The translations under genes and the position numbers were made by a program. This document shows, one piece after another, positions 1 through 64,000 of a DNA stretch of 64,000 bases. The stretch is from a virus, in the IMG/VR virus record IMGVR_UViG_3300028920_000056, positions 1-64,000 of that record; one strand, written 5' to 3'. The first letter of the stretch is position 1. Each line of letters starts with the position of its first letter. Below the pieces are notes generated by a model. It ran no database searches. It was not told the origin of the DNA and was given only the letters and a program-made list of their open reading frames with translations.

Positions 1-1
1 A

Positions 2-337
2 GAAGTTCCAACAGGCGCGACTAATATAGTTTTTAATATTAAAAATAGAGCTCAAGATGCACCAGGAACAACAAAAGCAGTAGTATTAAAACTATTTCAT
101 AGACAAATTGTAGAGGGCTCTGCAGTGCCAAGTTGGTCTGCTGGTTTTAATATGAATACAATTAGTATGCCAACAAATGCTTATTGGAAAAATAGTAATG
201 ACAGTTTATCATTAAGCTCGTTAAGTATAACAGCAGGAAGAGTAGTTCAATTTGAATTGACAAGAGACTATGCTCACGCATCAGATACTTTAGTAGGCTA
301 TTGGCTATTATTATACATGAAAATTTCGTTTACTTAA
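2..337 (+). CDS. Tail-fibre-like protein, C-terminal part (5' truncated)
   Basis: The reading frame is open from the left edge and stops at 335-337, so only the C-terminal 111 residues are visible. They are rich in alternating hydrophobic and Thr/Ser residues, as in beta-sandwich domains. The composition and the ending (…GYWLLLYMKISFT) are like the tip domains of the fibre genes downstream at 2945 and 4241, but similarity is weak. It is followed 10 bases later by the lectin-like gene, so it most likely belongs to the fibre/adhesin cluster. Function is inferred from composition and neighbourhood only. Confidence 0.6.
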   Translation, partial: EVPTGATNIVFNIKNRAQDAPGTTKAVVLKLFHRQIVEGSAVPSWSAGFNMNTISMPTNAYWKNSNDSLSLSSLSITAGRVVQFELTRDYAHASDTLVGYWLLLYMKISFT

Positions 338-347
338 GAGGTAAAAA

Positions 348-986
348 ATGTTAGAATTTGATGGAAGTAATTATATAACTACAATAAATACATTTGTCCC
401 TCCTACTTATTTAACCTTATCTATGTGGTTCTGTCAAACTTCTTCAAGTGGAGTTCAATATTTAATTGGCAATGATTCATATTGGGTAATTTACACATAT
501 CTTGGGAATCTTGTTTGTTATTTAGGAGGTGGTGCTGGCACCTTTATAAAAACACTTAGTACTGATACATGGTACCACCTTGTATTTTACTTTGATTCTG
601 AAAATGATTGGGTAGAGGTATTAATAGATGGCGTAGTAGAGCTTTGGCAATCAGGCCATACCCAAAGTCCTGTGACCGACTATCTAAGAATAGGATGGGG
701 AACAGATGGACTAGATCCTAGAAAACTTATTGGCAAATTAGATGATGTTAGGATATATTCAAGAATTTTGCCTTGGGCTGAAGCACGCGCAATATACTAT
801 ACAAGAGGAAAAGATTTTATTATAAGTGATTTGCAACATTGGTGGCCCTTACAAGAATATTCTAATAGTACAGTATGTACTGGCGCTGGTACAGTTAAAG
901 ATGTAATAGGTGGTCTAAATTGTACTCCAACTAATGATCCTGTATATGGAATGCCTATATCAGAAATTGGGAGGTCTCCATTATAA
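348..986 (+). CDS. LamG / concanavalin A-like lectin-fold adhesin
   Basis: The 212-residue protein begins MLEFDGSNYI, contains W-Y-H-L-V-F-Y (about residue 79) and ends its main domain with GKLDDVRIYSRILPWAEAR, the typical last strand of LamG/ConA-like domains (G-x-[IL]-D-D-[VI]-R-[IV]-Y-x-R-x-L). Such domains bind glycans and occur in phage fibre and tail proteins. A tail of about 60 residues follows the lectin fold. The start has an RBS (GAGG, 9 bases upstream). The stop overlaps the next ATG by one base, pointing to co-translation in the fibre operon. A role in host surface recognition is inferred. Confidence 0.75.
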   Translation: MLEFDGSNYITTINTFVPPTYLTLSMWFCQTSSSGVQYLIGNDSYWVIYTYLGNLVCYLGGGAGTFIKTLSTDTWYHLVFYFDSENDWVEVLIDGVVELWQSGHTQSPVTDYLRIGWGTDGLDPRKLIGKLDDVRIYSRILPWAEARAIYYTRGKDFIISDLQHWWPLQEYSNSTVCTGAGTVKDVIGGLNCTPTNDPVYGMPISEIGRSPL

Positions 987-1528
987 TGAACAGTTGTTAT
1001 GTAGTTTATGATCCTAATGATATATACGTAAAAAATAGAGTAATATTCTATAATAGTAGTGAAAAGTTATCAGATACAGCAAGAAAAAATGGTTGGGGCA
1101 ATGCTTTTATAAAAAAAGAAAATATGTTGACTCCAACTACTCATTGGGATTATTTATTTTGGAAAGTTATAAATGTAGAATACGCTTCTGAAACTGATGC
1201 TGAAGTTGTAGAAATGGATGATCTCGAGAAAGAATATGTAAAAGAGTTACTTTCTGGAGTAGAGATAAGACTTAAAAAGTATTTAGTAGAAGAATATAAT
1301 GATGACGGATATGTTTCAAAGAGAACATATTATTACCATGATAATAATGATGGCACATATACTGGAGAAATAGAAGAAACTATATATACATATTCAGAAA
1401 TTACTCCAAACTTGTTAGAAAGTCATAATACTAAAACATATTATTTAGACGGCACAGAAAGAACAGATGAAACTTTCAATTATTATACAAATGAAGATGG
1501 AAGTTTGATTATTAAAAAAGAGGAATAA
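986..1528 (+). CDS. Hypothetical protein of the fibre cluster
   Basis: This 180-residue protein is not recognised. It is rich in Tyr, Asn, Asp and Glu, with a repeated pattern of Y/T-rich strands in its second half (YYYHDNNDGTYTGEIEETIYTYSE), which suggests beta-structure. No signal peptide or membrane segment is seen. The start overlaps the stop of the lectin gene, and the next gene follows after 3 bases. Position suggests a fibre accessory or chaperone, but nothing in the sequence proves this. Confidence 0.65.
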   Translation: MNSCYVVYDPNDIYVKNRVIFYNSSEKLSDTARKNGWGNAFIKKENMLTPTTHWDYLFWKVINVEYASETDAEVVEMDDLEKEYVKELLSGVEIRLKKYLVEEYNDDGYVSKRTYYYHDNNDGTYTGEIEETIYTYSEITPNLLESHNTKTYYLDGTERTDETFNYYTNEDGSLIIKKEE

Positions 1529-1531
1529 CTT

Positions 1532-2098
1532 ATGGATGAATCTTTAGGATTTTCAAAAAAAGTAATAGTAGAAATTGATGGAGCACCAGCTACAGCTGGA
1601 AAAGTACCAGTTGCAACGGAAATAGAGTCAGAAATTCCTGTTGTTATTAGTAACACTAATACTATTTTACCAGTTACTCCAGGTATAATGAAAACTCATC
1701 ATATTTTCAGTTATGAAACTATTGAAAAAGAAGATGTAGGTTCAACTTATGTAACAGTAAAAACTATTGATTTAGAAGATAAGTTTTTACGAGAAATTTT
1801 ATTTTCAGTAGATAGAAAGGATGTAACTGTTAAGATTAGTATTGATGGAAATCAGATAGTAGAGTTACAAATAGATTATTTATATGATTTCTTTAATCAT
1901 GGAAATGAGCAGGATATTTCTGATAGCTTTTCTGTATATAGATCTAAAGGTGGTAACTATGGAGTTCGTCTAACCTACAACAATAATTTAGTCACTAATG
2001 AGCTTACTATTGAAGTCAAAAAAACTACTGGTTCTGCTAAAGATGTTGTATTTCAAGGTATAGTTTATGTTTATAATGAAAAACTAGAATCAGCTTAA
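1532..2098 (+). CDS. Hypothetical beta-rich protein of the fibre cluster
   Basis: The 188-residue protein begins with a short Ala/Pro/Val-rich stretch (DGAPATAGKVPVATEIES) and continues with alternating strands ending in VVFQGIVYVYNEKLESA. The composition is that of a small structural beta-sandwich. A good RBS (GAGG) precedes the ATG, inside the end of the previous gene. The family is not recognised. It lies between other putative fibre proteins with 3-11 base gaps, so it is likely co-transcribed with them. Confidence 0.65.
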   Translation: MDESLGFSKKVIVEIDGAPATAGKVPVATEIESEIPVVISNTNTILPVTPGIMKTHHIFSYETIEKEDVGSTYVTVKTIDLEDKFLREILFSVDRKDVTVKISIDGNQIVELQIDYLYDFFNHGNEQDISDSFSVYRSKGGNYGVRLTYNNNLVTNELTIEVKKTTGSAKDVVFQGIVYVYNEKLESA

Positions 2099-2109
2099 GG
2101 AGACAAAAA

Positions 2110-2763
2110 ATGACAACATGGACAGAATTAAAAACTTACATTCAAAATAAAGAAGATTTACGATATATAAAATATGGTACTAAAAAATATATCATTTGGG
2201 TTAATCTTGGAAATAATAAATTAGAAACTGAAATATTTCTTACTGATCCTGCGGGCTCAGATCAAGCAGATTTTGAAACAAATTATAAAAGCAGTGCTAA
2301 TTTTGCTTCACCAAGAAAAACTGAAGACGGTGGAATAGTTGTGGGGCAAACTTATGGTGCTACTCCAGAAACAGCAGTTTGGAAAAAAAGAAAACATACT
2401 GCTATAGCAGGTGAGACTTCTTTCTTTGATATAGCAATTACAACTGAAATAAGATTGAGAGGTGGATCATACAACGTGCTCAATTTTGACGATGTACATG
2501 GTGATGATTTTTTAGAATTTTCAGTAATAGACAAAGATGATGTTCTAGGTTTATTCCCACTTTATGGATTAACTGTTGGTGTTGATATTTTAGAGTTGCA
2601 TAAATTTGTTAAGACAGAGTACATTGAAGACGGAGGTTTTGAATTTGGTAATAATTCATGGTCGGCATTTTTAGTTTATCAAGGGTTATATTTGCGAGCA
2701 GCTTACAATAGTTATGGTACTACTAATATAAATTTTTACACAAGATTACTATGGTTTGAATAG
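2110..2763 (+). CDS. Hypothetical fibre-cluster protein
   Basis: This 217-residue protein is not recognised. It is soluble, mixed charged and aromatic, with several Gly-rich turns (GGSYNVLNFDDVHGDDF). An AGGAG RBS sits 7 bases before the ATG. Its last codons overlap the RBS of the next small gene. It is probably a structural or assembly protein of the fibre unit, inferred only from position. Confidence 0.6.
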   Translation: MTTWTELKTYIQNKEDLRYIKYGTKKYIIWVNLGNNKLETEIFLTDPAGSDQADFETNYKSSANFASPRKTEDGGIVVGQTYGATPETAVWKKRKHTAIAGETSFFDIAITTEIRLRGGSYNVLNFDDVHGDDFLEFSVIDKDDVLGLFPLYGLTVGVDILELHKFVKTEYIEDGGFEFGNNSWSAFLVYQGLYLRAAYNSYGTTNINFYTRLLWFE

Positions 2764-2773
2764 GAGGAAACAG

Positions 2774-2941
2774 ATGAGTAGACATCCAGATAGAATAACA
2801 ACATACGAAGATGATCATGACACAAAAGGTAAAACTGTTAAAATAAAAAAGAATGATAAATGTCGAAAAGCAAAAGTAACTGAAAAAATGACATTAGCAG
2901 AACTTCAAGAATTAATTATAAAAAAGCGAAAGGAAAAATAA
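2774..2941 (+). CDS. Small basic hypothetical protein
   Basis: This is a 55-residue, Lys-rich protein (MSRHPDRITTYEDD… to …KRKEK). An in-frame upstream ATG exists at 2756, but the AGGAGG RBS at 2762-2767 lies 6 bases before the ATG at 2774, so that start is preferred. No domain is recognised. It precedes the TTG-started fibre gene by 3 bases. Confidence 0.6.
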   Translation: MSRHPDRITTYEDDHDTKGKTVKIKKNDKCRKAKVTEKMTLAELQELIIKKRKEK

Positions 2942-2944
2942 TAT

Positions 2945-4078
2945 TTGGCTCAATTAAGTACTACCGAACGTATAAATATCGCATATAAAATGACACTATC
3001 TGTCCAGGGAACAGCTAATACTGATGATGCGTTGGGACGAAATTATTATGAAGAACCATTTCCATGGATAGCAATAATAACTGGTACAGATGTTATAGTT
3101 GAACCAGTACCTTATGCTGCAGTTGGTGAAGGAGACGTTAAACAATCTGAGAATCCAACAATAATCTCAAAAGTTGATATGAAATTAACTAAAAAGTCAG
3201 GTTACAATGAAAGATTGTGGGGAGCACATTCAACATATGATGATGAAAATTCAAATATTTACAGTAACTTTCTTTTACCCCAACGATTTGGCCCTGGATA
3301 TACTTTAAGATTATATGAAGACGATGGTGCTGGCAATAAAGGAAATGAGATAACAACAACAGAAGGTGCATGGATTTTTTCATATAAAGGTGGTTTGTTA
3401 ATACTTGGAGACAATTATACTGCATCTGATATGGGTTGGACAGAACCACTCCATATTGTTGGCTATAGATATATTGGTGACACTTTACAGTCAGTAGTTT
3501 CTCCATCGTTAGATGATGCATATAACAATGGAAGGTATGTAGATGTAGACGAAGGGCCAGTAGAATTAGACGCAACACCCGACAATGGGAATAAATATGC
3601 TCCCTTACGACTAACTAATTTAACCAATGCACCAAGTTCAGCTTTAGCAGCTGGTGATGTAGCAATAGTACAAAACAGATTGTGGGTTTATGATGGTGGA
3701 AGATCAAAGTGGTTATCAGTGCATAGAGACAAACCACTGTTTGGCAAAAGAAGAGCAGATGGAATGTATTTAAATTTAGCAAATTTCTCTTTTGTGTCTA
3801 GATATATTGGTTTTATTGCTCATATAGACGCTACCATAGTTAGTATTTCAGCTAAATGTGATGGAGGATATTTAGCAAAAACCATAAGAATAAGGAGAAA
3901 TGCATTACAAACTGATTTATTTTCTTTTTCATTATCATCTGGAAACTATTTAAATGAATCAGCTAATATTAATATAAATGCTGGCGATTACGTACAAGTA
4001 TTTGCTGATCCAGCAGGAACTGCAGCAAACAACTTAATTGTACAATTAGAAATTGCCTATAGGCTTCAAGTAATATAA
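2945..4078 (+). CDS. Tail-fibre protein with shared tip domain (TTG start)
   Basis: The start is TTG, 12 bases after AAAGGA and 3 bases after the previous stop; no ATG near it fits. The 377-residue product has an N-terminal domain of about 190 residues and a C-terminal domain (about 240-377) that is clearly related to the end of the 1372-residue fibre at 4241. Shared landmarks are V-Y-D-G-x-R-S-K, FG…R-x-A-D-G-x-Y-L, I-R-R-N, F-S-F-S-L-S-S and D-Y-[IV]-Q-V-F-A-x-P-x-G-T-A. The shared domain is likely the receptor-facing or trimerising tip. Function as a fibre is inferred. Confidence 0.75.
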   Translation: MAQLSTTERINIAYKMTLSVQGTANTDDALGRNYYEEPFPWIAIITGTDVIVEPVPYAAVGEGDVKQSENPTIISKVDMKLTKKSGYNERLWGAHSTYDDENSNIYSNFLLPQRFGPGYTLRLYEDDGAGNKGNEITTTEGAWIFSYKGGLLILGDNYTASDMGWTEPLHIVGYRYIGDTLQSVVSPSLDDAYNNGRYVDVDEGPVELDATPDNGNKYAPLRLTNLTNAPSSALAAGDVAIVQNRLWVYDGGRSKWLSVHRDKPLFGKRRADGMYLNLANFSFVSRYIGFIAHIDATIVSISAKCDGGYLAKTIRIRRNALQTDLFSFSLSSGNYLNESANININAGDYVQVFADPAGTAANNLIVQLEIAYRLQVI

Positions 4079-4163
4079 AATGAAGCATGCAATAAGATAT
4101 TCAAGAAGTTATAAATTTTAAAAACTAATATTTCGAAACTTTCATTTGAAATACTTAAATCTC

Positions 4164-4178
4164 AAGATAATTATAAAA
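4164..4178 (+). promoter_or_regulatory. Phage promoter motif before the long fibre gene
   Basis: AAGATAATTATAAAA matches the recurrent AAGATAA[TA] motif of this window. It lies in the only sizeable gap of the fibre cluster (4079-4240) and about 63 bases before the fibre start, whose RBS is GGAGG at 4227. Confidence 0.5.
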
Positions 4179-4240
4179 TAATAGAAAATATACGTGTAGA
4201 GTTAATATAATAATTAAAAATTATATGGAGGTATAAAAAC

Positions 4241-7200
4241 ATGAAATACTATCTTGCGAATAGATCAACTGATACTGATAAAACGATTAATGATATAGGA
4301 CTTTTAGTACCCTATAGTGGTTATATTGTTATTGATAGCAATGATATCAATGGTTGGATGTTAGATTCTAGCGACTTATATAATGCAATTCAAGCTGGTG
4401 TGTCTACTCCTGGAACTGGAGATAAAGGTCTTACTTTATGGGATGATGATCCCGATGGTGCTGGTGAAGTTTATACAACTGCAGCTGCAACAAAAAGATT
4501 GAGTTTATCAAAAGATGGTGACTTAGTAATATTCGACAACTCAGTTGCTAATTTAGCAGGTTCTCCTACTACAATCCAAGCCGCTATTGAAGCACTAGAT
4601 GACAGAGTGGATAATCTCTCTGGTACAAACTGGAAACAACATGTCGAATATAGAGTCCTAGAAATAGGCGGCGGTGACACAACATCTGGTTATCAAGAGT
4701 GGGGTTTTAGTGATGCAACTACAACAGGAAGCGCTTCTGGCTTAGCTAATGACTCAACTACTTACACTTGTTCGATATCTGTAGATGGAGTAGCTAATCC
4801 TATTTCTATAGTAGGATCAGACTCACAAACAATAGGTGATGTAATTGATGAAATTAATGCTGATTTAACTGGAGCTACATGTAGCTTTAATGCTACTGGA
4901 AATGGATTTATTAAAATTACTTCTGATTCAGATGGTACTGCTTCAACTATTGCAATCACAGACACAGATTTGTTTAGTTCTCTAACAAATGCTAATGGAT
5001 CTGCAGAATCTGCAGTTGCAGGAACTAACCCTTCTGCTCCTTCTACACCAGTAGAAGGTGATTTTTGGGTTGATACTACTAAAAATCCAGATGAGTACAA
5101 ACGATATGATGGCTCTGATTGGGTATTTGAAGGAACAGTTATAGATAGTGATCGAGTAATTAAATTAGACGACACGGCTGGAACTTATTATCAAAGAATA
5201 TTTGTATATGAAGATTCAGGACACACATGGTCAGCAGTTGAAAACAATGAAGACAATGCTGCTTGTATTGTAAATGATGATGGTGATGATCAAGCTGCTA
5301 TGTACGTATTTGATACAGCGGCTGATTCTGGAAATGGTGCTTGGATTAAAACGGCTGATATTGATTGGGGTTCTCCTACACTACAATCAGTATATGACAG
5401 TGGTGATAGCACAGTTACAATGTCAGGAGGAGGTGGTGACGTAGTATGGTCACTACATGATACTGGAAAATGGGAAGTAAACAACGGATCGCTTTATGTT
5501 AGAGTAGTAAGATCTGGCGCTGACATGAACTGGTTAGTTCATTCTTCTCTTATTGATTGGGAAGCTGCTACAATAGATTTAGACTCAACAGGTGGAACAG
5601 ATTTTGCAGACGATGGTGGAGCTCACATTGAATTAGCTGCAGCAGGTGGAATAACAGTAGAGTCAACAACTAGTACTGCGGCTGTTAAAGGTGTATCAAC
5701 TGCTGATTTACAAGCAACCGGTGGTGATGCAAACGCGAAAGCTCGAATACTTTCAAATGGCACTGGAACAGATGCAATTTCTATTCAAGCATCTGGTACA
5801 GGTGGTGATATCGATATTGATGCTAACGATGCTATTACAATTGATGCCGGTGGAGCAATTTCTATTGATGCTGCTGGAGCTTCTAATATTTCAGTAGCTG
5901 GTGCAACATTAACTATAGAAACAACAAGTTCAGGTGATATAGATATAAATTCAGCAGCTAATGTTACAGTTGATGGTACAGGAATTTCAATCGATGGAAC
6001 AGCAGCTTCTAATTTATCTACTACTTCTGCTGATTTAACAATTTCAACAATTACTTCTGGTATATTAAATCTAACATCAGCTGGTAATATGGATATTACA
6101 ATTGGCGGCACATTAAATTGGAATGATGGTACTAATACATGGACACCACAACATGAAGGATTAAGATTAAAAAGTTATACAACTGGTTCTTTACCAGATC
6201 CTCCAGGTGTTACCAGCAACTATGGAGCTATAGCATTTGATACTACAAGAGATATCCCAGTAGTTTGGGTATCAGATTCTGATGGTGGAGGAACTGATGG
6301 CTGGGTGCGAATTCTTACTGAAGAATATGACACAACAGAAACTTTAAATGAAGCATATGATGCTTATGGTGGCACGGCTGGTACTCCAGTTCTTGCTCTT
6401 GTTACAGTCGATGCTGGTAATGTTGAATGGAGATTAACTCCTACAGTTACAACATTTGATCCAGCTAAATTTTTAATTGGTGATGGTACTAATAATTTCT
6501 TCGAAGTTGGCTCAGCAACAGATGGTGATGATTATATAAACATTAAATCAAGAAATGATTCTGATTCACAAACTGGAACTGGAATTACAATTAATGATTA
6601 TAATGTGCAAGCTGGTGGTACAGGTGGTGGCATTAGTATTACTACTACAAAACTTGCTGGTACTGCTGGAAATATTACAATTAATTCAGCGAATGCAATT
6701 GACATTGATGCTACTAATGGTATTACAATTGATGGAACAGCTATTTCTATTGATGGAACAGCAGCTTCTAATTTCACAGTTGATAGCGCAAATTTAACAT
6801 TAAGCACAACAACTTCTGGTAATGTAGTTCTTAATGCAGTTGGAAATATTGATGGTGATGCTGTTAACATTACTTTAGATGCTTCAAGTGGATTTAGTAT
6901 TGATGGTAATGCTGCTTCTAACGTGACAACGACTGGTGCTAATGTAACTTTGAGCACATTAACATCTGGAAATGTTGTCATCAACTCAGTTGATGATTTA
7001 GATGTTGATGCATCAAATATGACATTCGACGCAACTGGTGGAGTTTCTATTGATGCAGCAGCAGCTTCTAATATAACAGTTGATGACGCTAATTTAACTA
7101 TTGAAACTACAACTTCTGGTGACGTAGACATAAATTCAGCAGCTAATGTTACAGTTGATGCAACTTCTGCAATTTCTTTAGACGCCGCGGCTGCTTCCAA

Positions 7201-8359
7201 CTTTACAGTAGCTAGTGCAAACTTAACTCTTTCTACTACAACTTCAGGTGATGTTATTGCTAATGCTGCTGGTAATGTTGATGTAGACGGTGTTAACGTT
7301 ACTATAGATGCTAGCTCAGCTTTCTCAATTGATGGTGCAGCTGCTTCTAATGTGACAGTAACTGGTGGAAATTTAACACTTTCTACTGTTACTTCTGGAG
7401 ATATTAAAGTAACAGCTGTTGATGGAATTGAGTTTACTGCAGCTGATGGTACAATACTTTGGACTGATGGTACTAATATATGGACACCACAACATGAAGG
7501 GTTAAGATTAAAAAATTATGCAACTGGTTCTTTACCAACGCCTCCAGGTGTTACTGGAAACTATGGTGCAATTGCTTTTGATACAACTTTAGACGCACCA
7601 GTAGTTTGGGTATCAGATTCTGATGGTGGAGGAACTGATGGCTGGTTACAGCTAAGAACTGCTGCTGATGATTTAACCGAAACTTTAGATGAATCATATA
7701 ATAATTATGGTGCAACAGCAGCTATTATCACTATAGACAATGGTGAAGGTCAAGGAGATCTTATTTTCAGATTAGCAGCAGACACTGACTCATTTAAAAT
7801 AGACGATGGAACAAATACTATATGTGAATTCACAAGAGATTCAACAGCAGGCGCTGCTGATGGTAGAGTTGATGTTGGCGACAATGCTATATTAGGATTA
7901 CCTGCTAAATCAGCCGCTCCTACAGCTTCCAATGCAGCTGGTGATTTATTCTATGATACAGATGATGGATTATGTTATGTTTATGACGGCACACGATCTA
8001 AATTCTTAACAACGACAAGAATGCATTTAACATTTGGTGCTGCTAATGCTGATGGACGATATTTACGAATTAGTGGTGCACAAGCTGCACAGACAGGTTA
8101 CAGAATGCCTAAAGATGGAACTATTACCTCAGTCACAATTATAGGTGCCAGTGGAAATGCAACAAAAGCTTTTGAGATTAGAAGAAACAACAATTCTGTG
8201 GCACCCCTTAAAAGTTTTTCACTTTCTTCTACAGTATACACTGATGCTGCTGTAAATGTTAACTTCGACGCAACAGATTATATACAAGTATTTGCAAGTC
8301 CAGTTGGTACTGCAGTAAACAATGTAGTTGCTATAATTGAAGTTGCTTTCAGACAATAA
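4241..8359 (+). CDS. Long repetitive tail-fibre protein
   Basis: The 1372-residue product is the largest in the window. Two copies of a module of about 85 residues (W-T-P-Q-H-E-G-L-R-L-K … W-V-S-D-S-D-G-G-G-T-D-G-W) lie near residues 633 and 1078. Between and before them are about seven tandem repeats of roughly 43 residues with the pattern S-I-D-[GA]-x-A-A-S-N-x-T-V … L-T-L-S-T-T-T-S-G-D-[VI], typical of a beta-solenoid or triple beta-helix shaft. The C-terminal 130 residues match the tip domain of the gene at 2945. The start has GGAGG 9 bases upstream; a strong terminator follows. The protein is almost surely a long tail fibre; the receptor is unknown. Confidence 0.85.
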   Translation: MKYYLANRSTDTDKTINDIGLLVPYSGYIVIDSNDINGWMLDSSDLYNAIQAGVSTPGTGDKGLTLWDDDPDGAGEVYTTAAATKRLSLSKDGDLVIFDNSVANLAGSPTTIQAAIEALDDRVDNLSGTNWKQHVEYRVLEIGGGDTTSGYQEWGFSDATTTGSASGLANDSTTYTCSISVDGVANPISIVGSDSQTIGDVIDEINADLTGATCSFNATGNGFIKITSDSDGTASTIAITDTDLFSSLTNANGSAESAVAGTNPSAPSTPVEGDFWVDTTKNPDEYKRYDGSDWVFEGTVIDSDRVIKLDDTAGTYYQRIFVYEDSGHTWSAVENNEDNAACIVNDDGDDQAAMYVFDTAADSGNGAWIKTADIDWGSPTLQSVYDSGDSTVTMSGGGGDVVWSLHDTGKWEVNNGSLYVRVVRSGADMNWLVHSSLIDWEAATIDLDSTGGTDFADDGGAHIELAAAGGITVESTTSTAAVKGVSTADLQATGGDANAKARILSNGTGTDAISIQASGTGGDIDIDANDAITIDAGGAISIDAAGASNISVAGATLTIETTSSGDIDINSAANVTVDGTGISIDGTAASNLSTTSADLTISTITSGILNLTSAGNMDITIGGTLNWNDGTNTWTPQHEGLRLKSYTTGSLPDPPGVTSNYGAIAFDTTRDIPVVWVSDSDGGGTDGWVRILTEEYDTTETLNEAYDAYGGTAGTPVLALVTVDAGNVEWRLTPTVTTFDPAKFLIGDGTNNFFEVGSATDGDDYINIKSRNDSDSQTGTGITINDYNVQAGGTGGGISITTTKLAGTAGNITINSANAIDIDATNGITIDGTAISIDGTAASNFTVDSANLTLSTTTSGNVVLNAVGNIDGDAVNITLDASSGFSIDGNAASNVTTTGANVTLSTLTSGNVVINSVDDLDVDASNMTFDATGGVSIDAAAASNITVDDANLTIETTTSGDVDINSAANVTVDATSAISLDAAAASNFTVASANLTLSTTTSGDVIANAAGNVDVDGVNVTIDASSAFSIDGAAASNVTVTGGNLTLSTVTSGDIKVTAVDGIEFTAADGTILWTDGTNIWTPQHEGLRLKNYATGSLPTPPGVTGNYGAIAFDTTLDAPVVWVSDSDGGGTDGWLQLRTAADDLTETLDESYNNYGATAAIITIDNGEGQGDLIFRLAADTDSFKIDDGTNTICEFTRDSTAGAADGRVDVGDNAILGLPAKSAAPTASNAAGDLFYDTDDGLCYVYDGTRSKFLTTTRMHLTFGAANADGRYLRISGAQAAQTGYRMPKDGTITSVTIIGASGNATKAFEIRRNNNSVAPLKSFSLSSTVYTDAAVNVNFDATDYIQVFASPVGTAVNNVVAIIEVAFRQ

Positions 8360-8372
8360 TCTGAATAAACAA

Positions 8373-8399
8373 TGGGCCACTTCGGTGGCCCATTTTGTG
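8373..8399 (+). terminator. Rho-independent terminator after the fibre cluster
   Basis: An 8-bp perfect stem (TGGGCCAC / GTGGCCCA) with a TTCG tetraloop is followed by TTTTGTG. It closes the fibre unit. Confidence 0.9.
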
Positions 8400-8409
8400 T
8401 TTATATAGT

Positions 8410-8423
8410 AAGATAATTATATG
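8410..8423 (+). promoter_or_regulatory. Phage promoter motif
   Basis: AAGATAATTATATG is an excellent match to the window-wide motif and lies 12 bases behind the fibre terminator. A second copy follows at 8500. The ATG within the motif opens only a six-codon frame and is probably part of the initiation region. Confidence 0.55.
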
Positions 8424-8499
8424 AATAAAGTATATATTTAATAAAAAAATTGGTAGAATTGAATAAAACTTTTTACAGCATAATTTAATATAAGGGATA

Positions 8500-8513
8500 A
8501 AGATAAATATATG
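8500..8513 (+). promoter_or_regulatory. Phage promoter motif overlapping a start codon
   Basis: AAGATAAATATATG contains the ATG of the gene at 8511. If initiation occurs 6-8 bases after the GATAAAT box, the mRNA would start at or inside the start codon. A second element, GCATAATTTAATATAAG, lies at 8478-8494 and could serve the same gene with a leader. Confidence 0.5.
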
Positions 8514-8768
8514 GACTTAAGAGAATTATTACTGCAATTTGCTGGTGAAAATGAAGCATCCCTTAAATTAGATGAATTGATATCTTTAAATGTGCTCAAT
8601 GTAAGTGTACATAGTGATTTTAATAATGGAATAGAGTTGTTAGTTGACAATCCATTAATCACTGAATCAATTGTAAAAAAGATTGATGAATTACTTATTA
8701 AAAATAATTATGAATCATATGATATTACTATTAAAGAGCCAGATATTATAAGGATTGAATTAGCTTAA
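8511..8768 (+). CDS. Hypothetical small acidic protein
   Basis: This 85-residue acidic protein is not recognised. Alternating Leu/Ile strands and two short helices suggest a compact alpha/beta fold. It is the first gene after the fibre terminator. The only RBS-like sequence (AAGGG) is 14 bases upstream, beyond ideal distance, and a promoter motif overlaps the start, so leaderless translation is possible. Its stop overlaps the next ATG by one base. Confidence 0.65.
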   Translation: MDLRELLLQFAGENEASLKLDELISLNVLNVSVHSDFNNGIELLVDNPLITESIVKKIDELLIKNNYESYDITIKEPDIIRIELA

Positions 8769-9028
8769 TGAAACTTAGCAACTTACTTAACAAAGTACTC
8801 AATGAAGATATAAGAAAACCTACTGATGCAGAAAGAGAAGAACATAAAAAACGAAAATCAGGTAGTGGAAAATTATATTATATAATAGTAAGTGAAACTG
8901 GCAAAAAATTAGGCTATATTGACGATGAATATGTAAAAAGATTAAATGCTAAAGAAGGGAAGAAATATTCACCACTAGGTGCAGCAAAGAGACGTTTATC
9001 ACAAGTAGAACATTTTAAAGAACAATGA
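8768..9028 (+). CDS. Hypothetical small basic protein
   Basis: The 86-residue product starts MKLSNLLNKVLNE, an N-terminal amphipathic helix pattern seen in several proteins here (30036 MKLNEFLNEAR, 14222 MKLQEALLIEK, 14503 MKKLNEFLNIL). The rest is Lys/Arg-rich with a short beta pair (LYYIIVSETGKKLGYID). It overlaps both neighbours by 1-4 bases. Function is unknown; the shared N-terminus may be a sorting or interaction signal. Confidence 0.65.
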   Translation: MKLSNLLNKVLNEDIRKPTDAEREEHKKRKSGSGKLYYIIVSETGKKLGYIDDEYVKRLNAKEGKKYSPLGAAKRRLSQVEHFKEQ

Positions 9029-9567
9029 TAAATAAGATACAATTTATTGATTTCTTTAAATATTTGTATGCAAATAATAAATTGCAATATATTGAAAAAG
9101 ATTTATCGTTATTGTATAATTTTATAAATGGCAAAATAGAAAAGAAAGAAATTATTGAAGAAATAGAAAAAATAATTTTTGAGAATATATTAAAAGAATA
9201 TAAAGATGAAGGCGGTAATGCTGAAGGATTTTATAACCAACATAAAAAGCTTTTAAATAGTGATAATAAGAAAACAATAGTATTTTTAAAAACATTCCAG
9301 TTAAATAATTTAAAAGAACTTAAGAAGAAAACAAAATATCCTGACATATTTTATAGTGAAGAATTAAGAAAAACAATATTAATAGAGCAAAATAGTAAAT
9401 GTTTTTTATGTGGCAAAGATATATCAAATTTGTGGCCACACTTACACCATGTTGACTATGAAAAAACAAATTGTGAAAGAAAAAATTTAGTTTTTCTTTG
9501 TAGTCGGTGTCATGGTAAAACTAATTCTAATAGAAAATTTTGGAAAAAGTATTTAACTGAAAAGTAA
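9025..9567 (+). CDS. HNH endonuclease
   Basis: The C-terminal third carries a zinc-type HNH motif: C-F-L-C-G-K (about residue 129), H-L-H-H-V-D-Y (148), N-L-V-F-L-C-S-R-C-H (163). Two CxxC pairs would bind structural zinc and the HH pair forms the catalytic core. The N-terminal 115 residues are helical and unrecognised. The start overlaps the previous stop by 4 bases. Free-standing HNH genes are common in T4-like phages as homing endonucleases; a role in DNA packaging or host DNA cleavage is possible too. Confidence 0.8.
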   Translation: MINKIQFIDFFKYLYANNKLQYIEKDLSLLYNFINGKIEKKEIIEEIEKIIFENILKEYKDEGGNAEGFYNQHKKLLNSDNKKTIVFLKTFQLNNLKELKKKTKYPDIFYSEELRKTILIEQNSKCFLCGKDISNLWPHLHHVDYEKTNCERKNLVFLCSRCHGKTNSNRKFWKKYLTEK

Positions 9568-9611
9568 TTGAAAAATTACTCATTAAGTAATATTTAATAA
9601 CTGGAGTTAAT

Positions 9612-10517
9612 ATGGCAAAAAGACATAAAGCGATAATTAATATAGATGAAAATGTAAGCTTTCCTAAAGGATTTACAATCTCTGATAATAGAATAGAAGA
9701 CTATTTGCAAAAATTTTTAAAACCATCTGAATATTGTGTGTGGAGGCAGTATTTGCGTTATTGGGGTGGTGATAAATCAGTGGCATATCCAAGTCTTTCA
9801 AAAGTAAGTGAAAAAACTGGTTTGTCTGAAAAGACAATAAGAACTGCAAATAAAGAATTAGTTAAAAAAGGTTTTCTTAAATACAGAAGTGGTTGTGCCA
9901 ATCGCAGCAATCAATATCATTATATTCCAATTGAAGAGTTGATAAAAAAATATTATGGATCTACTACTTTAGCTGATGCAAAAAAAGATTGTATAGAGCC
10001 CATTGAACAATATGATAAAATTCAAAAAGAAACTTTTAATTTATTTAACAAAATAAGCAGTGAGCATAAAGCTTTTTTCACAACATTTAGCAAAGCTTAT
10101 AAAGAAAAAATGGGTATGAAATATGTGCCAAGTAAAAGTGACATGAAAACTCTATCAACTGTCAATTTTAAAGATACTATATTAGACAAAATGTATGCTC
10201 TTGTGAGAACGTTTTTTAACAGCCGAAATAGTTATATCGAAAGGTGTGATTACACACTATTCTTTTTCTTAAGACCAAAGACACAACAAATAATAATAAG
10301 CGAATATAATCAAACCGACGAAGGAATGTGGACTGCCCAAGCTGAAAAACATTGGGACAAAATCGAGAAAGTAATGGGGACAGTAGATTGGAGTTCTCAT
10401 GAAGAAATGGAAATAATGATAAAAGAATTGTTAGGTGCAAGATTGTCAGGCGCAAGCAAAGAACGCGATGACTTTGTAGTTAACTATCTTATCGATAAAT
10501 TAAAAGCTCAACAATAA
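9612..10517 (+). CDS. Winged-helix DNA-binding protein, replication-initiator-like
   Basis: Residues about 35-110 (YPSLSKVSEKTGLSEKTIRTANKELVKKGFLKYR) form a classic helix-turn-helix plus wing of the HTH_36/replication-protein type, where Y-P-S-x-x-x-[IL]-A/S-x-x-x-G is the signature. The C-terminal 190 residues are helical and unrecognised. RBS GGAG lies 7 bases before the ATG. It could be a replication initiator, helicase loader or regulator; the sequence supports only DNA binding. Confidence 0.65.
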   Translation: MAKRHKAIINIDENVSFPKGFTISDNRIEDYLQKFLKPSEYCVWRQYLRYWGGDKSVAYPSLSKVSEKTGLSEKTIRTANKELVKKGFLKYRSGCANRSNQYHYIPIEELIKKYYGSTTLADAKKDCIEPIEQYDKIQKETFNLFNKISSEHKAFFTTFSKAYKEKMGMKYVPSKSDMKTLSTVNFKDTILDKMYALVRTFFNSRNSYIERCDYTLFFFLRPKTQQIIISEYNQTDEGMWTAQAEKHWDKIEKVMGTVDWSSHEEMEIMIKELLGARLSGASKERDDFVVNYLIDKLKAQQ

Positions 10518-10538
10518 AGTATTTATGACACTAATGGC

Positions 10539-10550
10539 AAGATAATTCTG
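10539..10550 (+). promoter_or_regulatory. Phage promoter motif
   Basis: AAGATAATTCTG matches the recurrent motif and lies in the gap before the nucleotidyltransferase gene. Initiation just downstream would keep the GAGGAG RBS (10550-10555) in the leader. Confidence 0.5.
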
Positions 10551-10567
10551 AGGAGAAGTGCATTCTT

Positions 10568-11746
10568 ATGATTATTACAGAGGGCAAGATCAGAGACAGA
10601 ATAGCTATTATATATGGTCGTTTTCAGCCATTAACAAAAGCACATTATGAGATGATTGAAAAAGTAAGAAAAATGTATCATACAATTTTCATATTCCCAG
10701 TACAAGGTCCTAAAGCATATAAAACAATAGCAAAAACTGACAAAGGAAAGAAAAGTGAATTATCTAGAAAATTGAGTAGAAGTCCTTTCCCGGTAGGTTT
10801 AAGAATTGATTTAATTAATAAAGCTTTTCCAAAAATTCCAAGTGATCATATAATACATGCTACTTCAGGTGGGATAGAACATATATATAATACTATAAAA
10901 AGATTACATCCTTCTATTGAAACAAATAAATTAGATGTATATGCTGGTCCTGATGAATATGAATCTTACCAAGCTCAATTAAAATATATAAAAAATAAAG
11001 ATCTTGATATAAAAATAATTAAACATGATGTAGGTTCAAGAGAAGAAGTGTCAGGAACAAAATTGAGAGCTGCACTTACTAATCCCAATAAAGAAGAAGG
11101 TTATCAAATATACAAAAAATTAGCTGCTCCACCATTAGCAGATGAAGGCAGCTATAATAGGTTAAGAAAAGTTATTAAAAAAATTCAAAAAGTGAATATA
11201 GAAGAAAATATGCGATCATTTATGAATCAGATTAAAGAAGACACTTTAGAAGGTATAGTAAAAAACATTAGAGTATATTTAAGAAAATATTATCCTAATA
11301 AAAAATTCAATAAAATCAAATGGGCTGATCATGATTCTTTTATTGCATTTGATAATAAAATTCCATTTAAAAATCGCTCATTAGGAGACAAGTATTGGAT
11401 AAATGCATCAATAATAAAAGTTCCTGTTATTGATTACCATTATTTTGTTGATGTTGATAATATTAGAACAAATAGAAAACCTAAAGTAGTAGTCAGTGAT
11501 TGTGATTATATAACTGAATTATCAGGCACAAGATATTTATGTGCTAAAGGTAATAAAGCCGATATTGTTAGTTTAGATTCAGGTACTAAAGGGACAGTGT
11601 TTGATGTTAAAATAACTGATTTATTTTTTTCACCAAGTCAAGTAGAAGCTACACATAGTCTTTATTTAAGACTATATTATGGCAAACATAAATTTAGACA
11701 TTATAGCAAACAAGAAATTATAGAATTAATATTTAAAGGTAAATAA
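10568..11746 (+). CDS. Cytidylyltransferase-like nucleotidyltransferase with C-terminal tagged domain
   Basis: Residues 17-26 (GRFQPLTKAH) and S-G-T-K-L-R (about 166) are the two signatures of the cytidylyltransferase/NMNAT superfamily ([HT]xGH and ISxTxxR). These enzymes join a nucleotide to NMN, pantetheine phosphate or a phospho-alcohol. The first site has T-x-x-H, within the known range. A second domain (about 220-392) is beta-rich and ends QEIIELIFKGK, the C-terminal tag found on many small proteins here, so this looks like a fusion. The substrate cannot be told. The following gene starts 1 base within the stop. Confidence 0.75.
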   Translation: MIITEGKIRDRIAIIYGRFQPLTKAHYEMIEKVRKMYHTIFIFPVQGPKAYKTIAKTDKGKKSELSRKLSRSPFPVGLRIDLINKAFPKIPSDHIIHATSGGIEHIYNTIKRLHPSIETNKLDVYAGPDEYESYQAQLKYIKNKDLDIKIIKHDVGSREEVSGTKLRAALTNPNKEEGYQIYKKLAAPPLADEGSYNRLRKVIKKIQKVNIEENMRSFMNQIKEDTLEGIVKNIRVYLRKYYPNKKFNKIKWADHDSFIAFDNKIPFKNRSLGDKYWINASIIKVPVIDYHYFVDVDNIRTNRKPKVVVSDCDYITELSGTRYLCAKGNKADIVSLDSGTKGTVFDVKITDLFFSPSQVEATHSLYLRLYYGKHKFRHYSKQEIIELIFKGK

Positions 11747-12060
11747 TGAATGCATTAAATTATTTAGCAGGTAAAGAAAAAATACGACATAGATTGATAA
11801 TAGCACCATTTAATAAAGAAGGTTTTGGTTTTACAATTGATGATTTAGATAATTATGACAAAGCTTTTTTGTATAAACTAAGAGAACTTTGTCAAGTGGC
11901 ACTAGATGATCATTTATCCTTTGATATAAATTTTATGAGTACAGGATATATTGAAGTAACTGCTTCACATTCACCTGACAAAGAATATGATCTAGATGTT
12001 GGGAATTATTATTTTTTCTTTAACAAACGGGGTAGATTTTTGTCATATGATTTTGAGTGA
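11746..12060 (+). CDS. Hypothetical 104-residue protein
   Basis: The protein is not recognised. It has a basic N-terminus (GKEKIRHRLIIAP), a central helix and a beta-rich end (YDLDVGNYYFFFNKRGRFLSYDF). The RBS AAAGG lies in the last codons of the previous gene (the KGK codons), so translation is likely coupled. It opens a run of small genes at 11.7-14.2 kb. Confidence 0.6.
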   Translation: MNALNYLAGKEKIRHRLIIAPFNKEGFGFTIDDLDNYDKAFLYKLRELCQVALDDHLSFDINFMSTGYIEVTASHSPDKEYDLDVGNYYFFFNKRGRFLSYDFE

Positions 12061-12068
12061 GTTTAATT

Positions 12069-12362
12069 ATGTTTAAAGAATATATTGGAAAATGGTTTAG
12101 AGATGATAGATACGATACATGGTATTTTTTTATAGAACTACATAAAGATAAAGAAAAGTCCAATTATCAATATCAGAGAAATCAAATTCGTTTTTCTGGT
12201 TTTACAATGCGTCAACATAGACGAATAAGTTATGTGAAAAACGCATTTCATTATAATATTGAAAATGAAACAAAGCTTAAAAGACTTAAAAAAGTCTTTA
12301 TGGATGAAGAAAAAGATTGGCTTAGTAGAAAAGCTATTAGAAATATTTTTTATAGTGATTAG
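12069..12362 (+). CDS. Small IGKW-family protein with C-terminal IF tag
   Basis: The 97-residue product begins MFKEYIGKWF and ends WLSRKAIRNIFYSD. It is one of four clear paralogues (12069, 12386, 12664, 13162), sharing an N-terminal [EK]-[YK]-[IL]-G-K-W and the C-terminal helix L-S-R-x-[AT]-I-R-x-I-F. The middle is beta-rich and variable, as in a small barrel. A GTG at 12057 is in frame, but alignment to the paralogues supports the ATG at 12069. Function is unknown. Confidence 0.7.
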   Translation: MFKEYIGKWFRDDRYDTWYFFIELHKDKEKSNYQYQRNQIRFSGFTMRQHRRISYVKNAFHYNIENETKLKRLKKVFMDEEKDWLSRKAIRNIFYSD

Positions 12363-12385
12363 TATAATTTTGAGCAGGTTTAATT

Positions 12386-12664
12386 ATGTTTGAAGAGTAT
12401 ATTGGAAAGTGGATATATAATAATGATAGTTATATATTTGCACTTAAAATAACAATACTATCTTTCACAAAAGAAAATAATATGTTGGGTATATATGGAT
12501 TTAAATACTATGGATCAACAGGTATGGTATTCGCATCCAGAAATTATTTTTTAATCACAGAGCCTATTTTAAAATTGAAATGTAAATTTGTTAAAGAATC
12601 AGAAATGATAATATGGCTAAGCAGACTAGCAATTGAATCAATATTTTCAAAAGAGTCATATTAA
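12386..12664 (+). CDS. Small IGKW-family protein with C-terminal IF tag
   Basis: The 92-residue protein begins MFEEYIGKWI and ends WLSRLAIESIFSKESY. The 18 bases before its start nearly repeat those before 12069 (GAG…GTTTAATTATGTTT), showing that gene and leader were duplicated together. The interior diverges strongly from its paralogues. The stop overlaps the next ATG by one base. Function is unknown. Confidence 0.7.
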   Translation: MFEEYIGKWIYNNDSYIFALKITILSFTKENNMLGIYGFKYYGSTGMVFASRNYFLITEPILKLKCKFVKESEMIIWLSRLAIESIFSKESY

Positions 12665-12927
12665 TGTTTGAAGAATATCTTGGTAAATGGTTTATTACCA
12701 AAGGAAAAATAAATTATTTCTTTATAAAATTGTGGATAGGAGGAAGTTCCAGAACACTTGTTGTAATGAGTGGTTTTAATAGATACAATGACAGACGTGT
12801 ATGTTTTTATAAATCATATGCAGTTGGAAATTTAGATTTTTTAAAATATAATATAAAAGAAGTAAACAATAAAGAAGCCAGTTGGCTTAGCAGAAAAACT
12901 ATTAGATCTATTTTTGGGAGTGATTAG
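12664..12927 (+). CDS. Small IGKW-family protein with C-terminal IF tag
   Basis: The 87-residue protein begins MFEEYLGKWF and ends WLSRKTIRSIFGSD, closest to the gene at 12069. The last codons (GGGAGTGAT) supply the RBS of the next gene. Function is unknown; it is a third tandem copy. Confidence 0.7.
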   Translation: MFEEYLGKWFITKGKINYFFIKLWIGGSSRTLVVMSGFNRYNDRRVCFYKSYAVGNLDFLKYNIKEVNNKEASWLSRKTIRSIFGSD

Positions 12928-12928
12928 T

Positions 12929-13156
12929 ATGAATATGAATGATTTTTTAGATGACATGATAGATGAAGACATAACGCCTAAACATACATCAGCAATACAA
13001 CCTTTTTTAAAAAGTGCAGTAGTTGAATTCTTAAAAAAGAATGCGACACCTACCGATGATGAAGTTCATAGTTGGGCAAAGGAAAACAAATTTGACATTC
13101 ACAAAGTTGAAGAAATTATTTATCAAATTGCAAGTACATGTCTAAGGAAGCACTAA
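12929..13156 (+). CDS. Hypothetical helical 75-residue protein
   Basis: The acidic N-terminus (MNMNDFLDDMIDED) is followed by three predicted helices with a helix-turn-helix-like spacing (PTDDEVHSWAKENKFDIHKVEEIIYQI). RBS GGGAG lies 8 bases before the ATG at 12929; a TTG at 12914 would be too far upstream. The 3' end overlaps the start region of the next gene. It may be a small adaptor or virion protein, but the family is not recognised. Confidence 0.6.
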   Translation: MNMNDFLDDMIDEDITPKHTSAIQPFLKSAVVEFLKKNATPTDDEVHSWAKENKFDIHKVEEIIYQIASTCLRKH

Positions 13157-13161
13157 TAATA

Positions 13162-13437
13162 ATGAATTCTAAAATTGGGAAATGGCTAACACCAGATAAA
13201 AGCTTATATTATTTTTTAGTGAAAATGAAAAAATGTACTAGAGTTAGTGTTTATGGTTATGAAATAATAGGGTTTGAATTATATTCAAACACTAGAAGTT
13301 TAAAGTTGCAAAGAAATATAAAAAATAATTTTATTTCTAAAGTAGCGTTAGAGAAAATGTGGACTGAAGATGATGCAAGAGTAATAAGTAGATTACAAAA
13401 GTTAGCTTTGAGAACTATATTTAAAGATAAAGAATAA
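13162..13437 (+). CDS. Small IGKW-family protein with C-terminal IF tag
   Basis: The 91-residue product begins MNSKIGKWL and ends KLALRTIFKDKE. An upstream ATG at 13138 would add eight residues, but alignment with the paralogues at 12069-12927 and the AAGGA RBS within that extension support 13162. The middle section is beta-rich. Function is unknown. Confidence 0.65.
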   Translation: MNSKIGKWLTPDKSLYYFLVKMKKCTRVSVYGYEIIGFELYSNTRSLKLQRNIKNNFISKVALEKMWTEDDARVISRLQKLALRTIFKDKE

Positions 13438-13449
13438 GGAACTATTTGA

Positions 13450-13866
13450 ATGACAAGTTATACACTTAGAAACCCTTTAGAAAATAATTTTGATAAACTC
13501 ATTTTTAAAATGATATTTGATGGTGTAGCTCATGATGACATAGCAATAGAAAGTAGTCAAGCTTGTAGAGATTTTTTTGCAAATGCTTTAAATGCACTTG
13601 ATGACCCAGCTGTAAGATTTAACATGGAAGAATTAAAAAAGGGTTTAAAGTTCACTTTAAATTGGGATAATGTGCTTGCTTTTCAAATGCCAATAGAGTG
13701 GGTAAGTAAAAAAACAGGTAAAAAACATAAGACTGTTAACATAGAAGTTTCAGCACAAGCTGGTTTTATGGATAAATATGGAGATATAGGCGTAGTTGGT
13801 GACATAGGGTTTGAAATTAGTCCTAGTGGTAAGTTAGTTAAAATAAATTGGGATAGGTTAGATTAA
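13450..13866 (+). CDS. Hypothetical 138-residue protein
   Basis: The protein is not recognised. It has an N-terminal helical half and a C-terminal half with several strands (MPIEWVSKKTGKKHKTVNIEVSAQAGF … IGFEISPSGKLVKINW). RBS AAGGA lies upstream. The stop overlaps the next start by one base. No transmembrane or metal-binding motif is seen. Confidence 0.6.
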   Translation: MTSYTLRNPLENNFDKLIFKMIFDGVAHDDIAIESSQACRDFFANALNALDDPAVRFNMEELKKGLKFTLNWDNVLAFQMPIEWVSKKTGKKHKTVNIEVSAQAGFMDKYGDIGVVGDIGFEISPSGKLVKINWDRLD

Positions 13867-14225
13867 TGAAGATCTTTATAATACCAGATATTGACATGAA
13901 AATGAATTATGCCCATGCTTTTAGTTCAATGGACAAATGTATTGAATTTGCACTTAGAGAAACTGCTAAACGCAACACATGGGATTGGAAACTTGAAAAA
14001 TTTAGCAATTTTGATGAAATAAAAAGATCTATGATTGATGAATTGAAGCGCCAACTTTCAAAATTTTATGAATTCGATATAGATTCCGGAGAAACTCCTA
14101 TAGCTCATAAAGGAGCAACAAAGTTTAAAAAAGCAAATATAAATAACATTATAACTCCAGAAATTTTAAGGGTATATTATAAATATTTTATAATGAATGT
14201 TTTTAATAAGGACGAAGATAGATGA
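13866..14225 (+). CDS. Hypothetical 119-residue protein
   Basis: This basic, mainly helical protein is not recognised. It overlaps its neighbours at both ends (1 and 4 bases), so it is part of a translationally coupled run. The last bases (AAGGACGAAGATAG) contain the RBS of the next gene. Confidence 0.6.
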   Translation: MKIFIIPDIDMKMNYAHAFSSMDKCIEFALRETAKRNTWDWKLEKFSNFDEIKRSMIDELKRQLSKFYEFDIDSGETPIAHKGATKFKKANINNIITPEILRVYYKYFIMNVFNKDEDR

Positions 14226-14503
14226 AACTACAAGAAGCATTATTAATAGAAAAGAAATCAGAATTTGATAGATTACAAAAAAACAAAGTTCCTCTTACTG
14301 ATGAAGAAAGAGCAGAAGTTATGAAAGCAAAAGCTATATGGCACCATGGACCACATGGAGAAGCAACTCCAGCAGTATGGAAAAGTAAAAAGAAGGATGG
14401 TTCTTTCATTTACATTACACACACTCATAGAGCATATAATACAGCACCAACTTTGAAAGGTGCTATTTCAAGATATCATAAATTTATTAAAGGTACAGCA
14501 TAA
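14222..14503 (+). CDS. Hypothetical conserved-looking protein (H-rich core)
   Basis: The 93-residue protein starts with the amphipathic helix MKLQEALLIEKKSEF and has a His/Trp-rich core (AKAIWHHGPHGEATPAVWKS, then YITHTHRAYNTA). Clustered His residues could bind metal or be catalytic, but the family is not recognised with certainty. A near-complete alpha/beta fold is plausible. Stop and start overlap with the cupin gene by one base. Confidence 0.6.
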   Translation: MKLQEALLIEKKSEFDRLQKNKVPLTDEERAEVMKAKAIWHHGPHGEATPAVWKSKKKDGSFIYITHTHRAYNTAPTLKGAISRYHKFIKGTA

Positions 14504-14916
14504 TGAAAAAATTAAATGAGTTTTTAAATATTCTTAGAGAATCTAAAGAAAAGGCAGGTTTTCATACCAATATAGAAGAAGACACAAAGAGTAACAACAA
14601 CTTCAGAAAAGTATTATTTACAGCAGAGCGTATTCAATTAGTTTTAATGTCACTGAAACCAAATGAAGACATTGGTCTAGAAAAACATAATGTTGACCAA
14701 TTTTTTAGAGTAGACTCAGGCAATGGTGAAGCTATCATAGATGGACACAAATATGAATTGAAAAATGGTGACGCAATAATAGTTCCCGCAAATTCAGAAC
14801 ATAATATAACAGCTGGAGATGAAGGTTTAAAGTTGTATACACTTTATGCTCCACCACATCACAAAGATGGCATAGTAAGAAAAACAAAGGAAGACGCTGA
14901 AAATAAACCAGAATGA
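14503..14916 (+). CDS. Cupin-domain protein
   Basis: Residues about 40-125 form a cupin_2 barrel. Motif 1 is G-L-E-K-H-N-V-D-Q-F-F-R-V and motif 2 is G-D-A-I-I-V-P-A-N-S-E-H-N-I. Motif 1 has one His and a Gln rather than the full HxH pattern, so metal binding may be altered. Cupins bind metals, sugars or small ligands; the substrate is unknown. The N-terminus (MKKLNEFLNIL) resembles those at 8768 and 30036. Confidence 0.75.
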   Translation: MKKLNEFLNILRESKEKAGFHTNIEEDTKSNNNFRKVLFTAERIQLVLMSLKPNEDIGLEKHNVDQFFRVDSGNGEAIIDGHKYELKNGDAIIVPANSEHNITAGDEGLKLYTLYAPPHHKDGIVRKTKEDAENKPE

Positions 14917-15386
14917 CTAAAGAGCAAATAAAGAAAAAGTTAAATTTAGATAACATTGGCAATTTCTATGAAGGCAGAGCTTGGATCCAGAAAAATGATA
15001 AAGAGGGTCATGTTGATATAAATGGCAAAGTGACAACGCCAATAATTTATGACTATACTGGCCCTTTCCAAGAAGGCAGAGCTCGAGTTAAGAAAAATGG
15101 TAAATGCGGTCATGTTGATCTAAATGGTAATGTAACAACACCAATAATTTATGATGATGTTGGCGATTTCAATGAAGGCAGAACTTGGGTTGAAAAAAAT
15201 GGTAAAGAGGGTCATGTTGATCTAAATGGTAAAGTGACAACGCCTATAGTTTATGATAGTGTTGGCAGTTTCAAAGAAGGCAGAGCAGAAACTCAATTAA
15301 ATAATTTTAGATTTTTTATAAACAAAAAAGGATATCCTACTGAACATAAAGATTTTTATAAATTGATAAAAGGTTTGTTTAAATGA
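14913..15386 (+). CDS. WG-repeat protein with C-terminal LF tag
   Basis: The 157-residue protein has three full and one partial WG-type repeats of about 33 residues (E-G-R-A-x-V-x-K-N-G-K-x-G-H-V-D-L-N-G-K-V-T-T-P-I-I-Y-D). WG repeats form beta-propeller-like or solenoid folds. The ending DFYKLIKGLFK is the shared C-terminal tag, and its codons carry the AAAAGG RBS of the next gene. It is one of five paralogues (also 15383, 21873, 22343, 55486). Function is unknown. Confidence 0.8.
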   Translation: MTKEQIKKKLNLDNIGNFYEGRAWIQKNDKEGHVDINGKVTTPIIYDYTGPFQEGRARVKKNGKCGHVDLNGNVTTPIIYDDVGDFNEGRTWVEKNGKEGHVDLNGKVTTPIVYDSVGSFKEGRAETQLNNFRFFINKKGYPTEHKDFYKLIKGLFK

Positions 15387-15844
15387 CTAAAGAACAAATA
15401 AAGAAAAAACTAAAGCTAGATGAAATTGGCTCTTTCTCTGAAGGCAGAGCTCGAGTTAAGAAAAATGGTAAATATGGCCATATTGACAAAAATGGCAAAG
15501 TGACAACGCCAATAGTTTATGGGGGTGTTGGCAATTTCTATGAAGGCAGAGCTTGGGTTAAGAAAAATGGAAAAGAGGGTCATGTTGATCTAAATGGTAA
15601 TGTGACAACACCAATAATTTATGATGATGTTGGCCCTTTCAATGAAGGCAGAGCTTGGGTCCAGAAAAATGGTAAAGAGGGTCATGTTGATCTAAATGGT
15701 AAAGTGACAACGCCTATAGTTTATGATAGTGTTGGCTATTTCCAAGAAGGCAGAGCTAGAGCTGTAATCAAAAATTTTGGATTTTATATAAACAAAAAAG
15801 GATATCCATTTGATTTTTATAAATTGATAAAGAGTATATTCTAA
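15383..15844 (+). CDS. WG-repeat protein with C-terminal tag
   Basis: This is a tandem copy of the previous gene: 153 residues with three full and one partial repeat and the same start (MTKEQIKKKL) and ending (FYKLIKSIF). At the DNA level long runs are near-identical to 14913-15386, so the pair can recombine. Stop and start overlap by 4 bases (ATGA). The end differs from the paralogues by a small deletion (no EHKD before FYKLIK). Function is unknown. Confidence 0.8.
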   Translation: MTKEQIKKKLKLDEIGSFSEGRARVKKNGKYGHIDKNGKVTTPIVYGGVGNFYEGRAWVKKNGKEGHVDLNGNVTTPIIYDDVGPFNEGRAWVQKNGKEGHVDLNGKVTTPIVYDSVGYFQEGRARAVIKNFGFYINKKGYPFDFYKLIKSIF

Positions 15845-16158
15845 TGAACTTTATGCATGAAGCAATCAAACAAATATTTATTCACGGGAAAGGATTTCTA
15901 AGTGGAAATATAGATAGCTATCTATATAATGAACTAGAAGATATCTGCTTAAATGAAAGAGAATATTTAGAAATTATTGAATGTGAAGAAATAGAATTTA
16001 AAAAAGATCATTTCACTTTTTTATTAGCTGTTAACGATGTTCAAAAAAGATTAGAGTGGAATGAAAATAATTTACCATGGGTAAAAATAACAGTACAATA
16101 TAATAGTGCAAAATGGGATGCCGAATATGGGTATGGTCACTCACCATATAACAAATAG
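15844..16158 (+). CDS. Hypothetical 104-residue protein
   Basis: This acidic protein is not recognised. It begins MNFMHEAIKQIFIHGKGFLSGNID, so an F-x-x-[AI]-[IL]-K-x-I-F-like helix is placed at the N-terminus rather than the C-terminus. The second half is beta-rich with a Trp-containing end (LPWVKITVQYNSAKWDAEYGYG). It resembles the gene at 16440 in plan (…IIQGIFISNHFTSELIKACEEALEYY… then beta strands). Confidence 0.6.
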   Translation: MNFMHEAIKQIFIHGKGFLSGNIDSYLYNELEDICLNEREYLEIIECEEIEFKKDHFTFLLAVNDVQKRLEWNENNLPWVKITVQYNSAKWDAEYGYGHSPYNK

Positions 16159-16176
16159 AACTTTGGAAGTCTAATA

Positions 16177-16440
16177 ATGGACTTAGAAAAAATGTTAGAA
16201 AAACTAAATCAAGAACTTGGAGAAGCAAAAGAAATTCCTAGTAAACATCCTGGGAAAGAGATTTCTGCTGAAAAGAGAAGTGAGATAGTAAAGAAAGCAA
16301 AGAAGGGTGAAGACATTGGGAAAAAAGGTAAGAAGTTCAAAGAAGTGGCAAAGAAGGCTGCTGAGCATTATGGCTCAAAAGAATCAGGCAAGAGAATTGC
16401 TGCATCTGCAATGTGGAAAAATATTAAAAAGAAAGGATAA
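16177..16440 (+). CDS. Small Lys-rich helical protein
   Basis: The 87-residue protein is about one third Lys/Glu. It ends with E-S-G-K-R-I-A-A-S-A-M-W-K-N-I-K-K-K-G, a pattern seen in small phage proteins that may bind nucleic acid. Helical throughout; no membrane segment. The stop overlaps the next start by one base. Confidence 0.65.
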   Translation: MDLEKMLEKLNQELGEAKEIPSKHPGKEISAEKRSEIVKKAKKGEDIGKKGKKFKEVAKKAAEHYGSKESGKRIAASAMWKNIKKKG

Positions 16441-16730
16441 TGGTGAAATTTAAAGATTTAGATTTCAAAAAAGACATTATACAAGGTATATTTATCTCAA
16501 ATCATTTTACATCAGAATTGATAAAAGCATGTGAAGAGGCATTGGAATATTATACTACTTATCATTCTATAGATGTTGACGCAAATGATATCTCTTGGCA
16601 AATTGATGCATCTAGTCGTATATATTTGATTCTTGGCGGGAATATGATGGGTACAGATGAGCCAGCAGATTTTTTTATTGAATTTGATAGTAATGGAAAA
16701 ATACTTGATGCAAGAGCACAATGGGGATAG
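16440..16730 (+). CDS. Hypothetical 96-residue protein
   Basis: The protein is not recognised. An N-terminal helix (DIIQGIFISNHFTSELIKACEEALEYY) is followed by beta strands (ISWQIDASSRIYLILGG … DFFIEFDSNGKILDARAQW). It resembles the neighbours at 15844 and 16721 in helix-then-strands plan, so the three may be diverged paralogues. It overlaps the next gene by 10 bases. Confidence 0.6.
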   Translation: MVKFKDLDFKKDIIQGIFISNHFTSELIKACEEALEYYTTYHSIDVDANDISWQIDASSRIYLILGGNMMGTDEPADFFIEFDSNGKILDARAQWG

Positions 16731-17053
16731 AATTGAATATTAATGTTGATATCAAAAAATTTTATTTTTATGTTATTTTTTCTAGCACATATGAAGATAC
16801 AGTATTAAGAACTGGTGACAAAGTTATAGTGCACGAAGGTTTTCTTAACAAAGAATTCCATGAATTGCTAGAACATATTATTCAGCAAATTAAAGAAGGA
16901 ATTTTGTTAAGAAGGGATTTAATGGATTTAGATATTAATAAAAGAACTTTAGGGATTGAAATTAGCATTAGTGCTGACTGTGGTAATAAAACAGCTACAG
17001 CTGTTTTTAAAGGTGAAAATGGTTACTTAAATTATGTAACATTAGAGTATTAA
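16721..17053 (+). CDS. Hypothetical 110-residue protein
   Basis: The protein is not recognised. It has N-terminal strands (IELNINVDIKKFYFYVIFS), a central helix (FHELLEHIIQQIKEGILLRRDLM) and C-terminal strands. Its ATG lies inside the end of the previous gene. A 135-base gap follows which holds the start-codon hairpin of the next gene and a short degenerate reading frame, but no clear gene. Confidence 0.55.
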   Translation: MGIELNINVDIKKFYFYVIFSSTYEDTVLRTGDKVIVHEGFLNKEFHELLEHIIQQIKEGILLRRDLMDLDINKRTLGIEISISADCGNKTATAVFKGENGYLNYVTLEY

Positions 17054-17162
17054 ACGAACTTACAAAATTAATAGAAAGCTTACTAAATGATGGTGGAAAG
17101 AGACTTTTTCTTAGGGAGAAAGAAAAATAATTGATGCAATAGCATGACATGCTTAATAAATG

Positions 17163-17191
17163 CATAGTTACTTTTACAGGAGGTAACTATG
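17163..17191 (+). promoter_or_regulatory. Start-codon hairpin (translation control candidate)
   Basis: A perfect 9-bp inverted repeat, CATAGTTAC (17163-17171) and GTAACTATG (17183-17191), pairs the start codon of the ligase-like gene. Most of the AGGAGG RBS is in the 11-base loop. Folding would hide the ATG, so expression may depend on RNA melting or a binding protein. Confidence 0.55.
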
Positions 17192-18487
17192 GGTGGAGCA
17201 GCAGGACACATACAACATCCCTATGATAAATATAAAGATCCCCAAGACTTTTTAAAATTTTTTAAAAAATTCATATCAGGTGAAATCGAAGGTACTGAGA
17301 AAGTAGACGGCTACAACCTTTTTGTTGGCTTTAACAAAAAAGGTAATGTGGTTGCGGCAAGAAATAAAAACCAAATTCCAATAAAAAGTATAATAGAAAA
17401 ATTTCCTCTTACACATGGAGCTTATGCTGGTTTTAGTGCGGGTTGGAAAGCAATTAAGTCTAAACTTGAAAATCTATCAAAATCTGATAGAATAAAATAT
17501 AATTTAATTGACAACTTCTTAAATATAGAAATATTATTCAGTTACATTCCTAACGTAGTACCTTATAGCATGACTACAAATTATATTGTGTTTCATGACT
17601 ATGCTGGCAATCCTGATAATAGTTGGCAGCCTCAAAACGTTGAGAATGAAAAAGCTTTATTAAAGAAGCTAGCTAATAAATTAAATTCAGTTGCCATTAA
17701 TAGCTCTGAAATAATATTTGTTGGCAACCCGGGGAAAGTTAAACAAATTAGAAAAGACATCAAATCATACTGGGAGTTTAAAGGACCAATTGATATTACC
17801 AAAAAAGATATTAAATCCCAGTTAGTAAACATTGCAAAAGAGTGGCAAAGATATCCTGAAATTTTAAAACTGAAAAGAACAAAGGATAGTACTAAACAAC
17901 TAGAATTAATGAAAACTATAACAAAAAAAATTGGTTCAGAAGTTTTAAAAGCTATAGTCTCTAAGCTTTCTGAAACTGGCAAGAAAGTTGATGGATATCC
18001 TGGAATAGAAGGAATTGTTATAAAACAAGGTGGCGATAAAATAAAAATTACAGGATCATTTTTAAATTATAGTAATCCAGATGATGTTTTTATTTTTGAT
18101 GCAACAAGAAGCCTTAGAGAATATATACAAAAAGAAGTTTTTGGATTAACAACTATAACATTACGCAGTTTAAAAGATAAATCTTTCAAAGGCTTAAACA
18201 ATTATATAATAACTAAGAGAAAGAAAAAATATACATATGACATCAACGAACTTTTAGACGATTCTGTAAAAGATAATATATACCAGCTTATAAAAAAAGC
18301 TCAACAAGATATTAAAAATATTCTGCCAGATTTAAGAAAAAAAGCAAGAGAATATGACATACATAATATGTTATCACAGTCTTTTATATTGAGTAAATTA
18401 AAGGAAGCAGTAGAAAAATCTACTATATTAGAAGAAATTCTACATGCTTATGCAAAAATATTTTATAATATTAAGAAGAGGAGTTAA
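17189..18487 (+). CDS. Ligase/nucleotidyltransferase-superfamily protein
   Basis: The 432-residue product has E-K-V-D-G-Y-N at residues 37-43, matching motif I (K-x-D-G) of the covalent nucleotidyltransferases (DNA/RNA ligases, capping enzymes). The later E-G-I-V-I-K (about 273) and K-I-K-I-T-G match motifs IV and V. The first residues (MGGAAGHIQHPYD) and a long C-terminal helical part are not typical of known ligases. It may be an RNA ligase or another AMP/GMP-transferring enzyme. Start is fixed by AGGAGG 5 bases upstream. Its start codon is in the hairpin described at 17163. Confidence 0.65.
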   Translation: MGGAAGHIQHPYDKYKDPQDFLKFFKKFISGEIEGTEKVDGYNLFVGFNKKGNVVAARNKNQIPIKSIIEKFPLTHGAYAGFSAGWKAIKSKLENLSKSDRIKYNLIDNFLNIEILFSYIPNVVPYSMTTNYIVFHDYAGNPDNSWQPQNVENEKALLKKLANKLNSVAINSSEIIFVGNPGKVKQIRKDIKSYWEFKGPIDITKKDIKSQLVNIAKEWQRYPEILKLKRTKDSTKQLELMKTITKKIGSEVLKAIVSKLSETGKKVDGYPGIEGIVIKQGGDKIKITGSFLNYSNPDDVFIFDATRSLREYIQKEVFGLTTITLRSLKDKSFKGLNNYIITKRKKKYTYDINELLDDSVKDNIYQLIKKAQQDIKNILPDLRKKAREYDIHNMLSQSFILSKLKEAVEKSTILEEILHAYAKIFYNIKKRS

Positions 18488-18488
18488 C

Positions 18489-18593
18489 ATGAACAAGAGA
18501 ATCAAATTTAGAGGAAGACGTAGCAATAAAGCAATCAAAAGACAACTTAAACAAGATAAAGAAACAAGGATAAGCTATAGAAAAAAGAAATGA
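18489..18593 (+). CDS. Very basic 34-residue protein
   Basis: The product MNKRIKFRGRRSNKAIKRQL… is more than 40 percent Lys/Arg and likely binds nucleic acid. The RBS (AGAGGAG) is in the end of the previous gene, and the stop overlaps the next ATG by 4 bases (ATGA), so it sits in a coupled chain. It is small but well placed. Confidence 0.6.
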   Translation: MNKRIKFRGRRSNKAIKRQLKQDKETRISYRKKK

Positions 18594-18904
18594 AACCAGG
18601 CGATTTAATTAAATATCCAGATACAGTTAGTAAAGATGAAATTGCTATATATTTAGGAGAAAGAGTTGGTGTGCTTAAAATGATGCAAGTTATACCAATC
18701 GCAACAATATATTCTCCTCAATATTATAAAGACCGCACTGTTGAAGAAAAAGTTGAATATTACACCGACTATAAAAAAATACTAATTCAAAGCTTACTGC
18801 GACATAGAGGCGAAGCGGTAGTTTCCCCAAAAGAAGTTTGTTTCCATAAATTTTTTGAAACAAATTTACCAAGATTAGTCATAGAAAAAATATTTAATAT
18901 ATAA
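18590..18904 (+). CDS. Small GD-type protein with C-terminal IF tag
   Basis: The 104-residue product begins MKPGDLIKYPD, the G-D-[IL]-[IV]-x-Y opening shared by several small proteins here, and ends PRLVIEKIFNI, the common C-terminal tag. The middle is mixed. The opening resembles small SH3/KOW-like beta barrels. Function is unknown. Confidence 0.65.
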   Translation: MKPGDLIKYPDTVSKDEIAIYLGERVGVLKMMQVIPIATIYSPQYYKDRTVEEKVEYYTDYKKILIQSLLRHRGEAVVSPKEVCFHKFFETNLPRLVIEKIFNI

Positions 18905-18923
18905 CCTCACATAATTTATATTA

Positions 18924-19055
18924 ATGAAATTCTTAAAAATATTAATTGCAAATATTTTAGCAATATATATCGAGTATAATTTTAAAAGTGTGCTAATTGG
19001 GACACTTATAGGTTATATAATATTATTAATTATATTTAATATAATAGGGAGTTAA
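18924..19055 (+). CDS. Small membrane protein
   Basis: The 43-residue product has two hydrophobic stretches (FLKILIANILAIYI and VLIGTLIGYIILLIIFNII) around a short polar linker, so it is likely a two-helix or hairpin membrane peptide. No clear RBS is seen. The stop region (AGGGAG) forms the RBS of the thymidylate kinase gene. It may be a holin-like or inhibitory peptide, without direct evidence. Confidence 0.5.
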   Translation: MKFLKILIANILAIYIEYNFKSVLIGTLIGYIILLIIFNIIGS

Positions 19056-19056
19056 T

Positions 19057-19689
19057 ATGAATTTAGAAAAATTTAGAAACAAATTAATAGTGTTAGAAGG
19101 TGGTGATGCATGTGGTAAAACTACAGTCGCAAAAATGCTAGTAGATTATCTTAATAAAAATAATATTTCTACAATATTTACATTTCAACCAGGTGATCCC
19201 AATTATGGGCTACATGGACAACTGTTTAGAAGTATGTGTAAAGACAAAAGATGGAATCTGCATTCTCTTACCAATTTCTTTATTTTCTTTGCTGACAAAG
19301 TAGAGCAAGCGGATAAAATAATTGAACCAGCTCTCAAAGCTGGCAAAACAGTTGTCAGTGACAGGTGGTGGCATAGTACATATGCATATCAATTTTGTGG
19401 TAAAGAAATAGTAGAAAAATATAATATGCCAGAAGTTGTAGGCATGTGGTTAAATAAATTTTCTGTTCTTGGTCTAGATCCAGATGTTGTATTTTACTTC
19501 CATCAACAAATAGAAAAACATAACAGAGAAGAATATAAGAATGACCTTTTTGATGCTGAAGCAGAAGAATTCAAAAAGAGAGTGCATGATGGCTATGAAG
19601 CGCTTGCTGAATTACCCAATGTATGTAGAGTTGATAAGGGAGATAGTGCAGAAGAAACTTTACAAAATTTGCTTTTAATAGATTTTTAA
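19057..19689 (+). CDS. tmk: Thymidylate kinase
   Basis: The 210-residue product matches the length and order of dTMP kinases. Walker A is G-G-D-A-C-G-K-T-T (15-23), followed by a phosphate/dTMP-binding region (FQPGDPNYG) and the conserved V-S-D-R-W-W-H-S-T-Y-A-Y-Q (about 105-117), where most family members have S-D-R-Y. The enzyme converts dTMP to dTDP for phage DNA synthesis in the cytoplasm. A strong RBS (AGGGAG) precedes the start. Confidence 0.85.
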   Translation: MNLEKFRNKLIVLEGGDACGKTTVAKMLVDYLNKNNISTIFTFQPGDPNYGLHGQLFRSMCKDKRWNLHSLTNFFIFFADKVEQADKIIEPALKAGKTVVSDRWWHSTYAYQFCGKEIVEKYNMPEVVGMWLNKFSVLGLDPDVVFYFHQQIEKHNREEYKNDLFDAEAEEFKKRVHDGYEALAELPNVCRVDKGDSAEETLQNLLLIDF

Positions 19690-19703
19690 AGCAAGTTAAC
19701 TAT

Positions 19704-20360
19704 ATGATAAAAAAAGGTGATATAGTATATACTATATTTTTTATTAATAATACTGAAATTTCATATATTAACAAACAAAAAGTTTTAAGATTAAGTGTTA
19801 GTAGTAATTATTTATGTTATGGAAAAGTTTTAAAGACTTACTATAAATCACCTAAATGTGGTATTGATTATTTTATAGTTTTTGACACAAGTTTTACGTC
19901 ATTAAGCTCTTTAATAAAATTTTTAATTAAAAGAATATTTTCTGAAAATGAAGATAAAATAAATCTACTTGAAGCTCTAGAGATAAAAAAGATAAAATAT
20001 TCTGGCACTAGAAAGAATTATAAAATACATGACTCAAATCCAAATGTTTTAATTATAGACAAAGAATATAATGTTGATGGCCATGGTGAAAGTGTATTAG
20101 GAATCAATTTAAACTATTTAGACAAACTCAGCAAAGCTGATAAAAAAGCTCTTATTAGAGATGTAAACAAATTAGACAATTCAATACTCAAGATTAGCGG
20201 CATAAAAGCCTGGCTGCGTAGTATATTCAGTATAGGTGATTATGATTTATCAACTGATGAAAAAATCAAAAGATACAAAGAATTAATAAAGAAATTCCCT
20301 ATATTGAAAAAAGTTATTAGACGATATAAATATGAAGGAATTAGTAAATGGAAGAAATAA
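19704..20360 (+). CDS. Two-domain protein: small tagged domain plus unknown C-terminal domain
   Basis: The first 75 residues look like one of the small tagged proteins (MIKKGDIVYTIFF … LIKFLIKRIFSEN). They are joined in frame to a domain of about 140 residues (…YNVDGHGESVLGINLNYLDKLSKADKKALIRDVNKLDN…) that is not recognised. The IF motif is therefore internal here, which suggests fusion of two genes and shows that the motif is kept where it cannot serve as the next gene's RBS. The last bases overlap the next gene by 13. Confidence 0.65.
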   Translation: MIKKGDIVYTIFFINNTEISYINKQKVLRLSVSSNYLCYGKVLKTYYKSPKCGIDYFIVFDTSFTSLSSLIKFLIKRIFSENEDKINLLEALEIKKIKYSGTRKNYKIHDSNPNVLIIDKEYNVDGHGESVLGINLNYLDKLSKADKKALIRDVNKLDNSILKISGIKAWLRSIFSIGDYDLSTDEKIKRYKELIKKFPILKKVIRRYKYEGISKWKK

Positions 20361-20695
20361 ATGAAGCAGGTATTGATTTAGAAGATCTTCCTAACAAACC
20401 GGGGAATTGGTATATTACTTGGCATTGCAGAAAAGACTATAGTGAAATTGGGGAATGGTATTGCAGCATCAGTTGTAATAGTCGCAAAGCTGTTACAGGA
20501 TGGAAAAACGGCAGACCGCATGGTAGATGGATTAAATGGAACAAAAATGGAAAAATGATGTCATATGTAGAATATAATCTTGGAAGAGCAAATGGGATTA
20601 AAAAAGAATGGTCAGATGATAAATTAATCATTGACCAAATATGGGAAGATGGTTTACTTATTAAAGATAATTTAAAAGAAAAAGAAAATGCATGA
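20348..20695 (+). CDS. MORN_2-repeat-like protein
   Basis: The central part carries two MORN-like units: G-W-K-N-G-R-P-H-G-R-W-I-K-W-N-K-N-G and Y-N-L-G-R-A-N-G-I-K-K-E-W-S-D-D. MORN_2 repeats form extended beta-hairpin sheets and mediate binding. The N-terminus contains Cys/Trp-rich strands. It overlaps genes on both sides. Function is unknown. Confidence 0.65.
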   Translation: MEEINEAGIDLEDLPNKPGNWYITWHCRKDYSEIGEWYCSISCNSRKAVTGWKNGRPHGRWIKWNKNGKMMSYVEYNLGRANGIKKEWSDDKLIIDQIWEDGLLIKDNLKEKENA

Positions 20696-20972
20696 CATAA
20701 CTAAGAAAATATTACTAACTATAAAACATGAAACTATAAGATGGTTATTCGGTATAATTCCAACATCGCTTGGCAATCTAATAGAAGTAAAAGATAAAAT
20801 GTTGATCAAAGCATTAAGTAAGTATGTTCGAGCTAAAGTTGTTGACGCATCTATATACATGAGAGAAGATCATGAATTTTTCTTAGTACTTTTTGATGAT
20901 GAAGATTTAAAGTATTACATAGAATACCAAGATGGCGGCATCACTGGCGATCCAGAAATAGTTGAGGATTAA
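20688..20972 (+). CDS. Hypothetical 94-residue protein
   Basis: An N-terminal helical part (HDITKKILLTIKHETIRWLFGII) is followed by strands ending FDDEDLKYYIEYQDGG. It overlaps the previous gene by 8 bases; its end (GAGGAT) supplies the RBS of the next gene. The family is not recognised. Confidence 0.6.
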   Translation: MHDITKKILLTIKHETIRWLFGIIPTSLGNLIEVKDKMLIKALSKYVRAKVVDASIYMREDHEFFLVLFDDEDLKYYIEYQDGGITGDPEIVED

Positions 20973-20973
20973 T

Positions 20974-21876
20974 ATGAATGAAGCAATAGAATTAATTAAT
21001 AAATTAGGAATGAAAGTTAAACAATCTGAAATCTTAAATAAGAGAGAACTCAATGAATGGCTTGGTGAATCAGTGTTAGATCCCATAAGAGAAAAGTTAG
21101 ATCTAGATGTGTGGACTAAAGATGAAGAACATATGCAACCGAAACATAGAAAATTTATACTTGATAACCTTGAAAAATGGCTAAAGAAAATGGAAGTAGA
21201 CAAAGAGCCCACTAAGATCTCAGTAATTGGTTCTATTACAACATTTCAATATTCAGAAAATGCTGACATTGATGTTAATGTGGTAATTGATTTAACAGAT
21301 GAAGAGTTTAAAGAATTGAAAAAATTTCTTCCCAATGGTAAAAATTTACCTGGAACTAAACACCCTATAAATTATTATGTTGACAAAAAAGCAGAAGCCA
21401 ATTTAAAAGATAGACCTTCTATATATGATTTAAAAAATGATAAATGGGAAAAGAAACCAGAAACAAAAGATATTAAAATTCCATATGCTTATGTTATGGA
21501 AATAGCAAAATTCTTTATGGCTGGTGTTGACAATAGAATAAGTGAATACGAAAGGGATAAACATGAATTAGAATTGTATAAATCATATTTAGAAGATGCG
21601 TCTGTTAAGATTGATTCAGACGAACTACAAGCTGCTATTTCAATAAAAGAATCTGAGATATTAGCAGATTTAGATGCATTATATATTGCTCTTAAATTAG
21701 TAAAGGGTTTTCGTGGTAAAGCATATGAAAAAGATTATGAACCAGACTTTCTTATTTCTGTTGAAATTCAAGATGCTGATTTTTCTGTTAATAATTTAGT
21801 ATATAAAACTATCGAAAGATTTGGCTATTTAGATAAATTACAAAAATACAAAAAGATCAGAGAAAAATATAAATGA
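20974..21876 (+). CDS. Pol-beta-type nucleotidyltransferase
   Basis: Residues about 86-105 (V-I-G-S-I-T-T-F-Q-Y-S-E-N-A-D-I-D-V-N-V) match the G-S-x9-D-x-D metal-binding motif of pol-beta nucleotidyltransferases, with the third acidic residue likely further on. The 300-residue product has a helical C-terminal half with coiled-coil character. Such enzymes add nucleotides to RNA or proteins; the target is unknown. The ATG at 20974 with GAGG 8 bases upstream is preferred over an earlier TTG. Its stop overlaps the WG gene by 4 bases. Confidence 0.65.
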   Translation: MNEAIELINKLGMKVKQSEILNKRELNEWLGESVLDPIREKLDLDVWTKDEEHMQPKHRKFILDNLEKWLKKMEVDKEPTKISVIGSITTFQYSENADIDVNVVIDLTDEEFKELKKFLPNGKNLPGTKHPINYYVDKKAEANLKDRPSIYDLKNDKWEKKPETKDIKIPYAYVMEIAKFFMAGVDNRISEYERDKHELELYKSYLEDASVKIDSDELQAAISIKESEILADLDALYIALKLVKGFRGKAYEKDYEPDFLISVEIQDADFSVNNLVYKTIERFGYLDKLQKYKKIREKYK

Positions 21877-22346
21877 CTATAGAACAAATAAAGAAAAAAT
21901 TAAATTTAGATCAAATTTATAATTTCCAAGAAGGCAGAGTAGCAGTCGGGAAAAACAACAAATGGGGTCATGTTGATCTTGATGGCAATATAACAACGCC
22001 TATAATTTATGATGGTGTTGGTCATTTCCAAGAAGGTAGAGCTTGGGTTGAGAAAAATGATAAAGAAGGTCATGTTGATCTTGATGGCAAAATAACAACG
22101 CCTATAATTTATGACTATACTGGCGATTTCCAAGATGGCAAAGCTTGGGTCCAGAAAAATGGCAAATATGGTTTTGTTGATCTTGATGGCAAAATAACAA
22201 CGCCTATAATTTATGATGATGTTGATCATTTCTATAAGGGTAGAGCTTGGGTTAAAATCAAAAATTTTGAATTTAATATAAATAAAAATGGATATCCATT
22301 TGAACACAAAGATTTTTATAAATTGATAAAAGGTTTGTTTAAATGA
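21873..22346 (+). CDS. WG-repeat protein with C-terminal LF tag
   Basis: The 157-residue product has three full and one partial WG-type repeats and ends EHKDFYKLIKGLFK. It starts MTIEQIKKKLNL and repeats use G-H-V-D-L-D-G (Asp) where the 14.9-kb copies mostly have Asn, so the two loci form sub-families. ATGA overlaps at both ends. The tag codons hold the next RBS. Confidence 0.8.
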   Translation: MTIEQIKKKLNLDQIYNFQEGRVAVGKNNKWGHVDLDGNITTPIIYDGVGHFQEGRAWVEKNDKEGHVDLDGKITTPIIYDYTGDFQDGKAWVQKNGKYGFVDLDGKITTPIIYDDVDHFYKGRAWVKIKNFEFNINKNGYPFEHKDFYKLIKGLFK

Positions 22347-22717
22347 CTAAAGAACAAATAAAGAAAAAATTAAATTTAGATAAAATTTATAATTTCCAAG
22401 AAGGCAGAGCAGCAGTTGAGAAAAACAACAAATGGGGTCATGTTGATCTTGATGGTAAAGTAACAACGCCAATAGTTTATGAATATGTTAGTTCTTTCAA
22501 AGAAGGTAGAGCTTGGGTCCAGAAAAATGGCAAATGGGGCCATGTTGATCTTGATGGTAAAGTGGTAGTGCTTATAATTTATGATGAGGTTGGCTATTTC
22601 TCTAGAGGAGGTAGAGCTTGGGTTGAAATTAATAGTATAGAATTTAATATAAATAAAAATGGCTATCCGTTAAAACATAAAGATTTTTATAAATTGATAA
22701 AAGGTTTGTTTAAATGA
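22343..22717 (+). CDS. WG-repeat protein (short) with C-terminal LF tag
   Basis: This tandem copy has only two full and one partial repeat in 124 residues. The last repeat is disturbed (S-R-G-G-R-A-W has extra Gly residues, and V-V-V-L replaces V-T-T-P), which suggests relaxed constraint. N- and C-termini are those of the family. The end overlaps a decayed small gene. Confidence 0.75.
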   Translation: MTKEQIKKKLNLDKIYNFQEGRAAVEKNNKWGHVDLDGKVTTPIVYEYVSSFKEGRAWVQKNGKWGHVDLDGKVVVLIIYDEVGYFSRGGRAWVEINSIEFNINKNGYPLKHKDFYKLIKGLFK

Positions 22718-22827
22718 AAGAATATATTTCATATAAAGGATTTTGAAAGAAGAATGTATCATATAGAAGAAAATAAAAATCTAATATCACGTTTATCAAA
22801 AGAATTAATACGGAACTTATTCAAATG
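22714..22827 (+). pseudogene. Decayed small tagged gene
   Basis: The frame opens with MKEYISYKGF and stops, but after a frame change the sequence continues through M-Y-H-I-E-E-N to S-R-L-S-K-E-L-I-R-N-L-F-K and a stop that overlaps the next ATG. Start and ending match the IGKW/IF-tag family (compare MFKEYIGKW and WLSRKAIRNIF). It is most likely a frameshifted, internally deleted copy. Confidence 0.55.
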
Positions 22828-23040
22828 AAATATGTAGAATGGCAAACTGGAGATTACATTAAACCTGTGTGGGGAATTAAGATCAACAAGCAATATATAA
22901 TATTCAATGAAAATCTTGATAAGATTTTTAGATGGTCTATGCTATGGGATGGAAGTGAAAGTGGTTATTGGAAAAGAAAAGAAATAAGTGAAGATGAAAC
23001 CAGTAATGCAATGCATGTTTTAATTAAAGGAGTTTTTTAA
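22825..23040 (+). CDS. Small GD-type protein with C-terminal tag
   Basis: The 71-residue product has W-Q-T-G-D-Y-I-K near the start, several aromatic strands, and ends AMHVLIKGVF. It fits the small-barrel plus tag plan. The last codons AAAGGAG form the RBS of the next gene (ATG directly after the stop). Function is unknown. Confidence 0.6.
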   Translation: MKYVEWQTGDYIKPVWGIKINKQYIIFNENLDKIFRWSMLWDGSESGYWKRKEISEDETSNAMHVLIKGVF

Positions 23041-23292
23041 ATGTATTATGCATGGCTTGGTAAAAAATCTGGCACTTTTGTTATTGAAGAAATAGAAATT
23101 GTTTCAGAAAAAGAAGTTCCATCTGATAAACATATACGAATTATTGTATACAAAAAACCACTCTTTCAAAATAATAAAAGCTCTTTTATAAGTTTAAATA
23201 CAGAAGTCATAGTAGAAAAAAAACATATATTTAAAACTCTGCAAGAAGCTAAGTATTTCATTGTAAAAGAAACTTTTAATTCTACAAGATAA
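23041..23292 (+). CDS. Hypothetical small protein, tag-family plan
   Basis: The 83-residue product begins MYYAWLGKKSGTFVIEEIEIV and ends LQEAKYFIVKETFNSTR. The ending has the spacing of the shared tag but poor residue agreement, so membership is uncertain. The RBS (AAGGAG) is in the previous gene. A promoter motif overlaps its stop. Confidence 0.55.
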   Translation: MYYAWLGKKSGTFVIEEIEIVSEKEVPSDKHIRIIVYKKPLFQNNKSSFISLNTEVIVEKKHIFKTLQEAKYFIVKETFNSTR

Positions 23293-23301
23293 ACTTATAT
23301 A
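23286..23301 (+). promoter_or_regulatory. Phage promoter motif
   Basis: AAGATAAACTTATATA matches the recurrent motif and lies 15-30 bases before the gene at 23316, with its AGGAAG RBS downstream of the expected start. Confidence 0.4.
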
Positions 23302-23315
23302 TTTAGGAAGAAGAA

Positions 23316-23714
23316 ATGATATTGAATGATATATTAGAACAATTTACAGATAAAGATTTTAATCCAAATTCATTTGAGTATCGCGAAGAAGATATTCGTG
23401 ATGCTATATTAAATGAGAAACCATACATTAAATTAAAAGAGATTTTTAAACCAGATTTTTGGCCAAAAATTGAAAGATGGCTAAATAATGAGTTAAAAAA
23501 TATTAAAGTTGATGAAGAAGAAATTAATCGTCCTGGCGGTGAATTAAAAGCAAAGTTAGAAAAATATTTAGAAGCTGATACTGATCGTTATGATGATAAT
23601 GTAGAGACTTTAGGTCGTGAAATTATTAACGTATATAATAAATGGAATCAAAAAGAAATAAAAGACATGGACTTACCAGGATCACGCTTTAAATCAACTA
23701 AAAAAGGAGAATAA
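23316..23714 (+). CDS. Hypothetical acidic 132-residue protein
   Basis: The product is helical and acidic (MILNDILEQFTDKDFNPN … LPGSRFKSTKKGE). No motif is recognised. The last codons (AAAGGAGAA) serve as RBS of the next small gene. The next four genes appear to form one unit ending at 25.4 kb. Confidence 0.6.
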   Translation: MILNDILEQFTDKDFNPNSFEYREEDIRDAILNEKPYIKLKEIFKPDFWPKIERWLNNELKNIKVDEEEINRPGGELKAKLEKYLEADTDRYDDNVETLGREIINVYNKWNQKEIKDMDLPGSRFKSTKKGE

Positions 23715-23715
23715 A

Positions 23716-23859
23716 ATGGGTAGAAAAAATAAACCTAGTGAAACAGAACAACTAAATCAGAAGCTTGGTGATGCATTAGGAATGCCAATTGTACAGCAAG
23801 AAGAACCACCAAAGGGAAACACAGAGTTCGCCATAGACAAAGAAAAAGGTAAAAAATAA
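23716..23859 (+). CDS. Small hypothetical protein (47 residues)
   Basis: MGRKNKPSETEQLNQKLGDALGMP… is polar and Gln/Lys-rich with a short central helix. A good RBS (AAAGGAG, 7 bases upstream) and directly abutting genes (stop followed immediately by the next ATG) make it real. Function is unknown. Confidence 0.6.
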   Translation: MGRKNKPSETEQLNQKLGDALGMPIVQQEEPPKGNTEFAIDKEKGKK

Positions 23860-24669
23860 ATGGAATTAGAGCTCAATGAAGTAATTGTAAAACTTATCGA
23901 CATGGTGGGTGTTGGCAATTTTATACTTATTATTGTGTCAATGGCATTAGTAGTTAATTTGCCGACAATAATAACAAAGATAGTAGGATTATTTACATCT
24001 AATAAAAAAGAAAAAGACTTACAACGTGTTGCTGGCTTCATTGAGACTAAATTAAAAGATCTTGATGATCGTTCGAAAGATATTGAAAAAGACGTGACCG
24101 ACATTGAAAACACATTAAAACATAATACTGAAGAAGTCAAAGAATTAAGAACTGATTTAAAATCAGTAAATACTGAAAGACGTGAAGAAAACATGATGAT
24201 TATAGATACTATGGAAAACATGCTAAATTCTATATTATCAATAAAAAATGTTATGAAAAATGTAATGAATGAAGAAGACGCAACGAGGTTAGTATCTTAT
24301 TTGCTTGGAATATTTAACAATTTTTCAACTAGTTTATTCTCAAAGACAATGAATGCGATAGAATCTTTTGAAAATATTGAAGATGAAGATCTTAATCAAA
24401 AAACATTAAAAAATGAAATAGATTCTTGTTGGTCAGATTTAAAAATTGAAATTGCAAGATTTAACACACCAATAAAATTAAAACCTTTTCTTGATTCATA
24501 TGATGATACATTTTGGTCAAAAGAAGGTATGTTTAAACAGATAGTTAAACTATCTACATCAAATAGTGATTTACAAATCATAAAAGAGTCAATAAAAAAA
24601 CAAATTGACATAGGGTTGAGACAATTATTCAATCAAATTTCTGAATCACTAGAGAATAACAGGAGCTAA
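23860..24669 (+). CDS. Membrane-anchored coiled-coil protein
   Basis: One transmembrane segment lies near the N-terminus (about residues 18-46, GNFILIIVSMALVVNLPTII). A charged coiled coil follows (about 50-125, many Lys/Glu/Asp heptads), and then a helical domain to residue 269. Such proteins may act in lysis control, superinfection exclusion or membrane attachment of phage complexes; none is shown. It is preceded and followed by small helical proteins. Confidence 0.65.
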   Translation: MELELNEVIVKLIDMVGVGNFILIIVSMALVVNLPTIITKIVGLFTSNKKEKDLQRVAGFIETKLKDLDDRSKDIEKDVTDIENTLKHNTEEVKELRTDLKSVNTERREENMMIIDTMENMLNSILSIKNVMKNVMNEEDATRLVSYLLGIFNNFSTSLFSKTMNAIESFENIEDEDLNQKTLKNEIDSCWSDLKIEIARFNTPIKLKPFLDSYDDTFWSKEGMFKQIVKLSTSNSDLQIIKESIKKQIDIGLRQLFNQISESLENNRS

Positions 24670-24678
24670 TGAGATTTC

Positions 24679-24831
24679 ATGAAAAAAGACAATTCTACTA
24701 AGAAGTGCAAAAAATCAAATCCAACACATTCTAATATAATGAGAAGATTAGAAAATTTGCAAAAGAAAAATGAAGAAATTTTGTCTGATATTTTAGAAAA
24801 ATCTCCAGAAACAGTTGAAGCAAAGGCATAG
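24679..24831 (+). CDS. Small charged helical protein (50 residues)
   Basis: The product starts MKKDNSTKKCKKSNPTHSN and continues with a helix (MRRLENLQKKNEEILSDILEK) with heptad spacing. Its RBS AGGAG is at the end of the previous gene, about 14 bases away, which is long. It could pair with the coiled coil of the previous gene, but this is a guess. Confidence 0.5.
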   Translation: MKKDNSTKKCKKSNPTHSNIMRRLENLQKKNEEILSDILEKSPETVEAKA

Positions 24832-24833
24832 TT

Positions 24834-24860
24834 AATTATAATATTAAAATGCATTTTAAT
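24834..24860 (+). promoter_or_regulatory. Promoter-like element with 18-bp palindrome
   Basis: A perfect 18-bp palindrome (ATTAAAATGCATTTTAAT, 24843-24860) follows TTATAAT. The half-site ATTAAAATG also occurs downstream of other GCATAATT-type elements (50866) and once more directly after the palindrome. It may be a promoter with an operator. Confidence 0.4.
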
Positions 24861-24880
24861 TAAAATGGAGGCGCGTTAAT

Positions 24881-25378
24881 ATGAAACTTACAACAGCTGA
24901 GAGACATTTAATTGCTCAGATAGTTAACATCAAATTAAATACAGCTACTTTAAGGGAACACATCAGGCTTGAAGCTATATATCAAGCTGCAGACCCAGAA
25001 AATGCACCGTTACCTATTCCAATAGATTTTGTAGAAGAATCACAAAAAGAACTATTCTCTAAATATGAAAATCAAAGAGTTGCTGATATTAAAAACAAAG
25101 ATGATCAAAAAATCATAAGAGATGCAATAACAAAATCTAATGCAGCAAGAGATGTTATATTTCAAAATGATGAAAAACCTGAATTTGAAGCAAAATTTAG
25201 TGAAGACGACGTTCAAGTGTTAAAGCAGTTTTATGACACAGATTCACGATCATTCCCAAGACAATATCATAAAGCTATATTAAGTTTAAACTCTAAACTT
25301 CATGAAGATCCAAAAGCTAAAGAAGCTAAAGAAGCTAAAGAAGCTAAAGAAGCTAAAAAACCAAAAAAGAAAAAATAA
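24881..25378 (+). CDS. Hypothetical protein with KEA repeat tail
   Basis: The 165-residue helical protein ends with four K-E-A units followed by a Lys-rich tail (KKPKKKK). The DNA there is a GCTAAAGAA tandem repeat, which is prone to length change. The RBS (GGAGG) lies 10 bases upstream. The basic tail could bind nucleic acid or membrane. The family is not recognised. A terminator follows at once. Confidence 0.65.
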   Translation: MKLTTAERHLIAQIVNIKLNTATLREHIRLEAIYQAADPENAPLPIPIDFVEESQKELFSKYENQRVADIKNKDDQKIIRDAITKSNAARDVIFQNDEKPEFEAKFSEDDVQVLKQFYDTDSRSFPRQYHKAILSLNSKLHEDPKAKEAKEAKEAKEAKKPKKKK

Positions 25379-25393
25379 TAAACAAACTGAGTA

Positions 25394-25419
25394 AGGGTCA
25401 CATATGTGACCTTTTTTGT
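25394..25419 (+). terminator. Rho-independent terminator
   Basis: The palindrome AGGTCACATATGTGACCT-like stem (GGGTCACATATGTGACC) is followed by TTTTTTGTG. It closes the 23.3-25.4 kb unit. Confidence 0.85.
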
Positions 25420-25465
25420 GTGCATTAAAATTCATAATTTCCTTAGCTTTGTGTTAACATATCTT

Positions 25466-25482
25466 AAGATAATTAAAATATG
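25466..25482 (+). promoter_or_regulatory. Phage promoter motif
   Basis: AAGATAATTAAAATATG follows the terminator by 46 bases. The gene at 25503 with RBS GGAGG at 25491 is correctly placed downstream. Confidence 0.55.
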
Positions 25483-25502
25483 TAATTTTTGGAGGCAAAA
25501 TA

Positions 25503-25892
25503 ATGGCCGGTGTTACTATGGCTCAATTAAAAGAATTATTGACCAATAAAAAAGAAGATAGCAAAGAAGAAAATATAAAGGGAAATATAAAAAGCAAAGC
25601 TTATAAAGGTACTAAATTGATTATTGTAAGCATAGTAGTTTTCTTGGCAATAATTGGCTTTCTTGGTTCTACACATTGGGGAATATTTGCAGAATTTAGC
25701 ATGGATGATTTTACACAATTTATTAAATCATATGCAGGAATATTTATGATGCTTACAGGTATGATTGGGACTGGCGGAGCTGTTAAAAATGGCATTAAAG
25801 CTTTAGCAGATTATAAGAAAACTATAGCTGGTGTAGAAGAAACTACTGCTAAAGCAGACGATGGTGAAAGTATAGTAAAGGGAAATAAATAA
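25503..25892 (+). CDS. Two-helix membrane protein, holin-like
   Basis: The 129-residue product has a charged N-terminus, TM1 (about 37-58, LIIVSIVVFLAIIGFLG) and TM2 (about 78-98, AGIFMMLTGMIGTGGAV) and a charged C-terminus. Size and layout fit class II holins or small phage membrane proteins. Downstream lie two more exported or anchored small proteins, a layout like a lysis cassette, but no endolysin is visible nearby. Holin is a plausible guess, not more. Confidence 0.5.
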   Translation: MAGVTMAQLKELLTNKKEDSKEENIKGNIKSKAYKGTKLIIVSIVVFLAIIGFLGSTHWGIFAEFSMDDFTQFIKSYAGIFMMLTGMIGTGGAVKNGIKALADYKKTIAGVEETTAKADDGESIVKGNK

Positions 25893-26116
25893 TGTCAAGT
25901 TATCCTTATACATATTATGACATGCCAATTGATTATCCAGATTTTATAGGGAAAGAAGATATAAGACGCGCTGGTATTGAAGGTGAAAATGATGAAGCAC
26001 ATCTTGTACCTTCTACGCTAAATAATACAATAGAATTTAGCTCAAACAAATCTGGAAAGAGTAATAATAGTATTTCTGGAATAACAAAAAGTGGGAAGAG
26101 GAATAATTTAATATGA
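25892..26116 (+). CDS. Hypothetical polar protein (74 residues)
   Basis: MSSYPYTYYDMPIDYPDF… is polar and Ser/Asn-rich at the C-terminus (SNKSGKSNNSISGITKSGKRNN), looking disordered. It overlaps both neighbours (1 and 4 bases) and is thus coupled to the holin-like and spanin-like genes. Function is unknown. Confidence 0.55.
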   Translation: MSSYPYTYYDMPIDYPDFIGKEDIRRAGIEGENDEAHLVPSTLNNTIEFSSNKSGKSNNSISGITKSGKRNNLI

Positions 26117-26340
26117 AATCAATAGGAATAATATTTATCGTTATAGCATTTGTAGCTGGCAGTGGGTTAGTATATATTTTTAACAAATTGAAAAGAAACA
26201 AAAAAACTGACGAAGCCAACAGATTAGTTGGAGAAAGTAATGCTAATGACGAACAAAGAGCTAAAATTAAATCAAAAATTGAAGAGCGCATAAAAGAGAA
26301 TGATAAACTAAGAGAAGAGTTGAAGGACAAGCTAAAATGA
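26113..26340 (+). CDS. N-anchored coiled-coil protein, spanin-like
   Basis: The 75-residue protein has an N-terminal membrane helix (about 4-24, IGIIFIVIAFVAGSGLVYIF) followed by a charged helix with heptads (KIKSKIEERIKENDKLREELKDKLK). This is the plan of an inner-membrane spanin subunit. The next gene overlaps by 4 bases and encodes a secreted coiled-coil protein, as in i-spanin/o-spanin pairs. The match is by architecture only. Confidence 0.5.
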   Translation: MKSIGIIFIVIAFVAGSGLVYIFNKLKRNKKTDEANRLVGESNANDEQRAKIKSKIEERIKENDKLREELKDKLK

Positions 26341-26828
26341 AAAAAATAATAATTGTTTTATTGTTCTTCTTTTCTATGTTTATAGTATATACCGATGACA
26401 TTTCTGATGCATTAGAAGAAAGCAATAAATTGTTGTCTGAAGCCAGTATAAAAATTGAGCAGTTAGAAAATCGCATTAAACAACTAGAAGAAGAGTTGCA
26501 AGCTAGTAATTCACTTATTGAAAAAGCTGATAAAGCGCTACTTGAAAACAATAAAACGTTAAAAGCAGCAAACGAACGAATTGATAAAGATCAAGAAGAA
26601 ATTGTTAAATTAAGAAATATGATAGGGGAATTAATTGATGCTGGTGTAGAGATTACAACTTATCACTGGAATATAATGTTTACTGGTGGATATCCAACAA
26701 ACACAGGCCTTATGGTAGCATACAATTTCCACTTTTTTCCATCTATTGGGGTAGTAACTGGATTTACATATAATTGGGATGAGCACAAGCCTCTTATGTT
26801 GTTTGGAATCAAGATAAATCTAAAGTAA
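26337..26828 (+). CDS. Secreted coiled-coil protein with beta-rich C-terminus
   Basis: The signal peptide (MKKIIIVLLFFFSMFIVYTDD) has no lipobox Cys. A long coiled coil (about 25-105) is followed by about 55 residues of amphipathic strands (YHWNIMFTGGYPTNTGLMVAYNF … GIKINLK), as at the end of outer-membrane barrels. It could be an outer-membrane spanin partner of the preceding gene or a surface protein changed in infected cells. The lack of a lipobox is unlike known o-spanins. Confidence 0.55.
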   Translation: MKKIIIVLLFFFSMFIVYTDDISDALEESNKLLSEASIKIEQLENRIKQLEEELQASNSLIEKADKALLENNKTLKAANERIDKDQEEIVKLRNMIGELIDAGVEITTYHWNIMFTGGYPTNTGLMVAYNFHFFPSIGVVTGFTYNWDEHKPLMLFGIKINLK

Positions 26829-26843
26829 TTAGGGAGTACTATA

Positions 26844-27377
26844 ATGAGTGAAAAATTAGACAAAGTACTTAACAATATCTTTGAAGAAAAAAAAGAAAAG
26901 AAAAAAGCTAAGACTAACAAAAAGAAAGATGGTGCTTTAGGAGATGTGGCTCCTATTGCTCTACAAGTTGGTTTCCCAGAGGTGCAAAAAACTGATATAA
27001 AACAAGATTTGAAAGACCAAGAATCTTGTGACATGCAGATGGAACCTATGGATAAAATAGCAACACAGATACAACACTTATTCATAAGTGGTGACTTTGA
27101 TCAAGCTAATCAGTTAATCAAACAATACAGTATTAGTTATACTAAAGGACAACCTAAGTTTTCTTGGCATCATTTGCAACTATTGATGGATTGGGTACGC
27201 AGCATATATAAATATACAAATATGAAAGATCTTAGCAAAAACTATTATGATTATCAAATGAAACAAGAAATTGAAGGTGCTAAAGATCTTACTAAAGCAG
27301 CAGTAAAAGAAGCGACTATTGATAAGTTTGTAGAAGATGTTGAAAAAGTTTTAAAGAAAAAACTTAAAGCACATTAA
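26844..27377 (+). CDS. Hypothetical helical protein (177 residues)
   Basis: It begins MSEKLDKVLNNIFEEKKEKKKAK, a charged coil, followed by a polar linker and a helical domain (about 75-177). No motif is recognised. RBS GGGAG lies 9 bases upstream. It could be a regulator or adaptor; nothing shows which. Confidence 0.6.
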   Translation: MSEKLDKVLNNIFEEKKEKKKAKTNKKKDGALGDVAPIALQVGFPEVQKTDIKQDLKDQESCDMQMEPMDKIATQIQHLFISGDFDQANQLIKQYSISYTKGQPKFSWHHLQLLMDWVRSIYKYTNMKDLSKNYYDYQMKQEIEGAKDLTKAAVKEATIDKFVEDVEKVLKKKLKAH

Positions 27378-27396
27378 TATATTTTAGTGAGTTAAT

Positions 27397-27744
27397 ATGA
27401 ATAAAACTAAACAAAATCTCATCAATAAATTACCAGGTAATGTGAGTTCTAACAAGCGTGACTATAATATTGCATTAGAAAACTATCTTAGAGAAAAGGT
27501 TGCAAAATCAACTAAGCAAAGTGAAGCACATAACAATAAAATTAAAGAAATAGAAAAGTGGACTTCTCGCAGAACAAAGATAGCAACAAAGAATACACTT
27601 AGAGATAAAACATGTGACAAATGTGAGCACCATTTATATTGTAAATTAGCAAATAATAAATTCTTTTCATGCTATCTGTTCAAAGCAATTTCATATAAAG
27701 GAAAAATTTTATTGCAGCGAGTATATTATAGTAAAGACGTTTAA
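27397..27744 (+). CDS. Four-cysteine protein of the mini zinc-finger family
   Basis: The 115-residue product has a basic N-terminal half and the motif T-L-R-D-K-T-C-D-K-C-E-H (about 66-77) followed by C at about 82 and 91. The C-x-x-C preceded by L-[KR]-D-x-x is that of the tiny proteins at 46.9-51.6 kb, so it is a longer relative. Zinc binding is inferred. Confidence 0.6.
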   Translation: MNKTKQNLINKLPGNVSSNKRDYNIALENYLREKVAKSTKQSEAHNNKIKEIEKWTSRRTKIATKNTLRDKTCDKCEHHLYCKLANNKFFSCYLFKAISYKGKILLQRVYYSKDV

Positions 27745-27767
27745 TCTTCAAGGAAGGAGTAAATATT

Positions 27768-28229
27768 ATGTCAAAAGACGAAAAAATAAAAATACCTGAT
27801 CCATTCAAAATAGATATGGATTTTACTTTATTTGCGGCAATTAAATACAATAGAAGCTTAAAAGACTATAAACATGAGTATGACACAAGAGAATTTACAA
27901 ATTTTAAAAGATTGTTTAAAGAATTTTTAAAGAAGTTAAATGAAAACAATCCAACAGCTTTTTCAGATTTATCAACACTGATGTCTATGTGGGGTTATCA
28001 TAGAAAATATTGTGGTATGTGTGGTAGACCTGTCATAGGAAAAGTTTATAGAATGCAAGGTGGAAAGATTGTATGTGTCACATGTTATGGATCTTATAAA
28101 ATAACTGAAAAGTTATTTGAAAAAGATGCTGATGAAGAAATAAAAGAAAAAGCAAGTGAAAAAACACTTGAACAAATTGATGTTGAAAATCTTCTTGAAA
28201 CTAAATCCGAAAATGCAACAACTAAGTAG
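27768..28229 (+). CDS. Zinc-finger (LIM/treble-clef-like) protein
   Basis: Residues about 84-107 contain C-G-M-C-G-R-P-V-I-G-K-V-Y-R … I-V-C-V-T-C-Y, two CxxC pairs 17 residues apart as in LIM-like or ribbon zinc fingers. The N-terminal 80 residues are helical. The C-terminus is acidic. RBS is AAGGAAGGAG. It might bind a nucleic acid or a host protein. Confidence 0.65.
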   Translation: MSKDEKIKIPDPFKIDMDFTLFAAIKYNRSLKDYKHEYDTREFTNFKRLFKEFLKKLNENNPTAFSDLSTLMSMWGYHRKYCGMCGRPVIGKVYRMQGGKIVCVTCYGSYKITEKLFEKDADEEIKEKASEKTLEQIDVENLLETKSENATTK

Positions 28230-28236
28230 CAAATTC

Positions 28237-28255
28237 GCATAATTAATTATAAAAG
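28237..28255 (+). promoter_or_regulatory. GCATAATT-type promoter element
   Basis: GCATAATTAATTATAAAAG is one of four similar elements (8478, 28237, 50857, 60078). It lies before the gene at 28282, whose GGAGG RBS is downstream of the expected start. Confidence 0.4.
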
Positions 28256-28281
28256 ATTATTTAAAAATGGAGGTGTCTCCA

Positions 28282-28992
28282 ATGAAAAAAACTTATCGAG
28301 TAGATAAAGTACTTGAAAGGAATTTAAATGAACAAGATCCCTTTCCCGAAGAAATAGATGATGAAGAAGATGAAGAACAAAAAAAGGGAAAACAAGAAAA
28401 ATCTAAACAAGAAAAAGAGAAAGAAAAAGAACAAAAAGATATAAGCGATGTTGATAAAACTGATATGGAAGATGATGAAGATTCAGAAACAGTAGAAGAT
28501 GAAGAAGTTGCTGTTTCTATTACAATGAATGCAGATGCAGCTAGTGGAGGACAAATTAAACTAGTGCCATTCAAAAAATTAAGTTCGCTAGTTTCTATAG
28601 AATCAATTCTTAGGTTGTTCAACATAGATCCTGAAAATATTGATGAGGGATTTAAAGACAGATTAGAAATTTCTATCAAATCTCCAATAACAGATTTTAA
28701 AGATGAAGAATATATAATTAGATTGATGGATATGATAGGAGAAATTTCTATACAAAAAGAAGGCTTTAGCAAAACACTAACTAAAAAATCAGCACCTAAT
28801 ACTAATCTTCAGCAAGCAGTTACTCAGCAAATTGGTACACCTGGAGAAGAAGGATCTGCTGAGATCGGTAGTGAAGAAGAAACTAAACCAGAAAAAGCTA
28901 TAAATTTAGATTATCTGCCAGATCTGAATTATGACTTTAAAAAGTCTGTTAAGAATGAATTCTTTGACAGAATTCTTTCGTCACAACAATAG
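28282..28992 (+). CDS. Hypothetical acidic protein upstream of the sigma factor
   Basis: The 236-residue product has a strongly charged N-terminal region (about 15-75, Glu/Asp/Lys-rich) followed by a folded part of unknown family. An ATG at 28267 is in frame but overlaps the GGAGGTG RBS, so 28282 is the likely start. Its stop overlaps the GTG start of the gp55-like gene by one base, so their products are made together. It could be a partner such as a sliding-clamp adaptor or a virion protein; not shown. Confidence 0.6.
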   Translation: MKKTYRVDKVLERNLNEQDPFPEEIDDEEDEEQKKGKQEKSKQEKEKEKEQKDISDVDKTDMEDDEDSETVEDEEVAVSITMNADAASGGQIKLVPFKKLSSLVSIESILRLFNIDPENIDEGFKDRLEISIKSPITDFKDEEYIIRLMDMIGEISIQKEGFSKTLTKKSAPNTNLQQAVTQQIGTPGEEGSAEIGSEEETKPEKAINLDYLPDLNYDFKKSVKNEFFDRILSSQQ

Positions 28993-29753
28993 TGGCAAAA
29001 AATAAAAAGACGCCGAAAGTACCAAAAAATTATTATTTTATTGAACATGAGACGGCGCCTTTAATTCTAGAATGGCAGACAATATATTTAACACAGAAAG
29101 ATTTAGAAAACAAAATAGAAGAAAATGACAATGAAAAAGAGTTAGAAAAATTAAGATTAGATTTAAAAAAAGTTATTAAAACATCTAAAGAATACTTAGA
29201 AAAAATAATGGAACCAGTTTGTAAAATTATCAAAGGAGTAATCTTTCAGCATCAATTTCATAAAAAAGAAAAATATGATACATGCTTTCAAATTGCAGTT
29301 GAAGCATGCATGAAAGCATTAAGAAGGTTTAATCCAGAACAGGGTACTGCTTTTAATTATTTAAGCTTAGCCGCAAAAAAATCTATCTTTTATTATTTGA
29401 TAAAAAGAAACAAGAAAAAAGCATTATCTCTAGAATATGAATACTTAGGAGATGATAATTTAAAACTTAAAAATCTAATCAAACAAGAAGAAAAAATCTT
29501 AAGAAATTTGGAGATAGAAAATATAATTGATACAATATTTAATCTGATTTATGAAAATAATCAACAAGAAAGTTTGATTAATGTAACAAAAGAATTAAAA
29601 GATTATTTATTTTATCGTCAAGGTATATATGAAAAAAAAGATTTTTTCAAATGGGCAAAAGCAGATGGAATAAGCTCTAATCTTTTGCGTAAATTTGTAA
29701 AGTTTTTAAAAGAACATAAAGATGAATTGTATAAAGAAGTTGGCGTATACTAA
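28992..29753 (+). CDS. T4 gp55-like late sigma factor
   Basis: The start is GTG, overlapping the previous stop. The 253-residue product contains a sigma-70 region 2-like core near residues 90-135 (H-K-K-E-K-Y-D-T-C-F-Q-I-A-V-E-A, then L-R-R-F-N-P-E-Q-G-T-A-F-N-Y-L). The spacing of the R-F-x-P-E-x-G-x-x-[AF]-F-x-Y motif is as in T4 gp55 and related factors. Such proteins direct host RNA polymerase to late promoters with only a -10-type box. The AAGATAA[TA] motifs of this window fit that, although the link is inferred. No region 4 is seen. Confidence 0.75.
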   Translation: MAKNKKTPKVPKNYYFIEHETAPLILEWQTIYLTQKDLENKIEENDNEKELEKLRLDLKKVIKTSKEYLEKIMEPVCKIIKGVIFQHQFHKKEKYDTCFQIAVEACMKALRRFNPEQGTAFNYLSLAAKKSIFYYLIKRNKKKALSLEYEYLGDDNLKLKNLIKQEEKILRNLEIENIIDTIFNLIYENNQQESLINVTKELKDYLFYRQGIYEKKDFFKWAKADGISSNLLRKFVKFLKEHKDELYKEVGVY

Positions 29754-29770
29754 TCGAAAGCTAACTATAT

Positions 29771-30046
29771 ATGAAGAAAGTATATATAAAAAAGAAAGCT
29801 GATGATACATTTACAAAATACATTGCCATAAGAAAAAGCAAATATGTTCAGAAACAAGGTATTTATAAATTAGTACGAGTTGATAAAGCGCTGATTGGTA
29901 AATCATGGGATACTTCTAAATGGGCTAGAAATATAATAGATAGATTAGATATCTTAGATGATAAAACTACAGATTATATACCAACTTCAAATGAAGCACA
30001 TGATATAATAAAATCATTATTTGAGGGGTATAAAGATGAAACTTAA
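29771..30046 (+). CDS. Small hypothetical protein, C-terminal tag-like
   Basis: The 91-residue basic product begins MKKVYIKKKADDTFTKYIAI and ends NEAHDIIKSLFEGYKDET. The I-I-K-x-L-F segment matches the shared tag, followed by 7 extra residues. The end (GAGGGG) supplies the next RBS and overlaps by 11 bases. Function is unknown. Confidence 0.6.
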   Translation: MKKVYIKKKADDTFTKYIAIRKSKYVQKQGIYKLVRVDKALIGKSWDTSKWARNIIDRLDILDDKTTDYIPTSNEAHDIIKSLFEGYKDET

Positions 30047-30836
30047 TGAATTTTTAAATGAAGCTAGAGGAAGTGGCTCATTCGACTATAGATTTTGGTT
30101 TTGGGCAAAAAAAGGCAGCCAATATGGTTTTGGTTATGCCAGACAAAATATCAAAGTAGACATAGAAAAACTAAATGCTCCTGCAGGAGAAGGTTCATCT
30201 GAGTTTGAAAAAATGCTTCATCCAACAGTACGCCAAGCAGTAGACGCATTAAACCAAATACAAAAAGCAAAAGAAGTAGAACAGAGTGATGAAGAGTATG
30301 AAGTAGTTGAAAAGAAAATAAAAGCAAATACTAAACGAATACAAGGAGTTGCTGATTTATTTAGCTCACCTATTGTAATACATTGGTTAACAGATGATAA
30401 ACCAACTCTTGTTACAATACCACATTATAAGGATGGTGACGTAACAGATAGCGCTGGAAAACAAATTAAAGTTTTAGAAATCTTCAGAGATCCCGAAACT
30501 AGAGAATTTGTAACACACCATATTGATTGGAGCAAAGTAAATATAAATGATGAAAAGACTGGTGATACTCTAAATACTATTATGAGTAAATTCATACAAA
30601 CAGTATTTGAAAGCGAGAGCAAAGGTAGCAAAAGAAAAGTTGCAAGATCAGCAGGACTTGAACAAATGAAAGATTTAAAATTTAAAACTGGTGATGTCGA
30701 AGTAATATCTTTTAAATCTGCAGATTATAATTTGTTACCAAAAGATCTAATTGGTTCTAAAAAAATTATTGGCAAAATTAATGATATAAAAAAGAATTTT
30801 CAGAAGTTATTGCAAAAAGCAAGAGCTGCATTTTAA
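30036..30836 (+). CDS. Hypothetical 266-residue protein
   Basis: It begins MKLNEFLNEARGSGSFDYRFWFWAKKGSQYGFGYARQ, again with the amphipathic N-terminus seen at 8768 and 14503. The middle is charged and helical; the C-terminus is Lys-rich (KNFQKLLQKARAAF). RBS GAGGGG is 7 bases upstream of the ATG at 30036; an earlier TTG is less likely. The family is not recognised. The stop is followed at once by a decayed gene. Confidence 0.6.
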   Translation: MKLNEFLNEARGSGSFDYRFWFWAKKGSQYGFGYARQNIKVDIEKLNAPAGEGSSEFEKMLHPTVRQAVDALNQIQKAKEVEQSDEEYEVVEKKIKANTKRIQGVADLFSSPIVIHWLTDDKPTLVTIPHYKDGDVTDSAGKQIKVLEIFRDPETREFVTHHIDWSKVNINDEKTGDTLNTIMSKFIQTVFESESKGSKRKVARSAGLEQMKDLKFKTGDVEVISFKSADYNLLPKDLIGSKKIIGKINDIKKNFQKLLQKARAAF

Positions 30837-31045
30837 ATGAATCGTTTAATGCTTAAGCATCCAAACAAAGACATGTATGCATTCTTTCTAAGCAAACTAT
30901 ATGATAAAGCTATCTTTATGTTTTATAACTCTAGAAAGAAAGCAATTTATTATGGTACTGAAGTTGTTAAAGGTGTTTATAAAGAACAAGTAAATGATTG
31001 CCTTCTGAGATGAAGCATGAGATTTTTAAGTGGTATTTTAAATGA
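30837..31045 (+). pseudogene. Frameshifted tandem copy of the next gene
   Basis: A 58-codon frame (MNRLMLKHPNKDMYAFFLSK…) matches the gene at 31042 (Y-A-F-[FI]-L, then V-N-D). After V-N-D the frame lacks one T, and the shifted frame reads L-P-S-E-M-K-H-E-I-F-K-W-Y-F-K to a stop that overlaps the next ATG. The intact copy has L-P-T-E-M-K-H-E-I-F-K-W-Y-F-N-K. It is a recent duplicate broken by a 1-base deletion, or less likely a programmed frameshift. Confidence 0.7.
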
Positions 31046-31266
31046 ATATTCATAGAATGTATAAAAAACAAGAAGAAGAATCATATGCATTCATTTTAAA
31101 AAAAGATGAAAAAAATGCTTATCGCTGGTTGTTTTATGAGGGGGGAGGGATTTGCTTTTTGAAAAATATGCCAATTCATCCAATTACTAAAGTATATTCA
31201 GTAAAAGTGAATGATTTGCCGACTGAAATGAAACATGAAATTTTTAAGTGGTACTTTAACAAATAA
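31042..31266 (+). CDS. Small hypothetical protein (intact copy)
   Basis: The 74-residue product ends MKHEIFKWYFNK, a variant of the C-terminal tag. The upstream copy at 30837 is broken. Its start overlaps the end of that copy as in the other coupled small genes. The middle is beta-rich (YRWLFYEGGGICFLKN). Function is unknown. Confidence 0.65.
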   Translation: MNIHRMYKKQEEESYAFILKKDEKNAYRWLFYEGGGICFLKNMPIHPITKVYSVKVNDLPTEMKHEIFKWYFNK

Positions 31267-31284
31267 TTATTTTAGGGAGTTAAT

Positions 31285-31479
31285 ATGAAAAAAGAATACA
31301 GCGCACATGAAAAGAAGATATTGAATCGTGTAAAAGACAAGATAAAGTTATCAGGCTCGCAGTGGCGTGCTTTATTAGAAGACATGAAAAATGGTGAAAT
31401 TAAACGCGTTATATGTTTTAAATATAACATTCCACTAAAATATTATAAGTGGGTAAAAAGAATAGTTGGAGAAATGTAA
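31285..31479 (+). CDS. Small basic HTH-like protein
   Basis: The 64-residue product (MKKEYSAHEKKILNRVKDK … FKYNIPLKYYKWVKRIVGEM) is basic and has three helices with HTH-like spacing (WRALLEDMKNGEIKRVICFKYNIP). RBS GGGAG lies 7 bases upstream. It may be a DNA-binding regulator; similarity is not strong enough to name a family. Confidence 0.55.
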   Translation: MKKEYSAHEKKILNRVKDKIKLSGSQWRALLEDMKNGEIKRVICFKYNIPLKYYKWVKRIVGEM

Positions 31480-31481
31480 CT

Positions 31482-31784
31482 ATGAATACGAAATTAACTG
31501 TAAAAAAAAGTGGTGATACTAATTTTGTACCAGTGAAATATGCTGTTATAGAAATGGCAATTGGTGCAGACGCTGCTAATACAAATGTTGTAATACAAGT
31601 TATGAAACCTGGATTTGATACAGAAGCTAATTATAATAAATGGAAATCTACTTGGCATGGTGATGAATCTTCATTGGTTGGTAGAGATCCAATTGGAATA
31701 GTTGGAACTATTGGTGCTCTTGAAGTTGTTGCATTAAATACATTAGTTGCTTACACAGTTGCGACACCAAGTATGGATCAATAA
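31482..31784 (+). CDS. Hypothetical 100-residue protein
   Basis: The product MNTKLTVKKSGDTNFVPVKYAVIEMAIGAD… is beta-rich and Ala/Val/Gly-rich, with composition like a small virion protein. The GGAG RBS lies in the end of the preceding gene; the ATG at 31482 is preferred over an in-frame ATG at 31449. Stop and next start overlap by one base. Confidence 0.6.
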   Translation: MNTKLTVKKSGDTNFVPVKYAVIEMAIGADAANTNVVIQVMKPGFDTEANYNKWKSTWHGDESSLVGRDPIGIVGTIGALEVVALNTLVAYTVATPSMDQ

Positions 31785-32047
31785 TGAAATGGTTGGCTTA
31801 CGTTGGTAAAGATATTCTAAACAATCTAGAATTAGGGTTTGGTCCAATTTCAAGTTTGCACTCTGGGAATAGATCTGGTCGTTATGAAATTAACATAATA
31901 CCAAATACTGGTGTATATTATCGTCAGAATCGTGTAAAAGTTACAACTAATAGTAGGTCTAATCTTTGGTATGGGATGAAAGACAATAATATTTATGAAG
32001 ATAAACATAAAGCTTTAGAATATTTGTTTACGGAATTATTTAAATGA
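31784..32047 (+). CDS. Small protein with C-terminal tag
   Basis: The 87-residue product starts MKWLAYVGKDILNN and ends KALEYLFTELFK, with beta-rich Ser/Asn-rich middle (RSGRYEINIIPNTGVYYRQNRVKVTT). The tag is present in loose form. The stop overlaps the next start by 4 bases. Function is unknown. Confidence 0.6.
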   Translation: MKWLAYVGKDILNNLELGFGPISSLHSGNRSGRYEINIIPNTGVYYRQNRVKVTTNSRSNLWYGMKDNNIYEDKHKALEYLFTELFK

Positions 32048-32292
32048 AGAAAGGTGATATAGTATATTCATTTGGTAATACTGATAGAACTGGTAAGCCA
32101 GAATCAATCATTATTTCTAAGTTCATAAAAGAGATTGATAATACTTTTTCAACTGTTATAACATTAAAAATAGTTGGCGAAAAATTACCAAGAATTCCAA
32201 TTGGTAAAAAGAGAGAAACTATTAGCCATGAATTAAAAGATAAATATAAATTGATAAAGTTTTTATTTTGGTATCTGGACAGAAAAAAATGA
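32044..32292 (+). CDS. Small GD-type protein with C-terminal tag
   Basis: The 82-residue product begins MKKGDIVYSFGN, nearly the opening of the two-domain protein at 19704 (MIKKGDIVYTIFF), and ends YKLIKFLFWYLDRKK. It fits the small-barrel plus tag plan. It overlaps the next start by 4 bases. Function is unknown. Confidence 0.65.
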   Translation: MKKGDIVYSFGNTDRTGKPESIIISKFIKEIDNTFSTVITLKIVGEKLPRIPIGKKRETISHELKDKYKLIKFLFWYLDRKK

Positions 32293-32642
32293 GTAAAGAT
32301 TTAGAAAAAAAGAATAACAAAGAATTAATCTTAATAGATGAAACAGCTCAAAAAGTTATTAATTATTCAGAAGATGATAGACGGAAAGCAGATGATCTAT
32401 ATACTTATTATAAAAGTTTAATTGAAGCTGGAGATAAAAAAGGTGAGACTAGAGAAGGTCTTGCTAAAGCTTTAGAATTAAGAGAAAAATCAGTACAGAA
32501 TTTGATAGAAATATTAAAAATAAAAGCTAAAGTGATAGAAAAGAAAATACTAGCAGAGTCTAGAAAAAATAATCCAATAGATAATTTGAGGAATGTTGGT
32601 TCTGATAATAGTAATTTAATTAATGAAATAGAGGATATATAA
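32289..32642 (+). CDS. Hypothetical helical protein; possible small terminase position
   Basis: The 117-residue helical product (MSKDLEKKNNKELILIDET…) lies three genes before the large terminase, where the small subunit is often found, and contains a helical part with HTH-like spacing (TREGLAKALELREKSVQNLIEIL). This is suggestive only. An in-frame TTG at 32268 is inside the previous gene; the ATG at 32289 is used here. Confidence 0.5.
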   Translation: MSKDLEKKNNKELILIDETAQKVINYSEDDRRKADDLYTYYKSLIEAGDKKGETREGLAKALELREKSVQNLIEILKIKAKVIEKKILAESRKNNPIDNLRNVGSDNSNLINEIEDI

Positions 32643-32665
32643 TTATTAAAATAGGTGATAAAGAC

Positions 32666-33097
32666 ATGGATGATAAAGAAGTCAATGAACTAAAATTTTC
32701 AATGTATTCTCAGAGACCAGAATCAGATCTTTCAAAAGATTTCTTAGATGAATGTTTGGGAATTTTAGATAATATTGAAGACAGTAAAAACACAGATTGC
32801 GTTAATTGGAAAGAAAGAGCAAAAATGGATGAGGCCACTAAAAGAAGTGGAAATATGTTATATGATGCTGAAAGTAATTCTGATACTTATAAAATATTAA
32901 ACAGTGATTATGATGTTGCGTCTAACTCTAATTCTAAAAAAAGCAAACCAAATGTAAAAGAAGCTAAACCAGCAAATGAAAAAGAAGAAGCTTTAATGAA
33001 TGGTTTAGCAGATATAATGGGACAAATTGAAAAATTAGATGAAGCAGAAGTACAGCTTAAAGAATCTAAAAAGAAAGAGGTCAAAAAAGATGGCTAA
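32666..33097 (+). CDS. Hypothetical acidic protein upstream of the terminase
   Basis: The 143-residue product is polar and charged, with a Ser/Asn-rich middle and a helical Glu/Lys-rich end. It overlaps the next gene by 8 bases. RBS is weak (AGGTG about 13 bases upstream). It belongs to the packaging operon by position; function is unknown. Confidence 0.55.
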   Translation: MDDKEVNELKFSMYSQRPESDLSKDFLDECLGILDNIEDSKNTDCVNWKERAKMDEATKRSGNMLYDAESNSDTYKILNSDYDVASNSNSKKSKPNVKEAKPANEKEEALMNGLADIMGQIEKLDEAEVQLKESKKKEVKKDG

Positions 33098-33332
33098 TAT
33101 CAACTATGATGATTTTGAAGAACAAATAAAGTTTATCGAAAATGGCAAGCATCTTAATGAATTAGAGATGACTGGTGTTGCAAATGTAAATCCAGCATTG
33201 ATAACTCGCAAGCAACAATTAGAAAAAAAGCTAGCTAATTTAGAAAAAGAAAAAGCTAAAGTCACAGATGACTTGGCCGAAGTAGACAAAGCAATTGCTT
33301 TAGAGAAAGCTGCTAAAACAACAGGTGTTTAA
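33090..33332 (+). CDS. Small coiled-coil protein upstream of the terminase
   Basis: The 80-residue product MANINYDDFEEQIKFIENG… has a strong C-terminal coiled coil (LEKKLANLEKEKAKVTDDLAEVDKAIALEK). The AGAGG RBS fixes the start at 33090. Coiled coils are known in small terminase subunits and in capsid assembly proteins. The end overlaps the terminase start by 8 bases. Confidence 0.6.
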   Translation: MANINYDDFEEQIKFIENGKHLNELEMTGVANVNPALITRKQQLEKKLANLEKEKAKVTDDLAEVDKAIALEKAAKTTGV

Positions 33333-35238
33333 CAAAGATGATATGGATAAAGAAGAAATTCTTGCTAGTTTGCAAAACAAAATCGATGAATATACTCTCC
33401 CCGAAAAATTAGAAAACATACCGCTTTCTGGTGTAATAGTAACAACAAAATATAATGATGGCACAACTGAAAAAGTTGACAAAGTTGCAGAATTTTATTT
33501 ATGCAAAAAACATTTTGTTTATTTTGCAGACAGATATGGTTTGTATAAAGATCAGAAAAATAAAAGAATATTTGCATTTAAATTACATGATTTCCAAAGA
33601 AATTTAATAGCTCCTGGATTTTTAAATAATAGATTTATTATATTTAGAAAAGCTAGACAAGTTGGTATTTCAGTTATTTCTGGAATTTATGCAGTTTGGA
33701 TATCTAACTTTAATATAGCGCAAGAAATTCTTATAGTATCAAAAGGTAAAGCTGATGCGCAAAAGTTCAAAGCAAAAGCAATGCTTACTTATGATGCATT
33801 GCCAAATTTTTTAAAATGTAGAGCAACTAGAGATGGTCAAAATATGACTACTCTCAAATTAACTAATCATTCAGAAATTATAGTACGAGCTCAATCACCA
33901 GACTCTGGACGTGGGGGCACTTGGTCTTTAGTAATATTAGATGAAGCAGCATTCATGCCTTATGCGGAAGAGATATGGGATTCAATATTTCCAGCACTAA
34001 GCGAATCTGATGGACAAGCAATTGTAATTTCTACAAGTAATGGAGTTGGCAATTGGTATCATAAAAAATGGGTCGAAGCTGAAGAAGAAGAAAATGATTT
34101 TTATCCTATTTATATTCCATGGTGGAAATTTCCAAATAGAGATAATCCATGGCTTAAAAAAATAGAAATTGGAGATTATAATTGGATTGCTAATGAACTA
34201 GGTGAAAAGAAATGTAAAGAAATACGTAGAAAAATTACAAAAGATGCATTAGAAAGTGGTGAATTTGCTATATATAACAAGAGATTGTTAGAAGCTTTCA
34301 TTAATGGAAAAGAAGAAGAAGCTCTTTCATATGAAGGACCAAGAGAAAATAAACCATGGCTAAAAATACAACATGACAACGCATCTTCAGTTAGAAAATT
34401 TAATCAAGAGATTTTAGCTAAATTTTTAGGATCTGGAAATACTGTAATTTCTGCAAGAGCTCTAGAAAGACTACAAAATCAAACTACAGAGCCTATATAT
34501 AAAGATCATTTGAATAAAGAAATACCAATAAAAGGTTTATATATATTTCAAGAACCACAAGAAGGTATAACGTATACTCTTCTAAGTGATGTCATGTCTG
34601 GTTGTGGCACTGATTATAGTACTTTTTTAGTATTTAGAGATGACACTCTAGAACAAGTTGCTGAATATAAAAATCAATTAGACACAAAAGTATTTTCTAA
34701 ACACATAAAGCAAGTTGCCGAGCATTATCATTATGCTTATGTAGTTATAGAAACAAATCAAGGTATGTCAGTGTTTAATGAATTATTTTTACATGAGACT
34801 AAGCCATATTATAATATGTTTTATGAGTTCAAGAGAAAAGCTTATAGAGGATTACATACTGGACCGGCTAACAAGAAATTGATGATTGATGAATTTATGT
34901 ATTGTTTGGACAATAATATTATTAAAATATATGGCAAAAGAACTTTAGGAGAGTTAGAAGTATATATATGGGATGACAAAGGTAGACCAAAAGCTTCTAA
35001 AGGATATAATGATGACTTAGTACTTCCTATAATGTTTTTGGCTTATCTTTTAAAATATGGCAATCAAAAAATGCAAGGGTTGGGTTTTGCAACATCAGAT
35101 CAGACTATTGGGAAAGAGAAAGATTGGGATTTAGATGAAAAAGAAGAAGAAAAATATAGAAGAGAACAATATGCCATTGAAAGAGTAAAAGATAATTATG
35201 GAGTAGATTGGGAAACATATAAGGAGCTTATAAAATAA
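33325..35238 (+). CDS. terL: Terminase large subunit
   Basis: The 637-residue product has the ATPase and nuclease domains of TerL. The Walker A-like loop is R-K-A-R-Q-V-G-I-S (108-116), the variant lacking G-K-T that is common in large phages. Walker B is V-I-L-D-E-A (203-208). The nuclease acidic residues lie in S-D-V-M-S-G (D422), Y-V-V-I-E-T and N-D-D-L-V (about 562-566). It cuts and pumps DNA into the prohead through the portal. The start is GTG at 33325, or possibly ATG at 33343. A small tagged gene and an HNH gene follow, then the portal. Confidence 0.93.
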   Translation: MFNKDDMDKEEILASLQNKIDEYTLPEKLENIPLSGVIVTTKYNDGTTEKVDKVAEFYLCKKHFVYFADRYGLYKDQKNKRIFAFKLHDFQRNLIAPGFLNNRFIIFRKARQVGISVISGIYAVWISNFNIAQEILIVSKGKADAQKFKAKAMLTYDALPNFLKCRATRDGQNMTTLKLTNHSEIIVRAQSPDSGRGGTWSLVILDEAAFMPYAEEIWDSIFPALSESDGQAIVISTSNGVGNWYHKKWVEAEEEENDFYPIYIPWWKFPNRDNPWLKKIEIGDYNWIANELGEKKCKEIRRKITKDALESGEFAIYNKRLLEAFINGKEEEALSYEGPRENKPWLKIQHDNASSVRKFNQEILAKFLGSGNTVISARALERLQNQTTEPIYKDHLNKEIPIKGLYIFQEPQEGITYTLLSDVMSGCGTDYSTFLVFRDDTLEQVAEYKNQLDTKVFSKHIKQVAEHYHYAYVVIETNQGMSVFNELFLHETKPYYNMFYEFKRKAYRGLHTGPANKKLMIDEFMYCLDNNIIKIYGKRTLGELEVYIWDDKGRPKASKGYNDDLVLPIMFLAYLLKYGNQKMQGLGFATSDQTIGKEKDWDLDEKEEEKYRREQYAIERVKDNYGVDWETYKELIK

Positions 35239-35239
35239 A

Positions 35240-35521
35240 ATGTTTGCTTGGAAAGATATAAAATTAAAAACTATTGACTCTAAACGTGGTTATTATAAAG
35301 CTTCTTTTGAATCGTTTGAACTTGTAGCATTTAGTAGTAGGTGGATGAATAGAATTTGGTGGGAGTTGAGATTACAAATAAAAGATAAAAAATTTAATGT
35401 ACCCCATAAAACTATATATCCCAGAGAAAAAGGATTCAGAGATTCTATAGCAAAATATTTTAATAATCAACCTGATAAGATAATACGCCACATTTTCGGT
35501 GAAGAAAGTCAAGATAAATAA
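35240..35521 (+). CDS. Small protein with C-terminal IF tag
   Basis: The 93-residue basic product begins MFAWKDIKLKTIDSKRGYYKASF and ends PDKIIRHIFGEESQDK. The tag is followed by seven residues. It lies between head genes, so small tagged genes also invade the late module. Function is unknown. Confidence 0.65.
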   Translation: MFAWKDIKLKTIDSKRGYYKASFESFELVAFSSRWMNRIWWELRLQIKDKKFNVPHKTIYPREKGFRDSIAKYFNNQPDKIIRHIFGEESQDK

Positions 35522-35527
35522 TAATAC
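35511..35527 (+). promoter_or_regulatory. Phage promoter motif
   Basis: AAGATAAATAATAATAC overlaps the end of the gene at 35240 and is well placed for the gene at 35542, whose AGGAG RBS (35531-35535) follows. Confidence 0.45.
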
Positions 35528-35541
35528 TTAAGGAGAACACT

Positions 35542-35856
35542 ATGGCTGAGAAAATGACATTACACAGTTTCTTCAAAAATTTAAATTATTCAATCAATGA
35601 AGAGACAAAGAATTATTTGAACAACTTAAGTGAAGTCAATCTCAAACTTTTGATCAAAAGAATATATGAGAACAATGATCTTATAAAGAATGAATTGAAT
35701 AGACAAGTAAAATTGACTAAATTTAAAACAGTTCAAGATGTAGTTACAAATCTTAATTGCGAAGAAACTCTTGGTTTCATTAGTTGGATGAGTGAGAATA
35801 TTTTTGGAGCAAATCAAGCTATTGAAGAAGAATTAGAAAAAATACTTACTAAATAA
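35542..35856 (+). CDS. Hypothetical helical protein (104 residues)
   Basis: The product MAEKMTLHSFFKNLNYSINEE… is helical with no recognised motif. A good RBS AAGGAG lies 7 bases upstream. It lies between the terminase and an HNH gene. Function is unknown. Confidence 0.6.
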   Translation: MAEKMTLHSFFKNLNYSINEETKNYLNNLSEVNLKLLIKRIYENNDLIKNELNRQVKLTKFKTVQDVVTNLNCEETLGFISWMSENIFGANQAIEEELEKILTK

Positions 35857-35873
35857 TAAATATTGGGGATAAT

Positions 35874-36218
35874 ATGCATTTAAATCACAAAGAAAAAGTC
35901 GCTTATAGACATACTAAAGTATGGAAAGAAAAGCGACTAGCTGTGTTGAAGCGAGATGGTAACATTTGCCAATTATGTAATAGGAAATTAAGTTCAAAAA
36001 AATTACATGTCCACCATATAGATGAGGATAAATACAAAGACATTGATGAGATTGAATATTTAGTAACTTTATGTAAAGCTTGTCATCGTCAATTTATCGA
36101 AAGATGGATAGTAAAATTAAGAAGTAAATCATATAAACCAAATAAATATACTTTGCTTATTGAGCAAATAGTTAAAGAGTTTACGGTTGAATTAGATAGA
36201 GAGAAAACAAATGGCTAG
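35874..36218 (+). CDS. HNH endonuclease between terminase and portal
   Basis: The 114-residue product carries C-Q-L-C-N-R (about 35), L-H-V-H-H-I-D (about 46-52) and L-C-K-A-C-H-R-Q-F (about 67), the full zinc-type HNH motif with the order C..C, HH, C..C-H. Phages with HNH genes next to the terminase often need them for packaging, but position next to an intein-bearing portal also fits a homing endonuclease. It overlaps the portal start by 8 bases. Confidence 0.8.
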   Translation: MHLNHKEKVAYRHTKVWKEKRLAVLKRDGNICQLCNRKLSSKKLHVHHIDEDKYKDIDEIEYLVTLCKACHRQFIERWIVKLRSKSYKPNKYTLLIEQIVKEFTVELDREKTNG

Positions 36219-39200
36219 AAGAAAAAATTCAGTAAACATTTCGCAAAGAGCTGCTGTCATACAAAGTTTTTTTAATAAAATCAATGTAACAAAAATACAA
36301 GATTTAGTAAGTGGACAACAGAATGTTGGAACTGAAAATACTTTTAGTATGCAGCGTAGTTCTTTTGAGAGCATTACTTCTATAGATCAAAGTAGAGTAC
36401 AAAGATATCGTGAATATGAACAGATGTGTTATGTTCCAGAACTTAATGGTGGTTTAGAAATATATGCCGATGATGCTTCATTATATAATACAAATGATGA
36501 AGTAATTGAGTCTCTTTCCGACAATAATGAGATAGCTGATAATTTGAGCGACTTATGGTTTAAAGCGTTAGATATGAATGCTAATCTTTGGCACATTATT
36601 TATAACACTTGTAAATATGGTGACGCTTTTTATGAAGTAATACCTGATGATTATACAAACCCTAAACGATTAAAATACATGAGATATATACCTCCCCAAT
36701 ATGTTACTAGAGAAGAGAAAGATGGTAATTTAATACAATTTATTGTAAGAATTCCTGCTGAAGACACAAGAAGTAGTAATTATTCATATTATGCAAATGA
36801 CCAAAATAGTGAAGAAGTTTTTTTAAAACCATGGCAAATTGTTCATTTTAAATTAGATGACAAAGAATTTGAACCATATGGAAAATCTGTTTTAGAAACA
36901 GGTAGATTAGCATTTAAACAAATGAAATTAGTTGAAGATGCTATGTTAATCTACAGAATAACTAGAGCCCCTGAGAGAAGAATATTCACTATACCAGTTG
37001 GTAACCTTCCATTTAGAGAAGCAATGAGAAAAGTAGAAGATTTTAAACAAAGATATAGAAAAACTCCATGGATTGATCCATTAACAGGTGAAATCAATTA
37101 TAAAGCAAATCCTATGTGTTTAACTATGGACACTAAGATTGATTTATTAGATGGCAGGACTTTAGAACTACAAGAAATCATAAAGGAATTCGAAGAAGGC
37201 AAGGAGCTTTGGACTTATTCAATAGATCGCGAAAATGACAATCAAATAGTTCCAGGAAAAATCGAGTGGGCAGGACCAACTCGAAAAAATGCCGAGCTAG
37301 TAGAAGTATTTATAGACAACGAAAAATCTATACGATGTACACCAGATCATAAATTCTTGTTAAGAAATGGTGAATATAAAGAGGCCCAGTACCTAAAAGC
37401 AGGTGATTCTTTGATGCCTAAGTACACAAAAGAATCTTCTAAGGGTTATGAAATGGTGTATAATCCTAAAACTAGGAAATATATTCCAACTTATATGGTA
37501 GTTGCTAGACACACTCAAGAGAAAAAGTGGAACAGAAGATGGACCAAAAGAACAATACATCACAAAGATTTTAATAAAATAAATAATAATCCAGACAATC
37601 TTTTGATATTAGAAAATAAAGATCATGTAGGATTACATGGAGAATTAAGTAAAAGAAATTGGTCTAATCCAAAATATAGAAAAAAGCAATATGAGTCTAG
37701 GGTAAAAGCTTGGAGAAATAGTTCAGACGAGAGAAGAAAGCTACAATCAGAATTAATAACTAAATATAATAAAAGCGAAAAGCATAAAAGAGTTACTATA
37801 AGTAGAAATAAAAGAATTTGGTCAGACGAGAAAACAAAAGAAAAAATATCTGCTAATATGAGAAAACCAAAATCTACTACTGAAAACATGAAGATTAAAT
37901 TCGGTGAAAAATTTTGGTCTTTTATTGATAACGCTATTATAAAATTACAAGAACAAAACAAAGTAGTTGAATATCTAAACTCAAACAAAGAATTTATATT
38001 TCATTTCAAAACTTTAACGCCAAGAAACAACGAGTCTATTCACAGACACTTGTTAACTAAAGCTTTTAGACAAAAAGGTTATGACGGTTTTGAAGATTAT
38101 AAGTATACCTTAATTGACGATAATAGATTGTCATATGAAGATATTAAAGACGATCATGAAAATGGTTTGAGTCAAAAAAAGATTGCTAATAAATTTGATG
38201 TTTCAAGATCGGTTATCAAAAAGTTGCTCAGAAGAAATCATAAAGTTGTAAAAGTTGTTCGCTTAAATGAACGAGAAGATACAGGCTGTATTACTGTTGC
38301 AAAATACCACAACTTTGCAATATCAGATATCATCGTGAGAAATTCTATCAACGATGATTTCTTTTTTCCTAGAAGACCAGATGGTAGTGGTCCAGCAGTT
38401 GAAACTTTACCAGGTGGTATGCAATTAAGTGAAATAGATGATGCAAGATTTTTTAAAGAAAAAATTCTTAGAACTATGAGAATTCCGCTTGCTTATTTAA
38501 CTGGAGAAATGACAGGTGATGTCGCAAAGACTTCATTATCTGCTATGGATACTAATTTTGCTAAAACTATAGAAAGAATTCAAAAGCAGATTATAAAAAG
38601 TTTAGAAAAAATAGCGATAATTGAATTAGCATTTAAACGTTTTACAATAGAAGATTTACATGATTTTAGATTAAATCTAACAGTTCCATCAAAGATTTAT
38701 GAAATGCAAGAGTTAGAGACGTTTAATGCAAAATTGAGTGCTATTCAATCAGCAATAGCACTAGCCGACGTAGAAACAAATAAACCATTTTTACCAAGAG
38801 AATGGTTATATAAAAATATAATGAAATTTAATGAAGAAGAAATATCAACTATTAAGCTTATGCAACAAGCTGAAATGGCAGAAAAAGAGGAAGATAAAGC
38901 AAGAGCAGAAGCTACTGCCGGAGGCGAAATGGGTGGAGGTATGATGCCAGGAGGAGGTATGCCACTAGGTGGTGGTATGCCACTAGGTGGTGAACTTGGA
39001 GCTGGTGAAATGGGAGCTGGCGAAATGGGAGCCGGTGAAATGGGAGCTCTAGAGGTTGCGCCAGGCGGCCCGGCTGCTGCTGGTGGTGAAGCTGGATTAG
39101 AAATAGCAAGTAAAATAATTAAAATAGCCGGAAGAGAATTTTTAGTTGAAAATGAGAATGATATTAGAGAAATAATAAAATTTGTTAAAGAATTCAAAGA

Positions 39201-39345
39201 AAACCAAAAGAACGCTAAAGATAACTTTAGAAAGAGGTCTAAGAAAAAGTTGTATGAAAATAAGTTTGATTTACTTTTCATCCAAGGTGAATTTAAAGGC
39301 CTCATAAGACGTGTGAAAAAGAACAAAAATATGCTGAAAGATTAA
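36211..39345 (+). CDS. Portal vertex protein with intein
   Basis: The 1044-residue precursor is a T4 gp20-like portal with an intein at residues 303-711. The exteins (302 plus 333) match the portal: the N-part has D-D-A-S-L-Y-N, Y-G-D-A-F-Y-E-V and R-I-T-R-A-P-E-R-R-I-F; the C-part resumes with S-I-N-D-D-F-F-F-P-R-R-P-D-G-S-G. The mature length is 635, longer than T4 gp20, mostly owing to a Gly/Met/Ala-rich tail (about 905-960). The portal is the DNA gate in the capsid vertex. The insertion point, just before the conserved F-P-R-R-P-D region, is typical of homing into conserved sites. Confidence 0.9.
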   Translation: MARRKNSVNISQRAAVIQSFFNKINVTKIQDLVSGQQNVGTENTFSMQRSSFESITSIDQSRVQRYREYEQMCYVPELNGGLEIYADDASLYNTNDEVIESLSDNNEIADNLSDLWFKALDMNANLWHIIYNTCKYGDAFYEVIPDDYTNPKRLKYMRYIPPQYVTREEKDGNLIQFIVRIPAEDTRSSNYSYYANDQNSEEVFLKPWQIVHFKLDDKEFEPYGKSVLETGRLAFKQMKLVEDAMLIYRITRAPERRIFTIPVGNLPFREAMRKVEDFKQRYRKTPWIDPLTGEINYKANPMCLTMDTKIDLLDGRTLELQEIIKEFEEGKELWTYSIDRENDNQIVPGKIEWAGPTRKNAELVEVFIDNEKSIRCTPDHKFLLRNGEYKEAQYLKAGDSLMPKYTKESSKGYEMVYNPKTRKYIPTYMVVARHTQEKKWNRRWTKRTIHHKDFNKINNNPDNLLILENKDHVGLHGELSKRNWSNPKYRKKQYESRVKAWRNSSDERRKLQSELITKYNKSEKHKRVTISRNKRIWSDEKTKEKISANMRKPKSTTENMKIKFGEKFWSFIDNAIIKLQEQNKVVEYLNSNKEFIFHFKTLTPRNNESIHRHLLTKAFRQKGYDGFEDYKYTLIDDNRLSYEDIKDDHENGLSQKKIANKFDVSRSVIKKLLRRNHKVVKVVRLNEREDTGCITVAKYHNFAISDIIVRNSINDDFFFPRRPDGSGPAVETLPGGMQLSEIDDARFFKEKILRTMRIPLAYLTGEMTGDVAKTSLSAMDTNFAKTIERIQKQIIKSLEKIAIIELAFKRFTIEDLHDFRLNLTVPSKIYEMQELETFNAKLSAIQSAIALADVETNKPFLPREWLYKNIMKFNEEEISTIKLMQQAEMAEKEEDKARAEATAGGEMGGGMMPGGGMPLGGGMPLGGELGAGEMGAGEMGAGEMGALEVAPGGPAAAGGEAGLEIASKIIKIAGREFLVENENDIREIIKFVKEFKENQKNAKDNFRKRSKKKLYENKFDLLFIQGEFKGLIRRVKKNKNMLKD
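37117..38343 (+). mobile_element. Intein with HNH homing endonuclease domain
   Basis: The 409-residue intein begins with Cys (C-L-T-M-D-T-K-I-D-L-L-D-G) and ends H-N-F-A-I-S-D-I-I-V-R-N before Ser +1. Block B is T-P-D-H-K-F-L-L. The inner part holds an HNH core (I-H-H-K-D-F-N-K-I-N-N-N-P-D-N-L), a NUMOD3-like region and an HTH (LSQKKIANKFDVSRSVIKKLL). All splicing residues seem present, so it is probably active. The penultimate residue before the last Asn is Arg rather than the usual His, which some inteins tolerate. Confidence 0.88.
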
Positions 39346-39363
39346 GACTAGGAGGTCTTCTCT

Positions 39364-40623
39364 ATGGATTTAAAATATAGCCAAATGAGACAACTTACCA
39401 ATTATAGCAATGATAAGATGGTAAATATTATCAAAACTAAAATTGCTGAATCAGAAAACGCCGCTGTTGCTCTAGTATTTGATGATCAATTAATAATACT
39501 TGATGAAGATACAGATGAATTTCATGTTGCTAAATACAAAATCGACAACAGAGCTTTAAAGTTGACAAATTGGGAAAAAGTTAATTTAACTCCTGACAGT
39601 GATACTAAATTAGAATCTATTGCTAATAAATATTTCAACCCACTAAATGAAGAAGAAATTACTGTCAAAAATATGTTAGATGCTTTTAATTTGAAGTTTT
39701 CTGATGAACCAATTAAGGAGCTAATCAACAATACTCACGTTGAAAAATGCGGTATAGTTTCATCAACACCAAAAATCAAAGCATTAAGAGAAGTCAGAAA
39801 AATACGTGGAGAGTTTTCAGATGATATAACTGAATTATTTGAAGATGACAAAATTAAATCTTTGTTAGTTACTATTTCAGAAGATGGTCCAGTACAGAAC
39901 ACAATTTCTAAAATAGACTTTAAAAGACCAGTTTCTGTTGCACTATTTGAATCTTCTTCAAATAAAGTAGTTAATTTATCAAAAGAAAAAGTCAACAAGC
40001 AACGTACAAAAAATATCAGAAGCAAAGTTAATAACTTGTGGACGTCACAATCATTCAAAAATGACTTCAGCGATTTGATTAAAGATATGAGTGAATCAGA
40101 AGATGTAAAAGAGACATTATCTAAATTTGTAAATCAACACAAAGAAATACTTCTAATTAGTGAAAGTGAATTAGAAGATTTAATTGTAAAAACTACACTT
40201 ATGATTGGTGAAGCTCAGAATACTGAAGAACTAAGTGATATTTTTAAAGAATATATTAATATCGACGAAGTTCAACAAATGAAAAACGAATATATTAAAA
40301 GAAATAAAATCAATGAAGAAAATGAAAAAGAAGATGAAGAAGAAGAAATGCCACCTGAAGGGGAAGAAGAACCTGAGGAAAAAGATGAAAAAGAAAAAGA
40401 ATCAACAATTGATGAAGATTCAATAAATAAAATCTTAAAAGTTTTAAATAAAATCAAAGAACCCCTTGAAGATAAAACACTTGAAAGTAAATTTGTTAAT
40501 GCTTTCATACAAAATTTAGAAGATGCAAAAGTCGGATCGATTGGGGAGGGAAAACTAAAAGAAGTTTTAGACTTCTTAAGTGCTATCTATGAAGATGCAC
40601 AATCTAAAAAAGAGGAGGAATAA
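39364..40623 (+). CDS. Head-module protein, unknown (prohead core candidate)
   Basis: The 419-residue product lies between portal and protease, where T4 has its small core genes 67 and 68. It has a folded N-terminal half and an acidic linker (about 320-345, many Glu/Pro) before a C-terminal helical domain. The linker resembles that of scaffold-associated proteins and could be cut by the protease. RBS AGGAGG. No known family can be named. Confidence 0.6.
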   Translation: MDLKYSQMRQLTNYSNDKMVNIIKTKIAESENAAVALVFDDQLIILDEDTDEFHVAKYKIDNRALKLTNWEKVNLTPDSDTKLESIANKYFNPLNEEEITVKNMLDAFNLKFSDEPIKELINNTHVEKCGIVSSTPKIKALREVRKIRGEFSDDITELFEDDKIKSLLVTISEDGPVQNTISKIDFKRPVSVALFESSSNKVVNLSKEKVNKQRTKNIRSKVNNLWTSQSFKNDFSDLIKDMSESEDVKETLSKFVNQHKEILLISESELEDLIVKTTLMIGEAQNTEELSDIFKEYINIDEVQQMKNEYIKRNKINEENEKEDEEEEMPPEGEEEPEEKDEKEKESTIDEDSINKILKVLNKIKEPLEDKTLESKFVNAFIQNLEDAKVGSIGEGKLKEVLDFLSAIYEDAQSKKEEE

Positions 40624-40625
40624 TT

Positions 40626-41006
40626 ATGGCATATAAATATGAAGAGTATAATGAAACTCTTAAAGAACAACTAGAATTGGCCGGCGTTCCTCTTGAAGAA
40701 GCTGAACCAACAGTTGATGTACCTGATGAAACTGATTTAGAAGGTGGTTTTGGAGCTAAAGAAACTCCAGAAGAAAAAGAAGAGCCAGAAAAGGATGAAA
40801 ATGATGGAGAAATTAATGATGAATGGTCTTCTAAAATAAATAGTAAAGGTGAGTTTAAAATAGAATTTTACAACAATTTTGTTTATGTTTATTACAAAAA
40901 TAGAAGAAGTCAAAGAATTTCTATAGATCCTAAAGTAAAACCATATAAAAAAATAGTGAGTAAATTCGTAAACAAGATTTTTGATCATATTGAAAAAAAG
41001 AGTTAA
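40626..41006 (+). CDS. Head-module protein with scaffold-like N-terminal motif
   Basis: The 126-residue product begins MAYKYEEYNETLKEQLELAGVP, which resembles the scaffold C-terminus (D-Y-V-N-T-L-N-E-M-L-D-L-A-G-V). The acidic middle is followed by a beta-rich region and a C-terminal helix ending V-N-K-I-F-D-H, loosely like the shared tag. The motif may bind the capsid or the portal; this is inference. RBS GAGGAGG fixes the start. Confidence 0.6.
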   Translation: MAYKYEEYNETLKEQLELAGVPLEEAEPTVDVPDETDLEGGFGAKETPEEKEEPEKDENDGEINDEWSSKINSKGEFKIEFYNNFVYVYYKNRRSQRISIDPKVKPYKKIVSKFVNKIFDHIEKKS

Positions 41007-41008
41007 TT

Positions 41009-41641
41009 ATGGAAAAACAATTACCTTTATTACAAGAATATCAAGATTTTAATTATGAAGTACTCATTGAAGATGTTGGCAATAATATTAAGAAGACTTA
41101 TCTTAAAGGTTTATTCCAACATGCTGGAGTTAAAAATGGTAATGGTAGAAGATATCCTTTTCGTATTTTAGAAAGAGAAGTTAATTCTAATCAAGACAAA
41201 ATTAAAAATCGACAAATGGTTGGGGAGTTGGATCACCCTGAAGATGGAAAGATTCATTTAGATAGAGTTTCACATGCTATTCTAGAAGCTCAAATGGATT
41301 CAGATGGAAGAGTTTTTGGAAAAGCAGAAGTTTTTAATGGACAAGATGAATTAGGTGGCACACCACAAGGTAGGATTCTTGGTTCATTAATTAAGCGAAA
41401 AATTAAACTTGGTGTTTCATCAAGAGGCTTCGGTACTACCAGAAGAATTGAAGATGGAACAAATGAAGTTAATGAAGATTTTAAATTAATTACTTGGGAT
41501 ATGGTAGCAGATCCTTCTACACCTAAAGCTTATCCCGAAGCTGTGTATGAAGATAAAACATATACCGAAGATTCTTGGTATAAAGAAGAAGAAGACACAA
41601 TGTCTTTTTCTGATGTATTAAGTGAGAGTTTGGAAAATTAG
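41009..41641 (+). CDS. Prohead maturation protease (T4 gp21-like)
   Basis: The 210-residue product contains G-E-L-D-H-P-E-D (His76) and L-G-V-S-S-R-G-F-G (Ser137/138), the His and Ser of the herpesvirus-type assembly protease fold, plus N-G-R-R-Y-P near the start. It cleaves scaffold and capsid proteins during head maturation. The order protease-scaffold-capsid is that of T4 genes 21-22-23. RBS in the preceding gene (AAAGAG). Confidence 0.9.
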   Translation: MEKQLPLLQEYQDFNYEVLIEDVGNNIKKTYLKGLFQHAGVKNGNGRRYPFRILEREVNSNQDKIKNRQMVGELDHPEDGKIHLDRVSHAILEAQMDSDGRVFGKAEVFNGQDELGGTPQGRILGSLIKRKIKLGVSSRGFGTTRRIEDGTNEVNEDFKLITWDMVADPSTPKAYPEAVYEDKTYTEDSWYKEEEDTMSFSDVLSESLEN

Positions 41642-41653
41642 GAGGTCAAATAA

Positions 41654-42631
41654 ATGAAAAATATATTGGCTGATATTGAACTTAATGACAAACAAGTTAG
41701 AGCCTTCAATGAAGAATTGAATTCTTGGAAAGACAAAAAAACAACACAAATAAAAGAAGAAGTAAAGTCTGAGTATGAAACAGAATATCAAGTCAAAAAA
41801 AGAGAACTTGAGGAAGAAAAAGCACAGTTTAAAGCTGAATGTGAGGCAATGGTTGAAGAAATAACAACTAAGATGCAGAAAGTAATGGTTGGTAGATTTA
41901 CAACAGCTTTAAAAGGACTTTATGATGAATTGAAAGTTCACGCAAGAAAAGATGTATTAAATGATCCTAGAATTCTTGCTCTAGAAGAAGTCAAGAAAGT
42001 TTGTTATCCACTAATGGGAGAAGATGTTACTAAAGGATATGTTGATGAACTACAAAATGCTTTAACAATGTTAAATACTAAAGATGAAGAGATTGATAAA
42101 CTTAAAGCACATTTGAAGTTAAAAGAAATTACATCAGCATTATCTCCAAAGGTAGCAGAAGCTGTCCAAGTATTCGTAAGTGATGCCGGTACACCTGAAG
42201 AAGTCGTCGAAAGATACTCAAAATTAAGAAACATAGTAAAAGAAGCTAATGACGAAGATGAAGATGAAGAAGCATCATATGAAGACGAAGATAAAAAAGA
42301 TAACAAGAAAAAAAAGAAGAAAAAAAGTAAAAAAGAAAAAGATGAAGACGAAGAAGATGATGAAGATGAAGAAGAAGACGACGACGAAGATTTAGAAGAA
42401 TCTAAAAAGTCTAAAAAAGACAAAGATGAAGAAGATGATGAAGAAGACGACGAAGACGAAGACGAAGATGAAGATGAGGAAGAAGAAGAGGAAGAAGAGG
42501 AAGAAGAAGACCTCGAAGAAGACCTCGAAATTAAACCCTCTTTTCATATGAATCGAAAAGGCAATAAAAAAGAAGATTATGTTAACACCCTCAACGAGAT
42601 GTTAGATCTCGCTGGTGTAGAAAGAGATTAA
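41654..42631 (+). CDS. Scaffold / prohead core protein (T4 gp22-like)
   Basis: The 325-residue product has a helical N-terminal half with a coiled coil, followed by an extraordinarily acidic stretch (about 207-290) with runs of Asp/Glu broken by Lys. It ends with NRKGNKKEDYVNTLNEML, a short helix which recalls the capsid-binding end of scaffolds. Position between protease and capsid supports the role. The acidic repeat is encoded by GAA/GAC-rich tandem-like DNA. Confidence 0.8.
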   Translation: MKNILADIELNDKQVRAFNEELNSWKDKKTTQIKEEVKSEYETEYQVKKRELEEEKAQFKAECEAMVEEITTKMQKVMVGRFTTALKGLYDELKVHARKDVLNDPRILALEEVKKVCYPLMGEDVTKGYVDELQNALTMLNTKDEEIDKLKAHLKLKEITSALSPKVAEAVQVFVSDAGTPEEVVERYSKLRNIVKEANDEDEDEEASYEDEDKKDNKKKKKKKSKKEKDEDEEDDEDEEEDDDEDLEESKKSKKDKDEEDDEEDDEDEDEDEDEEEEEEEEEEEDLEEDLEIKPSFHMNRKGNKKEDYVNTLNEMLDLAGVERD

Positions 42632-42661
42632 TAATCTTCATAAAAAATAGGAGGAACCTAA

Positions 42662-44284
42662 ATGCTTTTTGATTATAATAGGTTAAGAAAAGAGCAAAGA
42701 CAAAAAATCATGAGTAAATGGACTCCATTCCTTAAAGGAATTGAAAGTTCTAATTTACGTGAAAATACAGCAATGCTCTTAGAAAATGAAGCACAGTACT
42801 TAATGGAAGAACCAGCTGTTCAGGCATCTGATGTAGTTGGTATTCAGAAGATTCTTCTTCCTATAGTAAGACGTGTATTCCCAAATTTGGTAGCAAATAA
42901 TCTCGTTTCAGTACAGCCACTTGCTGGTCCTACTGGAGTTATTTTCTACTTGAAGTACCAATTCGGTACAACTAAATCCGGCACAACTGCTCTTGATGAA
43001 TATTCAATGTATTCAGAAAATCCATCTGACACAAGTCAAGGATACAATCCATATTACTCTTCAGATGATGTATTAGTGTCAACTCTTACATTAGATGATA
43101 CTGCCGACCAATTTTATTTCCAAACTGACACAAACTTCAAAGATGGTATTACTGGAGCTGATTACACAGAAGCTACTAATGCATTATTGAAGAGAGTAAA
43201 AATAAGATTTAAGGCTGCTGTTACAGCTACTCCAACAACTTATTCAACATTCTTAATTCAGTATGATGGAAGAGTTGGAAAAAATTACTGGCACATTAAA
43301 GAAACTGACAGAGGTGGAACTGGTGTTGCATTGTTTGCTAGCGCTACTTTAGCCGTATTTGGTAATGTAGCCGCTGCAGGTGAATATGATTCTGTTACAG
43401 GAAAACTTACAAATTGTGCTGTTACTTATGATGACGCCGGTGGAACAGTTGATAGAATGATATCAGTCGACCCAATTAGTGCAGCTTTCACAGCTGGTTC
43501 TTCATTAACAATTACCGGAATTGAAGCATTCTACGCTTACAAACAAGAAGCTACAACAGCTATTCCTGAGATGAAGATTTCTATTTCTCAGTTCCCAGTA
43601 ACTGTTAAATCAAGAAAGCTTAAATCAACATGGACAAATGAAGCTGAACAAGACTTGAAAGCATACCATGGCTTAAATGCTGATGCTGAGTTAACAGCTC
43701 TTGTTGCTAATGAAATGATCGCAGAAATTGATAGGGAGATAGTTAAGAAATGTATGGATATTGTTCCTATTTCTTCTTTCCGCTACATTGACTGGGATGC
43801 TGATATTACCAACAACACATCTGGTAACTACTTAGACAGACATCGTCACATGGTTCAGGTTCTTGTTGAGTTATCAAATGAAATTTACAGAAAATCAAAG
43901 ATTGGTCCAGCTAACTGGATGGTAACATCACCTAAAGTTGTTTCTTATCTTGAAGTTCTTGAAGGATTCATAGGATCTCCTGCTGCTGCACAAGGTGGAT
44001 TAGGAATTGTCAAAGCTGGTGATTTCCGTGGCAATTTTACAGTTTATAAAGATCCTCTATTCCCAGCTAACAAGATTCTTATGGGACACAAATCACCTAA
44101 CTCTCCATTCGGCGCTGGTGTTGTATATGCTCCTTATGTTACACAAGTTACACCTACACTCTATGGACCAGAAGATTTCACACCAAGAAAAGGTTTCTTA
44201 GCAAGATACGGCTTAATAGAAGTGCCTCTGGGAGACCTTCTTTATGGCTTGGTAAGTATATCTGGACTTCCTGGAAGTGTATAA
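42662..44284 (+). CDS. Major capsid protein (T4 gp23-like)
   Basis: The 540-residue product starts MLFDYNRLRKEQRQKIMSKW and includes the conserved region I-L-L-P-I-V-R-R-V-F-P-N-L-V-A-N-[ND]-L-V-S-V-Q-P-L-[AS]-G-P-T-G near residue 66, a hallmark of T4-type HK97-fold capsid proteins. The first 50-60 residues are the likely propeptide removed by the protease. RBS AGGAGG. A strong terminator follows directly, isolating high-level expression. Confidence 0.95.
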   Translation: MLFDYNRLRKEQRQKIMSKWTPFLKGIESSNLRENTAMLLENEAQYLMEEPAVQASDVVGIQKILLPIVRRVFPNLVANNLVSVQPLAGPTGVIFYLKYQFGTTKSGTTALDEYSMYSENPSDTSQGYNPYYSSDDVLVSTLTLDDTADQFYFQTDTNFKDGITGADYTEATNALLKRVKIRFKAAVTATPTTYSTFLIQYDGRVGKNYWHIKETDRGGTGVALFASATLAVFGNVAAAGEYDSVTGKLTNCAVTYDDAGGTVDRMISVDPISAAFTAGSSLTITGIEAFYAYKQEATTAIPEMKISISQFPVTVKSRKLKSTWTNEAEQDLKAYHGLNADAELTALVANEMIAEIDREIVKKCMDIVPISSFRYIDWDADITNNTSGNYLDRHRHMVQVLVELSNEIYRKSKIGPANWMVTSPKVVSYLEVLEGFIGSPAAAQGGLGIVKAGDFRGNFTVYKDPLFPANKILMGHKSPNSPFGAGVVYAPYVTQVTPTLYGPEDFTPRKGFLARYGLIEVPLGDLLYGLVSISGLPGSV

Positions 44285-44308
44285 GATATAGTTAAATAAT
44301 GATTATTC

Positions 44309-44337
44309 AAGGCCATCTGAAGATGGCCTTTTTTGTG
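44309..44337 (+). terminator. Rho-independent terminator after the capsid gene
   Basis: A 9-bp stem (AAGGCCATC / GATGGCCTT) with loop TGAA is followed by TTTTGTG. It ends the head unit. Confidence 0.9.
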
Positions 44338-44398
44338 TCAAAATCTTGCACATATATTCGATAATCGTACTTAGCATACATAAAGGAAAGGAATTATT

Positions 44399-44506
44399 AT
44401 GCCAGAATATAAACTAGATAAATACGAAATAGTTAAATACAAATCAAGAGCTGATAATAATATTTTTTCAGGCGGCTTCGGCCGCTTTTTTTGTGTGATA
44501 GCGTAA
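44399..44506 (+). CDS. Possible 35-residue peptide read through a terminator
   Basis: An ATG with AAAGGAAAGG 7 bases upstream opens a frame MPEYKLDKYEIVKYK…GGFGRFFCVIA. Its last third lies in the terminator at 44472. If translated, ribosomes would disrupt the terminator hairpin, which is the layout of attenuators. The good RBS argues for translation, but a true protein function is uncertain. Confidence 0.4.
   Translation: MPEYKLDKYEIVKYKSRADNNIFSGGFGRFFCVIA
44472..44495 (+). terminator. Rho-independent terminator inside a short ORF
   Basis: Stem GCGGC / GCCGC with TTCG tetraloop is followed by seven T and GTG. It comes 135 bases after the capsid terminator, suggesting a separate short transcript (about 44.37-44.49 kb). 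Confidence 0.85.
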
Positions 44507-44552
44507 TAAGTTTCGACACGGAGATATAATTAAGTATAACGAGGAGGTAAAT

Positions 44553-45134
44553 ATGGCAAATTTTAGATCAGCTTTACAGGCTTCAAAAAAGGATAAAACA
44601 ACTAAACCTAAATCTAATGTTGGAGTAATATCTAATATACCAAACGAGATAGTAGAAAAGGCAAATAAATTCGTTAACCTTAAAAAAGATGAGAAAAGAA
44701 TTCAAGCTGAAATGAATGAAATATATTCGGATATTGATCAATTTGTAACTAAAGAAAGAGATAAAGATGGCTTTTCAGGTAATTATCATAAATCATATCA
44801 AGTTACTGAAGAATTAAAACATGTCCAAAGTAATCGTTTTTCAATTAGTCCTAAAGATAAAGAAAATATAAAAAGAATGTTAGGAGATTCATTTGATGAA
44901 CTAATTAAAGAAAAATTTACCGTAACTCTTAAAGAAGAAGTTTTTGAAGACGAAAAGAAACAAAAACAGTTGATGGAACTTCTTGGAGATAAATTCGAAG
45001 AATTCTTTGAAACAACTTCATCTCTTGTAGTCACAGAAGATTTTGATAAAAATATTTATAAAGTAACAAAGAATCAAAATAGCTTAGATGAAACTAGAGT
45101 TTTTATTAAACCCTATAAAGCTGCTTTAAAATAA
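44553..45134 (+). CDS. Hypothetical 193-residue protein
   Basis: The product MANFRSALQASKKDKTTKPKSN… is helical and charged with a basic N-terminus and is flanked by terminators on both sides, so it forms its own transcription unit. A sigma70-like promoter (TCGACA at 44518, TATAAC at 44540, spacing 16) may precede it, in addition to the AGATATAATTA element. RBS GAGGAGG is very strong. It may be a DNA-associated protein; the family is not recognised. Confidence 0.65.
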   Translation: MANFRSALQASKKDKTTKPKSNVGVISNIPNEIVEKANKFVNLKKDEKRIQAEMNEIYSDIDQFVTKERDKDGFSGNYHKSYQVTEELKHVQSNRFSISPKDKENIKRMLGDSFDELIKEKFTVTLKEEVFEDEKKQKQLMELLGDKFEEFFETTSSLVVTEDFDKNIYKVTKNQNSLDETRVFIKPYKAALK

Positions 45135-45140
45135 ATTCTT

Positions 45141-45172
45141 AATAAGGTGGCTATAGTCCACCTTATTTTTTG
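45141..45172 (+). terminator. Rho-independent terminator
   Basis: A 10-bp stem (AATAAGGTGG / CCACCTTATT) with a 7-base loop is followed by TTTTTT. The RBS of the next gene begins directly after the T-tract, so read-through or a promoter inside is needed to express that gene. Confidence 0.85.
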
Positions 45173-45181
45173 GGAGGTAAT

Positions 45182-45778
45182 ATGCAACTAAATAACTTTA
45201 CATATTTTTATCCAGAAAAGCCATTTTTAATGTCAATTGAGCAAGATTTATTTAACGAAATAAACAATAATAAAAATTGGATAGCAGAGAAGAAATATAA
45301 TGGAATAAGATTGCAATTACATTATATTAACGGTCAGTTTATGTTTTGGAATAGACATGGAGCAAAAATAAAATATAATCCAGATTCAAATCTTTTAAAA
45401 GAGCTTAATAAAATAGAACTTAGTGGTTATTGGCTATTTGATGGAGAGCTAAGAAATAATAAAATTAAAGGAATTAATAATAAAATAATGATATATGATG
45501 TATTTATTGCCAACAATGATTTATTGATAAATAAGCCATTCATTGAGCGGAGGCAAATATTAGAAAGCATCTTTAAAGTTGATGCAGAACCGCTTGGTTT
45601 AACGCGTCAATATAATGGGGATTTTAAAGATTTATTTAATAAAGTAATTGTTGAAGAAGAAATTGAGGGTTTAGTTTTTAAAAAGTTAACCGGACTTTTA
45701 AAATTAAGTAGAAGAATTGGAAATAAATCTAGTTGGATGTATAAAGTTAGAAAGCCGACAAAAAATTATAGATTTTAA
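45182..45778 (+). CDS. DNA-ligase adenylation-domain protein without OB fold
   Basis: The 198-residue product shows all nucleotidyltransferase motifs in order: I A-E-K-K-Y-N-G-I-R (K38, with N in place of the usual D in KxDG), Ia R-H-G, III L-F-D-G-E-L, IIIa M-I-Y-D-V-F, IV E-G-L-V-F-K and V Y-K-V-R-K-P. It ends right after motif V, so the OB-fold domain is absent. It could act with a separate partner or as an adenylyl- or RNA-modifying enzyme. RBS GGGAGG fixes the ATG at 45182. Confidence 0.8.
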   Translation: MQLNNFTYFYPEKPFLMSIEQDLFNEINNNKNWIAEKKYNGIRLQLHYINGQFMFWNRHGAKIKYNPDSNLLKELNKIELSGYWLFDGELRNNKIKGINNKIMIYDVFIANNDLLINKPFIERRQILESIFKVDAEPLGLTRQYNGDFKDLFNKVIVEEEIEGLVFKKLTGLLKLSRRIGNKSSWMYKVRKPTKNYRF

Positions 45779-45781
45779 ATT

Positions 45782-45914
45782 ATGCTTTCGAAAGATAAAC
45801 ATATGCACTTTAAACAAAATTTTAGTATTAGTGATCTAAAAAAATGGGTTGTAATTGATAGTATATCATAGAGCAAAACATAGTTTAGTTAAACTTATAT
45901 TCAGGAAACAATAA
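45782..45914 (+). pseudogene. Decayed small tagged gene
   Basis: A 29-codon frame (MLSKDKHMHFKQNFSISDLKKWVVIDSIS) ends early. In a shifted frame the DNA continues Y-H-R-A-K-H-S-L-V-K-L-I-F-R-K-Q and stops just before the next start. The ending is the shared C-terminal tag, and its AGGAAA supplies the next RBS. A promoter motif lies in the first codons. Confidence 0.55.
45790..45805 (+). promoter_or_regulatory. Phage promoter motif
   Basis: GAAAGATAAACATATG resembles the element at 60984 (GAAAGATAATCATATATG). It lies in the decayed gene and would serve the gene at 45915. Confidence 0.45.
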
Positions 45915-46196
45915 GTGGAAAAATATAATAAATGGTTCAAACAACCAGGATCAATAATTTATTATTATATGACAAAAGCAAAAAAAGATGGAGCTGGATT
46001 AGGAGTTACTGCGCATTATAAAAATAGAGAAGTAACATATTATGATGTCCATTTTAATTTTGATGTTGAAATGGTTTTTGAGAATTGTGAGATGGTCAGA
46101 GACAAAAATATAATTAATGCGTTAGAGTCATATTTCTCTCCAAGAAGAGCATGTATTTTGTGGGTATTTTCAGGCCAACATTATTATCACATTTGA
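45915..46196 (+). CDS. Hypothetical 93-residue protein (GTG start)
   Basis: The GTG start has GGA 7 bases upstream, inside the remnant's tag codons. The product MEKYNKWFKQPGSIIYYYMTKAKKDG… is rich in Tyr, Phe and Trp and probably a small beta fold. An ending resembling R-x-C-I-L-W-V-F-S recalls the tag loosely. Function is unknown. Confidence 0.55.
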   Translation: MEKYNKWFKQPGSIIYYYMTKAKKDGAGLGVTAHYKNREVTYYDVHFNFDVEMVFENCEMVRDKNIINALESYFSPRRACILWVFSGQHYYHI

Positions 46197-46204
46197 GGAT
46201 ATAA

Positions 46205-46510
46205 ATGCATTATTTAGTAGACATACATTATAACACCACACAACAAGAGTATAATATACTATTTGCTAAATGTCATTTCAAAACAATAACTTGGCGTAGC
46301 AAAGGTGAAACAAAAGGCACCGATGTATCAATTATTGATGAGACTTATTATAAATCTTCTGGCTATAAGTTTGATGGATATGTTGATGATGATGAAGCAT
46401 ATATAGAAGGTGGAGCCATACATTATGAGATAGACGAAGCCAAATTAGATTTTTTTGAAAGAATTTTTTGGCATGCAAAAATATCTAATAAATTTTCTAT
46501 AGCAGGCTGA
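46205..46510 (+). CDS. Hypothetical 101-residue protein
   Basis: The product MHYLVDIHYNTTQQEYNILFAKCHF… has beta-strand character and ends with a helix K-L-D-F-F-E-R-I-F-W-H, which is tag-like but followed by ten residues. GAGG RBS lies 6 bases upstream. It resembles the next gene in plan (strands, then acidic Tyr-rich region). Confidence 0.6.
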   Translation: MHYLVDIHYNTTQQEYNILFAKCHFKTITWRSKGETKGTDVSIIDETYYKSSGYKFDGYVDDDEAYIEGGAIHYEIDEAKLDFFERIFWHAKISNKFSIAG

Positions 46511-46512
46511 AA

Positions 46513-46884
46513 ATGAATTTACACATTACAATAGATTATGATTATGGAGACGGACAAGCTCACGCAATATTTTGGTTAGATACAAGTACGTATATAAATT
46601 TTCAATTTGGAGCAGAGGCAAAAATACAAGATATAGATAGTTGGTATGAAGGCGAGGGCTCACTTTCAAAAGTAAAAATAGATTATAGAACATTCCATAT
46701 AAGTAAATATTATATTGATTCTGAATATGAAGAAGAAACATTTGAATATGAATTAGAAAACTGGAGAAATGAACCAGAGCATTGCACTACCTTTGACAAT
46801 GTGCAATTTACTCCACAAATTATAAAAGCTCTTGTAAAGAATAGGAGTGCTATATTTTCATCAATATTTCTTTCTATAGCATAA
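46513..46884 (+). CDS. Hypothetical acidic 123-residue protein
   Basis: The product MNLHITIDYDYGDGQAHAIFWLD… is acidic and aromatic, beta-rich in the first half, and ends IKALVKNRSAIFSSIFLSIA. It may be a diverged paralogue of the previous gene (similar I-x-[IV]-D-Y opening). The RBS is weak (GCAGG). Function is unknown. Confidence 0.55.
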   Translation: MNLHITIDYDYGDGQAHAIFWLDTSTYINFQFGAEAKIQDIDSWYEGEGSLSKVKIDYRTFHISKYYIDSEYEEETFEYELENWRNEPEHCTTFDNVQFTPQIIKALVKNRSAIFSSIFLSIA

Positions 46885-46893
46885 TTATTCTTG

Positions 46894-47334
46894 ATGGATA
46901 AAGATGCCACTAAGAATTTACTAAAAGATTATAAATGTGAAGATTGTGTTTTTAGAAAAACAAATTTTCCTTTTAGCAGCAATGGAATCAAGTGTTTTAC
47001 AAATCAAGGGCCATGTGAACAATTTGCTAAAGATATAAAAATAACAGTTAATTCGCCCATAACTTTTTGGATTGAAGAAACAATAAAAGCAGAAGTAAAT
47101 AACTCATCATCAGTGGTAATAAAACTAGATCAAATAAATATTGAATCAACGTATAATGTTAGTGTTGGCTCATATAATTTAACTTCTTTTTGTGAATATG
47201 GTATTAAAGATGAGTGTGGTAATTACCCTCCTCTTGAATTACTTACAATTTTAGTTCCAATAATTATGAATTCAATTAAGTTTAAAAAAGCTATAATAGA
47301 AGGAGTTATAACAATTGAACTCGAAAGAGACTAA
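46894..47334 (+). CDS. Four-cysteine family protein with extra C-terminal domain
   Basis: The N-terminal 45 residues follow the mini-protein pattern: [TK]-K-N-L-L-K-D-x-x-C-E-D-C … K-C … C-E-Q-F. A further 100 residues of beta-rich sequence follow (ITFWIEETIKAEVNNSSS…). Two such genes lie in tandem (46894, 47315). The four Cys could bind one zinc. The end overlaps the next gene and supplies its AGGAG RBS. Confidence 0.65.
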   Translation: MDKDATKNLLKDYKCEDCVFRKTNFPFSSNGIKCFTNQGPCEQFAKDIKITVNSPITFWIEETIKAEVNNSSSVVIKLDQINIESTYNVSVGSYNLTSFCEYGIKDECGNYPPLELLTILVPIIMNSIKFKKAIIEGVITIELERD

Positions 47335-47659
47335 AAATTTACTAAAAGATAGAGTATGTAAAGATTGCATAATGTTTTTTAATAAGCCAATACTAAGTTG
47401 TAAAGATGGATTATTTTGCACTGCAGAAAATAATACTTGTAAAAATTGGGTATATGATTATATTGTTATAAATACAACTAATGATGATATATATTCTGAT
47501 CATGGTTATGTTTTTATTCCTGGTGAGACATACTCACTCCGTGAAATAATGGAAGAAAATGATGCTGAGAAAATTATGAAAAGCGAAGAATTAAAAATGC
47601 TTATAAATAATGGAGAGATTAAATTGACTCCTGTATATAAGATAAAAAAAGATCTTTGA
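47315..47659 (+). CDS. Four-cysteine family protein (TTG start)
   Basis: The TTG start with AAGGAG 10 bases upstream is supported by alignment with the previous gene (M-N-S-K-E-T-K-N-L-L-K-D-R-V-C-K-D-C and M-D-K-D-A-T-K-N-L-L-K-D-Y-K-C-E-D-C). Four Cys are followed by a region of about 75 residues. Overlap of 20 bases with the previous gene. Function is unknown. Confidence 0.65.
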   Translation: MNSKETKNLLKDRVCKDCIMFFNKPILSCKDGLFCTAENNTCKNWVYDYIVINTTNDDIYSDHGYVFIPGETYSLREIMEENDAEKIMKSEELKMLINNGEIKLTPVYKIKKDL

Positions 47660-47690
47660 ATTTATTCTTTAATCTTTAAAGTTTAAATGT

Positions 47691-47707
47691 AAAGATAATA
47701 TCGATGG
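47691..47707 (+). promoter_or_regulatory. Phage promoter motif before the structured RNA
   Basis: AAAGATAATATCGATGG fits the recurrent motif. Transcription from about 47705 would run to the terminator at 47984, giving an RNA of about 280 bases. Confidence 0.5.
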
Positions 47708-47984
47708 AAGAATTAAATAAAGTATTATAGCTTATGGTAAAGCGGCGACAGTCGGCGTTTTATTTTGGAGCTCCAGCTGACATTAAGTCGCAGAAGCCGG
47801 AATCATTTCCCGGACATTACTTTTATGCTCTAATTCTACCTATCAGAATTTGTCATAGGGAGGTGAGCTTAGTGTTCATGACCAAGAGGCTAACAACCTC
47901 GTTTGCATTTCATAGACAAATTCATCCGAAAGGAGGCAAATTAACATTTCTGATATTACGCCCGTCATTAAGACGGGCTTTTTT
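47705..47984 (+). ncRNA. Candidate structured non-coding RNA
   Basis: This 444-base gap between genes (47660-48103) is more GC-rich than its surroundings. It shows nested pairings: GCGAC (47745-47749) with GTCGC (47787-47791), and inside it GTCGGC (47751-47756) with GCTGAC (47776-47781, one G-U pair). There follows a CCGGAA hairpin (about 47797-47813), a 9-bp helix GAATTTGTC (47846-47854) with GACAAATTC (47915-47923) enclosing a GAGG/CCTC hairpin, and a terminator. A promoter motif lies at the 5' end. The overlapping 92-codon ORF has unlike composition and runs through the terminator, so RNA is the better reading. The class is not recognised; tRNA, tmRNA and RNase P signatures are absent. Confidence 0.55.
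47960..47984 (+). terminator. Rho-independent terminator of the structured RNA
   Basis: A 7-bp stem (GCCCGTC / GACGGGC) with loop ATTAA is followed by six T. Unlike most terminators here, GTG does not follow. Confidence 0.85.
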
Positions 47985-48014
47985 ATGCGAAAACATGAAA
48001 TTCTTCCTTTAATT

Positions 48015-48029
48015 GCATAGATAATTATG
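48015..48029 (+). promoter_or_regulatory. Phage promoter motif before hsp20
   Basis: GCATAGATAATTATG combines both motif types and lies 75 bases before the Hsp20 start. The leader contains a hairpin (AAAGTC…GACTTT, 48037-48057) but the AAGGAG RBS seems unpaired. Confidence 0.5.
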
Positions 48030-48103
48030 AAAACAAAAGTCGCTCGTTGAGGACTTTAATTATTTTATAAGCGATGTCGCATGAGTCGCAAAGGAGAAAC
48101 ATT

Positions 48104-48547
48104 ATGTCTAAAGATCTAACTATTTGGGATGCGTTTGATAACATATTTGATAACTTTGAAAGTTCATTCTATCATATTGAACGTATAATTGAATCATATC
48201 CAGGATTCGCAAAATTTTATCCATCTTATCCCCCTACAGATATCTACATAAAGAAAGACAAAACATTAATATTTGAGTTTGCAATTGCTGGGTATCCTGC
48301 AGAAAATATCAATTTAGAATGTGTTGGGGATCATCTTACTCTTACTTTAAAAGGTGATGATGTAGAAACTGTTCGTTATATTAAACAAGGTATTAAACAT
48401 GCAGATGTCACTGCAAAATATGCAATTCCTTCTGACAGATATGATACTTCTAAGCTTGAAGCTAAAATTAATAGTGGAATACTTACAGTTACAATTCCTG
48501 CTAAAGAAAAAATAGAACCAACAAAAATTGAAATTAAAAAAGAATAA
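48104..48547 (+). CDS. Hsp20-family small heat-shock protein
   Basis: The 147-residue product has an alpha-crystallin domain (about 45-140), with P-P-T-D-I-Y-I-K, F-E-F-A-I-A-G-Y, and the typical last strand G-I-L-T-V-T-I-P. This holdase prevents aggregation of unfolded proteins, here likely phage structural proteins. The ATG with AAGGAG 7 bases upstream (48104) is preferred over one at 48074. It has its own promoter and terminator. Small Hsp20 genes occur in T4-like and cyanophage genomes. Confidence 0.88.
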   Translation: MSKDLTIWDAFDNIFDNFESSFYHIERIIESYPGFAKFYPSYPPTDIYIKKDKTLIFEFAIAGYPAENINLECVGDHLTLTLKGDDVETVRYIKQGIKHADVTAKYAIPSDRYDTSKLEAKINSGILTVTIPAKEKIEPTKIEIKKE

Positions 48548-48553
48548 TCGTTA

Positions 48554-48583
48554 AAGCCAGTACTTAAGTACTGGCTTTTTTGT
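48554..48583 (+). terminator. Rho-independent terminator after hsp20
   Basis: A perfect stem (AAGCCAGTAC / GTACTGGCTT, loop TTAA) is followed by TTTTGTG. The next promoter motif begins at once. Confidence 0.9.
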
Positions 48584-48600
48584 GCTAAGATAAATGTATG
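48584..48600 (+). promoter_or_regulatory. Phage promoter motif overlapping a start codon
   Basis: GCTAAGATAAATGTATG directly follows the hsp20 terminator; its ATG begins the gene at 48598. No RBS is present, which fits a leaderless mRNA. Confidence 0.55.
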
Positions 48601-48894
48601 AAAATTAAATTTTTAATTGGTGATAAAAAGTTAATAATAAAAAAGATATTTAAAGAATCTTCTGAAGAGTATGATAAATTTCTTTTACAAAAAAGAGATC
48701 TACTACGAGATACCATCTTCGATCTATATGAAGACGGGTTCATTAAAACAATTGGTTATGGATTTGGATTTAGACTGCCAAATAGAGAAGATATATTTGG
48801 ATGGTTTGAGCCAGAAACAAAAGAGGACATATTAAAAATAATTAATACTATTGAAGAAGAGTTAAAAGAAAAAATATATTTTACAAAGGAGTAA
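48598..48894 (+). CDS. Hypothetical small protein, likely leaderless
   Basis: The 98-residue charged product begins MKIKFLIGDKKLIIKKIFKESSEEY; here an I-I-K-K-I-F tag-like helix is near the N-terminus. The rest is helical with a short beta pair. No Shine-Dalgarno is possible because the upstream bases are the terminator and the promoter motif. The gene after it has a normal RBS (AAAGGAG). Confidence 0.6.
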   Translation: MKIKFLIGDKKLIIKKIFKESSEEYDKFLLQKRDLLRDTIFDLYEDGFIKTIGYGFGFRLPNREDIFGWFEPETKEDILKIINTIEEELKEKIYFTKE

Positions 48895-48897
48895 ATA

Positions 48898-49065
48898 ATG
48901 CTTAAATGTCCAAAATGTGGTGGCACAAACATAGGTCAATATAGAATGTTGACTGGAGCAATATGGTGCGAAGATTGTAAATTTGAAGCTCTAGAAAAAG
49001 AAAAAAATAATCCGTTTATTTATGAAGAAACTCGCATCAAATTATATAAAGAAAAAGAAAGATAA
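48898..49065 (+). CDS. Zinc-ribbon mini-protein
   Basis: The 55-residue product has C-P-K-C-G-G (4-9) and C-E-D-C (24-27), a classical zinc ribbon with two CxxC pairs 17 residues apart, followed by a charged helix. Zinc ribbons in small phage proteins often bind RNA polymerase or nucleic acid. RBS AAAGGAG 6 bases upstream. Its stop is overlapped by the next promoter motif. Confidence 0.7.
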   Translation: MLKCPKCGGTNIGQYRMLTGAIWCEDCKFEALEKEKNNPFIYEETRIKLYKEKER

Positions 49066-49077
49066 ATAAAACTATAG
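49058..49077 (+). promoter_or_regulatory. Phage promoter motif
   Basis: AAAGATAAATAAAACTATAG overlaps the end of the zinc-ribbon gene and would serve the gene at 49099 (RBS GGAGG at 49088). Confidence 0.45.
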
Positions 49078-49098
49078 TTTTAAAAATGGAGGAAACAA

Positions 49099-50421
49099 AT
49101 GGACGATTTGACAAATGTAACTGTTGATAATACTCCTACTAGATTTCCAAGGATTGCAAAACATTTAACTGAAGTTGATCCGGATCAGTTAAATGCATTG
49201 GATGCAACTAGCAAGACTTTTTATGATCATTGTTATGATTTTTCTGCAGTGCCTACTAAACCTACTTCATTAGCTGGTGTAGACTCTAGCGAAAAAGAGG
49301 TTTGTAAACTAACTGTAACAGCACCTGTAGCTTCAGAATATGCTGTAAAAACTTTACAGGTACTTACTGGAAGTGATGCTGTATTAGAAGTTCAATCATT
49401 TACTGTTACTGCTGCTTGTTCAAGTAGTGGTGATTTAACTGTTGATGGAGATACAGTTGCTGTATTAGACACAGATGATGCAGCAGCGGTTGCTGGAAAA
49501 ATAAGAGCTGCTAGTTTAACTAATTGGACAACTTCTGGAAGTGGAGCAGATGTGATACTAACTGCAAAAACATATGATGACAAAGCAGAAGTTGTATTAA
49601 ATGCTGGAGGAACTGGAACTACATTCAGTGCAATTTCAGAAGATACTAAAGGAACTACAACAGCAGGAAATATTACTATTACATTAGAAGGACCTGGAGC
49701 AGTTACTGTCGCTATTAGTGACGGTGATGATGTCGCAACAGTAGTAGCATCAATTGATGGAGAAACATATACTGGATGGACAACATCAGTTGATGGAGAT
49801 ACTGTAACATTTACTTGTGACACTTATGGACCAAAAACAGGAAGTTTTGTTGACACAGATTCTACGGGAGTCACAGTGGCAACTGGAGATTTAGTGGATG
49901 ATAATGTTGGAGTTGATGCAAGTGGTAATGTAACAGTAACATTAGACGGTACTCCTTATGTAACTGCTTTGGCAATAGATGATGATACTGTTGAAAAAGT
50001 TGCAACTGCAATTGGAGCAACAAGCTATGGAGCCGGATGGAGTGCTGGAGTAGTAGGAGATGTAGTTACTTTCACTGCTGTTGGATATGGTGACGCATCA
50101 CCAGATATATCTTTTGCAGATACTGACACAACTGGAGCAGCTGGAACAACATCTGTTGAAACACAAGGTCTTAATCAAGTTACTGTTACTTGGACAGATG
50201 TAGGACCTGCTTCAGATTCTTATAAAGTATATTATAAAACTAGTGCGGCTGGGACAGAAACACAAGCAGATATATTAGGCGAAACAGAATTTACTGGAAC
50301 TAAAAATCCACTTGGTACTGATATACCAGCGGCAGCAACAAAGATAGGTTTTGTAGTAGCTGGAGTTAATGAAGTTGGAACTGGAGAGTATACTGATCCT
50401 GTTTTTGTAGATATAGTATAA
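49099..50421 (+). CDS. Repeat-domain surface protein with C-terminal FN3 domain
   Basis: The 440-residue product has an N-terminal part of about 65 residues, then three beta-repeats of 80-90 residues (D-D-x-x-x-V-A-x-x-I-x-A … W-T … V-x-F-T-A/C-x-x-Y-G), then an FN3-like domain (VTVTWTDVGPASDSYKVYYK). Its strong bias to Thr, Asp, Ala and Gly is typical of virion surface proteins such as head decoration (Hoc-like) or fibre proteins. Own promoter motif and terminator indicate high, independent expression. The exact location on the virion is unknown. Confidence 0.7.
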   Translation: MDDLTNVTVDNTPTRFPRIAKHLTEVDPDQLNALDATSKTFYDHCYDFSAVPTKPTSLAGVDSSEKEVCKLTVTAPVASEYAVKTLQVLTGSDAVLEVQSFTVTAACSSSGDLTVDGDTVAVLDTDDAAAVAGKIRAASLTNWTTSGSGADVILTAKTYDDKAEVVLNAGGTGTTFSAISEDTKGTTTAGNITITLEGPGAVTVAISDGDDVATVVASIDGETYTGWTTSVDGDTVTFTCDTYGPKTGSFVDTDSTGVTVATGDLVDDNVGVDASGNVTVTLDGTPYVTALAIDDDTVEKVATAIGATSYGAGWSAGVVGDVVTFTAVGYGDASPDISFADTDTTGAAGTTSVETQGLNQVTVTWTDVGPASDSYKVYYKTSAAGTETQADILGETEFTGTKNPLGTDIPAAATKIGFVVAGVNEVGTGEYTDPVFVDIV

Positions 50422-50441
50422 TCTTTAATTTAGTAAATAAG

Positions 50442-50467
50442 AGGGCTAGTCAACTAGCCCTTTTTTG
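50442..50467 (+). terminator. Rho-independent terminator, probably bidirectional
   Basis: An 8-bp stem (AGGGCTAG / CTAGCCCT) with loop TCAA is followed by TTTTTGTG on plus and preceded by A-rich sequence (AAATAAG), which gives a T-rich tract on the minus side. It lies between converging genes. Confidence 0.8.
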
Positions 50468-50469
50468 TG

Positions 50470-50844
50470 TTAGTCAACGATTTCATATGGGACTTGTTTA
50501 TCAAATTTTAAAGTAGGAATATCAAAATAAATTATAAAACTAAAACCATAAACATTATCTATATCTTTTAATGGTATGTCGATATTTATATAAAGACTGT
50601 TATCATCTTCAATATAGTCTTCAATATATATGATGGCGGTAGGAGATTCTTTTGATAATTTAAAGCCTTCATCTTTTATGAAAGGAATTAAATCTTGAGG
50701 AGCTAAATAATTCCAGAAATTTTTCAATTTAATCTCTTGGTCTTCATAATATTCCGGATAAAATATTTTTTTAATAATAATACGAGAAAGTTCAGCTAAT
50801 ACATATTTCTTAATTTTTATCTCTAAATTATCATGTTCATTCAT
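50470..50844 (-). CDS. Hypothetical minus-strand protein
   Basis: This is the only clear minus-strand gene of the window. The 124-residue acidic product begins MNEHDNLEIKIKKYVLAELSRIIIKKIFYPEYYEDQ, carrying the I-I-K-K-I-F motif near the N-terminus as at 48598. The rest is beta-rich. A promoter motif lies directly upstream, with no RBS (leaderless layout), and the shared terminator at 50442 ends it. An inverted small gene is the simplest explanation. Function is unknown. Confidence 0.7.
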   Translation of the reverse strand: MNEHDNLEIKIKKYVLAELSRIIIKKIFYPEYYEDQEIKLKNFWNYLAPQDLIPFIKDEGFKLSKESPTAIIYIEDYIEDDNSLYINIDIPLKDIDNVYGFSFIIYFDIPTLKFDKQVPYEIVD

Positions 50845-50859
50845 AGAATTATCTTTGCA
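50842..50859 (-). promoter_or_regulatory. Minus-strand phage promoter motif
   Basis: On the minus strand the sequence reads TGCAAAGATAATTCTATG, ending in the start codon of the gene at 50844. It is almost identical to the element at 55236 (TGCAAAGATAAATATATATG), which strongly supports the motif as directional. Confidence 0.6.
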
Positions 50860-50874
50860 TAATTGATTAAAATG
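50857..50874 (+). promoter_or_regulatory. GCATAATT-type promoter element
   Basis: GCATAATTGATTAAAATG ends at the start codon of the gene at 50872 and overlaps the minus-strand motif at TGCA. Divergent promoters sharing bases may exclude each other. Confidence 0.45.
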
Positions 50875-51153
50875 AATAAAAAAGAAACAACTAAAAAATT
50901 ATTAAAAGATCAGACATGTGACTCATGTATATACAGATGGAGTAGTGTTGGTAAATATCATTGCACTTCAAAAAATATGAAAAATAACACATGTAAACGC
51001 TATATAAATGATAGAGGACTAAGTGAAGAAGCTTATAACAAAATGCAAGAAATGAGAATGAGAGTAAGACTAGAAATAGAAAAATCATTAGAAGAAACTA
51101 TAAAGTTAAATAGAGAAATAAGGAGTGGCAAATGGGATTACTCAAAAAAATAA
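50872..51153 (+). CDS. Four-cysteine mini-protein
   Basis: The 93-residue product opens with M-N-K-K-E-T-T-K-K-L-L-K-D-Q-T-C-D-S-C and has Cys again near 34 and 43. A charged helical tail (about 50-93) follows. The four Cys spacing (CxxC, then two single Cys) defines the family that continues in the next three genes. No RBS is seen; the start overlaps a promoter element. An upstream in-frame TTG at 50863 is less likely. Confidence 0.65.
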   Translation: MNKKETTKKLLKDQTCDSCIYRWSSVGKYHCTSKNMKNNTCKRYINDRGLSEEAYNKMQEMRMRVRLEIEKSLEETIKLNREIRSGKWDYSKK

Positions 51154-51311
51154 CTAAGCGACTATTAAAAGATCAGACATGTGATGACTGTTTTTGGTTT
51201 TGGAATCCATACAATTGGAGACATGTTCCCGGAGGTTTTTGCTGTTGGAAACATGTTAGACCCACAGAAGAAGGATGTTCTTCATGGAAAAAGAGAGAAC
51301 AAAGAAAATAG
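51132..51311 (+). CDS. Four-cysteine mini-protein
   Basis: The 59-residue product MGLLKKITKRLLKDQTCDDC… repeats the L-L-K-D-Q-T-C-D-x-C opening of the previous gene and has Cys at 37, 38 and 49 plus many Trp. RBS is AGGAG within the previous gene, which it overlaps by 22 bases. Zinc binding is inferred. The region is a tandem array with overlapping frames. Confidence 0.65.
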   Translation: MGLLKKITKRLLKDQTCDDCFWFWNPYNWRHVPGGFCCWKHVRPTEEGCSSWKKREQRK

Positions 51312-51451
51312 TTATTAATTTACTTAAAGAAAAAACATGTGATAATTGTGTGTGGAAAAATGAGCATACAACATCTTGGTGTGGAATACAAGGAAATAAG
51401 CCGTCAGCCGGAACATGTATATTTTGGAGAATGTGGTTACCAGAGAGATGA
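51284..51451 (+). CDS. Four-cysteine mini-protein
   Basis: The 55-residue product (MEKERTKKIVINLLKEKTCDNC…) has C-D-N-C, then Cys at 33 and 45, and a Trp-rich end (FWRMWLPER). It overlaps the previous gene by 28 bases in another frame. RBS is AAGGA 12 bases upstream. Function is unknown. Confidence 0.65.
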   Translation: MEKERTKKIVINLLKEKTCDNCVWKNEHTTSWCGIQGNKPSAGTCIFWRMWLPER

Positions 51452-51456
51452 TTAGC

Positions 51457-51624
51457 ATGAATGAGTCACAAGAAGAAAGAAGAGAAAGAACTAAAAGATT
51501 GTTACATGATGCATCATGTGATAATTGTATCTATCGTTTTAAAGCCCCTCATTATTGGAACTGTAGTTTTTACCGTGATAGACCAATGAAAAATTTGTGC
51601 ATAAATTGGTCTCTCCAAAGATAG
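51457..51624 (+). CDS. Four-cysteine mini-protein
   Basis: The 55-residue product (MNESQEERRERTKRLLHDASCDNC…) ends C-I-N-W-S-L-Q-R. The ATG at 51457 has GAGAG 9 bases upstream; another ATG at 51448 is also in frame. It is the fourth member in tandem. All four keep CxxC and a final C-x-x-[FW]. Function is unknown. Confidence 0.65.
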   Translation: MNESQEERRERTKRLLHDASCDNCIYRFKAPHYWNCSFYRDRPMKNLCINWSLQR

Positions 51625-51625
51625 C

Positions 51626-51653
51626 TTCGACATGGCATTATGATAATATCATA
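51626..51653 (+). promoter_or_regulatory. Promoter-like element
   Basis: TTCGACATGG (51626) is followed by TATGATAATATCAT. The first part recurs before the gene at 44553 (TTTCGACACGG), so the two may share an early-type promoter. RBS AGGAGG of the next gene follows. Confidence 0.4.
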
Positions 51654-51664
51654 GGAGGTAATAT

Positions 51665-52165
51665 ATGACAAAGACCCCACATGATAATAATTATATTTCT
51701 AATTCATTTCAAAATCGTATAGAAGTTAATTTAGCTAATATAAGTCGCTCAAAAGATGATAAATTTATATTATTAGGTGTTCATTATATAATAAAGGGAT
51801 TTAAATGTGAATTATGCAAACACCGTGATTGTTTATATGCTTATACCATAAAAAATGTAGAAACTAATGCTGATATGGTAGTTGGCAGCGAATGTATTAA
51901 GCATTTTAAAGCTAAGGGTTGTAACATTGATTTAGCAGCTGGTCTAAAGAAAAGAGTTAAAAGCATCACAAGAAAAATGAAGCGTTATATGAAAAAATAT
52001 TTAGACAAAGATGGTTATAAAGAAATGTCAGTAGAACAGAAGAGAGAGCTCACTGCTAAATTATTTGTTAAACAACAATTGAAAGAACAACTCAGAGGTG
52101 AAAGCAAAAAGAAAGTAATGTTATCAGAAGATGAAGTGTTAAAAATTCTTAAATATGAAGAATAG
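51665..52165 (+). CDS. Treble-clef-like zinc-binding protein
   Basis: The 166-residue product has F-K-C-E-L-C-K-H-R-D-C-L-Y-A-Y-T-I-K-N and G-S-E-C-I-K-H-F (about 48-82), with C-x-x-C and a C-x-x-H pair, as in treble-clef proteins that bind zinc and nucleic acid. A Lys/Arg-rich helical tail of 80 residues follows. RBS AGGAGG. It precedes the tandem paralogue array by 2 bases. Confidence 0.65.
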   Translation: MTKTPHDNNYISNSFQNRIEVNLANISRSKDDKFILLGVHYIIKGFKCELCKHRDCLYAYTIKNVETNADMVVGSECIKHFKAKGCNIDLAAGLKKRVKSITRKMKRYMKKYLDKDGYKEMSVEQKRELTAKLFVKQQLKEQLRGESKKKVMLSEDEVLKILKYEE

Positions 52166-52167
52166 TT

Positions 52168-52428
52168 ATGGTTGTTGAACACTATTCACAAATTAAACTT
52201 AATAAGCTTTATTATTTTTGGTTTACTGCACAACCTACTAAAAGTGCATATATTATATTTCGTGAATTTGAAAAAGAAACGTATATTTTTTATGTAGAAG
52301 TTTATGATGATAACAATGGCAAATATAATACTTTAGTCCCAATTGAAGTAATTAGCAAGGGACAACTTATAGAAGTAGTAGATGACAAGTTTAAACTTAA
52401 GTTGGCCCTTAAGGGTTTGACAGAATGA
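52168..52428 (+). CDS. Tandem array member 1 (KLxLKGL tag)
   Basis: The 86-residue product ends K-L-K-L-A-L-K-G-L-T-E. The body is beta-rich (LYYFWFTAQPTKSAYIIFREFEKETYIFYVEVYD). It opens an array of nine small genes on 52168-54337 with overlapping stop-start pairs and a conserved ending. Bodies differ. The AAGGG in the tag codons is the next RBS. Function is unknown. Confidence 0.7.
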   Translation: MVVEHYSQIKLNKLYYFWFTAQPTKSAYIIFREFEKETYIFYVEVYDDNNGKYNTLVPIEVISKGQLIEVVDDKFKLKLALKGLTE

Positions 52429-52661
52429 AATTTGAAGATTTAAAAGTAGATATATTATATGTTGCTGATTATGATGGGCACTATCTCTATTTTATACCAC
52501 GTAAACTACTCAGGGGTCAATTTTGGAGTATTAGTATGATTGACCATCAAAAGAATGTTGTTAGCTCGATGTTACATATAGATGTTTTTATGAAAGCAAC
52601 TTCTGTGAGGAAAGCAACAAAAAAAGAAATTACTACTCTAAGCTTGAAAGGGTTGTTGTGA
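52425..52661 (+). CDS. Tandem array member 2
   Basis: The 78-residue product begins M-K-F-E-D-L-K-V-D-I-L-Y, like member 3 and the gene at 59527, and ends T-T-L-S-L-K-G-L-L. The middle has strands with many aromatic residues. It overlaps both neighbours by 3-4 bases. Confidence 0.7.
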   Translation: MKFEDLKVDILYVADYDGHYLYFIPRKLLRGQFWSISMIDHQKNVVSSMLHIDVFMKATSVRKATKKEITTLSLKGLL

Positions 52662-52915
52662 ACATAAAAATAAATTTTGAAGACTTAGAAGTTAATCATT
52701 TATATTGTTATGAGTGTGTTGATAATAATTATCATTATAAAGGAGTTAGCAAATATTTTATAGTTCTTAAAAAGTTTATACGCAAAGAGAGTCATTTAGT
52801 AAGATGGTATAATGGTATGGGTGAAATACATTATCAAGCATTATTCTCGGGATTTTTTCGTGAAGTTAAAGATATAAAAGAAAAGACTAAATTGATGCTG
52901 AAAGGATTGTTGTGA
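52658..52915 (+). CDS. Tandem array member 3 (GTG start)
   Basis: The 85-residue product starts with GTG, which overlaps the previous TGA, and reads M-N-I-K-I-N-F-E-D-L-E-V-N-H-L-Y. It ends K-L-M-L-K-G-L-L. The RBS AAAGGG is in the previous tag codons. Confidence 0.7.
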   Translation: MNIKINFEDLEVNHLYCYECVDNNYHYKGVSKYFIVLKKFIRKESHLVRWYNGMGEIHYQALFSGFFREVKDIKEKTKLMLKGLL

Positions 52916-53160
52916 GATTAAACGTAGATGACTATTTGTTAGTAAGATATGGAGACCCTCGCAAAACATCATTTTTTTTAGTTACAAATCGCAGTGCAGC
53001 AGATGACAATGTCGTTTTTGGAATATATATGTCGACAGATAGAGTAATCAATGTTAATGCAGCAATCTCTATTTATGCAATTGAAAGAAGTGACATATTT
53101 GTTAGTAAAATAACAAATAAAAAACTTATTACTAAACTACAACTAAGAGGTTTAGTATGA
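52912..53160 (+). CDS. Tandem array member 4 (GTG start)
   Basis: The 82-residue product starts GTG (M-R-L-N-V-D-D-Y-L-L-V) and ends I-T-K-L-Q-L-R-G-L-V. Its last 30 bases are identical to those of member 5, a sign of recent duplication or conversion at the 3' end only, because the bodies differ. Confidence 0.7.
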   Translation: MRLNVDDYLLVRYGDPRKTSFFLVTNRSAADDNVVFGIYMSTDRVINVNAAISIYAIERSDIFVSKITNKKLITKLQLRGLV

Positions 53161-53444
53161 CAGAACTAGAAAAAGCAGTAAATACAAAGATTGGAGATTA
53201 TTTAAAAATAGTAAACATTCCTAAATCTTTAAAGAGTGAATTATATTTTCTAGTTACTGAAATATATCCCGCTAAACCAACAACTAAAAACTTTATAAAA
53301 CTTAGTGGAACTATGTTGTTAGAAGATGGCGACCTTGTAAATTTAGATTTGGCTGCTAGTTTTTTTGAAAAGAATTTTTTACGAATATTTCCAATAACTA
53401 AACAAACTTTAATAACTAAACTACAACTAAGAGGTTTAGTATGA
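53157..53444 (+). CDS. Tandem array member 5
   Basis: The 95-residue product is the longest of the array. It reads K-I-G-D-Y-L-K-I-V-N near the start and ends I-T-K-L-Q-L-R-G-L-V. The AGAGG of the tag codons is the RBS of member 6. Confidence 0.7.
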   Translation: MTELEKAVNTKIGDYLKIVNIPKSLKSELYFLVTEIYPAKPTTKNFIKLSGTMLLEDGDLVNLDLAASFFEKNFLRIFPITKQTLITKLQLRGLV

Positions 53445-53680
53445 CAATATTTGACGATCTTAATGAAGAAGTTTATACAATACTAGATTCTGATGAAGAA
53501 CTTAAAGGGCCCTTTTATTTAATAAAAAGAAAAGACACACATTTTTATTTTGGATCACTACTTACACTAAATAATAAAATTGAGCATGATATTGCAATAC
53601 GAATAGATGGAAATATTGTTGTCAAAAAAATAATTAATAATAAGCTCATAACTAAACTTAAACTGAAAGGATTGGTATGA
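53441..53680 (+). CDS. Tandem array member 6
   Basis: The 79-residue acidic product contains E-E-V-Y-T-I-L-D-S near the start, a beta middle (LKGPFYLIKRKDTHFYFGS) and ends I-T-K-L-K-L-K-G-L-V. It is typical of the array. Confidence 0.7.
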   Translation: MTIFDDLNEEVYTILDSDEELKGPFYLIKRKDTHFYFGSLLTLNNKIEHDIAIRIDGNIVVKKIINNKLITKLKLKGLV

Positions 53681-53934
53681 TTAAAGGTGAGATTAAAATA
53701 AACGATTATCTTTATATTGATGACGATTTAGGAAGAAAATATTATTTAAAAGTTTCAAAATATCATTATCGTGAAGACACAGGTGAAATTTTTCTAATTA
53801 ATGGAATAGGATATAATATTAAATATGAAAAATCAATTATAACTTTGTCCTTATGGATTAATGGAGACGCAACTGTAACTATCATAACCAATCTTAAACA
53901 AATAACTAAACTTAAACTGAAAGGAATAATATGA
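53677..53934 (+). CDS. Tandem array member 7
   Basis: The 85-residue product contains I-K-I-N-D-Y-L-Y-I-D-D-D and ends I-T-K-L-K-L-K-G-I-I. The next start overlaps by 4 bases. It is the nearest relative of members 4-6 by the N-D/G-D-Y opening. Confidence 0.7.
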   Translation: MIKGEIKINDYLYIDDDLGRKYYLKVSKYHYREDTGEIFLINGIGYNIKYEKSIITLSLWINGDATVTIITNLKQITKLKLKGII

Positions 53935-54200
53935 AGCCATTACAACTCAATGGATATTATATGTATCGAGTAACTTATAAAGAGTTTCATTATATTAATT
54001 ATTTCTATATTTGTCATATTGTTTCTATCCCTCCGGCACATTACATAATTAATATACTTACTCATAACATAATTAAAAATACAATAGTACTAAACGAACA
54101 TTCACCATTTTCACATAGTTGGTTTGAACGAAATATTACTAACTTAAAAAGGATAAATGATAATAAACTTATAACAAAACTGAAACTAAGAGGATTATGA
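53931..54200 (+). CDS. Tandem array member 8
   Basis: The 89-residue product starts M-K-P-L-Q-L-N-G-Y-Y-M-Y-R-V and ends I-T-K-L-K-L-R-G-L, one residue shorter at the end. Many Tyr, His and Ile. The array continues with a truncated copy. Confidence 0.7.
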   Translation: MKPLQLNGYYMYRVTYKEFHYINYFYICHIVSIPPAHYIINILTHNIIKNTIVLNEHSPFSHSWFERNITNLKRINDNKLITKLKLRGL

Positions 54201-54232
54201 TATGATTAAAATAATTTTAGAGATGTGGCCAC

Positions 54233-54337
54233 ATGGTTATGAAAAATAAGTACAAGCTATGCGAAGGTAGAATCGGAAACGATAAAAAAATAATAACAAA
54301 ATTAAACTTACTTGGACTTTTTTCTTTAAACTCATAA
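54233..54337 (+). pseudogene. Truncated ninth array member
   Basis: The 34-codon frame MVMKNKYKLCEGRIGNDKKI… ends I-I-T-K-L-N-L-L-G-L-F-S-L-N-S, matching the array tag with an extra tail. The body is lost. A preceding 15-codon frame (54202-54249) overlaps. It is most likely a remnant. Confidence 0.55.
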
Positions 54338-54350
54338 GATAAATATATGG
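54336..54350 (+). promoter_or_regulatory. Phage promoter motif
   Basis: AAGATAAATATATGG overlaps the first operator half of the gene at 54390 (see the operator entry), so binding there would block initiation. Confidence 0.55.
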
Positions 54351-54376
54351 CCATATACCTAGTTGGTATGGCCATA
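54346..54376 (+). promoter_or_regulatory. Paired palindromic operator
   Basis: Two identical 10-bp palindromes TATGGCCATA (54346-54355 and 54367-54376) start 21 bases apart, two turns of B-DNA. They lie between the promoter motif and the RBS of a gene whose product begins like a ribbon-helix-helix protein. The region could also fold as an RNA hairpin (GGCCATA / TATGGCC), which is an alternative reading. Confidence 0.55.
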
Positions 54377-54389
54377 ATGGAGTAATACA

Positions 54390-54707
54390 ATGGGAAAAAT
54401 AAAACCGGGCCTATCTATAGATGAAGAAATCTGGAAACAATTTAAAGAAAAGTTTAGTTCTAATGCATCTAAAAAAGCAGAAGAATTATTCAAAGAAGCA
54501 CTAGAAATAGAAATACCAAATATTTTAAATGCATGTGAAATTAATAGTGTAACTATACCAAACAGTTCTGAATGGAGTTTTAAATATTCAGAAGGATCAA
54601 TAAATTTAGATCATAATGTTTCATATTCTTGCGTAGATAATGGCAGTGATTTTGCAGATATAACTAGCTCATATACAACAGATTTAAAAGATATTATAAT
54701 TGAGTAA
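54390..54707 (+). CDS. Ribbon-helix-helix-like small protein
   Basis: The 105-residue product starts K-P-G-L-S-I-D-E-E-I-W-K-Q-F-K-E-K-F … A-S-K-K-A-E-E-L-F-K-E-A-L, a strand plus two helices as in MetJ/Arc or CopG-type regulators. The remaining 65 residues are beta-rich and acidic, perhaps an effector or multimerisation part. The palindromes before it may be its own operator. RBS GGAG 8 bases upstream. Confidence 0.55.
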   Translation: MGKIKPGLSIDEEIWKQFKEKFSSNASKKAEELFKEALEIEIPNILNACEINSVTIPNSSEWSFKYSEGSINLDHNVSYSCVDNGSDFADITSSYTTDLKDIIIE

Positions 54708-54717
54708 GGAGGTTATT

Positions 54718-55197
54718 ATGAGTGTTGGGGAACCAGATTTAACTTTAAATAATATTACTATTACCACAGAACATACAAGTTGGCCATATGTTACTAACGA
54801 AATATATTCAACTGGCACATATTACCCATATTTTGATCATATTTGGATAGGTGACCCATTACCAGAAAAGTGGGAGCCTTTACCTGGATGTGTTCCATGG
54901 GATGGTCCACTTGTTAATGAAAACAAATTACCAAACAATGTTGAAGAAATTTTAGAACAATTAAAAATACATATGGAGGGAAATAAAATGACTATGAATA
55001 TTTATGAGGTTTTAGTAATAGATCGCAAAGAATGCACAGTTCTAACAAAGCAAGATAACATTATTGCTAAAGATGAAAAATCTGCAATGTTAGAACTTGA
55101 CCTTAGCAAAGAAATTAAAGCTAAAGTTAAAAAGGACGAAATCGTATTTATCTTTACTAAAAAAGGCTCATTTGAGAAACTAGAAGATAAAGAATAA
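54718..55197 (+). CDS. Hypothetical two-part protein
   Basis: The N-terminal 90 residues are rich in Pro, Trp and Tyr (FDHIWIGDPLPEKWEPLPGCVPWDGP), and the C-terminal 60 form an alpha/beta unit (MNIYEVLVIDRKECTVLTKQDN…). A possible internal start at about 54988 (ATG after GGAGGG) would give the C-terminal unit alone. RBS AAGGAGG fixes the main start. The family is not recognised. A terminator follows. Confidence 0.6.
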   Translation: MSVGEPDLTLNNITITTEHTSWPYVTNEIYSTGTYYPYFDHIWIGDPLPEKWEPLPGCVPWDGPLVNENKLPNNVEEILEQLKIHMEGNKMTMNIYEVLVIDRKECTVLTKQDNIIAKDEKSAMLELDLSKEIKAKVKKDEIVFIFTKKGSFEKLEDKE

Positions 55198-55207
55198 TTA
55201 TTCAATT

Positions 55208-55236
55208 GGTAGTCTCTTAAGACTACCTTTTTTGTG
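55208..55236 (+). terminator. Rho-independent terminator
   Basis: Stem GGTAGTC / GACTACC with loop TCTTAA is followed by TTTTTTGTG. The next promoter motif starts 2 bases later. Confidence 0.88.
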
Positions 55237-55254
55237 CAAAGATAAATATATATG
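55236..55254 (+). promoter_or_regulatory. Phage promoter motif overlapping a start codon
   Basis: GCAAAGATAAATATATATG ends in the ATG of the gene at 55252. It is among the best matches in the window and lies directly behind a terminator. Confidence 0.6.
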
Positions 55255-55452
55255 ACAAGTGTGACTTACTATTATATAATAAAAACCTATAAAGCTGGTG
55301 ATTGGAAAGCAACATTTAGAATTACTAATAAAGTACTAGATGAAACTTGGATATGTGAAAAATTAAAAAACAAAAATGACATTTTTAAATTTATATTTAA
55401 TGATTATATAATAGACAATAAAATAGAGATTAAAGTAGAAATTAAAATATGA
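55252..55452 (+). CDS. Small protein with internal IF motif, likely leaderless
   Basis: The 66-residue product has N-D-I-F-K-F-I-F-N-D-Y about 15 residues before its end, followed by I-I-D-N-K-I-E-I-K-V-E-I. The tag is thus not always terminal. The start is within a promoter motif and lacks RBS. It overlaps a 14-codon remnant. Confidence 0.55.
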   Translation: MTSVTYYYIIKTYKAGDWKATFRITNKVLDETWICEKLKNKNDIFKFIFNDYIIDNKIEIKVEIKI

Positions 55453-55493
55453 AATATTATTATAAGTTGATAAAGGTAATATTTAATGACTAG
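55449..55493 (+). pseudogene. Tag remnant
   Basis: A 14-codon frame (MKYYYKLIKVIFND) consists of nearly only a start and the shared C-terminal tag. Its AAAGG serves as the RBS of the WG gene at 55486. It may be what is left of a small tagged gene, kept for the RBS. Confidence 0.45.
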
Positions 55494-56058
55494 AGAGCAA
55501 ATAAAGAAAAAATTAAATTTAAGTAGTATTGGCGATTTTCTTGAAGGCAGAGCTTGGGTCCAGAAAAATGGTAAATTTGGTCATGTTGACAAAAATGGCA
55601 ATATTACAACGCCAATAGTTTATGATGACGTTGGCAATTTCAAAGAAGGCAGAACTTGGGTTGAGAAAAATGGTAAATGCGGTCATGTTGATCTAAATAG
55701 TAAAGTAACAACGCCTATAATTTATGATAACGTTGGCAATTTCAAAGAAGGCAGAGCTCGAGTTAAGAAAAATGGTAAATGGGGTCATGTTGATAAAAAT
55801 GGCAATATAACAACGCCTATAATCTATGATGATGTTGGCTCTTTCCAAGAAGGCAAAGCTTGGGTCCAGAAAAACAATAAATATGGCCATGTTGATCTAA
55901 ATGGCAAAGTGACAACGCCAATAATTTATGACGATATTGGTTATTTCCAAGAAGGCAAAGGATGGGCGGAAATTAACAAAGTATATATTGATATAAATAA
56001 AAATGGTATACCAATTAAACATAAAGATTTTTATAATTTAATAAAAGGATTATTCTAA
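55486..56058 (+). CDS. WG-repeat protein with C-terminal LF tag
   Basis: The longest of the five paralogues (190 residues) has four full and one partial repeats and ends IKHKDFYNLIKGLF. Its repeats are most like those at 14.9-15.8 kb although 40 kb away, implying gene movement or conversion. The start MTREQIKKKLNL is that of the family. It overlaps the next start by one base. Confidence 0.8.
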   Translation: MTREQIKKKLNLSSIGDFLEGRAWVQKNGKFGHVDKNGNITTPIVYDDVGNFKEGRTWVEKNGKCGHVDLNSKVTTPIIYDNVGNFKEGRARVKKNGKWGHVDKNGNITTPIIYDDVGSFQEGKAWVQKNNKYGHVDLNGKVTTPIIYDDIGYFQEGKGWAEINKVYIDINKNGIPIKHKDFYNLIKGLF

Positions 56059-56504
56059 TGAAATATTTAGTTTGCATAAATCATGAAGGTATACAATGTA
56101 AAATGCAACTTGGGCATGAGCCTGAGAGGACAGAACTAGAAATTAAGAGTGCACAAAACAGAAATTTAATAAAAGAGATTTTCTTTAGAAAAGAAGATCC
56201 AAGAACAGATATATCTTTCATAAATGATCAAAAAGAGATAGCGGCTGAAATAATGAAGAAATATGATGTTAGCACTGGCTATTATGGATATCAAATACGC
56301 AAGACTACAATAGGTAAACATATTGAAGTAGTAGTTGACATGCCTGAAAAAGAGTTTAATAAATCACAAGGTAGTTTAGAAGGGGCAATCAATATTTTAC
56401 ATCATACTACAAAGTTGATGTCTCCTAAAGCAAAAACAAAAGATGCAGCAAAGATTGTATTGAAGTGGATCAACAGATTAGAGTCTGAGAAGGAGATTGA
56501 TTAA
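56058..56504 (+). CDS. Hypothetical protein with internal IF motif
   Basis: The 148-residue product has an N-terminal domain that ends R-N-L-I-K-E-I-F-F (about 36-44), followed by a helical domain of about 100 residues (…AAEIMKKYDVSTGYYGYQIRKTTIGKHIEVVVDMPEKEF…). As at 19704, the motif is internal. The family of the second domain is not recognised. RBS AAAAGG in the WG tag codons. Confidence 0.6.
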   Translation: MKYLVCINHEGIQCKMQLGHEPERTELEIKSAQNRNLIKEIFFRKEDPRTDISFINDQKEIAAEIMKKYDVSTGYYGYQIRKTTIGKHIEVVVDMPEKEFNKSQGSLEGAINILHHTTKLMSPKAKTKDAAKIVLKWINRLESEKEID

Positions 56505-56771
56505 ATGCTATGGGATGAATTCAAAGAAGGTGATATTGTTGAATATAAAGGATTACATGTTTTTAAAACATTTTTCTGGATAAGAAGAAAATTTAAGTCT
56601 GCTGAAAGGGCACTAGTTGTTGAGCTCATTAAGTGGAATAAAAACTCTAGATTTCATATTCATAAAATAAAATCTTACTGGGGAAAAAATTGGTTTAATG
56701 AAGAATGGAGACACAAACAATATACGACGTCAAGTAGAAAAGAATTATTTGATGAGATATTTAAGTCATGA
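56505..56771 (+). CDS. Small GD-type protein with C-terminal IF tag
   Basis: The 88-residue product has F-K-E-G-D-I-V-E-Y-K-G near the start and ends S-R-K-E-L-F-D-E-I-F-K-S. It is basic and Trp-rich and fits the small-barrel plan. AAGGAG in the previous gene is its RBS. Overlap of 4 bases with the next gene. Confidence 0.65.
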   Translation: MLWDEFKEGDIVEYKGLHVFKTFFWIRRKFKSAERALVVELIKWNKNSRFHIHKIKSYWGKNWFNEEWRHKQYTTSSRKELFDEIFKS

Positions 56772-57028
56772 AAAAAGTAATAATTTATGGCATAATAAAA
56801 AAACCGTTTCAGATATTAATAGCAAAAGCGTTTTATTCTTTTGATATTGGAGAAACTTCTGTTTCTGGTGAGAGATATGAATTTGTAGAAGATGATGTTA
56901 TAATTGATGTTAACTGGGGATTTTATGGAGATTATGAAAATGGGGAGTTTGAAGAAATTCCTGATAATGTTAATGAAGCTGACACAATTGAAGAAGCTTA
57001 TAGAGAAATAATAATGAGAATTATTTAA
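56768..57028 (+). CDS. Hypothetical small acidic protein
   Basis: The 86-residue acidic product MKKVIIYGIIKKPFQILIAKAFYSFDIGETSV… ends E-A-Y-R-E-I-I-M-R-I-I, a tag-like helix with the final Phe replaced. Strands in the middle. Function is unknown. Confidence 0.6.
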   Translation: MKKVIIYGIIKKPFQILIAKAFYSFDIGETSVSGERYEFVEDDVIIDVNWGFYGDYENGEFEEIPDNVNEADTIEEAYREIIMRII

Positions 57029-57049
57029 TGAAATATTTGGAGGCTAATT

Positions 57050-57346
57050 ATGGTTAAACCACGAATTCTTGGAAAGTGGTATATAAACAATAAAAAAGAT
57101 TATATGAATTTTGTTTTAGCTGTTGATATTCGGGGTGGATATATTACTATTGGAATTAAGCCTCCATATACAGAAATTAATATGTATCATCTTGTTGATA
57201 AAAATGGTAGTGGCTACCTAACCAAACTTATTGATGCAGACGAATCAGAAATAAGTAGATTAAATAGTTTAATAATTAAATATATTTTTGAAGATTTAGT
57301 CGAGTTTAACTACTTTAGAGACTATTTGGAGAATTATGGAGGCTAA
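57050..57346 (+). CDS. Small IGKW-like protein with C-terminal IF motif
   Basis: The 98-residue product begins MVKPRILGKWYINNKKDYMNFVLAV, aligning with the IGKW proteins at 12 kb, and contains R-L-N-S-L-I-I-K-Y-I-F-E-D followed by 14 residues. So this sub-family is present at both ends of the window. RBS is GGAGG 8 bases upstream. Function is unknown. Confidence 0.65.
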   Translation: MVKPRILGKWYINNKKDYMNFVLAVDIRGGYITIGIKPPYTEINMYHLVDKNGSGYLTKLIDADESEISRLNSLIIKYIFEDLVEFNYFRDYLENYGG

Positions 57347-57348
57347 TT

Positions 57349-58053
57349 ATGTCTTATGAAAATTTAAAAAACTTTGTAATGAGAAGAATGGGCTTTCCCA
57401 GAATTAAAATATACTTAACTCCTGAACAAATAGAAGATTGTCTATGGGAGGCACTGAACAGATATTATGAATATATAGAAGGCGACATGAAAGAAACTTA
57501 TCTTACTGGTTTTTCTGGTCAGGGGACATTTGATATACCTGCAACTATTGTCCCTAGATATATTCATGAAGTAATTTTTAAACCGTCTGATCCATTACTT
57601 TCTCTAACAGGTGTAATGCAAGATGTTTATGTTTTGTACTACTTACAGAATGCCGGCGGAGCTTCAAATTTCATAGTTGATTACTGGCTAACTCTTGCAA
57701 GCTATGAAGAATATGTAAGAGTTCTTGGTAATCAACCACATTGGCAGATTATAGATGGCGACAAAATAAAGTTAGATCCAGTTCCGTCTATAGATTTTAC
57801 TATTGGTATAAAATATATGGCTCTTCCTTCTGAAACAGTTATTGAAAATATAAGGTGGATTAGACTATATACACTTGCACTTGCTAAAGGAGTTGAAGGA
57901 GAAATTAGAAGTAAATTCTCTTCTTTCTCTGCAGGATCAGGTGAGATTTCATTAAATGGTGACGCATTAAAAGCAGAATCACAAGCAGAACTACAAAAAC
58001 TAGAAGATGAGTTATTCTCAAAACAAGATCCGCTCTATGGAATTTACGGTTAG
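57349..58053 (+). CDS. Neck / head-completion protein (gp13-like)
   Basis: The 234-residue product begins MSYENLKNFVMRRMGFP, has a helix I-E-D-C-L-W-E-A-L-N-R-Y-Y-E-Y and ends with L-Y-T-L-A-L-A-K-G … E-I-R-S-K-F … I-S-L-N-G-D-A-L. Residues and length fit the neck proteins of T4-like phages, which cap the filled head. The order neck-neck-tail terminator-sheath downstream supports this. RBS GGAGG. Confidence 0.7.
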   Translation: MSYENLKNFVMRRMGFPRIKIYLTPEQIEDCLWEALNRYYEYIEGDMKETYLTGFSGQGTFDIPATIVPRYIHEVIFKPSDPLLSLTGVMQDVYVLYYLQNAGGASNFIVDYWLTLASYEEYVRVLGNQPHWQIIDGDKIKLDPVPSIDFTIGIKYMALPSETVIENIRWIRLYTLALAKGVEGEIRSKFSSFSAGSGEISLNGDALKAESQAELQKLEDELFSKQDPLYGIYG

Positions 58054-58191
58054 TTGATCACCAAATTTCTAAACAAAAGCCGCTATAACTCGCTAAAAGA
58101 ATATAACGATTATGAATATTGGATTATAAAAGAGGACACTTTAGAGGTTAAGAAATATAATGAAACTAACAGAATTAATAAAAACAAATAG
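58054..58191 (+). CDS. Possible short gene directly behind the neck gene (TTG start)
   Basis: Directly after the TAG of the neck gene the same frame remains open for 45 codons from TTG (MITKFLNKSRYNSLKEYNDYEYWIIKEDT…). No RBS is seen. It may be a remnant, or a former extension of the neck protein cut by a stop mutation. Low confidence. Confidence 0.25.
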   Translation: MITKFLNKSRYNSLKEYNDYEYWIIKEDTLEVKKYNETNRINKNK

Positions 58192-58307
58192 ATTGAAAGC
58201 AGGAATGCTATTCTATCATACATTTCAAAGCGTGGAAGGTATATATTATTTAGTCATAAAAGTTAATAGAAAAGCTTAAATTAATTGAAAATATATTTGA
58301 CAAGTGA
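58160..58307 (+). pseudogene. Decayed small tagged gene
   Basis: The frame MKLTELIKTNRLKAGMLFYHTF… resembles the opening of the gene at 59527 (F-K-E-L-K-S-G-M-I-L-Y) and ends after 39 codons. In another frame K-L-I-E-N-I-F-D-K follows and stops at the next start. A large part of the body is missing. Confidence 0.55.
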
Positions 58308-58714
58308 GATTTTTAGAAGAAATGATTGGAATTGAAGAGAAAAAATTATTTAGAAAACTACTCCAAAGATATGGTTCATACATAAGAGATGTAGAAACTG
58401 TTGACTATATTCCAGGTATTAAGCCACTTTTTATTTTTCATTGGCTTGCAGAACACAAATATGTTATGTGCAGAAAGTGGCATATTGATTTAAATCAATC
58501 TCAATCAGGATTTAATATTTATGTGCCAAAATTTTATGACTTGTTGGAGAAAAAATGGTTCGGTGGAATGTATTTTACATCAGCCGCAGTTGTTAATAAT
58601 AAAACGACATTTAAAAAAATATTAAATTATTTAGCTGATGGAAATGTTGAAGAGGCAAACAAATTGTTTTATAAACCCAGACGAATAATAAGGAATATAT
58701 TTAATGAAAGATAA
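58304..58714 (+). CDS. Protein with C-terminal IF tag (GTG start)
   Basis: The 136-residue basic product starts at GTG, overlapping the remnant's stop, and ends P-R-R-I-I-R-N-I-F-N-E-R. The body is mixed helix and strand with many Trp/Tyr/Lys. AAGGAA in its tag codons is the next RBS; the overlap is 11 bases. Function is unknown. Confidence 0.6.
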   Translation: MRFLEEMIGIEEKKLFRKLLQRYGSYIRDVETVDYIPGIKPLFIFHWLAEHKYVMCRKWHIDLNQSQSGFNIYVPKFYDLLEKKWFGGMYFTSAAVVNNKTTFKKILNYLADGNVEEANKLFYKPRRIIRNIFNER

Positions 58715-59003
58715 TGAAATAGTAGTAGGCGATTTATTATATTATCTCGATCGAGATAATATGAATTTTAATTATCTTTATTGTCGAGCTATTAATAAAA
58801 ATAAATTATACTTTATACAATTTAAATTCTTAGTGAATATAAAAAAGTTAATTATTAGAGAAAGATATATCCTGACTAGAGTTGAGTGGAACGACAAACA
58901 TCTTATTTTTAAATATTTCATAAAAGATGATGAAGCTAAGCACCAACTAGTTGAGCGTATTTTTAAAGTGGAAATAGAAGATATAAGGTATTTTGATAAA
59001 TGA
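58704..59003 (+). CDS. Small GD-type protein with IF motif
   Basis: The 99-residue product has I-V-V-G-D-L-L-Y-Y-L-D near the start and H-Q-L-V-E-R-I-F-K-V-E with 11 residues after it. It fits the small-barrel plan. Its end overlaps the next start by 4 bases. Confidence 0.65.
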   Translation: MKDNEIVVGDLLYYLDRDNMNFNYLYCRAINKNKLYFIQFKFLVNIKKLIIRERYILTRVEWNDKHLIFKYFIKDDEAKHQLVERIFKVEIEDIRYFDK

Positions 59004-59287
59004 AATATTTTGTAGTTGTACCAAATTTAAAGCCTCAAGTTATAATCTTTTTTGAATTTATAAAAGAATTGTCAGAAGCTCATAAATATCGTATAGGAAG
59101 ACGGTGGTATACTAAAAAGATAGTAAAATATAAAGCACGAGAAAATGGTGTCTATTTTGAAATACATATCTACTCACTTATTAAACGAGAGTCTGGCTAT
59201 AAATTTATAAGACCACCAATAAATGGAGAAATATTTGATTCATTTTCAAAAGCAGCTAGATATCTTATTGTTAGGTTGTTTAAATAA
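59000..59287 (+). CDS. Small protein with C-terminal LF tag
   Basis: The 95-residue very basic product MKYFVVVPNLKPQVIIFFEFIK… ends A-A-R-Y-L-I-V-R-L-F-K. The ATG of the following remnant overlaps its stop. Function is unknown. Confidence 0.65.
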   Translation: MKYFVVVPNLKPQVIIFFEFIKELSEAHKYRIGRRWYTKKIVKYKARENGVYFEIHIYSLIKRESGYKFIRPPINGEIFDSFSKAARYLIVRLFK

Positions 59288-59524
59288 TGAAAAATGGAAT
59301 TTGGTATGAAATAGATCAAAAAAACTTTTTTAGTATCGCACACCAGTATTAATACATTTTTCTAATGAAAGATAAAGTGTTTGGATTTGATTGGCCTTCT
59401 AATAAATTTAGAACATATTCTAGAGCAGCATTAGAACCTGTATCAAAAGGGTTCAATATGGACTAAAATAGGTACTGACCTTATAAGTAGAGAATTAATA
59501 AAATTTATATTTGGATGTAGGTAA
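59287..59524 (+). pseudogene. Decayed small tagged gene
   Basis: Three pieces in different frames remain: MKNGIWYEIDQKNFFSIA (59287), MKDKVFGFDWPSNKF… (about 59366) and I-S-R-E-L-I-K-F-I-F-G-C-R ending at 59524. Together they match the length and ending of the small tagged genes. At least two frame changes have occurred. Confidence 0.55.
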
Positions 59525-59526
59525 AC

Positions 59527-59793
59527 ATGACATTTAAAGAACTAAAATCTGGAATGATTCTATATGACTCTATTGGAGAAAAAATAATGTTTATTATTAA
59601 TGTTAAGAATGAGAATACAACTGTTGAATATGTGAGTGCACTTATTTTTTCTCCAATTATAACTACTTTAACATCTTATTTTATTGACATAATAACATGG
59701 CATGATCGTTATAGCAAAAGCTGCAAGCTTGCCACAAGTAAACAACTAAGAAAAGAAATAATGAAAATGTATGGGGCAACAACAAGTGATTAA
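59527..59793 (+). CDS. Small GM-type protein
   Basis: The 88-residue product begins M-T-F-K-E-L-K-S-G-M-I-L-Y-D and contains K-Q-L-R-K-E-I-M-K-M-Y near its end, a changed tag. It is a close relative in its opening of the next gene and of the remnant at 58160. It overlaps the next gene by 8 or 23 bases depending on that start. Confidence 0.6.
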   Translation: MTFKELKSGMILYDSIGEKIMFIINVKNENTTVEYVSALIFSPIITTLTSYFIDIITWHDRYSKSCKLATSKQLRKEIMKMYGATTSD

Positions 59794-60076
59794 GTTTAAA
59801 GAAGTAAAAAGAGGGATGTTTTTATGGCACATACTTGATGATGAATATACTGCATATTTTTATGTCCAAGAAAAATCAACCGAAGGAGTTACTGGATTAT
59901 GGGTTATATATAATACTTCAGATCGTATATTTGTTTATATACCAAATAGATTCTTCTCGAAGCGAACTTTTAGTATAAAATTAGATAAATGGAGTATTTT
60001 GTGGCGCATGAAATTGCAAGAAAGAAAACACTTGTTCAGAATTATTTTTGATGCAAAAGAGTTTCATAAAGAATAA
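59771..60076 (+). CDS. Small GM-type protein with C-terminal IF tag
   Basis: The product (96-101 residues) reads I-K-F-K-E-V-K-R-G-M-F-L-W-H near the start and ends R-K-H-L-F-R-I-I-F-D-A-K-E-F-H-K-E. ATG 59771 is given, but alignment with the previous gene suggests GTG at 59786 as start. The body is beta-rich. Function is unknown. Confidence 0.6.
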   Translation: MGQQQVIKFKEVKRGMFLWHILDDEYTAYFYVQEKSTEGVTGLWVIYNTSDRIFVYIPNRFFSKRTFSIKLDKWSILWRMKLQERKHLFRIIFDAKEFHKE

Positions 60077-60077
60077 C

Positions 60078-60097
60078 GCATAATTATATTAAAGTGG
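60078..60097 (+). promoter_or_regulatory. GCATAATT-type promoter element
   Basis: GCATAATTATATTAAAGTGG ends at the possible GTG start of the gene at 60094, as the element at 50857 ends at an ATG. Confidence 0.4.
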
Positions 60098-60369
60098 CAA
60101 CAATGAATAGACAACAAGAAATATTAAACGAAATTGAAAAAAAAGAACGTGATAAAAGAATAGAAAAGCATTTAAAGAAACGTGATTTATTTGTTTCTTT
60201 AATAGCTGCAATAAAGAGTGGAAATAAACTTTTGACTACCGAGCTAACGAATAAAGTACCAAAATATAAAATTAAAGATTTTATTTGGAAGCTGGGACGT
60301 TATAAATTTAAACAATATCCACTTACTAAAATGGCTATTAGTCAATTGAGGTGGAGAAAAGGGGGTTAA
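60094..60369 (+). CDS. Small basic helical protein
   Basis: The 91-residue Lys/Arg-rich product (MATMNRQQEILNEIEKKERDK…) has a helical start and HTH-like spacing in its second half (KVPKYKIKDFIWKLGRYKFK). Start GTG 60094 or ATG 60103; no RBS is seen, and the start overlaps a promoter element. It may bind nucleic acid. Confidence 0.55.
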   Translation: MATMNRQQEILNEIEKKERDKRIEKHLKKRDLFVSLIAAIKSGNKLLTTELTNKVPKYKIKDFIWKLGRYKFKQYPLTKMAISQLRWRKGG

Positions 60370-60370
60370 A

Positions 60371-60946
60371 ATGCACCCGCATAACATTCTCCTATTAGAT
60401 GTAGACAATACAATAGTTATTGCAAAAGACAATTATATTTACAAAATCATCAATGGAAAAGAAATAGCATTGACGCCTGCCGAATTTGCCCAAGAAGATA
60501 TACACAATAATAGATATGATTTCAGAGATTTTGAAGACCCAGATAGAATAAAAAGCGCAATTATGCATGGGCAACCAATAGTCTATGTACTAGATTTTAT
60601 GAGAGATAAACTAGACAATGGTTGGGAAGTTGGAATCTTAACAGCTAGACCAAGAGGAAAGCTTATTAAGAAAATATTGCGAACATGGCTTTTTTGTAGA
60701 GATGAAGAAGGAAAATGGACACAAATTGGCGATAAACTTAAAAGAGTGTTTGCAATTGGTGAAGTCGGTGGTACTTGTTCTTCTAATGTAGAAAAGAAAA
60801 TAGCAGTATTAAAAAGAATGTGTAAAGAATATGAACATGTAATGTTCATAGATGATGATCAAAGTAATATAGAAGCAGCAAGACAATTAAAATTAGATAA
60901 TCTTATTGCTATCAACACAAACGATTTAAAATTTATTGTTAGGTAA
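60371..60946 (+). CDS. HAD-superfamily phosphatase
   Basis: The 191-residue product has all HAD motifs: L-L-D-V-D-N-T (D10 nucleophile, D12 acid/base), L-T-A-R-P (about 90-94) and F-I-D-D-D-Q-S-N-I-E-A-A (about 158-169). Such domains act as polynucleotide 3'-phosphatases (T4 Pnkp) or nucleotidases. With two ligase-like proteins in the window it could join end repair, but this is inference. RBS GGGGG upstream. Confidence 0.8.
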   Translation: MHPHNILLLDVDNTIVIAKDNYIYKIINGKEIALTPAEFAQEDIHNNRYDFRDFEDPDRIKSAIMHGQPIVYVLDFMRDKLDNGWEVGILTARPRGKLIKKILRTWLFCRDEEGKWTQIGDKLKRVFAIGEVGGTCSSNVEKKIAVLKRMCKEYEHVMFIDDDQSNIEAARQLKLDNLIAINTNDLKFIVR

Positions 60947-60983
60947 ATAAAATACTATCCTTAAAATTAACTACTCATAATGC

Positions 60984-61001
60984 GAAAGATAATCATATAT
61001 G
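60984..61001 (+). promoter_or_regulatory. Phage promoter motif overlapping a start codon
   Basis: GAAAGATAATCATATATG ends in the ATG of the gene at 60999, which has no RBS. It begins the neck/tail unit. Confidence 0.55.
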
Positions 61002-61280
61002 AGATTTAACGAAGTAAATAGTTCCGAAATGTTATTTTGCACATATACTAATGTAGATATTTTTTCTTACATTATTAATAAATATAAAGGTAGTTGTGAT
61101 TTATTAATAATAAAATTTTGGGATAACATGTCTAAAGTATATGTAGTTAGACTCAGCAGTATTTCTAAAGTAGTTTTTGATAGTAAAAAATATATTTATA
61201 TTAGAACACACAAAATCAATAAAAAAGTTTTATTTCAAAAAATATTTAGTAAAAAATGGAAGTATGTAGATGAGCGATAA
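60999..61280 (+). CDS. Small protein with C-terminal IF tag, likely leaderless
   Basis: The 93-residue product begins M-R-F-N-E-V-N-S-S-E-M-L-F-C (opening like F-K-E-V-K-R-G-M-F-L) and has N-K-K-V-L-F-Q-K-I-F-S-K-K near the end. It leads the transcript that includes neck gene 61270, with which it overlaps by 11 bases. Confidence 0.6.
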   Translation: MRFNEVNSSEMLFCTYTNVDIFSYIINKYKGSCDLLIIKFWDNMSKVYVVRLSSISKVVFDSKKYIYIRTHKINKKVLFQKIFSKKWKYVDER

Positions 61281-61782
61281 ATTTGAATTATACGATGATT
61301 TAAATAATTTTGAGATAGATTTATTTAACGAAGTTGATCAAGAAAAAATTAATATTGAAGGCGCACCATTTACTATTTGGAAATTTGATTTGGCAGCAAC
61401 AAAAGAGACTGATGATTCTATACCAGATGATGGCTTAGATCTAAATCTACTATATGGCGAAGCACTTCCTGAAAATTTTGTATATGAAAAAGCGCCACAA
61501 AAATTAAAAGGTAGTTATTTAGAACCTACATGGACTCAAGATTTAATGGCTTTTGGTATTACTGAACCTGAAGAGATAAATATAAAATTTAATAAACAAC
61601 AAGTAATTGATTTACTTGGTAGAACATTTCTTATTGGCGACATTATTAAAACATTTCATGAAAAACATTATATAATAGAAGATACATATGTTAGTGAAGA
61701 AACTGGTATTTGGGAATATATCCATATTAATGTAATAGCAAGAAAAGTAGATGTTTCACAAGTAAATTTGCCCGAGGCTTAA
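61270..61782 (+). CDS. Neck / tail-completion protein candidate
   Basis: The 170-residue acidic product (MSDKFELYDDLNNFEIDLF…) lies between the gp13-like gene and the sheath gene, where T4 has gene 14. It has a linker, then a domain with F-L-I-G-D-I-I-K-T-F-H-E-K-H-Y-I-I-E-D-T. Role assigned by order only. Confidence 0.5.
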   Translation: MSDKFELYDDLNNFEIDLFNEVDQEKINIEGAPFTIWKFDLAATKETDDSIPDDGLDLNLLYGEALPENFVYEKAPQKLKGSYLEPTWTQDLMAFGITEPEEINIKFNKQQVIDLLGRTFLIGDIIKTFHEKHYIIEDTYVSEETGIWEYIHINVIARKVDVSQVNLPEA

Positions 61783-61783
61783 T

Positions 61784-61987
61784 TTGAAAGATTATATTTA
61801 TCTATATAATGACAAATTAAGAGTACGAACATTTCTTAGATGCACAAAGCATTCTAGAGGTAGATTACAAGTTTTAGATATTTTTATTGATGAAGCTGGT
61901 GTTTTTGAATTTGGAGAAATATTTGTTCCCAATCCAAATATGTTATATGACAAATACAGTTTAGTTCACAGGATATTTAAAGAATAA
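61784..61987 (+). CDS. Small protein with C-terminal IF tag (TTG start)
   Basis: The TTG start has GAGG 7 bases upstream in the end of the previous gene. The 67-residue product MKDYIYLYNDKLRVRTFLRC… ends Y-S-L-V-H-R-I-F-K-E. A 47-base gap follows, with a short partial repeat of the later sequence around 62245 (TTTAAAAATGGCT-AATTTGAAA). Function is unknown. Confidence 0.6.
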   Translation: MKDYIYLYNDKLRVRTFLRCTKHSRGRLQVLDIFIDEAGVFEFGEIFVPNPNMLYDKYSLVHRIFKE

Positions 61988-62034
61988 TGAAAGATTTAAA
62001 AATGGCTTAATTTGAAAGAGGTTAGAGTTAAAAA

Positions 62035-62259
62035 ATGAAATTCTTTTATCTTGTAGATGAAACTAAAAAAACAGATATACATTACTTATTTCAAATTGAA
62101 TTGAGTGGTAAAATTGATCCTGATGGTCGCCATGAAGTAAAAATTATAAAAATTATACATTGTGAAGGATTTTACAAATATGAGCCTGGCGAAATTATTC
62201 ATATTAAAAATGCTTTGAATGAGAAAGAATTATTAAGAGAAATATTTAAAAATGGCTGA
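62035..62259 (+). CDS. Small protein with C-terminal IF tag
   Basis: The 74-residue product MKFFYLVDETKKTDIHYLFQIEL… ends N-E-K-E-L-L-R-E-I-F-K-N-G. RBS is AGAGG upstream. It overlaps the next start by 8 bases. Function is unknown; it is the last tagged gene before the tail genes. Confidence 0.65.
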   Translation: MKFFYLVDETKKTDIHYLFQIELSGKIDPDGRHEVKIIKIIHCEGFYKYEPGEIIHIKNALNEKELLREIFKNG

Positions 62260-62683
62260 ATTTGAAACTACAATAAAACTAGATTTTTCAGATGATAAAT
62301 TAAACACTAAAATAGATAAAATAATAGCAGATTATTTTAAAGGTAAGATGACGCCTGAATTAAATAAAATTTTAAAAAAAGCATTGTTTTTAAAAAGTAA
62401 GCCAGCAAAACAAACTTCGTTGAAAAATTTTAGAAATAAAAATGCTGGACTTTTTACTAAATTGTTGTTAGAAGACATGAAGAATGAAAATGCTATAGTT
62501 ACATATAATGAGGAAGCTGAAAAAGAATCTTTAAGCATTACTGTTGAATTAAGCAAAGAAGAGCAAAAACAGTTTATTAATTATCCAGATGATTTAATAT
62601 TAAAAAAGATAGCAAAACTAGATGATAACGAAAGTAAGAAAAAGTTTAATGTTGCCATCGAAAAAGGAGATTTTGAAGAATAA
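62252..62683 (+). CDS. Hypothetical protein in the neck/tail module
   Basis: The 143-residue product MAEFETTIKLDFSDDKLNTK… is charged and mainly helical. It lies between neck and tail-terminator candidates and is probably a virion or assembly protein. RBS AAGAG in the previous tag codons. The family is not recognised. Confidence 0.6.
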   Translation: MAEFETTIKLDFSDDKLNTKIDKIIADYFKGKMTPELNKILKKALFLKSKPAKQTSLKNFRNKNAGLFTKLLLEDMKNENAIVTYNEEAEKESLSITVELSKEEQKQFINYPDDLILKKIAKLDDNESKKKFNVAIEKGDFEE

Positions 62684-62769
62684 TGTTAAAAAGAAATATT
62701 GCAACTAAAAATAAATTAAATTATATAGAATTTTTTAGTTTTTGTGAAGAGGAGGTGTTAAAATTTTAA
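62683..62769 (+). CDS. Short upstream ORF coupled to the tail-completion gene
   Basis: The 28-codon frame MLKRNIATKNKLNYIEFF… starts on the previous stop and ends at 62767-62769, overlapping the proposed ATT start at 62763. Its last codons contain GAGGAGGTG, the strongest RBS of the window. It may be a regulatory leader. Confidence 0.4.
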   Translation: MLKRNIATKNKLNYIEFFSFCEEEVLKF

Positions 62770-63455
62770 CAACGTACCCAATTTTTGCCGAATATCACTT
62801 TTATATTAAGCAGTGGCTAAAAACTATAATGACTTTACCAAGATTAGAAGCAATGAGCCCAGCTCCAGTAATTCCAGTAGTTTATTCTTCACCACGAAGA
62901 GCTTGGGCCACTGGCAGTTCTGCAGTGGCCGGTGGTGATGCTGGGGGAGGAATATTATACGCCCCACCTAGTCAAGGAAATAATTTTTTACCCATTGTGT
63001 TTTTTAATTATACAAATGCTACACCTATTTTAGATAGAACAATTCCTTATGAGCACATTTTCAGAAAAAAAATGCAAGATAATAATAATAGTGTACAATA
63101 CAAGCTTAATAAACCAATGCTTGTATATGAGCTTACATACACTGCATCATTGTATTGTGCGTTAATGCAAGATTGTGATATATTAGTATTTAGGTTTATG
63201 ACTGAATTCAGACCACAATCACATTTATGGATTGGAGATAAAGGCGATGCTGGTGATCGAACTAAAGGATTATATGCACATATGGTATTAGATAGTGTAA
63301 CTGATGCAACTGAATATGAGCCTGGAGATATAGGAGAAAGAGTGGTAAGAAAAGATTTTAGTTGGAAAATCACAGAAGCTTATGTTCCAACTATTCCATA
63401 TCAGATTGACGAAAAGATAATTAGAGATGTATATATTACTATAAATGAAGGATAA
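62763..63455 (+). CDS. Tail-completion (gp15-like position) protein with apparent ATT start
   Basis: The frame from ATG 62829 has no RBS, but it is open upstream to an ATT at 62763, 5 bases after AGGAGGTG (62750-62757). The upstream 22 codons (I/M-L-T-T-Y-P-I-F-A-E-Y-H-F-Y-I-K-Q-W-L-K-T-I) read as a plausible N-terminus. The 230-residue product continues M-S-P-A-P-V-I-P-V-V-Y-S-S-P-R-R-A-W and ends with strands (IIRDVYITINEG). It lies just before the sheath gene, as T4 gp15 (tail terminator) does. The role is by order. AUU starts are rare and often autoregulated. Confidence 0.6.
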   Translation: MLTTYPIFAEYHFYIKQWLKTIMTLPRLEAMSPAPVIPVVYSSPRRAWATGSSAVAGGDAGGGILYAPPSQGNNFLPIVFFNYTNATPILDRTIPYEHIFRKKMQDNNNSVQYKLNKPMLVYELTYTASLYCALMQDCDILVFRFMTEFRPQSHLWIGDKGDAGDRTKGLYAHMVLDSVTDATEYEPGDIGERVVRKDFSWKITEAYVPTIPYQIDEKIIRDVYITINEG

Positions 63456-63458
63456 TAT

Positions 63459-63650
63459 ATGAAATACTTAATAAAAAATAAAACCAGCAAAAATATAGTA
63501 TTACTAGTTGATGGTTGTACTACTTTTTTGTATCCAAGAGGGAAAAAAAGAGATTTTAAAATAGTGGATGCATTAACACCACAATTAAAAAATTTGAAAA
63601 AGTTAAAATTTATTCAAATTACGAAAATAGACAAAAACAAGGAGGCTTAA
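63459..63650 (+). CDS. Small hypothetical protein before the sheath gene
   Basis: The 63-residue basic product MKYLIKNKTSKNIVLLVDGC… is beta-rich, then helical. It lies between the tail-completion and sheath genes and ends with AAGGAGGCT, the RBS region of the sheath gene. Similar tiny genes next to sheath genes are common in myoviruses, but the role is unknown. Confidence 0.6.
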   Translation: MKYLIKNKTSKNIVLLVDGCTTFLYPRGKKRDFKIVDALTPQLKNLKKLKFIQITKIDKNKEA

Positions 63651-63654
63651 GAAG

Positions 63655-64000
63655 ATGGCTCACAATTTAAAAAGTCCAGGTGTCTCATTAGATATCAAAG
63701 ATAATTCAGAATATGTAGTTGGGTCACAGGGAACAGTAGCCGCAGCTGTTGGATTTGCTGAAAGAGGGCCAATTGGAGAACCAACTCTCATATTATCAGA
63801 AGAAGATTGGATTAATACATTTGGAAATCCAATTGAAGACAATTGTTATTTTGGTATGTTTGCCAAATTATTCTTAGATTATTCTGTAGGATATTTCACT
63901 AGAATTGCAAAAGCAAGTGAATATGAAGCAGTAACAGGTACAGTAGCACCTGATTTTACTGCTTTCCCCGCTGCTGGAGTTATGTGGATTGAATTAGAAG
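63655..64000 (+). CDS. Tail sheath protein, N-terminal part (3' truncated)
   Basis: The frame runs to the right edge. The first 115 residues begin M-A-H-N-L-K-S-P-G-V-S-L-D-I-K-D-N-S and contain G-T-V-A-A-A-V-G-F-A-E-R-G-P-I-G-E-P and L-S-E-E-D-W-I-N-T-F-G-N-P. This is the classic opening of contractile sheath proteins (S-P-G-V, then G-x-x-G-P, then F-G-x-P). It wraps the tail tube and contracts on injection. RBS AAGGAGG at 63639. Confidence 0.9.
   Translation, partial: MAHNLKSPGVSLDIKDNSEYVVGSQGTVAAAVGFAERGPIGEPTLILSEEDWINTFGNPIEDNCYFGMFAKLFLDYSVGYFTRIAKASEYEAVTGTVAPDFTAFPAAGVMWIELE

Follow-up and report, generated by a model that had tools for sequence, protein, structure and literature searches.

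A start-site hairpin that may dampen translation of a ligase-like gene in a T4-like phage

We describe a perfect inverted repeat that reaches into the start codon of an RNA-ligase-like gene in a T4-like tailed phage and that is predicted to fold over both the Shine-Dalgarno (SD) sequence and the AUG. We consider it moderately probable that the repeat is a lineage-specific, cis-acting hairpin that intrinsically dampens translation and involves no conserved operator. If the hairpin works, an RNA-ligase-like gene joins the short list of phage genes restrained by a start-site hairpin.

The window analysed here comprises positions 1 to 64,000 of a virus record of 89,628 bases and has 30% G+C. The phage is one of a group of T4-like phages about which little is known: a terminase, a portal protein, a T4-type capsid protein and a head protease are present, and the plus strand carries 140 of the 146 called genes. 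Two side observations concern other genes of the window. In the portal protein (36211-39345, 1044 aa), residues 404-586 or thereabouts form an insert that resembles an HNH endonuclease and is likely an intein. At 14913-15844 there are two adjacent similar genes, the first consisting of WG repeats (Pfam WG_beta_rep) and the second alike by eye.

The hairpin and its predicted fold

Table 1. Features of the ligase-like gene and its leader (positions in the window)
Feature	Position	Strand	Basis or remark
Untranslated leader, 135 nt, from the upstream ORF to the ligase-like gene	17054-17188	+	
Best leader match to the group's promoter-like motif (gAAAGATAAATATA)	17118-17132	+	6.25 bits
AATAAATG, directly 5' of the hairpin, unsupported as a T4-like late promoter	17155-17162	+	
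8-codon frame through the hairpin (MHSYFYRR, then stop), stop 2 nt before the ATG	17160-17186	+	without SD
5' arm of the perfect 9-bp repeat, CATAGTTAC	17163-17171	+	exact match of arm sequences
11-base loop (spacer) in the 9-bp model	17172-17182	+	in the minimum-energy fold, UUUU (17172-17175) pairs with GGAG (17179-17182)
SD, AGGAGG, mostly paired	17178-17183	+	sequence and predicted fold
3' arm, GTAACTATG, last bases being the start codon (17189-17191)	17183-17191	+	
Gene that starts in the hairpin; RNA-ligase-like product of 432 aa with KVDG at residues 38-41	17189-18487	+	

The first-pass annotation of this DNA had described a perfect 9-bp hairpin that hides the start codon of a ligase-like gene, and the arms, the loop and the coordinates proved exact, the 3' arm having the ORF's ATG as its last three bases (Table 1). 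AGGAGG precedes this ATG at normal spacing, and AGGAGGT and GAGGTAA are over-represented in the non-coding sequence of the record. A strong SD at normal spacing indicates that the start of the ligase-like gene is genuine.

The minimum-energy fold adds four U-G/U-A pairs, which brings the total to 13 pairs and leaves a 3-base loop (17176-17178). The folding energy of the 29-mer is -11.8 kcal/mol (z -5.35). All pairs of the stem have a probability of 0.99-1.0 when 121 to 780 nt of context are folded; across four such contexts the unpaired probability of the AUG is 0, and those of the six bases of AGGAGG are 1.00, 0.48, 0.04, 0.01, 0 and 0. The fold prediction thus supports the claim that the start codon is hidden, with the AUG closed in every context folded. 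The accompanying claim that the loop displays the ribosome-binding site (RBS) is true of the 9-bp model only, because the four additional pairs of the minimum-energy fold bury most of the SD. Among the 139 starts tested in the record, that of the ligase-like gene is the most structured and the least accessible at SD and AUG. Its folding energy over -40..+20 is -18.9 kcal/mol, the lowest of all (mean -4.7, sd 3.0), and the runner-up reaches -13.1 kcal/mol across an equal 60 nt. By prediction, then, the site has the pairing of a T4-type RBS-sequestering hairpin, in which the SD and/or the AUG is paired in a stable local helix.

As evidence against chance, stem length alone is weak and stability is better. 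Perfect hairpins with a stem of 9 bp or more and a loop of 3-20 bases number 24 in the window, compared with 9.3 (sd 3.1) in 20 shuffles. One such hairpin has a full start codon inside an arm, where 0.185 are expected over the 140 called starts, and at least one start-covering stem of such length appeared in 15% of 200 shuffled sets; starts and genes were counted with a simple ORF/SD caller written for this analysis. With the SD and start codon held fixed, 13,900 shuffles matched this stability in 0.029% of cases over 60 nt and in 0.014% over -29..+3, which corresponds to 0.04 and 0.02 expected per record. The repeat had been called unlikely by chance; this is true, but only in modest degree, since the two kinds of expectation, by length and by stability, make the hairpin more than chance only moderately.

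No second two-armed copy of the hairpin was found with up to 3 mismatches allowed, and in the sets searched the stem did not recur at any related gene. The exact two-armed pattern had a single match in viral contigs, which we rejected as a relative: it is intergenic in a different, unrelated phage (L165) that looks like a microvirus by its ORFs.

The stem in relatives, the leader and the alternatives

The grounds for calling the product ligase-like are fair, and its enzymatic activity is putative. The Pfam RNA_ligase match is weak (E 0.032, short of the family cut-off). Across 29 aligned proteins, K38, D40 and G41 of the KxDG nucleotidyl motif that marks ATP-dependent RNA ligases and nucleotidyltransferases are invariant, as are further E and K residues. 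A structure model of medium confidence (pLDDT 67.9) was compared with known structures by Foldseek, in which the top 13 of 140 matches were RNA/tRNA ligases, the best being the tRNA ligase 9qw7 (E 6.4e-3), with every E above 0.001. In VIA-align the ligases scored Z about 5-6.3, a level also reached by unrelated helical structures that matched a different part of the model. The earlier label of the gene is thus backed by KxDG and the other invariant motifs, the sub-cut-off Pfam match and the Foldseek ranking.

We then asked how far the stem is shared. With the ligase-like protein as query, no relative was found in viral contigs and none in plasmids, and one phage record matched (34% over a third). 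The DNA of the hairpin neighbourhood gave no matches, nor did the terminase in viral contigs. The major capsid protein led to 17 related records, several of them fragments, and the ligase gene is present in one of these, L186 (55% identical). Two further scans returned the L186 record and remote matches only, and genome contigs returned one remote relative. The conservation test therefore rests on one close ortholog. At greater distance, a family alignment search gave at least 80 loci at 25-36% identity, and another 80 family loci were reached via a Microcystis phage protein. As a separate observation, the capsid gene of the relative L181 is broken at ~1247-1500: an in-frame stop is found there, with some 270 additional bases that look like a group I intron.

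The protein of the L186 ortholog begins 14 codons further upstream, ahead of E-G-G, and its start is unstructured and open (-0.2 kcal/mol around the start). Before the GG it reads GTTACC GAG, compared with GTAACT ATG in the window; the hairpin is absent from L186 because such sequence is present there in one copy only. Among the matches listed, 24 distant family members have Met at this site and none of them carries the hairpin (0/24), the most stable reaching -13.0. The mean of the start region is -6.2 in the 25 Met members (window included) versus -6.3 in 91 Glu members. The first-pass annotation had named loss of the stem from relatives that keep the gene as the observation that would speak against its proposal, and this is what the available, thin material shows: the stem is missing from the only close ortholog (1/1) as well as from the distant Met relatives (24/24). 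On this material the hairpin is not a conserved translational operator. The leader beside the hairpin has a weak resemblance to the L186 coding leader (P 0.03 at the nucleotide level and 0.28 at the peptide level). We also considered the 3' arm as a 16-nt insertion that severs an ortholog-like leader, which is suggestive by eye and statistically weak, and did not adopt it.

Within the leader, the best match to the group's promoter-like motif ranks 92 of 89,586 plus-strand positions, and a transcript from this site would include the entire hairpin. The motif was obtained by 7-mer enrichment and inspection of the sequence after the capsid genes of relatives, where it recurs, as it does in the non-coding sequence of the record; its role as a promoter is putative. 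Its weight matrix was built from sites picked by their AAGATAA core, so that the model is not unbiased. EM motif discovery over intergenic sequence returned the SD first and then nothing clear. Scoring the leader with the group's motif revealed no promoter inside the 5' arm. Elsewhere, a further motif, AAAGATAAATATATG, occurs in the window at 8500, 48587, 54336 and 55239, and in L168 (2739), L169 (2754) and L174 (2716). Several copies lie soon after a terminator-like hairpin, and an open frame without SD starts at the motif's ATG; it is a putative leaderless-message promoter or unusual start signal.

These data bear on several other readings of the repeat. It could be a by-product of chance or mutation, such as a short template-switch copy, that has no selected role, in which case translation may be dampened with nothing being regulated. 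We regard this as possible, though short of probable. Perfect 9-bp hairpins are common in the window, start-covering ones are expected by length at the frequency given above, the L186 ortholog has no stem, and the adjoining leader is only weakly like that of L186. However, the expectation based on stability is low (0.02-0.04), and selection should act against such folding of a strong SD if the protein is needed in quantity. An improbable reading is a timing switch of the T4 gene e type, where early read-through RNA is silent and late RNA that starts inside the 5' arm is translated. The anatomy is as in T4 e, soc, 49 and I-TevI. The T4 late promoter box is TATAAATA, from which AATAAATG differs at 2 of 8 positions, and the RNA would start near 17168. 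Yet AATAAATG mismatches the group's promoter-like motif (best register, -3.4 bits) and shows no enrichment outside coding sequence (2 of 14 copies non-coding, P 0.36). Moreover, in an RNA that begins at 17168, UUACUUUU and GGAGGUAA would remain paired and close the SD, the last four bases of which are predicted to be unpaired at 0.05 or less.

The kinship to the translational operators of RegA, gp32 and gp43 that was first proposed did not hold up: a protein-bound operator of this type is favoured by its location over the start codon only, and we think it very unlikely. As described in PMC3014915, RegA sites are A+U-rich (A-rich) and lack structure, the hairpin of gp43 is found ~40 nt ahead of its start codon and that of gp32 is replaced by a pseudoknot in the leader, whereas here the site is the most structured start and the stem contains the AUG. 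A RegA family search of the record and 6 related records gave no match, and the controls gave no match either, so that this search weighs neither way. The arms are centred 20 bp apart, a spacing of two helical turns that would suit a dimeric repressor binding the repeat as a DNA operator, and the window has four copies of the half-site GTAACTATG (1953, 17163, 17183 and 31476) versus 0.43 expected. But two of these four are the arms of the hairpin, a third falls within a gene and the fourth is at another possible start codon (the copy at 31476 contains a possible start ATG); together with the absence of a second two-armed copy within 3 mismatches, this makes such an operator very unlikely. In the fourU class of RNA thermometers, UUUU is paired with the SD. 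The four U of the loop pair with the SD region in the same way, and one hairpin holds both SD and AUG, but the hairpin is predicted to stay shut up to 70 C (AUG unpaired probability at most 0.07) and not to open in the physiological temperature range. The window had no Rfam match at gathering score, and the Rfam matches over 17054-17300 were two chance-level minus-strand sRNA only. We therefore hold a thermometer to be extremely unlikely.

A constitutive damper is what remains once a promoter in the 5' arm, temperature and ribosome routes have been examined. On this explanation, any transcript running through the leader would fold the hairpin, the SD and AUG of the ligase-like gene would be paired away, ribosomes would load poorly and the enzyme would be made at a low level; we infer both the formation of the hairpin in the cell and the lowered translation. 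Candidate openers would be cleavage or shortening of the 5' arm, or a ribosome on the 8-codon frame, which, judging from its sequence, could couple its translation to that of the ligase-like gene. The stem, its pair probabilities, the energy rank, the low chance expectation by stability, the genuine start and its position at the family's Gly-Gly junction (below) support the damper. Against it stand the absence of the hairpin from L186 and the 24 distant Met relatives, the 15% chance by length alone and the releasing promoter that was not found.

The Gly-Gly junction of the ligase family

The start codon falls exactly where family members read E/GG or M/GG (the slash marks the junction). Among the matches listed, the ligase family has 115 distinct contexts, in which the invariant GG is preceded by Glu (91), Met (22, window included) or Cys (2); example loci are L002:3998, L084:1534, L186:1498 and window 17189. 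Leu or Ile stands two residues before the Glu in 90 of the 91 Glu contexts, and in 75 of 76 when contexts with 12 upstream residues are taken, and the residue between varies. Since the contexts were selected by a GG..GH pattern and are kin by descent, neither these counts nor the SD and codon counts below are independent.

T4-type and giant-phage head proteases cleave after Glu, and T4 gp21 cuts Alt at ITE and LTE, according to PMC5694885. The [LI]-x-E/GG junction of the family matches the T4-type head-protease cleavage signature [LI]-x-E/G, which suggests that the ligase domain may be cut free, perhaps in the head. A head protease is encoded in the window at 41009-41641.

Of the 22 Met members (window included), 19 have an upstream SD of 4 or more bases, versus 21 of 89 Glu members. 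All Lys-Glu pairs in the Met group (8/8) are written AAG GAG, and in the codon usage of the same genes AAG has a share of 0.15-0.40 and GAG of 0.14-0.39. Fused Met relatives (L038:504, L080:3142, L137:2001, L148:311, L161:849, L193:3001, L194:514 and L195:1490) have an in-frame SD (AAG GAG TTA TTA ... ATG) ahead of the ligase domain, which looks like internal translation initiation. The sequences thus suggest two routes to a Gly-Gly end, cleavage or an internal start.

The junction and the internal ATG/GG starts suggest that the ligases of this widespread family require Gly-Gly as a free end and that the phage head may often carry them; this by-product of the analysis may matter more than the hairpin. 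We found no report in the literature of this ligase as a virion protein, which is not proof of absence. In relatives the domain follows a leader or a fused domain with [LI]-x-E/GG at its end. It is conceivable, though unlikely, that the ligase of the present phage left the virion pathway, that the ATG/GG start replaces cleavage, with the hairpin holding this new start almost silent, and that the hairpin is the switch from a packaged, injected enzyme to a dosed cytoplasmic one.

Comparison with known start-site structures

T4 gene 60, as far as its bypass is described in PMC3014915, also has a hairpin between two similar short sequences and an SD-like element before the resume point. We rejected a bypass of this type: no stop follows a take-off codon here, a credible start further upstream is lacking, and the gene has a normal SD-ATG.

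Protein operators (RegA, gp32, gp43) and intrinsic inhibitory structures (e, soc, 49, I-TevI) are treated as distinct in PMC3014915. If the hairpin works at all, the e, soc, 49 and I-TevI group would, by analogy, be the right comparison: as described for these genes, the SD and/or AUG of a T4-type phage gene is locked in a leader helix. In T4 e and I-TevI, according to the same source, a late promoter removes the 5' strand from the transcript. Unlike in these cases, no promoter that removes the 5' strand was found here, and RNA from 17168 is predicted still to fold over the SD. A further likeness is to mobE of Aeromonas phage Aeh1 and T4 segB, for which PMC2988022 describes RBS-sequestering hairpins, in all cases ahead of a gene for a nucleic-acid enzyme; mobE and segB encode homing endonucleases, whereas the gene here is ligase-like. 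With T4 e, soc, 49 and I-TevI and Aeh1 mobE as precedents by analogy, the hairpin is probably a working damper of a type already known, though one that the available relatives do not share.
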